Source: a virus
Reading direction: 5' to 3' (one strand)
Virus record (IMG/VR): IMGVR_UViG_3300049617_000185
Coordinates: 1-24,538 of that record
DNA: 24,538 nucleotides
Both the position numbers and the translations under genes were made by a program. Positions 1-24,538 of the stretch are shown piece after piece (positions within the stretch are counted from its first letter, which is position 1; each line of letters starts with the position of its first letter). Under the pieces are notes generated by a model, which was given only the letters and a program-made list of their open reading frames with translations, searched no databases and was not told the origin of the DNA.

Positions 1-1
1 A

Positions 2-436
2 GGCGTAACAAATTACGATCATGTTACTGAAGGTGTGGTGACGCGAAGTGTTGATTTAACTCCACAACAACAACTCAACTATACCGGCTCCGCTAGTCAC
101 ACCTTCAGTAACATCAATTCTCTGTCACAGACTTACGGCGATACTTTCACTGGCACCTTCACCGGAAATACTACCAGTGGAATCGCGGTTAATGGTCCAA
201 CGTTAGCTTCTTATTACCCTACGTCGGGCGATGTAATAAGCACAGTTAATACCGTAAGTGTAATGTCTCTAAATCCTAATTCTGTATTTTTAGCTAGTGA
301 AATGAGTGCATCACCAGTTATTGTCGAGTCAAATTTCAAGCCAACTCAAAAGGAACTAGAATCTCTAACTAAGGTTTCTGAAATTGTTGAGAAACCAAGA
401 AGAGGCAGAAAACCTTTTAAGAATGTGAAGGAATAA
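2..436 (+). CDS. Probable 5'-truncated structural-type protein with AT-hook-like tail
   Basis: The frame is open from base 2 to the TAA at 434-436, so the gene probably begins outside the window. A GTG at 35 is the first possible internal start but has poor ribosome-binding spacing. The visible 144 residues are rich in Ser, Thr, Gly and Asn in the first half, with alternating polar and hydrophobic residues typical of beta-rich virion proteins. The last 30 residues are charged and contain KPRRGRKP, which resembles an AT-hook that binds the DNA minor groove. The next gene follows after 2 bases, so the two are probably co-translated. I do not recognise a family. The structural role is inferred from composition only; a DNA-associated protein is the alternative. 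Confidence 0.6.
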   Translation, partial: GVTNYDHVTEGVVTRSVDLTPQQQLNYTGSASHTFSNINSLSQTYGDTFTGTFTGNTTSGIAVNGPTLASYYPTSGDVISTVNTVSVMSLNPNSVFLASEMSASPVIVESNFKPTQKELESLTKVSEIVEKPRRGRKPFKNVKE

Positions 437-438
437 TA

Positions 439-999
439 ATGAAACAGTTTTTTAAGAGAAAGTACACTAGTTTTCTACTAAGTATAGCTAATGTTTTAAC
501 CATATGCATTAATAAACTAATGTTCCATGTTATTAAAGTTAGAGATTTGAATATGGATCCATATGCTGGTTTTGATCGATTATTTGATGGTATTGGTCCT
601 TTGAAGCGTAATCATGGTACAACTACTTGGTTTACCAAGCCTAGTACGACTATTAGGTATAACAATCAGCTTCGTACATTTGAAGAGTTCAATATCAAAG
701 AGCCAAGATCGGGTTCTTTTAGTAGACCGCTTGTTTCTAAAAAATCTCCTTACTATGCTCCAGCAGTTACAGAGGTTGCCGTAACAGTGCCTGCTGTGGT
801 GCCTGGTTTGACCGTAGCGCCTTCAGTGCTACCAGTTGTGTCTCCTACACCTGCCGCTCCTCCTTTGGCGCCTACGATTGTTCCAGAGCCAATTCTTGCC
901 AAACCGACCAAAGGCTGCGGATGTTGCAGCGATTGCTCCTGCGAAGCATTAACACAAAAAGCTGCGGAAATATTTCAGCAAAAATTAGCCGAACTTTAA
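439..999 (+). CDS. Unknown protein with N-terminal hydrophobic helix, proline-rich linker and cysteine cluster
   Basis: This protein of 186 residues starts at ATG 439 behind AAGGA at good spacing. Residues 1-9 are basic and about 12-33 are hydrophobic, compatible with a membrane-associated helix, although an internal start at the Met before DPYAG would remove it. Residues about 105-155 form an Ala/Val/Pro-rich linker. A CGCCSDCSC cluster follows at about 159-167 and could bind a metal. The tail is a charged helix. The stop is TAA at 997-999. The same frame stays open after that stop to 1164 and reads like a continuation of the C-terminal helix, so this gene may be the larger part of a longer one cut by a nonsense change. 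No family recognised. Confidence 0.7.
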   Translation: MKQFFKRKYTSFLLSIANVLTICINKLMFHVIKVRDLNMDPYAGFDRLFDGIGPLKRNHGTTTWFTKPSTTIRYNNQLRTFEEFNIKEPRSGSFSRPLVSKKSPYYAPAVTEVAVTVPAVVPGLTVAPSVLPVVSPTPAAPPLAPTIVPEPILAKPTKGCGCCSDCSCEALTQKAAEIFQQKLAEL

Positions 1000-1032
1000 A
1001 AATTAAATATAGCAGAACATCGTCAAGAGATT

Positions 1033-1164
1033 ATGGATCTCGCTAAATTTGCGTTATCAGAATGGGATAAAATTAAGGTTGGAACTGTCAAAGGTAAAGT
1101 AACCAAAGAACGCGCAACACCTAAAAAGTCCATTAAGAAAAATGTTAAGAGCAAGAATAAATAA
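1033..1164 (+). CDS. Small basic protein, or C-terminal remainder of the preceding gene
   Basis: An open frame of 43 residues starts at ATG 1033 and ends with TAA at 1162-1164. It begins MDLAKFALSEWDKIKVGTVK and has a Lys-rich tail. It is in the same frame as the gene ending at 999, and no stop lies between 1000 and 1032; those bases read KLNIAEHRQEI, a plausible helix. A purine run (AAGAGA) lies only about 3 bases before the ATG, too close for a good ribosome site. It is therefore either a tiny independent gene or the readthrough or remnant C-terminus of the upstream protein. Function unknown. Confidence 0.4.
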   Translation: MDLAKFALSEWDKIKVGTVKGKVTKERATPKKSIKKNVKSKNK

Positions 1165-1186
1165 TATTGCATATAATTGAGGTACA

Positions 1187-1612
1187 ATGCCCATTAGAAG
1201 TGTCAAACAACGTTCAGACAGAGGAAGTCTCAAGGATTTGGTTAATTCTTCCGTTCCACCCACGGTGGTCGTAGAGGTACAGCCCTCAGCTTCTGAAATC
1301 AGATTGAAGAAGTTATATGAGTTTGCACAGCTTCACAAGGACTATAAATTACAGGCGGGACTAGGGATAATTACTACAGATTATATTGCTGATAAAAATG
1401 CTTTGCCTTTGAGTATTTATCGCATTAAGAAAACTGTCGATGATATTAAAGCAAAATCACCAGGTAAGATTGAAAAACTGCAAGAACAATTTGATGGTAT
1501 TTTTGGTGAGGTTCTAAGCCAAGAAGCACTTGACTATATAAGTAAGGGACGCATCCGCGTGAAAACTGCCAGTGTCCGTAAACCAGTCTTTTGGAGAGCG
1601 AGTAAAGTATGA
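1187..1612 (+). CDS. Hypothetical protein, mostly helical, basic C-terminus
   Basis: A protein of 141 residues. The start ATG 1187 has AGGT about 5 bases upstream. The first 45 residues look disordered (basic, then PPTVVVEVQPSAS). Residues 45-120 look helical, with a charged amphipathic stretch near DDIKAKSPGKIEKLQEQ. The last 20 residues are basic with aromatic residues. No catalytic motif or known domain is visible. The stop codon overlaps the next start by four bases (ATGA, 1609-1612), so it is translationally coupled to the zinc-finger protein that follows. Function not recognised. Confidence 0.75.
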   Translation: MPIRSVKQRSDRGSLKDLVNSSVPPTVVVEVQPSASEIRLKKLYEFAQLHKDYKLQAGLGIITTDYIADKNALPLSIYRIKKTVDDIKAKSPGKIEKLQEQFDGIFGEVLSQEALDYISKGRIRVKTASVRKPVFWRASKV

Positions 1613-2436
1613 AATGTGTTAGTTGTGAAACAGAAATAAATCCAAAATGGAAGCATGCTATTGAAAAAAACCTTTGTCCATTTTGTGGTCAAGTAATTCT
1701 AGAAACTCGTTTAAAAGAATTACTAACCTCTTTAGCTGAAACAATGTCAGCTCTAACAGAGTATCCAGATCAATTAAATGATTGGTTACTTTCTAATCAT
1801 AATTTTATTAAAACAGATTCTCCAGATCTTAGTAAATACATGCCTAAAGAATTACTCAAAGATCTTAAGAAAGTTCAAGATGACCGTGATTTCCAAGAAA
1901 GAAAGAAATTTACTGTTAAAGTTCAAACTGAAACTGGTGAGCAAGAAATTGAGGCAGAAAATCTTCAATCAGAAGAAAAGACTAATGATTTCTTTACTAG
2001 AGCAGAGGTAATTAAAAAGACTGGTCCTACTAATCAACAATTGGGACCGAATGCTAATCTTATTTTCCAATCTCCAGCAGAAAAGACTCAATATTTAAAG
2101 AGTGTTGCTCAACAAATTAAAAAAGCCGGATCGGGTGGTAGTATGACTACTACCACCACTGCTATGATGAGTGAGGCTGAAGCCGAAGCAGTGGCTGAAT
2201 TTCAAATGTCTAGTGGAGAGATAGCGTCTTCATTGGATTCAGGTAGTGATGATGATTTGCCAGGCGGAGATTTTATTTTGCAAGCCAATATTGCTGCGGC
2301 ATCTGGTAAAGCAGGTGGCAGTGGTGGAAATGCTAATGCTAAAGATTTAGCTCATTTACAAAGACTACAAGCCAAAGTATCAGATTCGAGAAGAAATATT
2401 GCAACAGGTGCTAAAGGTTCATTTTCCAGGTCTTAA
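1609..2436 (+). CDS. Hypothetical protein with N-terminal zinc ribbon and low-complexity tail
   Basis: A protein of 275 residues starting in a four-base overlap with the upstream gene. Cys3, Cys6, Cys23 and Cys26 form a CxxC-16-CxxC zinc ribbon. Residues 30-140 are charged and mostly helical. From about 170 the protein becomes low complexity, with a Gly/Ser stretch, a Thr run, an Ala/Glu repeat and an Asp-rich patch (SDDDLPGGD), ending in a Gly/Ala/Asn-rich basic tail. This suggests a folded zinc head on a long flexible tail. No family recognised. Zinc ribbons are unusually frequent in this genome, so the ribbon alone does not give a role. Confidence 0.75.
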   Translation: MKCVSCETEINPKWKHAIEKNLCPFCGQVILETRLKELLTSLAETMSALTEYPDQLNDWLLSNHNFIKTDSPDLSKYMPKELLKDLKKVQDDRDFQERKKFTVKVQTETGEQEIEAENLQSEEKTNDFFTRAEVIKKTGPTNQQLGPNANLIFQSPAEKTQYLKSVAQQIKKAGSGGSMTTTTTAMMSEAEAEAVAEFQMSSGEIASSLDSGSDDDLPGGDFILQANIAAASGKAGGSGGNANAKDLAHLQRLQAKVSDSRRNIATGAKGSFSRS

Positions 2437-2457
2437 TTTAAATTAGGTGATAAGATT

Positions 2458-2752
2458 ATGCCAATTAGAATAGTTACTAATAAAAAAGTTGAAATGACAG
2501 AAGATGAATGGACTATGTATAATAAAATAGTCAAATAATAAAGGTGAAGATTTATTCAATGTTTTATTTGAAACGGACAATAATGGAATAATTGTTTTTT
2601 TGAGACCACCATCTAAATTTAGAACCAGTTTTGAAGTATTTTTATTTTGCATGAGTTTAATGCAACATCAACATTTAAGAATGATGCATGCTGAAGTAAC
2701 TGATGTTTGTAATCAAATGAAACTTAAAATACAAGAATTTAAAAAGGAATAA
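2458..2752 (+). pseudogene. Small unknown gene split by a +1 frameshift (or using programmed frameshifting)
   Basis: ATG 2458 has AGGTGA about 7 bases upstream and reads MPIRIVTNKKVEMTEDEWTM and a few more residues before TAA at 2536. The +1 frame has a TAG at 2528-2530 and is then open to the TAA at 2750-2752, four bases before the next start. That frame reads SNNKGEDLFNVLFETDNNG and onward through a hydrophobic segment to a Lys-rich end. The second part has no ATG with a ribosome site near its beginning. Joining the frames inside 2531-2538 gives one protein of about 98 residues. The site AAA TAA could allow +1 slippage by tRNA-Lys. An assembly indel or a real inactivating mutation would look the same. 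No known family. Confidence 0.6.
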
Positions 2753-2755
2753 AAT

Positions 2756-3169
2756 ATGTTAACAGTACTCGGTCATGATGCAGTAAATAAAAAAGTTATC
2801 CCAGGTGTAACGTTAAAAGCGGGACAAATTGCACAATTGACAACTATTAATAATGAAGTAATGTTTACTTTAAGTGACGGTACTTGCCCTTATGGAATAG
2901 TACTCAAATTTTTAGGCGGTCGTCCTCCAGGTGATAAATCTTCAGTTAATAAAGAATTTCCATATTCAGCCCTAGTACAACATAATCGAGGACGCTATAC
3001 AACAGATACCTTTGATACTACAGTGTCATATCCCGTTAATGCTAATTTGTATGTTTCAGCAACGGGATTATTAACAATCGTTCGCGCCCAATCGACCTAT
3101 CCAGCTATTGGTATGGTAGAAGTTCCTCCAACAACTACAGACGCAACGCTGACATTTTTATGGTTTTAA
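2756..3169 (+). CDS. Probable virion structural protein, possibly capsid decoration
   Basis: A protein of 137 residues starting 3 bases after the preceding stop. It is predicted to be almost all beta: short hydrophobic strands separated by Gly, Pro, Asn and Thr turns, few charged helices, and a C-terminus ending in an aromatic strand (TLTFLWF). The pattern of an early KAGQIAQLT strand, a central GGRPPGDKSS loop and a late ATGLLTIV hairpin resembles small head-decoration or fibre-type proteins of tailed phages. This is a resemblance of style, not a proven family match. No enzyme motif is present. Confidence 0.65.
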   Translation: MLTVLGHDAVNKKVIPGVTLKAGQIAQLTTINNEVMFTLSDGTCPYGIVLKFLGGRPPGDKSSVNKEFPYSALVQHNRGRYTTDTFDTTVSYPVNANLYVSATGLLTIVRAQSTYPAIGMVEVPPTTTDATLTFLWF

Positions 3170-3230
3170 GTATTTTGTCGAGAAAAAGTTCAGTATTCTA
3201 CATTCTACATTATAGATTAAGGAAGATAAT

Positions 3231-3743
3231 ATGACTCAACGAGTAAAATTAGGTGATTTTGTAAGCACAGAATTAGAGGAAAATTTCTCTGATTTTGATA
3301 TGTCGGAAATAGAGCAAGTGTTAGTAAATCTTAAAGAAACTGACGCAATTGATTTAGCTCATGTTGAGCTTTTACAACAACAAGCTTTACGTGGAGCAGA
3401 CGTTGTGGCAGGTTATTTAGGAAAAATGGTAAAGATAATAGGTTTCTTAGAAACAAAAGTAAATAGTACCAAAAATAAAATCTCTTTAGAGTATACTGCT
3501 CCTGAAGGTAGAACTACGATGGAGATGAAGAAATGGGCGGGCGAAGTTGGCTCACCCGAACTTGAACAATGGCAAGACAAACTAGGTAGTGCGAAGGGAA
3601 GCAAACTCGTCCTCGACCGCAAATATGAAATTTTAGTGAAGGCTCACCATCATTTTAAAGATATTGCGCAGGGGCTACGCCGAACGATCCTCGGATATAG
3701 TTCGAGTACGACGGCTGACAAGGTTCCCGAAGGCTACGAATAA
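3231..3743 (+). CDS. uvsY: Probable UvsY-like recombination mediator
   Basis: A protein of 170 residues, with AAGGAAG just before ATG 3231. It sits 11 bases upstream of the RecA/UvsX-like gene. In T4 UvsY (137 residues) helps UvsX load on gp32-coated single-stranded DNA. The layout here is similar: an acidic N-terminal helix (about 1-45), then a basic helical core with KMVKIIGFLETKVN, a region with RTTMEMKKW, and a C-terminal helix pair around LDRKYEILVKAHHHFKDIAQ. The C-terminus holds a short disordered end. Bases from about 3520 on are much richer in G and C than the first half. The call rests on position, size and helix pattern; direct identity to T4 UvsY is low and must be tested. Confidence 0.5.
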   Translation: MTQRVKLGDFVSTELEENFSDFDMSEIEQVLVNLKETDAIDLAHVELLQQQALRGADVVAGYLGKMVKIIGFLETKVNSTKNKISLEYTAPEGRTTMEMKKWAGEVGSPELEQWQDKLGSAKGSKLVLDRKYEILVKAHHHFKDIAQGLRRTILGYSSSTTADKVPEGYE

Positions 3744-3754
3744 TCGGAGATAAA

Positions 3755-4954
3755 ATGTCGAAACAATTAGAAGCTTTTTTTAAAGGTTATGCGGATTCAG
3801 AAGAACAGTTAGATTTCAAGATGGCACATGAAGAAGTGGGCGAAAGAGTTCCCGTAATTTCTACAGGGACTTATGCATTAGATAATGCACTTTCTTCAGG
3901 CGGTCTTCCTAAAGGAAGATTAATTCAATATTATGGACCTCCTGGTTCTGGTAAAACTTTGTTAGCCATGATTGCTATGGTTGAAGCACAAAAGCAAGAT
4001 CCAACTGCTCAGCAAATGTTTATTGATGCAGAGCAAACTTTTTCTTCTGATTGGGCAGAAACTCTTGGAGTTGATACATCTAGAGTTATTTTAGTCGAAG
4101 GTGATTTAGCTGCCAATGGACGCAAGTGTTTTGAAATGCTTTTAGGAGTTCCTAAAGAAGATCAAAAGCATGTTTTAAAAGGAAAGTCTAAAGAAGGTTT
4201 CTTAGATAAGATCGCGGCTGGCGAATTTAATGTAAATCTAATTGTATTAGACTCATTAGGCTCTATTATTCCGCCTGGCGAGGACACTTCTGCAATTGGT
4301 AAGATGAATATGTCTTTACTAGCTAGGTTTCTAACTACAACTTTTAGAAAACTTACTTTAGAAGTTAATAAAGCACAAATACCATTTATCATTATTAATC
4401 ATAAGAGAGACTCTTTTGATATTTATAAAGGAGATCATACCTTTTCTGGTGGCAATACTTATGCTCACACATTAAGCGCAAACGTTTATTTTGAAGCCAT
4501 TCAAAGAAAAGATGATCGTATTCTTGATGAAAAAGAAAATAAAGTTGGTCATCCAATTAAGGCTACTATTGAAAAAAGTAAATTTGGACCATGGCCAAGA
4601 TCATGCGAATTCAAGGTGAACTTTGGAATCGGTGTTATAGATAAGCACGAAGAGATCGCTCAACTAGCTTTAGATTACGGTGTAGTCACTAAACCATCAA
4701 CGGTGTCTCACGAATATGGCGATCGTAAATGGGTTGGTTTCCCGAAATTCTGTGAAGCTATTAAGGAAGATTCTGCACTAGCAGATAAATTGTTAGCAGA
4801 AATTAATGACGCTCGTGAAAAAAAGATGGAACAAAAGAGATTAGACCAAGCTAGTAAGAGGGCGGCTTTTTTAGCTCAAGCTGGAGTGGTTGCAGACGAT
4901 GACTCTTCTTCTGATGATTCTGAAAAGAAAAAGAGTGGTAGGAAAGGTAAGTAA
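3755..4954 (+). CDS. uvsX: RecA-family recombinase (UvsX-like)
   Basis: This protein of 399 residues is an ATP-dependent strand-exchange protein for recombination, repair and recombination-dependent replication. Walker A is GPPGSGKT at 61-68. The catalytic glutamate is in FIDAEQ (E93). Walker B is LIVLDS with D166. The L1/L2-type DNA-binding loops lie around 170-240, including NHKRDSFDIY. A Lys-rich insertion (about 133-157) lies between the core motifs. The C-terminus ends with an acidic serine stretch followed by a basic tail. The length agrees with phage UvsX (about 390 residues) more than bacterial RecA (about 350). It follows the UvsY-like gene and precedes the SSB and resolvase genes, forming a recombination module. 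High confidence in family; UvsX rather than RecA subtype is inferred from neighbours. Confidence 0.93.
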   Translation: MSKQLEAFFKGYADSEEQLDFKMAHEEVGERVPVISTGTYALDNALSSGGLPKGRLIQYYGPPGSGKTLLAMIAMVEAQKQDPTAQQMFIDAEQTFSSDWAETLGVDTSRVILVEGDLAANGRKCFEMLLGVPKEDQKHVLKGKSKEGFLDKIAAGEFNVNLIVLDSLGSIIPPGEDTSAIGKMNMSLLARFLTTTFRKLTLEVNKAQIPFIIINHKRDSFDIYKGDHTFSGGNTYAHTLSANVYFEAIQRKDDRILDEKENKVGHPIKATIEKSKFGPWPRSCEFKVNFGIGVIDKHEEIAQLALDYGVVTKPSTVSHEYGDRKWVGFPKFCEAIKEDSALADKLLAEINDAREKKMEQKRLDQASKRAAFLAQAGVVADDDSSSDDSEKKKSGRKGK

Positions 4955-4956
4955 TA

Positions 4957-5343
4957 ATGCCAGGTTCTAAAGATTTTGCAGTAGGAGCAGTAGGAGTAGT
5001 TCAGCCAGGTATGCCAGGAGCAATTGGAACTGGAACCGTTTTATCTGGTAGTCCTATTAGCAGAAAACCTTTGTACTTGGTGACTCTAGAAGATACAGCT
5101 AAAACTACTAAAGTTTTAACTCGTTTTATTGCAATAGATAAGCCAGATGATAAGAATGGATTTATTGGAGTGAAGGGATTTTTTACTGAATCTTCGGAAG
5201 ATGAAATTATAGGTAGTGCTGTAGAAATGGTTGCAGCAACAAAGAAGGAAACATTAGTAGAAATGATGTTCCCATGGCACAGAATTCATAGCATTAGAAG
5301 CTTAGTTTTTAATGCAAATAAGACTCAAACTTTAGTTAAATAA
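4957..5343 (+). CDS. Hypothetical beta-rich protein in the recombination module
   Basis: A protein of 128 residues starting 2 bases after the recombinase stop, so it is probably translated together with it. The first 35 residues are Gly/Pro/Val rich and look flexible. Residues 38-125 look like a small beta barrel: a strand RKPLYLVTLED, a strand VLTRFIAID, and a distinctive MMFPWHRIHSIRSLVFNA near the end. No catalytic residues are apparent. The genomic position suggests a nucleic-acid or recombinase accessory factor, but this is inference from neighbours only. Confidence 0.7.
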   Translation: MPGSKDFAVGAVGVVQPGMPGAIGTGTVLSGSPISRKPLYLVTLEDTAKTTKVLTRFIAIDKPDDKNGFIGVKGFFTESSEDEIIGSAVEMVAATKKETLVEMMFPWHRIHSIRSLVFNANKTQTLVK

Positions 5344-5377
5344 TTAGCTAAAAATATAGGAAAGTGAGTGTAATAAA

Positions 5378-5680
5378 ATGGCATCTAATAGTAAGATAAA
5401 TAGTCGATCGAACAATGTTGATAGTACTGTAATTCAAGGGGTTTTGTCGATTATGGAAAGAAACTCTGATACTCTGTGGACTGGAACGATGACGGATTTG
5501 AATGCTGCTTTGGCTCGTGTGTTGGGCAGTAGAAAATCTCAAATTTTACCAGGTTCCCCATGTGCTCTTAGAGTAGTTTTAGATAGGGTAGTAAATAGAA
5601 TAAGAAGTAGAGGTATCGGCGTAAGATTTGGTCGCACCTCTGATCATAGTCGTACTCGTTTCGTTAGATTTGCACAATAA
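5378..5680 (+). CDS. Orphan winged-helix DNA-binding protein resembling primase C-terminal domains
   Basis: A protein of 100 residues with a purine-rich AGGAAAGTGAG region upstream of ATG 5378, at longer than usual spacing. Residues 33-100 contain LWTGTMTDLNAALARVL, then a Pro/Ser linker, then ALRVVLDRVVNRIRSRGIGV and RFGRTSDHSRTRFVRF. This order, a W-x-G-T helix, a recognition helix after a P-x-S-P turn, and a C-terminal beta hairpin, is what I know from the winged-helix domain often fused to the end of phage and plasmid primase or helicase proteins. Here it stands alone between the recombinase block and SSB. It may bind an origin, a promoter, or the replisome. Family resemblance is from memory of the motif pattern. 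Confidence 0.7.
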   Translation: MASNSKINSRSNNVDSTVIQGVLSIMERNSDTLWTGTMTDLNAALARVLGSRKSQILPGSPCALRVVLDRVVNRIRSRGIGVRFGRTSDHSRTRFVRFAQ

Positions 5681-5758
5681 GGTGCTTCGATAAAAAACGG
5701 TAGATTTGTTTAAAAAATGTACTTGATGTACAAAAGAGAAAACAGTAGGAGAATAATT

Positions 5759-6484
5759 ATGACTACATTCGGTGAAGTTAGTTGGAGTGATGATGTTTAT
5801 GGCGGCGCGGACGGTAAGAAGCAAGTAAACAACAAGGATCTTTTCCTTAGACTAGAGGAAGGTTCCAATGAGATGAGATTAGTAACCCAACCTCATCAAT
5901 ATCTTGTACACAAGTACAAGAAAGAGGGTGATCCTGGATTTGGACAAAAAGTATCTTGTTCTCAAATGCACGGTGTTTGTCCTCTTTGTGCAGTTGGTGA
6001 TAAAGCCAAGCCACGTTGGCTACTTGGAGTAATTAGTCGCAAGAGTGGTACTTACAAGATTCTTGATATTTCTTTTGCAGTGTTTTCTCAAATCAGAAAA
6101 CTTGCTAAGAATACTCAACGTTGGGGAGATCCAACCAAATACGACATCGATATCGTTGTCGACAAAAATGGTGGACCAACGAATTACTATTCAGTTCAAC
6201 CAGTTTCTAAGGAGCCTCTTTCTGCCGCTGATCAGAAGATTAAGGATGATGCCGATCTAGATGATTTGAAGCGTAGAGTAACCCCTCTTTCTCCAGAGAA
6301 TGTTCAAAAGAGAATTGATAAGATCAATGGCGTAGTAACTGCCGATGCTTCCGCAGCCCCTGCTGCCAAAGCAAAGACTTCAAAAGCTGCTACCCCAAAG
6401 ACTGCACCAGTTGTAAATATGAGTGCGGATGAAGATGATGTTGCCAATGATTTTCCAGATCATGATGCAACTGTCGCTTCCTAA
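5759..6484 (+). CDS. gp32-like single-stranded DNA-binding protein
   Basis: A protein of 241 residues. I prefer ATG 5759 over the upstream ATG 5717 because TAGGAG lies just before it and the residues from MTTFGEV onward look like a normal N-terminus. C67, H71, C74 and C77 make a compact zinc site like the one in T4 gp32. Around it are aromatic and basic residues expected of an OB-fold (DLFLRLEEGSNEMRLV, RWLLGVISRKSGTYKILD). After residue 160 comes a charged helix and an Ala/Lys/Thr linker, and the protein ends in an acidic tail (SADEDDVANDFPDHD), as SSBs use to recruit partners. It would coat ssDNA for the recombinase, mediator and primase nearby. A strong terminator follows it, fitting a highly expressed gene. 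Confidence 0.88.
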   Translation: MTTFGEVSWSDDVYGGADGKKQVNNKDLFLRLEEGSNEMRLVTQPHQYLVHKYKKEGDPGFGQKVSCSQMHGVCPLCAVGDKAKPRWLLGVISRKSGTYKILDISFAVFSQIRKLAKNTQRWGDPTKYDIDIVVDKNGGPTNYYSVQPVSKEPLSAADQKIKDDADLDDLKRRVTPLSPENVQKRIDKINGVVTADASAAPAAKAKTSKAATPKTAPVVNMSADEDDVANDFPDHDATVAS

Positions 6485-6503
6485 TTCAGTTTAGAAGTAC
6501 CAT

Positions 6504-6536
6504 AAAAAAGACTCAAGCTAATCCTTGAGTCTTTTT
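6504..6536 (+). terminator. Intrinsic terminator after the SSB gene
   Basis: An 8-bp perfect stem, GACTCAAG at 6510-6517 and CTTGAGTC at 6524-6531, encloses a 6-base loop. It is preceded by six A and followed by five T, so the A and T runs can extend the stem, and it could work from either strand. It separates the SSB transcript from the resolvase operon. Confidence 0.88.
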
Positions 6537-6562
6537 CCATTTGTGCGTAAAAATAATGTTAT

Positions 6563-6585
6563 TGTTATATCTCCATTATGGAGAT
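6563..6585 (+). promoter_or_regulatory. Extended -10-like element overlapped by a perfect operator-like palindrome
   Basis: After the terminator, the resolvase gene needs its own promoter. TGTTATATC at 6563-6571 resembles an extended -10 (TG-N-TATATC). No good -35 is present. Bases 6569-6585 are a perfect inverted repeat, ATCTCCAT-T-ATGGAGAT, covering the end of the -10-like element, the expected transcription start and the GGAG ribosome site (6580-6583) of the next gene. A repressor site or an RNA hairpin hiding the ribosome site would both fit. Inference from position. Confidence 0.45.
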
Positions 6586-6588
6586 TAG

Positions 6589-7179
6589 ATGACACGAGTT
6601 TTAGGGATAGATGTTTCCAGCACTACTATTGGATATTGTATATTAGATATTGATCAATCAAATAAAATTAGTTTCATTCACGCTAATTATTTAAAGCCTC
6701 TGAAAGAAGGGACTATTATTGAAAGAATAGTAGATACTAGAAATAGATTGAAAGATATCATGGATGGCTATCAGCCTGATCATATTGGAGTTGAAGATAT
6801 TATCAAATTTATGAAAGGTAAAAGTTCCGCTGACACCGTTGTTATGTTAACCACCTTTAATAGAATGACTTGTTTATTAGCTCATGATCATTTACAAAAA
6901 AGTCCTGAATTATTTAATGTTTTATCGATTCGTCACGGATTAAAACAAAACAATATTTTTCCTAAAAAAGAAGATATGCCGGAGCTTGTGGCAAAACATT
7001 TAGGAATTACTTTCCCTTATCAGTTTGGCAAGAAGGGTAAAGTTCAAGAAGAAAGCTATGACATGGCAGATGGTGTCGCCGTTGCTCTATATTATGCATT
7101 TGTTTTAACTGGTCAAGTCAAACGTAAAATCAAAAAGGTCGGTACAGTAAAGAAAAAGCGCAAGGTGAAGAAGAAATGA
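6589..7179 (+). CDS. RuvC-like Holliday junction resolvase
   Basis: A protein of 196 residues with an RNase H-like fold, expected to cut four-way DNA junctions and branched replication intermediates before packaging. The first acidic residue is D8 in VLGIDVSSTTIGY, the second E69 in HIGVEDI, and the last pair D158 and D161 in YDMADGVAVAL. These match the four-carboxylate arrangement of RuvC. The last 15 residues are a Lys-rich tail (VKRKIKKVGTVKKKRKVKKK region) that should add DNA affinity. GGAG lies 5 bases before the ATG, inside a palindrome. The stop overlaps the DnaJ start by 4 bases. It may also be described as a crossover-junction endonuclease of phage type; the function is the same. 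Confidence 0.9.
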   Translation: MTRVLGIDVSSTTIGYCILDIDQSNKISFIHANYLKPLKEGTIIERIVDTRNRLKDIMDGYQPDHIGVEDIIKFMKGKSSADTVVMLTTFNRMTCLLAHDHLQKSPELFNVLSIRHGLKQNNIFPKKEDMPELVAKHLGITFPYQFGKKGKVQEESYDMADGVAVALYYAFVLTGQVKRKIKKVGTVKKKRKVKKK

Positions 7180-8123
7180 ATTTACAAGAAGCCAGGTCTA
7201 TTTTAGAATTATCTCCGGATGCCGACGCCGCGGAGGCTAAGAAGAAGTACCGCGAATTTACTAAAAAGTACCATCCTGATATAAATAAGGATCCGGGTGC
7301 CGAAGACAAGTTCAAGAAAATCAACGAGGCTTATCAGTGCGTGTCTACTGGTAAGGGTACCGATAAAGAAGATTTATCATGGCAAACTTCGCATCAAGGA
7401 TTTAATCCTTTTGGTAATCACAATATGGTACCAGTTGAACACGTTCAATTATTTACTACTATTTCTTTTAAAGATTCTGTTTTAGGTTGTAAAAGAGACT
7501 TGAAGTTCAATAGAAAAGTTAAGTGCCAAGAGTGCCACGGACAGGGAGAAGTTCTTTTAAATAATGGTTGTGATAAATGTAATGGTCGCGGCAGTGTATC
7601 TTCACAAAAGGGACAGATACTATTTAAACAAACTTGTCCCAAATGTTTCGGTAACGTTCCTCGCGCACCCTGCAAAAAATGCAATACAGATGGATTTTTA
7701 GATGCCGAAACTTCTCTTAATGTAACTATTCCTGGAGGAGTTCAAAATAGTAACATTCTCAGATTGAATGGTAAAGGAAATTATGCTGGAAGTTTTGGTC
7801 CATTAGAACAGTATACAGATGCCCATTTACATATCCAAGTTACTCCAGAACCAGGTTTGACATTGGAGGGATCCCATGTAATCTCTAATTTAGAAGTTTC
7901 TTTATTAGAAGCTTTACAAGGCTGTCAAAAAACGATAAATACTATTTTAGGTAATAAAGAAATAGAAATACCTGCCCGCTCTAGAAATAAAGAAGAGGTA
8001 ATTATTCCTCATTTAGGTGTAAATCGTCAGGGGAATCATAGAGTTATTTTAGATATTAAATATCCAGACGATATAAATAAACTAATAGAAACCCTATCTT
8101 CTTATAATAAGGAAATTATCTAA
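7176..8123 (+). CDS. dnaJ: DnaJ-type (Hsp40) co-chaperone
   Basis: A protein of 315 residues. The J domain is at 1-55 with the HPD motif at 33-35 (KKYHPDINKDP), which stimulates DnaK ATPase. The Gly/Phe linker is almost missing, reduced to a short stretch around GFNPFGNHN (75-83). The zinc domain has all four CxxC pairs: C117/C120, C132/C135, C154/C157, C166/C169. The C-terminal substrate-binding domain contains the expected TIPGGVQNSNILRLNGKG strand pattern. The length is below bacterial DnaJ (about 375). It overlaps the resolvase by 4 bases and touches the zinc-ribbon gene by 1 base, so it belongs to the replication operon. In phage lambda, host DnaJ/DnaK remodel the replication initiation complex; a similar task is possible here. 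The family call is secure, the task inferred. Confidence 0.95.
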   Translation: MNLQEARSILELSPDADAAEAKKKYREFTKKYHPDINKDPGAEDKFKKINEAYQCVSTGKGTDKEDLSWQTSHQGFNPFGNHNMVPVEHVQLFTTISFKDSVLGCKRDLKFNRKVKCQECHGQGEVLLNNGCDKCNGRGSVSSQKGQILFKQTCPKCFGNVPRAPCKKCNTDGFLDAETSLNVTIPGGVQNSNILRLNGKGNYAGSFGPLEQYTDAHLHIQVTPEPGLTLEGSHVISNLEVSLLEALQGCQKTINTILGNKEIEIPARSRNKEEVIIPHLGVNRQGNHRVILDIKYPDDINKLIETLSSYNKEII

Positions 8124-8461
8124 TGGCATTTTCTACTTTCTGTACCAATAAAGGTTGTGGTAAAATTCAAGAACCATATTTAGATCCACAAACTAATAAG
8201 GTTCATTGTTCCTTATGTGATCAAGAAATTGTTAATCTAACTCCATTTGTTAAATCTCAAATGAAGAGTATGAAACAATATAAAAAAAAGGAAGCCAAGC
8301 CATTTGCAGTTAAGTGTGCGAAATGTGGAAGAGAAGAACGTCCAAAGGTAGTGGCGAACGATATAGTCTGTGGTGTCTGTTCACAACCAATGGACAATCT
8401 TAGCCCTATTTTTAAGAATATGCTAAAAGAAAAGTTGAGAACGGCTGATAAAGACGTTTGA
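8123..8461 (+). CDS. Double zinc-ribbon protein beside the primase
   Basis: A protein of 112 residues; its ATG shares one base with the DnaJ stop (TAATG). There are two zinc ribbons: C7, C12, C29, C32 and C65, C68, C83, C86. Each is followed by a similar segment, IVNLTPFVKSQMK and MDNLSPIFKNMLK, so the protein is an internal duplication of about 55 residues. It lies directly upstream of a DnaG-type primase that lacks the usual N-terminal zinc-binding domain. A zinc ribbon supplied in trans for template recognition is therefore a reasonable hypothesis. No catalytic motif is present. Confidence 0.8.
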   Translation: MAFSTFCTNKGCGKIQEPYLDPQTNKVHCSLCDQEIVNLTPFVKSQMKSMKQYKKKEAKPFAVKCAKCGREERPKVVANDIVCGVCSQPMDNLSPIFKNMLKEKLRTADKDV

Positions 8462-8484
8462 ACATACCAGATGAGGAAGTTGGC

Positions 8485-9240
8485 ATGTTAGATAAAATTA
8501 TAGATTCTTGTAAATATTTACTTAATAATTTTCCGGAAGCCCAAGATTGTCAAACTTATTTAGATTCTCGTTTGAGTAGGAAAAGTCAAGAATTATTCCA
8601 ATTTGGATATTTTCCAGATCCATCTAATTTACAAGTTTTATTAGATATGGTAGGGGAAGATATTCTTCAAAAGACAAAGCTTCTATATTCTAAAGATATT
8701 GAAGACTCTTTGTGTTTTAGAAAAGTCAATGTTTCTTTTTTTGAACATCATCCATTAATTATGCCATTTAAAGATAGTTATGGTAAAGTAGTGGCTTTAG
8801 TCGGACGTACATTATTGTCGGAAGATGATATGAAGTCTCATAAAACGAGTAAATATAAAAATACGGTTTTTAAGAAAAGGAACCATTTATTTGGTTTATT
8901 CGAAAATAAACAACATATTTTAGACCAAAATGCCGTTTACATCGTAGAAGGTCAATTTGATGTTATAAAAGCAGTGGAGAGGGGATTTAAAAATATTGTT
9001 GCTTTAGGTAGTAATAATATGTCATCCTATCAATTTTCCGTCATTAGCAGATACACCGATAACATATTCTTATTATTAGATAATGATGAAGGTGGTAAAA
9101 AGGGGAGGAAATTAATTATAGATAAGTTTGGCAAATTTGCCAATATTCAGAATTTTTATTTACCGAAGCACTATAAAGACATAGACGAATACTTCTCAAA
9201 AAGTGGTGATGAGTCCGTGTCTTTTTCTGTTGAAGGTTAG
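8485..9240 (+). CDS. DnaG-type DNA primase catalytic core without zinc domain
   Basis: A protein of 251 residues. I choose ATG 8485, which has GAGGA 7 bases upstream; a TTG at 8458 overlapping the previous stop is possible but has no ribosome site. The RNA-polymerase domain includes YLDSRLSRKSQELFQFGY (about 25-42), IMPFKDSYGKVVALVGRTL (92-110) and KYKNT...KKRNHLFGL (123-138). The Toprim metal site follows: E145 in YIVEGQFDVI, then D189 and D191 in LLLDNDEGG. This makes RNA primers for lagging-strand synthesis. Bacterial DnaG is about 580 residues; the N-terminal CHC2 zinc domain and the C-terminal helicase-binding domain are both absent. The neighbouring double zinc-ribbon protein and the orphan winged-helix protein may supply missing functions. 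Confidence 0.9.
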   Translation: MLDKIIDSCKYLLNNFPEAQDCQTYLDSRLSRKSQELFQFGYFPDPSNLQVLLDMVGEDILQKTKLLYSKDIEDSLCFRKVNVSFFEHHPLIMPFKDSYGKVVALVGRTLLSEDDMKSHKTSKYKNTVFKKRNHLFGLFENKQHILDQNAVYIVEGQFDVIKAVERGFKNIVALGSNNMSSYQFSVISRYTDNIFLLLDNDEGGKKGRKLIIDKFGKFANIQNFYLPKHYKDIDEYFSKSGDESVSFSVEG

Positions 9241-9290
9241 GAAGTTATTCTTTATTATGTTCATGTCGAATCTTAACCAGGAAAATAATA

Positions 9291-9734
9291 ATGACCAAAA
9301 GACAAAATCGTTCAGATCGTTACCAATGGGTTTTACTTGAGACTGTATGCAGCAATGAAATGATGGAAACCTTTTGTAACGAAGATAGTATCTATAATAG
9401 ATTGACTGGGGGTTTCGCCTATGATGAAACCTTAATTGATTTAGAAGATCAATTAAAGAAAGAGTTTTGGAGAGTAGTAGATACTCTTTTAACCCCAAGA
9501 CAAAGAGAAGTAATTAGACTATATGCAGATGGCTATACTCAAATGGAGATAGCTAAAATGCTAAATGTGAACCAAAGTTCAATAACAAAAAGTTTGAACG
9601 GAAACGTCGATTATAAGAATGGGAAAAAGGTTTATGGCGGAGCCCGCAAGAAGATCAAGAAAATCATAGAGATGGATGATAAAATCAAAGATATCCTGAA
9701 AAAAATGCAGGAGTGTAGAGACGAAAAATGGTAA
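9291..9734 (+). CDS. Sigma-70 region 4-like transcription factor
   Basis: A protein of 147 residues with AGGA 8 bases before ATG 9291. Residues 68-104, LTPRQREVIRLYADGYTQME and the following IAKMLNVNQSSITKSL, form the helix-turn-helix of sigma region 4 or the related LuxR-type family. The N-terminal 60 residues are acidic and aromatic and do not look like sigma region 2, so it is unlikely to melt promoters alone. The C-terminus is a basic helix (YGGARKKIKKIIEMDDKIKD). It might pair with host sigma or RNA polymerase to switch on phage promoters, or act as a plain DNA-binding regulator. It ends the replication block, just before an HNH gene with a separate promoter. Confidence 0.82.
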   Translation: MTKRQNRSDRYQWVLLETVCSNEMMETFCNEDSIYNRLTGGFAYDETLIDLEDQLKKEFWRVVDTLLTPRQREVIRLYADGYTQMEIAKMLNVNQSSITKSLNGNVDYKNGKKVYGGARKKIKKIIEMDDKIKDILKKMQECRDEKW

Positions 9735-9739
9735 GAAAA

Positions 9740-9768
9740 TTGACAAAGCGCTAATAAGTCGTTATATT
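9740..9768 (+). promoter_or_regulatory. Near-consensus sigma-70 promoter for the first HNH gene
   Basis: TTGACA at 9740-9745 is a perfect -35. After exactly 17 bases comes TATATT at 9763-9768, five of six matches to the -10 consensus. The expected transcription start, about 7 bases further, falls at 9775-9776, on the ATG of the HNH gene. No Shine-Dalgarno sequence precedes that ATG, so the mRNA would be leaderless. It is the best sigma-70 match I found in the window. Confidence 0.8.
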
Positions 9769-9775
9769 GCTATGT

Positions 9776-10666
9776 ATGAAGCAATGTACCAAATGCCTAA
9801 TTTCTAAAGATGAAAACGAGTTTTCTAAACATTTATCGTATGCGGACGGTTTATCATATTGGTGCCGCGAATGTTGGAAAAGTTATCGAAAAGAATATAG
9901 AGAATCAAATTTAAGTGAAGCTCGCCAATATACTAATGATTGGCGAGCTTCACGCGTTCAGTGGTTTCAAGATCTGAAATCAAACATACCTTGTGTCGAT
10001 TGTGGTCAAATATATGAACCATATTGTATGGATTATGATCATATTTTAAGTCGAGGCAATAAGATAAAAAGTGTTAGTCGTATGGTAATGAATAATACGC
10101 CAAAAGAAGTAATCATCGCGGAAATAGAAAAGTGTGATCTTATATGTCTATTATGTCACAATAAAAGAACATACGATAGATTTAATAATGAATTAGGAAA
10201 CGATAGAAAATATCCGCCACATATGCAACGAAATATTGGTATCATCAATGCATTCAAAGTACATCCTTGCACTATTTGTGGGCAACAGTATGAACATTAT
10301 AATATGCAAATTGATCATATTAATCCGACCACTAAATTGTATGATGTGTGTCAACTGAAAAGTCGAAAAGTAGAAATACTGTTAACCGAGCTGGCTAAGT
10401 GCCAAGTGTTGTGTGCCCTATGTCATCGCAGAAAATCGGTCCTCGAACAACAAGATGATAAGTATTCTGTTCCCCGACCTCAACCACCCAAGAGACAAGA
10501 ATTATTTTATGATCCAATAGCTAATACTAAAGAGTGTGGGCTATGTCATAAAATCAAAGATGGTGCAGAGTTTCGCCCAAATAAGAAAACTAAATCTGGA
10601 TTAGATACATATTGTAAGGAGTGCTTTAATGAGTATAGACGAGAAAGACGAAGAACATCTAATTAA
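9776..10666 (+). CDS. Tandem-domain HNH homing-type endonuclease
   Basis: A protein of 296 residues from ATG 9776, chosen because it starts right at the KQCTKC zinc motif; TTG 9767 lies inside the -10 box. The architecture is symmetric. A zinc knuckle (C4, C7, C30, C33) is followed by HNH domain 1 (C73, C76, D88-H89, C124, C127-H128) and HNH domain 2 (C165, C168, D180-H181, C213, C216-H217). A second zinc knuckle (C254, C257, C280, C283) comes last, with the same 22-residue spacing as the first. Both HNH cores keep the DH and CxxCH residues, so both may cut. Known relatives are phage homing endonucleases that nick or cut a site in related genomes. It has its own promoter, no ribosome site, a 15-bp internal hairpin, and a 38-base overlap with the next gene. 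Confidence 0.9.
   Translation: MKQCTKCLISKDENEFSKHLSYADGLSYWCRECWKSYRKEYRESNLSEARQYTNDWRASRVQWFQDLKSNIPCVDCGQIYEPYCMDYDHILSRGNKIKSVSRMVMNNTPKEVIIAEIEKCDLICLLCHNKRTYDRFNNELGNDRKYPPHMQRNIGIINAFKVHPCTICGQQYEHYNMQIDHINPTTKLYDVCQLKSRKVEILLTELAKCQVLCALCHRRKSVLEQQDDKYSVPRPQPPKRQELFYDPIANTKECGLCHKIKDGAEFRPNKKTKSGLDTYCKECFNEYRRERRRTSN
9915..9953 (+). repeat. Perfect 15-bp hairpin inside the first HNH gene
   Basis: GTGAAGCTCGCCAAT at 9915-9929 is exactly reversed and complemented by ATTGGCGAGCTTCAC at 9939-9953, with a 9-base loop. It encodes residues about 47-60. The stem is GC-richer than the gene around it and begins about 140 bases into the predicted leaderless mRNA. Confidence 0.92.
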
Positions 10667-10895
10667 CAGGACTGCGGAACATAATCCTAATGACTGTAAT
10701 GTATGTAATCAATGTGCAGGTAAGGTTCGAGAATTTTACAAGATGTTAGAGATACCTATAATAAGATCGACTACTCAAACTGGTAAGTTGTCAACTGATA
10801 TAAAAGTTCAAGGTTATAAACTCTATGATATCTTGATGGATGAGGAAAAACTACGAGTTTTAGTCTCCAAGCTTAGAAATAAAGCTTTTTGGTGA
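10629..10895 (+). CDS. Hypothetical small protein with CxxC motif
   Basis: A protein of 88 residues. ATG 10629 lies inside the end of the HNH gene and has an excellent AAGGAG at 10616-10621, 7 bases upstream. The N-terminus is very acidic (MSIDEKDEEH), followed by C23 and C26 in CNVCNQC and one further Cys at 29, then a basic helical segment KVREFYKMLEIP and a C-terminal YKLYDILMDEEKLRVLVSKL. One cysteine cluster alone is not a full zinc site, though dimerisation could complete one. No family recognised. It was probably originally next to the sigma-like gene, before the HNH gene inserted. Confidence 0.72.
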   Translation: MSIDEKDEEHLINRTAEHNPNDCNVCNQCAGKVREFYKMLEIPIIRSTTQTGKLSTDIKVQGYKLYDILMDEEKLRVLVSKLRNKAFW

Positions 10896-10951
10896 GAGAA
10901 GTGTGGCAATATTATGCAATCTACCTAGTAGGTTCAACCACCAATAAAGTT

Positions 10952-10995
10952 CAGAATATACCAATATTCTTTTATCTAAGATAGGGTATATTCTG
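10952..10995 (+). promoter_or_regulatory. Inverted repeat upstream of the 11011 operon
   Basis: CAGAATATACC at 10952-10962 pairs perfectly with GGTATATTCTG at 10985-10995 across 22 bases. Inside, GAATAT (10954-10959) can also pair with ATATTC (10964-10969), giving an alternative hairpin. Only three T follow the long stem, so it is a weak terminator. Its place in a 115-base gap before a GGGAG ribosome site suits a regulatory hairpin, an operator, or both. The rest of this gap shows nothing clear. Confidence 0.6.
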
Positions 10996-11010
10996 TTTAC
11001 GGGAGACGCG

Positions 11011-11469
11011 ATGTCAAAATTTTCGATAGATTACTCAGGTTTGGCAAACCAGATCACCAAGAAGGCATATCGCCTAGCTGATGTTAAAGATCAGTTGGAG
11101 ACGGTAGCTTTTGACGTTGTCAGGTTCAAGGACGGAGACAAGGGTGCTGACCTATGGCAAGTACAAAGTGCAGATGATGGTGATTACATCGTCGCCATGT
11201 ATCAACCAGATGATGAAGCGAGGACCGCCGCTCTCTGGGACGTAGTGGTCAGTAAAACTGCCGGAGACTTACAAATCTCTTATAGGGGAGATCCGCTTGT
11301 TAGATTAGCTTCTAACAAATTAGGAATTCCTCGTGCCGAACTTTCTAAAGTTGAAGAATATTTGCCTGCTAAGCTAGCTGCTAATAAAAAATTGGTCAAA
11401 GCTCTTCTGAATGAGTTGACTGAATCAGCTAAAAAAGAGGTATTAAGTAAATACCCTGAGTTGGTCTAA
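11011..11469 (+). CDS. Hypothetical protein at the head of the putative virion block
   Basis: A protein of 152 residues with GGGAG 5 bases before ATG 11011. The first 25 residues are helical with a basic face (ITKKAYRLADVKDQLE). Residues 30-95 look like a beta sheet (ETVAFDVVRF, LWQVQSADDGDYIVAMY, ALWDVVVSK). The C-terminal third is an Ala/Leu/Lys-rich helical bundle. No catalytic motif. The first 270 bases are noticeably richer in G and C than the rest of the gene and its neighbours. It is followed 21 bases later by a large unknown protein, likely in the same operon. No family recognised. Confidence 0.75.
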   Translation: MSKFSIDYSGLANQITKKAYRLADVKDQLETVAFDVVRFKDGDKGADLWQVQSADDGDYIVAMYQPDDEARTAALWDVVVSKTAGDLQISYRGDPLVRLASNKLGIPRAELSKVEEYLPAKLAANKKLVKALLNELTESAKKEVLSKYPELV

Positions 11470-11490
11470 CATTACGGAATAGGTACATAA

Positions 11491-13104
11491 ATGAGCGTCA
11501 ATGACAAAATACAACAATTAGTGGGCTCTCTAGCTAAGTCAGTAGAGGACAATCAAAAAGTATTTACTCCTATTTTAGCTGCAAAATTAGCTAAGGCAGT
11601 AACCACTTATCCATGTGATAAAACAATTGGTGCTATGTCTAGAGTCATTAGTAAAATGGCAAGCAACAATGTATTATCCATTACTAGAGCAGAATTAAAG
11701 GGTTTATATAATAAACTTCATTCCCGTAATACTAAATTTGCCGAAGTATTCCAAGATGAATTGGGCGTTGTAGAAACGGTATCCGCCCCTACTCTTTATG
11801 AACGTGATGATGCTAAGAAAGATTTGAATCCATTTCAAGTTGGCGATTCGATTTTATCCAATGCGCTTACTAGTGTGTTCGATAAACATATTCCTTTAAA
11901 AATGTATTCCCAAGATTTAGCTAATAAATCATTAGCGTCAGTCGCGTCTACTTTAGACGCTTGGAGTTTGAGACCTACCGCATTGGCTGTCGATGAGGGT
12001 AATGATAAATTTTTAGTTATTAGAGCCGATTATGAAACTCCAAAGGGGATGACTAGTTTTTATGTTCCTGTAGAAACTCGTAATAATAAGATTGTGGAAG
12101 CATCTATTTTTATGGGAAACACTGGTCCTCAAGAATTAAACCACACTGCTATTAAAACTTATCTTACTACCTACGCTGGCAATAAATTGAAAATTAATGC
12201 TGCTAACATTTTGGGAGTTTTGACGACTGCGGCTTCTGAAAACAGAGAAGTTAGTGATGCAGAAATTGCTTTGACTAAACTTAACGCCACTAGACAAGGT
12301 AAAGCTGAATTCTTCCAAAATCAAGTTGTTGGACAAAAGGTAGCCGAAGCTTCTAAGAAAGATGTTGAACTTCCGAAGTATGGCGAGTTCGTTTCTTTTG
12401 AAAAACAATTTACTTCTCCTTATGGTCAAGCTGCATGGCAGTTCGGCAAAGATAAGGTTGCTGCTGCTAGAGAAAACATTACTAGAGAACTTTTGAGTTT
12501 TGGTCATAAAAATCCACAAGTAACTGTCAACAAGAACGATGACAATACTGTATTTTATAGTGTCTCTTTAGATGCTGGAAAAGTTGGATTTACCGTTCCT
12601 GTCAAATTTAGCGGTGGTAAAGTTATTAAACCAACTTTAATGCTATGTAATGGTTCAGTCTCTTCCTTCACCCAAGAAAGTGTTAACGAGCTTTACATTA
12701 ATAATCAGAGTGATTTCAAAGCGGCGGCTGCGGCATCCCCATTGTTTGGCTTGAAACCAAGTGATTTGGTTAACAATATTAGACAAGCCGTTGCGGAAGG
12801 TAATCATGCCAGAGCTGAAGATGCTCTTAATGTTTTAGCTAATGCTGGTGACGAGAGAGCTTACGCTACTGGATTTCAGATGTTTATGCACGGACTGGCT
12901 AATAAGGTTGATGCCTCTCAGACTTCTAAATGCTCACACACTATTAAGAATGCTTCGAGCGAACATCCAATCTGTGTTCATACCGGATTACCAGCTCATA
13001 AAGTATATCAAGACAAAGATGGCAACTGTCGTCCTCTTTACCGTAGAGGTATGGATGAGACTTATGAGGGTGCGGTATTTAATAACTCTAAGATCTTCGG
13101 GTGA
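11491..13104 (+). CDS. Large hypothetical protein, likely virion-associated
   Basis: A protein of 537 residues; AATAGGT lies 7-8 bases before ATG 11491. It starts with a helical, Lys/Ala-rich N-terminus (about 1-90). Long mixed alpha/beta segments follow, including two similar stretches in which a beta-rich core meets FYVPVETRNNKIVEASIFMG and VGFTVPVKFSGGKVIKPTLM. These share V-P-V-x(5)-K-(I/V)-(V/I) and suggest an internal duplication. The C-terminus has a cysteine/histidine region, CSHTIKNASSEHPICVHTG, then a further Cys, which may bind zinc. No enzyme motif is visible. Its size and position beside packaging genes suggest a head, vertex or injected protein, but that is inference. Confidence 0.78.
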   Translation: MSVNDKIQQLVGSLAKSVEDNQKVFTPILAAKLAKAVTTYPCDKTIGAMSRVISKMASNNVLSITRAELKGLYNKLHSRNTKFAEVFQDELGVVETVSAPTLYERDDAKKDLNPFQVGDSILSNALTSVFDKHIPLKMYSQDLANKSLASVASTLDAWSLRPTALAVDEGNDKFLVIRADYETPKGMTSFYVPVETRNNKIVEASIFMGNTGPQELNHTAIKTYLTTYAGNKLKINAANILGVLTTAASENREVSDAEIALTKLNATRQGKAEFFQNQVVGQKVAEASKKDVELPKYGEFVSFEKQFTSPYGQAAWQFGKDKVAAARENITRELLSFGHKNPQVTVNKNDDNTVFYSVSLDAGKVGFTVPVKFSGGKVIKPTLMLCNGSVSSFTQESVNELYINNQSDFKAAAAASPLFGLKPSDLVNNIRQAVAEGNHARAEDALNVLANAGDERAYATGFQMFMHGLANKVDASQTSKCSHTIKNASSEHPICVHTGLPAHKVYQDKDGNCRPLYRRGMDETYEGAVFNNSKIFG

Positions 13105-13107
13105 TCT

Positions 13108-14214
13108 ATGAGTCTATATAGGATAGCTCAAATTTTAGATTTAAAGTATGGACTAACCTCTTTCGGCGCGCCCCCTCGTCCCCGTTTGCCTCATCCAGTT
13201 GAAACTCCTGCTGAAGCAATGTTAGGAGTTAAAAAAGATTTAGCTGAAAAATATAAGGCTCAGATTATTAATGCTAAAGATCAGACTCTTCAATATTGGT
13301 CTAATTCGGGCTATAGATTAGCTGATGCTTTTTTAGAAATGGTTAAAAACATATCCGATTCTACAAATTCATCTAATAATAATCCAAAGTTATTATTTGA
13401 AAATATCAATTATGGTTTGGGTCTTACTAAAAGAATGGTACATAGTCCAGTAAATAGTCTTGAAAGTTTTAAAGTAAAGATGGTTAAGGCTACTCAAGGA
13501 TTAACACAATCCCAAAAGAGTCAATATGAATTGCGTTTGCAGAAAGCGCGCAAGACGGTAGAAATATATTCTGGTATTTTAGAGAGTGCTGCGCGAAGAT
13601 TACAACGCGCAATTCCAGAAATAGCAAAAATACCATTACTATCAACTTATGAATTAGCTGAAAGAAGAAGATTAAGTGATAAAGAAATAACTGATTTTCT
13701 AACTAACAGTCATGAAGCTGCTAAATATAATTTGGATAAAGAAACGTTCAGTAAAATATTACTATCTGACTATCTAATGTATTTTCCATTAATAAGAGAA
13801 GAACTTACTACTCTTATTAATGGTGGTAATAATGGAGAAGTTTTAAGAGAAAAATTTAGATTAGCTAGAGAGAATCAAAAACCATCTCCAAATGATTTAG
13901 AACAAGAGAATACACCAGATGTTCCTATGCCGGTGGTAGATAAACTAGATGATCCTAATCAAGAGGATCCTGAACAGACCGTAGATGGTGACCCTGATTA
14001 TGCGGATCCATCTCTTTTAGGTAGCGACGTAGCCATTCCAGAAGCCAAACAAAGAGGATCCGTGGCTTCCCCGTTGAAAAATCCTGCTAAAATTCACGAG
14101 CAGATGAGAAGACAAGATAAAAAACAATATGAGGAGTCCCAAGAAAAAGCTGAGGCTTTTAAAAGTAAAGGTCGTCTTCTTTTACTAAATAGGGTATTAA
14201 GAGGTAATTTATGA
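13108..14214 (+). CDS. Hypothetical helical protein with acidic linker
   Basis: A protein of 368 residues starting 3 bases after the previous stop, with GGGTGAT close upstream. The N-terminus (MSLYRIAQILDLKYG) resembles that of the following gene (MRIAEMLHAIAAWL). Both share a short amphipathic R-I-A helix, which could be a targeting or assembly tag. Residues 35-250 are almost entirely helical with coiled-coil character (LRLQKARKTVEIYSGILE). Residues 255-315 form an Asp/Glu/Pro-rich disordered linker, followed by a basic helical tail. It overlaps the next start by 4 bases. A head-scaffold or internal protein is possible from composition. No family recognised. Confidence 0.76.
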   Translation: MSLYRIAQILDLKYGLTSFGAPPRPRLPHPVETPAEAMLGVKKDLAEKYKAQIINAKDQTLQYWSNSGYRLADAFLEMVKNISDSTNSSNNNPKLLFENINYGLGLTKRMVHSPVNSLESFKVKMVKATQGLTQSQKSQYELRLQKARKTVEIYSGILESAARRLQRAIPEIAKIPLLSTYELAERRRLSDKEITDFLTNSHEAAKYNLDKETFSKILLSDYLMYFPLIREELTTLINGGNNGEVLREKFRLARENQKPSPNDLEQENTPDVPMPVVDKLDDPNQEDPEQTVDGDPDYADPSLLGSDVAIPEAKQRGSVASPLKNPAKIHEQMRRQDKKQYEESQEKAEAFKSKGRLLLLNRVLRGNL

Positions 14215-14930
14215 GAATCGCAGAAATGTTACATGCCATTGCCGCTTGGCTAGAAAGTCCAAATAATGAGGCTTTACTTTTGGCAGAATCTGATGACGAC
14301 TGCATGAGTGTAGTGGCGGAGTCTTGTACCTTAGCGGCTGTACTTCTCAAAAATGCTGCTGATCAAGTCGACACAATGGAACCACCAGATGAGTCTAAAA
14401 TCACTCCTGAATCAATCGACGAACTAGCTCATCTAGCTACCGCTCTTGATTCCTCGGGAGATCCGGAATTAAAGAAACAAGCTTCCGTTCTCGATGAATT
14501 GCTACTTTCTATTGCAGCTCCTCCTAATGCTTATGCAGAGAGAAAAGATTTGCAAGAAAACCGTCTTCTCGAATTGAAGAAAAAATACGAAGGACCTACC
14601 AAGGAACTAGCTGATATTAATAAAGTATCTGATGCTGAAAAGGCTATTCAAAAAAGCAAAATGACGGATGATGCTTATAGAGTTTTGGAAGCGCCTTTGA
14701 ACACTCGTTATTGTCCTGATCATCCAGGAGTTCAAATTGCGCGCGTGGGCGAGCACATGTGGCAATGTGAATTAGATAAAAAATCGTATAATTTTGAAAC
14801 TGGATTTCAATTAAATAATGGTAAAAAAGTTCCCGGTGGTGATGTTGCTCAACAAACACAAAGTGTTAATATTCCATATCACGCTATCTTTGATACTCGT
14901 GAAGGTAGACTCGGCTACAATAAACCATAA
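14211..14930 (+). CDS. Hypothetical protein with C-terminal zinc-binding segment
   Basis: A protein of 239 residues, start ATGA overlapping the previous stop, with AGAGGT 7 bases upstream. Residues 1-110 are helical and acidic. A charged helix lies around 113-130. Residues 168-200 hold C168, H171 and C186 in a segment reading RYCPDHPGVQIARVGEHMWQ then CELDKKSYNFETGF, which looks like a small zinc ribbon or treble-clef with one ligand not obvious. The end, FDTREGRLGY, is likely exposed. It lies directly before the AT-rich HNH gene, 18 bases away. Probably a virion or assembly protein by location; no known family. Confidence 0.75.
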   Translation: MRIAEMLHAIAAWLESPNNEALLLAESDDDCMSVVAESCTLAAVLLKNAADQVDTMEPPDESKITPESIDELAHLATALDSSGDPELKKQASVLDELLLSIAAPPNAYAERKDLQENRLLELKKKYEGPTKELADINKVSDAEKAIQKSKMTDDAYRVLEAPLNTRYCPDHPGVQIARVGEHMWQCELDKKSYNFETGFQLNNGKKVPGGDVAQQTQSVNIPYHAIFDTREGRLGYNKP

Positions 14931-14948
14931 TTGTAAGATATAAAAGAA

Positions 14949-14972
14949 ATGAACAAACCTACTTACAAAAAA
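14949..14972 (+). repeat. Copy 1 of the start-region repeat (HNH gene)
   Basis: The first 24 coding bases, encoding MNKPTYKK, match 15626-15649 at 20 of 24 positions. All four differences (AAC/AAT, AAA/AAG, ACT/ACA, TAC/TAT) are at third codon positions and leave the residues unchanged. Confidence 0.85.
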
Positions 14973-15629
14973 TGTATAAAATGTAATGAAGAAAATGAAA
15001 TAATAGAGAATTTTTATTTTAGAAAAGTTCAGAATGAATATTTTAACGTTTGTAAGTTATGTGTTAAAAAAGATACACAAAAATATAGAAAAAATAATAA
15101 AGAAAAAGTTTTAGAATATAATAAAAATTACTATGAAGATAATAAAAGCATAATTTTATTACAGAAGAAAAAATATCGCAATGAAAATGGAACAAAAATA
15201 ATCATAAAAAATAACAGGTATAGAAAAAAAAGAAGACAGAATGATCCCTCTTTTAGATTAAGAGAAGATGTCTCTAGAATGATTAATCATAGTATAAAAA
15301 AATATGGTTCTTCCAAAAATGGCATTTCTTGTCTTAAATATTTTAATTATTCAATTGAAGAGTTAAAACAACATTTGGAAATTCAATTTGAGCCATGGAT
15401 GAGCTGGAATAATTGGGGAGTTTATAACTCTAACACATGGGATAATAACGATTCAACAACTTGGACATGGCAGATTGATCATATAATTCCTCAATCTGAT
15501 TTACCATATACATCTATGCAAGACGAAAATTTCAAAAAGTGTTGGTCTTTAGAAAATTTGAGACCATTAAGTGCCAAACAAAATAATTTTGATGGTGTAA
15601 ATAATATAAGACATAAAGAGGTTTTATGA
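14949..15629 (+). CDS. HNH homing-type endonuclease, very AT-rich
   Basis: A protein of 226 residues. The N-terminal zinc knuckle is C9, C12, C35, C38, the same spacing as in the first HNH gene. A Lys/Tyr/Asn-rich linker (about 40-100) follows. The HNH core is in the C-terminal third: WQIDHIIPQSDLPY (D177, H178) and NLRPLSAKQN (203-212), giving His-Asn-Asn type catalytic residues without zinc cysteines in the core. Bases 15001-15180 have only about 17% G+C by hand count, far below the neighbours, which marks it as foreign. No Shine-Dalgarno is present; TATAAA at 14939-14944 is a possible -10. Its first eight residues equal those of the downstream gene, which it overlaps by 4 bases. Confidence 0.9.
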   Translation: MNKPTYKKCIKCNEENEIIENFYFRKVQNEYFNVCKLCVKKDTQKYRKNNKEKVLEYNKNYYEDNKSIILLQKKKYRNENGTKIIIKNNRYRKKRRQNDPSFRLREDVSRMINHSIKKYGSSKNGISCLKYFNYSIEELKQHLEIQFEPWMSWNNWGVYNSNTWDNNDSTTWTWQIDHIIPQSDLPYTSMQDENFKKCWSLENLRPLSAKQNNFDGVNNIRHKEVL

Positions 15630-15649
15630 ATAAGCCTACATATAAAAAA
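15626..15649 (+). repeat. Copy 2 of the start-region repeat (invaded gene)
   Basis: The partner of 14949-14972. It encodes the same MNKPTYKK with four synonymous differences. The two copies bracket the HNH coding sequence. Confidence 0.85.
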
Positions 15650-16387
15650 ATTCTTGATCATCCAGATAAAGATGAAATTATATCTAAATTAATCATTGGA
15701 CAATCTACCAAAGATATACATGATGGTCTTGCCGCTAAATATTCTACTGTGAGTGAAATTAAGTTTGTTATCTCTGAAAATATTCTTAAATCATTCAAGA
15801 ATAACTATTTAGATTTTTATAATGATGTACAACAGGATTTATCAAAAACTAAAGCGGCTCTCGTTACTGGTACTCAAGATGATTTAGAGCTAGCAGTTAA
15901 AAATAATCCACATTACAAAGACACAATAATTAAAACTTTGGATAATGAATTAGATATTAAACAAATGGTAGCTAGATTGGCAATCAATATTGAGACTCGT
16001 ATTTCTCAATTATTTGATGCAATTCAAGCAGATCCAGATAATATTAACACTAAAGTAGATCGTTTATTAATTGATTATAGTGAAATGTTTGGTAATCTGT
16101 TAGATAAATGTTATAAATATAATGAATTACCGGCAGCCGATCAGGTGATTCAACACAATGTAACTTTGCAAGTTGTAGATCAGCATATTGCCGTATTTCA
16201 TAATGTAATTAAGAAAGTTTTAATGAACATGGATCTAGAGGCATCTCAATTATTTTTAGACACATTTGCTGATGATTTTGCTTCACTTAAACTTCCTGTT
16301 GGACCAACGCCACCGACGCAAGAAATGAAAATGGCGGAAGTCAAAATGTTAAATGAAACTATCAACAAAAAAGTTAATGAAATATGA
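15626..16387 (+). CDS. Possible small-terminase-like or other DNA-binding protein
   Basis: A protein of 253 residues with AGAGG 6-7 bases before ATG 15626. Residues 13-60 read DKDEIISKLIIGQSTKDIHD then GLAAKYSTVSEIKFVI. The sequence KLxxGxSxxxI...Lxxxx is what a helix-turn-helix with a G-x-S turn looks like, as in many phage terminase small subunits. Residues 60-225 are helical, suited to oligomerisation, and the C-terminus is a short Pro-rich turn then a helix. It lies in the packaging/head region about 6 kb from the large terminase gene, so a small-terminase role is possible but not shown. The N-terminal eight residues are duplicated in the HNH gene just upstream. Confidence 0.7.
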   Translation: MNKPTYKKILDHPDKDEIISKLIIGQSTKDIHDGLAAKYSTVSEIKFVISENILKSFKNNYLDFYNDVQQDLSKTKAALVTGTQDDLELAVKNNPHYKDTIIKTLDNELDIKQMVARLAINIETRISQLFDAIQADPDNINTKVDRLLIDYSEMFGNLLDKCYKYNELPAADQVIQHNVTLQVVDQHIAVFHNVIKKVLMNMDLEASQLFLDTFADDFASLKLPVGPTPPTQEMKMAEVKMLNETINKKVNEI

Positions 16388-18243
16388 CCAAGCATAATGT
16401 TCCATCAAATCGTCCAGAGTTATTCTCCAAGAAGCAATTGGAAATGGCGAAAGTGCATCCTGACGAAAAAATGGAATTATCGCCGGAGATCAAACACAAA
16501 ATTGGAAAAATAATGGAATTTTTCAAGGAACATGAATTACCTTATGATCAATTTGATCCAGAAAAAAATCCTAAGTTGAACTTGAAAGCATATCCTAATA
16601 ATGATGCTTATATGTACATTCCAGGACAACGTGATACCCAAAAGTGGTTGCAGGCTGTTCGTGAAATTTACTTTAAAGAAAAAGACGGGAGTGATAGAGT
16701 AAAAGCTATCCGTCAAACTACTTCTGGATGGAACGTTATGGAGACGTTTGATTTTTTAAACTGGCTCCGATTTCATGAAGCAGGAGAACACATGAAATAT
16801 AAATTTGCACAATTATGGTATGAAAATCAGGATGCTGGTCCTGGTTATTTTTTACAAATTAAACCAGATCCAGTTAAAGAGCCCGAACCGCAAGTTCAAG
16901 GTAAAGATATTGATTTCGCTCGTGATGAAGTCGAAGAAAGTATGTCTAAATCCGAGAAAAAACAAATTATTGAAAAACAAAGAGATAAAATTATTGGCAG
17001 ATTAGATTCTGCTGAAAAACTTGTTCGTTCTCCACATGGTCAGATTTTTTCTGGAAAAGAATTTGAAAATTTATTGGAAGCCATTTATCAACTAAAGAAG
17101 AAAATTCAAATGGTTAATAAGGTTAGTACTTCTACTAGATTGTATGATGATATGATTGTTCGTGAAGCTAACGTTCTTAATAGAAATGGTTTCATTAAAG
17201 CTGCTGATGTACTATATTCATTAGCTCAAACTCCTGGTGCGAGTGGTGAACAAGCTAAAGGTGATCCTAAAGCTCCAATGAATTTGCCACCTGCCACGCC
17301 TCCAGAGATGCCAACCAAGCCTCAAGGAGCCCCAGGAGGATTACCTTCTATGGGTCCAGGTATGGCTCAAAATCCACCAGAGAGTGCTCCTAGTCAGCCA
17401 CCTGGTATTAAAGAATTTTTAGAGGGAATGGATACTGCCAAAGTTACCTCCCCCGATAGTAATACTATTGAGGATGATTTGGAAGTAGAAGATGACACTC
17501 TTAATGTAGTCGATGGTGAAGATGGATTATTAGTCACAGAAGCTCAACTAGCTAAACCGGATGATGTTCCAATTACTGATTCCCCCGCTCCATCAAAACT
17601 AGATCCTTCTCCAATCAAAGCTCCAATAAAAGAAAAATCTACTGTCACTCCAAAAGGACCAGCTACTGAAGAACCTTTAGAAGTAAGTGAAGAAGATTTG
17701 AAACCTGCCGGCGAAGATGCGCCAGCTCCAGTGGCTAGCAATTTTGATGCCAAAGTAGACGAAGTTTTTGCTAATATCACTATTGCTGATGTGGCTGCTA
17801 AACTAGAAGACATTGCTAAGTTTTATAAAACTAGAGAGGCTCCAAGACAACTAGCTATCGTTGACATGATGTTAGATAGTTTAGGACTTGCTTCTTACTT
17901 TCCTTCTTTAGCAGAAGCTACCAATAAATCTTTAGAATCAAATAACTATATTTCTACTCGTGTTGAGGATATCCTTTCTAAATTGCGTGGAGCCATTGCT
18001 GGTACCAACACAGATATTAAAGGTGAAGAAGCTCCTGAAAGACCAGAAATTGCTGGTATCAAAAATAAATTGAAATCTGATGAAGAAAAAGAAAAAGCTA
18101 GAAAACAAATGAGAAAAGATCAAGAAGCAGCCGAATTGTCAGGCGGCGGAAAAGAAACTCCAGAAGTGGAGATTGCAGAAGATCTTGGTGCTCCAGCCGC
18201 GAAAACTCCCCCACCAGCACGACCAGTGCCTCCAGCAGTTTAA
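16384..18243 (+). CDS. Large hypothetical protein with folded N-terminus and proline/acid-rich linker
   Basis: A protein of 619 residues overlapping the previous stop by 4 bases (ATGA). Residues 1-170 look like a compact domain with many aromatic residues: LRFHEAGEHMKYKFAQLWYE and GWNVMETFDFLNWL are its most distinctive strings. Residues 190-290 are helical. Residues 295-450 are low complexity, Pro/Gly/Met-rich then Asp/Glu/Pro-rich. Residues 450-545 form a second helical domain, and the last 70 are charged, ending in a Pro-rich tail. Long disordered linkers between small domains fit a scaffold, tether or injected internal protein. I do not know the family. Confidence 0.78.
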   Translation: MTKHNVPSNRPELFSKKQLEMAKVHPDEKMELSPEIKHKIGKIMEFFKEHELPYDQFDPEKNPKLNLKAYPNNDAYMYIPGQRDTQKWLQAVREIYFKEKDGSDRVKAIRQTTSGWNVMETFDFLNWLRFHEAGEHMKYKFAQLWYENQDAGPGYFLQIKPDPVKEPEPQVQGKDIDFARDEVEESMSKSEKKQIIEKQRDKIIGRLDSAEKLVRSPHGQIFSGKEFENLLEAIYQLKKKIQMVNKVSTSTRLYDDMIVREANVLNRNGFIKAADVLYSLAQTPGASGEQAKGDPKAPMNLPPATPPEMPTKPQGAPGGLPSMGPGMAQNPPESAPSQPPGIKEFLEGMDTAKVTSPDSNTIEDDLEVEDDTLNVVDGEDGLLVTEAQLAKPDDVPITDSPAPSKLDPSPIKAPIKEKSTVTPKGPATEEPLEVSEEDLKPAGEDAPAPVASNFDAKVDEVFANITIADVAAKLEDIAKFYKTREAPRQLAIVDMMLDSLGLASYFPSLAEATNKSLESNNYISTRVEDILSKLRGAIAGTNTDIKGEEAPERPEIAGIKNKLKSDEEKEKARKQMRKDQEAAELSGGGKETPEVEIAEDLGAPAAKTPPPARPVPPAV

Positions 18244-18251
18244 TGAAATGA

Positions 18252-19016
18252 ATGAAACTACGAGAACTCTTGCAAATAATGAAAAATGTACAGCAGAAAA
18301 TAGATTCTTCTGAAGCCTATTTATGCGGTGGTACGCCTCGTGATCGTTATCTTAAACACTTAGAAAATATTTCAGATTTAGATATTACCACCGGTGATAA
18401 AACGGTTGATTATCTGTCTCAAGAATTTAGTGAAGTTTTAAAAAGACAATATAATGTAACAAGAAAAACTATGTCTGACGGTCATAGTTCCATTTATATT
18501 GGTTCGTTTAAAATGGATTTTTCTTCTAATTTTAATGTTCCCAACATTGAAGCTCTTCTTATAAAACAAGGAATTACTAATCCCACTAACATGCAGAAAG
18601 AAATGTTTAGTAGAGATTTTACCTGTAATGCTTTGCTATTATCTTTGGATTTAAAACAGTTAACCGATGTTACACATCGTGGATTTAAAGATATAAAAGA
18701 TCGTATGATTAGAACTTGTCTATCTCCGGATATTACATTAACTACTAATAGAAATAGAGTGGCTAGAGCAATCTATTTAGCTGCCAAACTAGATTTTGAT
18801 GTGGATCCAAGTATTATTGATTTCGTTCAAAAAAATCCAGAATCAATTAAAATTGCTAGTGATAAATCTTTAGCTGAAAAATTAGATGAAGCTTTTACTA
18901 GAGATGCAGATAAAGCTAGTTTTCTCATTTCAAAAATGAATATTTGGAACCATATTCCTATTACTAAAACAGTTTATCCTTATTACGCCAAAATAAGAGG
19001 AAATAATGGGAAATAA
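18252..19016 (+). CDS. Short tRNA nucleotidyltransferase / poly(A) polymerase family protein
   Basis: A protein of 254 residues. The nucleotidyltransferase head domain is clear: CGGTPRDRYL with G26-G27 and R30-D31, the metal-binding pair D42-L-D44, and a third carboxylate D89 in FKMDF. The SRDFTCNALLLSL motif (120-132) and NRNRVARAIYLAAK (167-180) follow, both typical of class II CCA-adding enzymes and poly(A) polymerases. Bacterial CCA enzymes have about 380-410 residues, so most of the body and tail domains that hold the tRNA are missing. There is no Shine-Dalgarno before ATG 18252. It overlaps the next gene by 11 bases. It may mend tRNA 3' ends, add other nucleotides to RNA, or have lost activity. 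Confidence 0.88.
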   Translation: MKLRELLQIMKNVQQKIDSSEAYLCGGTPRDRYLKHLENISDLDITTGDKTVDYLSQEFSEVLKRQYNVTRKTMSDGHSSIYIGSFKMDFSSNFNVPNIEALLIKQGITNPTNMQKEMFSRDFTCNALLLSLDLKQLTDVTHRGFKDIKDRMIRTCLSPDITLTTNRNRVARAIYLAAKLDFDVDPSIIDFVQKNPESIKIASDKSLAEKLDEAFTRDADKASFLISKMNIWNHIPITKTVYPYYAKIRGNNGK

Positions 19017-19797
19017 ACAAGCTTATTTTCAAGGTGGTGGTGGAGTTAATGAACCAACACCAGGCAAAAAGAAATATCATTCTGACGAAGCAATTGTAGT
19101 ACAGCCACGTTTCAAGGAACCATTTTATCAGAATTATGATCTGTATACGATTCCCGGGATGGAAGATGTAGGTCCTGGTACAGGATGGCATGGTCTACAA
19201 AATTATAAATCAGTAGCGGAATTTCTAAAGGCACGTAGGGAAAGACTTAAACCACGCTATGTGGCTGATGATTCATGGCAACTCGATAACGGTGAGCGTA
19301 CTAAAAAAAATCCTAAAATGAAGGCTAGAGCTAAGTTATTATCCAGAATAATTAAAAGAGCTATAGATTTTCCTTTGGACGAAACATTAGATCCAACTGT
19401 TGGAGATAATCAAGGTGAAGAGGCTAAGGGACCGTTGGGTTATTCTGATGTTTCGACGCCGGCTTACGATTTTGAAGAAAAATCTCCTGCAACTTTAGAC
19501 TTTGGCAGAGACTACTCAGGCAGCAACCAGTATCCACGAGGCTGTCCAAATTGTGGATTTAACGGAGATGACGTAGATTTGTTTGATACCACTTATCCGT
19601 GCCCTAAGTGTCACCAGGGAGGCGCCTTATATGCAGGTGAAGGGGAGCCACCTTTAACTCCAGGCTCGGAAGGTCCATATGGTCTTCCGGAAGGAATTGA
19701 CCTTCCTGACGAGGATTTAACTAATTCTAATAATATCAATCCAGATTATGGAACTACAGACTCAGGTAATACAAGCTATCAAAATATCTGGCATTAA
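19006..19797 (+). CDS. Hypothetical zinc-ribbon protein in the virion block
   Basis: A protein of 263 residues starting within the end of the nucleotidyltransferase gene; AGAGG lies 5 bases before ATG 19006. The N-terminus is Gly-rich (FQGGGGVN). Residues 100-122 are a basic helix (KKNPKMKARAKLLSRIIKR). A zinc ribbon is formed by C180, C183, C199 and C202 in CPNCGFNGDD and PCPKCHQGG. The C-terminus is Pro/Asp/Asn-rich and disordered. No catalytic motif or known family. The overlap suggests coordinated expression with the nucleotidyltransferase, but a common function is not shown. Confidence 0.75.
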   Translation: MGNKQAYFQGGGGVNEPTPGKKKYHSDEAIVVQPRFKEPFYQNYDLYTIPGMEDVGPGTGWHGLQNYKSVAEFLKARRERLKPRYVADDSWQLDNGERTKKNPKMKARAKLLSRIIKRAIDFPLDETLDPTVGDNQGEEAKGPLGYSDVSTPAYDFEEKSPATLDFGRDYSGSNQYPRGCPNCGFNGDDVDLFDTTYPCPKCHQGGALYAGEGEPPLTPGSEGPYGLPEGIDLPDEDLTNSNNINPDYGTTDSGNTSYQNIWH

Positions 19798-19862
19798 AAA
19801 CAACGGATATTATTACATATAAAGGCATATCAGTATAAAAATTGATTTTTAGAGGTCTAAAC

Positions 19863-20792
19863 ATGTCATTACAGTCAACAGCACAAGATTTGTCATATTT
19901 ACAGGTTGTAGACCCTCATGAGGGTCCGCTTCCAGATCATTTAATGGAGGCATTACAACCTCTTGAAGTATCTGATTCACATCCTGAAGAAGTTCATTCT
20001 CATGAACCAATGGAAGTTCAAGATCAACCTCTCATTGAAATAATTTTTCCTGCTGATGGCGTGCCAGGAGCAGCACATTCACCTGAACCAATTGAAGTTC
20101 ATGAATCAGATATCAAAGAAGATGATAAAGCTAAACTAGATGAAGCTGATGATAGTAAATCAAAAAAGAACGAAAAATGGGATTGGGAATCTAAGGGTCC
20201 TACCGGATTCGTTGCTTGGGTCAAAGAGCGTTGTGATAGTGTTCCAAAACATTCCGGTCAAGATACGGCTGGATTAGAAAGAGCCATTGCTTATTTAGAA
20301 AGAATCGATAACGAAATTTCTAAAGCTATGAGACTTGATCTAGATGAAGAACTAGACGCCAACCAGATAGAGAAGGTTCGCTCTACTATTGATAGTGGTA
20401 TCGAGAGATTACACGAACGTCTTGACAAAGTTAAAAAGAGCAAAAAGACAAGTCGTAAAAAGAAATCGGATTTTGAAACAGAAGAGGGTCTTGTAAAAGA
20501 AGCTCAAAAGATTACTGGTGTTTCTGGAGTCTATGTAATGGTACCATTGCTTATTTCTAGAGTAGCTAGAGTATGTATTAATGGAATGGTTTCTGCCGGA
20601 CATGATATCGAAGATTTATTTGACAGACAAGTTAAATTTTATAAGTTGAATGTACAACAACAAGCTGAAGTTATGCAACTATTAGCTGATATGGGCTATT
20701 TAGTTCGCCAAGATCGTGGCTTTATGCCAGATCAGGATGTTGATCCAAGAAGCTCAGATAACATGGATTGGGCTGCTAACTATCCAGGATAA
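19863..20792 (+). CDS. Hypothetical protein with acidic repeat N-terminus and helical C-terminus
   Basis: A protein of 309 residues. I choose ATG 19863, preceded by AGAGG at 7-8 bases, over ATG 19842, which has no ribosome site. Residues 25-90 carry three imperfect repeats of the type EPMEVQDQP / EPIEVHESD / QPLEVSDSH, highly acidic and His-rich. A charged low-complexity segment follows, then a coiled-coil-like region (about 128-195) and a hydrophobic stretch VSGVYVMVPLLISRVARVCI (about 218-237) which may be a buried helix. The C-terminus is Asp-rich. The codons for residues 17-21 lie in a perfect 16-base palindrome. It may be a capsid-interior or assembly factor by location; family unknown. 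Confidence 0.76.
   Translation: MSLQSTAQDLSYLQVVDPHEGPLPDHLMEALQPLEVSDSHPEEVHSHEPMEVQDQPLIEIIFPADGVPGAAHSPEPIEVHESDIKEDDKAKLDEADDSKSKKNEKWDWESKGPTGFVAWVKERCDSVPKHSGQDTAGLERAIAYLERIDNEISKAMRLDLDEELDANQIEKVRSTIDSGIERLHERLDKVKKSKKTSRKKKSDFETEEGLVKEAQKITGVSGVYVMVPLLISRVARVCINGMVSAGHDIEDLFDRQVKFYKLNVQQQAEVMQLLADMGYLVRQDRGFMPDQDVDPRSSDNMDWAANYPG
19911..19926 (+). repeat. Perfect 16-base palindrome in coding sequence
   Basis: GACCCTCA at 19911-19918 is followed directly by its reverse complement TGAGGGTC. It starts 48 bases after the chosen start codon and encodes DPHEG. It is GC-rich in an AT-rich gene. With no loop it suits a protein-binding or cleavage site better than an RNA hairpin. Confidence 0.85.
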
Positions 20793-20794
20793 TC

Positions 20795-21445
20795 ATGTCA
20801 AATAAAAATTCACGCCATCAATCGGTTATTTCTAGACAATCTGATGAATCCATCGGAGATGATCACTGGTTTAAACAATTTGAAAAAAGTTTAATAAAAG
20901 GTGCAGTTCAACCGAAGCCACCCGTGTCTTTATTTGATCAAATTAATTCAATTATGAATGGTGGTCAAGCTAAATATACATCTGTTGAAGCCGCGGTCAA
21001 AGATATGCAGGAACGAAGTGGAGTCACTGCATATAATAAAAAAGTTTCAAACACCGAAAACGTTAAATCAAAAAGAGCTTCAGGTGATGAGAATAATACT
21101 CTCGAAAAAAAAGTTAATGTAGAACCTATTGTTATTAAGAAGTGCCCAGCCATCAGAAAAACTTTAGAAAACTATATTAATACTACTAAAGGTCACGCAG
21201 TAGTTCCTGCTATCATTGAAAAGATTCACTCTATTCATCAGGGAGATGTATCCAGTGCCGATGATTGGGAAGATGACAATTTAATTCGTTTGGTTAGTGA
21301 AATGAATGAGAAAGCTAAAGAAAGCAATCCAAATAATTATCGTAATCAAGATCATAACTTAGGAAATCGCAACACAGGTGCAGATTCAGAGATTGATCCA
21401 TCCAATACTGACGCATTTCACGCATTAACTCCCGTAAAACTTTAA
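20795..21445 (+). CDS. Hypothetical protein upstream of the terminase region
   Basis: A protein of 216 residues starting 2 bases after the previous stop. It begins with a Ser/Arg-rich polar stretch, then WFKQFEKSLIKGAV and SLFDQINSIMNGGQAKYTSV, which look like two short amphipathic helices. A Lys/Asn-rich linker separates these from a C-terminal helical part (about 118-178), and the end is Asn/Asp-rich. No motif of a known enzyme is visible. Before the minus-strand HNH gene arrived it would have been directly upstream of the terminase gene, a place often occupied by packaging or head genes. It is convergent with the HNH gene, with 11 bases between the two stops and no terminator. Confidence 0.72.
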   Translation: MSNKNSRHQSVISRQSDESIGDDHWFKQFEKSLIKGAVQPKPPVSLFDQINSIMNGGQAKYTSVEAAVKDMQERSGVTAYNKKVSNTENVKSKRASGDENNTLEKKVNVEPIVIKKCPAIRKTLENYINTTKGHAVVPAIIEKIHSIHQGDVSSADDWEDDNLIRLVSEMNEKAKESNPNNYRNQDHNLGNRNTGADSEIDPSNTDAFHALTPVKL

Positions 21446-21456
21446 GGCGTTTGCAC

Positions 21457-21942
21457 TTACCCAGGCAATTTTCTAGCTAATTTACCGGTTTTAATTGTGA
21501 TTTCTGGCTTATTGTGAGGGCAGTATCCAAAGAAATTTTTTGCACAACTGCAATTATAACACAGTAGCTGATATTCTTCTTTCGGAAAATTATTTTTAAT
21601 CAACCAACGATATAGTTTGATACCAGTGATCTGTTTTACAGCTTCATCACTATTGATGTGATCTACTGTTAGAAATTCATATTTGTTTTCATCACAACAA
21701 GCGCATTTCCATCCATATGCTTCAATTATTTTCATCTTAACAGCGAGATCATATCCTCTTTGTTGTTCTCTGATTATCTCTTTTTTATTCTGGTATCTTA
21801 ATTTATCTCTCAATTTACGACAAAGCTTACAAATGTAACAGTTTTGTGCGATATCGCAAGTTCTAGTATTGTCTGTCGTAAGTGGTAAAAGACAGTTTAT
21901 ACAAATTTTATCATCTAATTTGTTAATTTTATTGCTTGACAT
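21457..21942 (-). CDS. HNH homing-type endonuclease, only minus-strand gene
   Basis: A protein of 161 residues read from 21942 to 21457. An N-terminal knuckle has C14, C17, C38 and C41. The HNH core has C80 and C83 (WKCACC), D94-H95 in LTVDHINSDE, then C128 and C131 in LLCYNCSCAKNFF, where N130 and N136 are candidates for the last catalytic positions. Cys141/His143 near the end may add a metal ligand. The basic region RKLRDKLRYQNKKEI probably binds DNA. Its ATG lies inside one arm of a perfect 36-base palindrome whose other arm holds the terminase start; no Shine-Dalgarno is present. Opposite orientation and position at the terminase border fit a mobile passenger gene. Confidence 0.9.
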   Translation of the reverse strand: MSSNKINKLDDKICINCLLPLTTDNTRTCDIAQNCYICKLCRKLRDKLRYQNKKEIIREQQRGYDLAVKMKIIEAYGWKCACCDENKYEFLTVDHINSDEAVKQITGIKLYRWLIKNNFPKEEYQLLCYNCSCAKNFFGYCPHNKPEITIKTGKLARKLPG

Positions 21943-21971
21943 GGGAATATTCTAGAATATTCCCATGTCAA
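21936..21971. repeat. Perfect 36-base palindrome holding two divergent start codons
   Basis: The left arm TTGACATGGGAATATTCT (21936-21953) is exactly the reverse complement of the right arm (21954-21971). The minus-strand HNH start (21942-21940) and the terminase start (21965-21967) sit at the same place in each arm. The centre contains GAATATTC twice, separated by TA, and each outer end reads TTGACA outside-in, a perfect -35 hexamer facing inward. No good -10 at normal spacing is seen on either strand. Neither gene has a Shine-Dalgarno sequence. Confidence 0.95.
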
Positions 21972-23851
21972 CTGATCCAAATAAAGAATTATTCTTAAAG
22001 TTAAGACAACAGCTATTAATGATAGATCCCGTGACATTTTGCGAGACCTATCTAACACTTGATGGTAAACCATTTAGCCTACACGGCAATGGATACAAGC
22101 CCTTCAGTGAGATATATCGATACATCGGTATTAAAGCCTTAGAACCTGATGCTAAACCAGTAATTATGGTTAAAGGTCGTCAGGTTGGCGCCACTACTAT
22201 GGCGAGCGCATTAGAAATGTATTTTATGGGCTCCGGCATTTTTGGTAACTATTTTAATCCAGCCATTAGAATTATTCATGCCTTCCCACAATTAGAATTA
22301 GCTGCCGCCTATTCTAAAACTAAATTGAATCAAATGATTCTTTCATCTGTACCAGCTCCTGGTCAAGACGAAAAGAAAGTATTGAAGCCAAAGACTTACA
22401 TGCAAGTTTTATTAGATCAATCTACCGCTACTAATGATTCTTTACATTTTAAACAATTTATTGGTGGTAACCATTTATGGGTAGAATCAACCGGTTTAGA
22501 TGCTGATAGAATAATGGGTCGTACGGCTGATATGATCTTTTTTGATGAAGTTCAGAAGACAACCGATCAAGCTATCGGAAATGCTTTAAAAATTCTGACC
22601 ACCGCTAAATATGGACGTCCATCTAAAGGTGTACAAATTTACTTCGGAACTCCAAGACGTAAAGGCTCTGATTTTTATAAAATGTGGCAGACTTCTTCTC
22701 AACAGTATTATTATTTAGGTTGTGAAAATTGTAAAGAGCATTTTCCTTTATATACTCCTGGTTCTGATGACTGGAAGGAAATATGGATACATGGTCACAT
22801 TGTTAAATGTACTAAGTGTGGTCATGAGCAAGATAAACGTCCAGCCGCTGAACGTGGTAAATGGGTAGCCTTAAAAAATCCAGATGATGAAGATTGTAAA
22901 ATGATTGGGTTTCATATCAATCAGCTTTACATGCCCATGTTTACCAGAGAGGATATTGAAAACGAGTTACCTGGAAAGCATCCAATTAACACTGAACGTG
23001 TTTTTCAAAACGAAGTTTTAGGAGAGTTTTTTCAAGGAGATTCTAGCCCTATTACACCAGAAGAGATTAAAGAACATTGTGCGGATATTGGTAGAAAATT
23101 TAGTGCTCGTATTATTCCACAAAAGAATACTATTAATCCACAGATTATCACTTTAGGAATAGATTACGGTGCTAGGGCAGATTTAGAACAATTAGCTAAT
23201 CCAGATAAAGTCAAAGCAGTTGGACAATCTTACAGTACTGCTGTTGTTTTAGTAGCAAAAGGTCCTAATTTATTATCTATTGAATTTGCCACTAAATTCA
23301 AACGTAATGATATGGAAAGTAAAAAGGGAATCATTGACCAAATTATGAGACAATATAGTGTTCAATTAGCTATTGGAGATATTGGTTATTCAAATGATTT
23401 TTCTCATATGTTGCATCAAGCTTATGGAGATAAATATCTAGTTTCTCGTGCTCATAATAGAATAAATGGTCATGTTAAATTTACTGCCGACGCTTTTCCA
23501 AAAGAATTAATCTTTGAAAGAGATTATTATATTGGAGAACTATATGAACAAATGAAGAAAGGAATGATCAAATTTCCATATGGTGATTATGAAAAAATAG
23601 CATGGTTAGTTGAGCATTGTGCGAGCATGGAAATTAAACCTTCCATTTCTAGGACAGGAGATCCAAGTATTCATTATGTGAAAGGAGGTACCCCAAACGA
23701 TGGTTTTATGGCATTATTGAATGCTTACTTAGCTTACAAGTTCATCATTACCAGGGGTTTTACTCAAAATAATCCACTTCTTCAGCAACAAAGTTTTAAA
23801 CAACTTAATAAGCCATTAGCAGTTACTGGGTATGTCCAACGTAAGTTTTAA
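21965..23851 (+). CDS. terL: Terminase large subunit (GpA-like, with zinc insertion)
   Basis: A protein of 628 residues; the ATP-driven motor and nuclease that packs phage DNA. The ATPase shows VKGRQVGATT (Walker A type, 69-78), IFFDE with D194-E195 (Walker B), and the coupling motif YFGTPRRKGSDF. A zinc insertion has C253, C256, C282 and C285. The nuclease domain has LGIDYG with D400, GDIGYSNDFS with D472 and TPNDGF with D579, matching the three acidic residues of the RNase H-like fold. Length and zinc insertion are like lambda GpA-type large subunits. The start lies in the palindrome shared with the HNH gene. An internal ATG at MIDPVTF would lose 18 residues. The portal gene follows after 80 bases. 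Confidence 0.95.
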   Translation: MSTDPNKELFLKLRQQLLMIDPVTFCETYLTLDGKPFSLHGNGYKPFSEIYRYIGIKALEPDAKPVIMVKGRQVGATTMASALEMYFMGSGIFGNYFNPAIRIIHAFPQLELAAAYSKTKLNQMILSSVPAPGQDEKKVLKPKTYMQVLLDQSTATNDSLHFKQFIGGNHLWVESTGLDADRIMGRTADMIFFDEVQKTTDQAIGNALKILTTAKYGRPSKGVQIYFGTPRRKGSDFYKMWQTSSQQYYYLGCENCKEHFPLYTPGSDDWKEIWIHGHIVKCTKCGHEQDKRPAAERGKWVALKNPDDEDCKMIGFHINQLYMPMFTREDIENELPGKHPINTERVFQNEVLGEFFQGDSSPITPEEIKEHCADIGRKFSARIIPQKNTINPQIITLGIDYGARADLEQLANPDKVKAVGQSYSTAVVLVAKGPNLLSIEFATKFKRNDMESKKGIIDQIMRQYSVQLAIGDIGYSNDFSHMLHQAYGDKYLVSRAHNRINGHVKFTADAFPKELIFERDYYIGELYEQMKKGMIKFPYGDYEKIAWLVEHCASMEIKPSISRTGDPSIHYVKGGTPNDGFMALLNAYLAYKFIITRGFTQNNPLLQQQSFKQLNKPLAVTGYVQRKF

Positions 23852-23854
23852 TCC

Positions 23855-23862
23855 TATAAATA
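23855..23862 (+). promoter_or_regulatory. T4-late-promoter-like octamer before the portal gene
   Basis: TATAAATA is an exact match to the T4 late -10 octamer and lies in the 80-base gap between the terminase and portal genes, 70 bases before the portal start. T4 late promoters have no -35, and I see none here. The octamer also appears by chance in AT-rich coding DNA (16112-16119), so this is suggestive only. Nothing else clear is seen in the gap. Confidence 0.3.
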
Positions 23863-23931
23863 CAATATCTTATTGATATATTATTAGTTGAGTATAGTAG
23901 GGTGAGAGTGTGGTTGAAACAATGAGGCTTT

Positions 23932-24538
23932 ATGGCTGTTAACAAATCCGCAAAATTATGGGTAGGACCCTCTAACTCTGATCAATATTTTGGAAATAGA
24001 TCTTCTATTCCACAGGTTAGTGCAATAATGTCACGTAATGTTTCCGATATTAGGAGACAGGGCATTGCTGACGAAGTAGAACAAGGTTTATTTAGAGATG
24101 GTTCTGGACCTTCTATTAAAGATGATTTGGCTACCTATCATTCTCGTGTAGTCGCCTCAGTAGGAGGTATGAAAAAATCCGCTCAAGTTATTAGTTCTAG
24201 TAGTGGCGGCGGTCATACTGGCGGACACGGGGATACTGTAAAACAGACTCCAGAAGTTTATTCTCCCTTATGGCTAAATAGCAATCTTAATCTACCGCGT
24301 GATAGGGCGACTATTAACGCTTGGTGCCGTAGCTTCTACGCCCTTAATCCATTTGTTCATAACGCTATCAATCTTCATAGTACCTATCCAATTAGTAAAT
24401 TAAGTATTAAATGTCCTAACAAAGACATTGAAAAATTCTTTAATGATATGATTGAAGAAATTGATTTAATGAACATTTGCGTGCAAATTGCTCAAGAATA
24501 CTGGCTATTAGGAGAATCATTTGTTTATGGTGAATTAG
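23932..24538 (+). CDS. Portal protein (3' end outside the window)
   Basis: A partial gene with 202 residues visible. ATG 23932 has GAGG 4 bases upstream; ATG 23922 gives an immediate stop. The first 95 residues are basic and Gly/Ser-rich (SSSSGGGHTGGHG), then the fold starts with LNLPRDRATINAWCRSFYAL and NPFVHNAINLHSTYPISKL. After that come IEKFFNDMIEEIDLMNICVQ and the tell-tale YWLLGESFVYGEL, where the window ends. This arrangement of a DNP/NPFV helix, polar linker and L-G-x-x-F-V-x-G-E is typical of the portal stem-and-wing region in tailed phages. It forms the dodecameric DNA channel at the head vertex that docks the terminase, which is encoded just upstream. Confidence 0.88.
   Translation, partial: MAVNKSAKLWVGPSNSDQYFGNRSSIPQVSAIMSRNVSDIRRQGIADEVEQGLFRDGSGPSIKDDLATYHSRVVASVGGMKKSAQVISSSSGGGHTGGHGDTVKQTPEVYSPLWLNSNLNLPRDRATINAWCRSFYALNPFVHNAINLHSTYPISKLSIKCPNKDIEKFFNDMIEEIDLMNICVQIAQEYWLLGESFVYGEL

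Follow-up and report, generated by a model that had tools for sequence, protein, structure and literature searches.

The terL locus and its palindrome

We analysed a 24,538-base viral record from IMG/VR (IMGVR_UViG_3300049617_000185; 36% G+C), referred to here at its full length as the window. It carries phage genes for a UvsX-like recombinase, a RuvC-like resolvase, a DNA primase, a terminase and a portal protein. The locus of interest contains the following features:

20795-21445, plus strand: gene X, immediately upstream of the terminase gene in relatives without an HNH gene
21450-21462, plus strand: TTTGCACTTACCC, the left flank of the insertion, which supplies the HNH stop codon and is common to loci with a family A HNH gene, a family B HNH gene or no HNH gene
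21457-21942, minus strand: HNH/endonuclease VII-like gene of family B, coding for 161 aa with an intact catalytic DH
21936-21971, no strand: perfect 36-bp palindrome with both start codons; predicted RNA hairpin z about -6.2
21944-21950, plus strand: GGAATAT at the box position toward terL, 14 nt from its ATG, a weak match
21957-21963, minus strand: GGAATAT at the box position toward HNH, 14 nt from its ATG, a weak match
21965-23851, plus strand: terminase large subunit gene terL (GpA-like), 628 aa; phrog_675, E 3.7e-59; Pfam GpA_ATPase

The sequence of positions 21936-21971, TTGACATGGGAATATTCTAGAATATTCCCATGTCAA, equals its own reverse complement, which confirms a preliminary description, made from the sequence alone, of 18-bp arms with zero mismatches and no loop. 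The HNH (21940-21942, minus strand) and terL (21965-21967, plus strand) start codons are separated by 22 nt. As that description also stated, each ATG is equally placed in its own arm, both genes begin with ATGTCAA, and neither is preceded by a Shine-Dalgarno-like sequence, in contrast to 20 of the 30 genes called in the window (by a loose definition). The palindrome lies far beyond chance, which is ruled out: no other zero-loop palindrome of the window has arms longer than 8 bp, 60 dinucleotide shuffles (loops 0-6) produced arms of at most 12, and the expectation for an 18-bp zero-loop arm is about 1e-6 per window.

Two conventional readings of this sequence were rejected. The inward-facing TTGACA hexamers that had been pointed out at the arm ends are indeed present, but were over-read: they are merely the complement of ATGTCAA, are not conserved in the palindromes of relatives, and have no usable -10 element at about 17 bp, which argues against a sigma-70 promoter. 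Nor does the palindrome resemble a terminator, as no T-run follows the stem. Elsewhere in the window, a 13-bp stem between runs of A and T precedes the RuvC-like gene (6505-6536) and is likely a bidirectional terminator.

Mirrored start sites recur at the HNH/terL junction of related phages

We searched for relatives by terL and recovered 80, at 70-86% identity and on contigs of up to 447 kb. Where the HNH gene is absent, gene X (ending like SNTDAFxALxPxK) runs straight into terL, at a distance of about -1 to 67 nt in most loci, and the palindrome is absent. This comparison, which the preliminary description had proposed, bears out its view that the palindrome accompanies the HNH insertion. 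Loci with an HNH gene have a distance of about 440-710 nt between gene X and terL, with the HNH gene between them on the opposite strand. Two main HNH families occupy this spot. Family A proteins start with MxSTKK and usually have a spacer of 26 nt before terL; family B is that of the window, its relatives being 51-60% identical to the window HNH protein.

Eight of the nine family B members match phrog_2633, endonuclease VII (best E 8.5e-8), and six match phrog_2255, HNH (1.1e-11). The window protein by itself gives a weak match (E 0.0046), and its best Foldseek matches are HNH nucleases, also weak (E 0.095). Family B thus combines HNH or endonuclease VII-like sequence with a corresponding fold. 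The catalytic DH has been lost from the family B copy of L009. Separately, three family A genes (L037:5402-5953, L014:5393-5953 and L003:5426-5953) have seemingly lost the DH pair and retain the gene and its start region.

All nine family B lineages have the HNH gene head-to-head with terL at the same spot, and seven (the window, L007, L009, L046, L060, L083 and L134) share mirrored starts with the 22-nt ATG spacing. Their half-site can be written as RNATATWNCC-ATG, and its sequence differs among loci. The palindrome is perfect in the window and, apart from a centre of 4 or 2 nt, in L007 and L060; these three sequences are all different, and their perfect symmetry extends into codon 2. L009, L046, L083 and L134 have one or two mismatches each, the stems of L083 and L134 being imperfect, and the remaining members, L042 and L064, show a partial mirror of quite different sequence.

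The motif AATATWNCCATG was nearly confined to junctions of family B HNH genes with terL in twelve related records (15-447 kb), and we rejected a phage-wide start motif on this ground. Scanning 2.9 million viral contigs for the double half-site yielded fifteen stretches; these comprised six known junctions, a new one (L134) and eight without a clear opposed gene pair. A survey of divergent gene pairs in two whole contigs (190 and 365 called genes) found no comparable stem, ruling out a general trait of short divergent spacers. No such palindrome was found among the more distant HNH relatives in IMG/VR and GTDB genomes, those with less than about 45% identity.

The palindrome as the probable end of a mobile cassette

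We placed the HNH families on a terL tree of 67 distinct rows. Family B, in nine of these, requires eight changes on the tree, with a mean of 8.6 for shuffled labels; the HNH gene is absent from 33 of the 67 rows, and in 19 another family takes its place. Paired on the tree are L046 (family B) with L051 (family A), and the window with L002 (no HNH); the window-type arm is missing from the terL start of L002, as is the L046-type arm from that of L051. HNH and terL identities are uncorrelated (rho 0.17, p 0.33). The left flank TTTGCACTTACCC is shared by several family A, family B and HNH-free loci, and provides the HNH stop codon in both the window and L046. The HNH gene is thus intergenic and sporadic, with its site intact in relatives, and a mobile origin of the cassette is well supported by these comparisons.

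Because family B is scattered on the terL tree and HNH-free relatives lack the palindrome, the most suitable reading of the palindrome is that it forms the end, on the side of terL, of a mobile homing-endonuclease cassette, HNH-free terL starts being too variable for base-by-base assignment. The preliminary description had instead supposed that the HNH gene copied the native terL start in inverted form. The half-site is missing from HNH-free terL starts, which leaves this view without support as worded and makes the terL arm look as though it was brought by the cassette or remade with it. Three HNH-free loci (L041, L048 and L065) still have a B-like quasi-palindrome before terL; these are perhaps remnants after HNH loss, or perhaps predate insertion. 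Two further HNH-free loci may carry scars of a lost HNH gene: an 11-bp-arm hairpin over the terL start codon in L045 (near 1657), and a terL leader lying in a direct repeat in L044 (near 532).

A direct form of start copying was found at a second HNH gene of the window. This gene, HNH2 (start 14949), and the gene after it (start 15626) both begin MNKPTYKK, and the two copies (14949-14972 and 15626-15649) are in direct orientation with four synonymous differences in their 24 bases. In HNH-free relatives, the 15626-type gene follows directly on the upstream gene and starts with MNKPTYKK or a close variant, so HNH2 has acquired the native start, leaving the target gene with a second copy. This case shows that starts do get copied in these phages. 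A fragment matching residues ~180-222 of the 15626 gene also lies just upstream of that gene's homologue in three genomes (G003:C1:229563-229676, G017:C1:49356-49484 and G018:C1:199274-199387), a partial tandem duplication that may be connected with insertions at this position.

Arm pairing within loci and a predicted RNA hairpin

We examined whether the arms of a locus belong together by re-dealing right arms among the seven mirrored loci. Mean pairing energy was equally good in 21 of 5000 permutations, and in 0 of 5000 when L042 was included, its odd sequence helping; letter identity over 14 positions gave 73 of 5040, and family A spacers showed a weaker pairing effect (43 of 5000). The loci are few and related, and these values, read as indications and not as strict probabilities, suggest that arms match better inside a locus than across loci. 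G-U pairs favouring the terL strand occurred in two loci, too few to use.

In predicted structures of read-through RNA, the start region is buried in a stable hairpin, with z of -6.2 for the window; L007 and L060 reach -7, and the other family B loci about -3.4 to -4. No HNH-free locus other than L045 had a comparable hairpin.

A promoter-like box upstream of genes and within the arms

The heptamer GATATAT was enriched upstream of genes in two contigs (13 against 1.8 expected, and 14 against 2.1). Across five sequences its density between genes was 8-31 times that within genes, with a peak 8 nt before the ATG; this position suggests near-leaderless mRNAs. It precedes portal, holin and resolvase genes, the window example being the portal gene (23875-23881), and can be regarded as a promoter-like motif, hitherto undescribed, of these phages (L218-L241, L348-L366). 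The T4-type late promoter TATAAATA was considered and found to be hardly present in these genomes. Our literature search found nothing relevant about either divergent homing-gene promoters or GATATAT as a late promoter.

Of 16 family A loci scored, six have GATATAT exactly 8 nt before the HNH start and one more has GTTATAT. For family B, the best-matching box is almost always located 14 nt before the start, which puts it in the opposite arm. Toward HNH, this position holds GATATAT in L009, L046 and L083, and GTTATAT in L134; toward terL, the box is weak in all family B loci. The window and L007 have no recognisable box in either direction, only a poor match.

Two other window genes touch on this motif. 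A third HNH gene, HNH1 (9776-10666), has GTTATAT (9761-9767) exactly 8 nt before its ATG, and so apparently belongs to the near-leaderless class; its coding sequence contains an inverted repeat with 15-bp arms and a 9-nt loop (9915-9953). A small sigma-factor-like gene (9291-9734; phrog_351, E 4.5e-8) has a homologue in L220 that is preceded by GATATAT, and its product could be the protein that reads this box.

A proposed shared start region for HNH and terL

The palindrome plausibly ties the expression of HNH and terL together, and is probably a shared start switch for the two genes. We tentatively favour, at somewhat under an even chance, a compact divergent start region in which a hairpin formed by the cassette-end palindrome controls both starts. 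We lean toward this reading because of the recurrence in nine lineages, the fixed 22-nt spacing, the pairing of arms, the hairpin z values, the confinement of the half-site and the scattered distribution of the cassette. The enrichment of GATATAT between genes, its placement at family A and family B HNH starts, and the precedents of I-TevI, SegB and MobE (PMC2988022, PMC3014915) also speak for it.

The free-standing HNH cassette, presumably homing, lies between gene X and terL in the genome of a large phage, against the direction of the operon. Under this proposal, its terL-facing end would provide two mirror-image start sites 22 nt apart, as seen in seven lineages, and in each arm one strand would serve as its own gene's short leader and start codon, while the other would carry the opposite gene's promoter box. 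In read-through RNA begun farther out, the palindrome would fold up as a hairpin with the start codon buried inside, and RNA begun inside the palindrome, without the 5' arm, would be translatable. Initiation about 7 nt past the box would take place where the second arm begins or just beside it and so yield RNA lacking the hairpin, with a 7-nt leader that we assume can be translated without a Shine-Dalgarno sequence. Neither terL nor the endonuclease would then be expressed before its own short transcript is made, and terL expression would be restored after the cassette had broken the operon. Symmetry could be maintained despite sequence drift by selection for the hairpin, by template-switch homogenisation, or by both. 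Against the proposal stand the poor boxes of the window and L007 in both directions, the weak box toward terL throughout family B, and the imperfect stems of L083 and L134.

A bolder form, which we think rather unlikely, is that a selfish endonuclease holds the essential terminase gene hostage. Both genes would have their promoters, leaders and start codons in one palindrome, whose hairpin would silence both in read-through RNA; selection would keep symmetry and not sequence, and if the HNH gene were simply lost, expression of the terminase would suffer.

Alternative explanations

The main rival to a hairpin-controlled start region is that the symmetry is a functionless by-product of mutation, and both could contribute. 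A quasi-palindrome arises when two similar start signals face each other, and one arm could repeatedly be copied onto the other by template switches in the course of replication, which are documented between inverted-repeat arms (PMC8604942, PMC7202029). The perfect symmetry of three different sequences, reaching into codon 2, fits this well, as do promoter boxes that are weakest where symmetry is greatest, as if eroded by homogenisation. However, the 22-nt spacing is fixed in seven diverged lineages, suggesting constraint, and other short divergent spacers in the two surveyed contigs lack perfect start stems. We regard a purely mutational origin as unlikely, if still a serious contender.

Improbable, in our judgement, is a dyad operator at which the HNH protein or a phage regulator represses both genes. 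The dyad symmetry and fixed spacing, found only at junctions with family B HNH genes, would suit such a site, and I-TevI autorepression offers a precedent (PMC2988022). Yet the half-site varies across loci while symmetry persists, L042 and L064 being quite different, and its absence from every HNH-free terL start leaves no likeness to an obvious homing site.

We give a little less credence still to an inverted duplicate of the native terL start, acquired at insertion as first suggested, and here taken to have no further role. The eight start codons that HNH2 shares with its target gene show that start copying occurs, but HNH-free terL starts lack the half-site, and a one-off event would not remain symmetric among HNH genes that are 43-70% mutually identical.

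HNH proteins that assist terminases exist, and the HNH gene adjoins terL; even so, it is very unlikely to be a packaging partner and not a mobile gene, being neither constant in the terminase operon nor co-directional with it, missing or replaced by another family in the tree rows counted above, and without the DH in L009. Artefacts can yield perfect palindromes, but a chimera of assembly or amplification, which the preliminary description had named as a refutation, is of negligible probability given the same arrangement with intact flanking genes in contigs of different metagenomes and the identical sequences of L007 and L008.

Comparison with known systems

Hairpin control of homing endonucleases in the style of T4 is known; new here would be a symmetric two-gene form that also takes in the essential gene next to it, among uncultivated large phages of a widespread family. 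The terL site offers a natural series (no HNH, family A, family B and possible post-loss loci) suited to studying effects on neighbour expression, and it poses the question of whether start symmetry is selected or is produced by template switching.

In the homing genes T4 I-TevI, T4 segB and Aeh1 mobE, an RNA hairpin covering the start region silences early expression, and a late promoter lies within that hairpin (PMC2988022, PMC3014915). The family B junction is similar in that the endonuclease start lies within a strong predicted hairpin and a candidate promoter position lies within the 5' arm, which short transcripts would therefore lack. Unlike those systems, the hairpin here comes from a near-perfect palindrome in which an essential gene also starts, on the opposite strand, and the start codon itself is buried, with no Shine-Dalgarno sequence. 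I-TevI also represses itself by binding an operator that resembles its own homing site (PMC2988022). The palindrome is likewise a candidate protein-binding site over an endonuclease start, but it is dyad symmetric, unconserved in sequence and without resemblance to HNH-free junctions.

Template-switch correction of quasi-palindromes (PMC8604942, PMC7202029) resembles our case in that the arms of an inverted repeat co-evolve locus by locus; the difference is that the mirrored arms studied here recur at a single defined junction between genes and keep a constant spacing. Finally, segD, in the gene 23/24 region of T4, is a free-standing endonuclease gene antisense to its neighbours, for which the review gives no divergent start region and expects very low transcription (PMC2988022). 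Family B HNH genes likewise run against the direction of a late operon but, unlike segD, appear to have a dedicated divergent start region.
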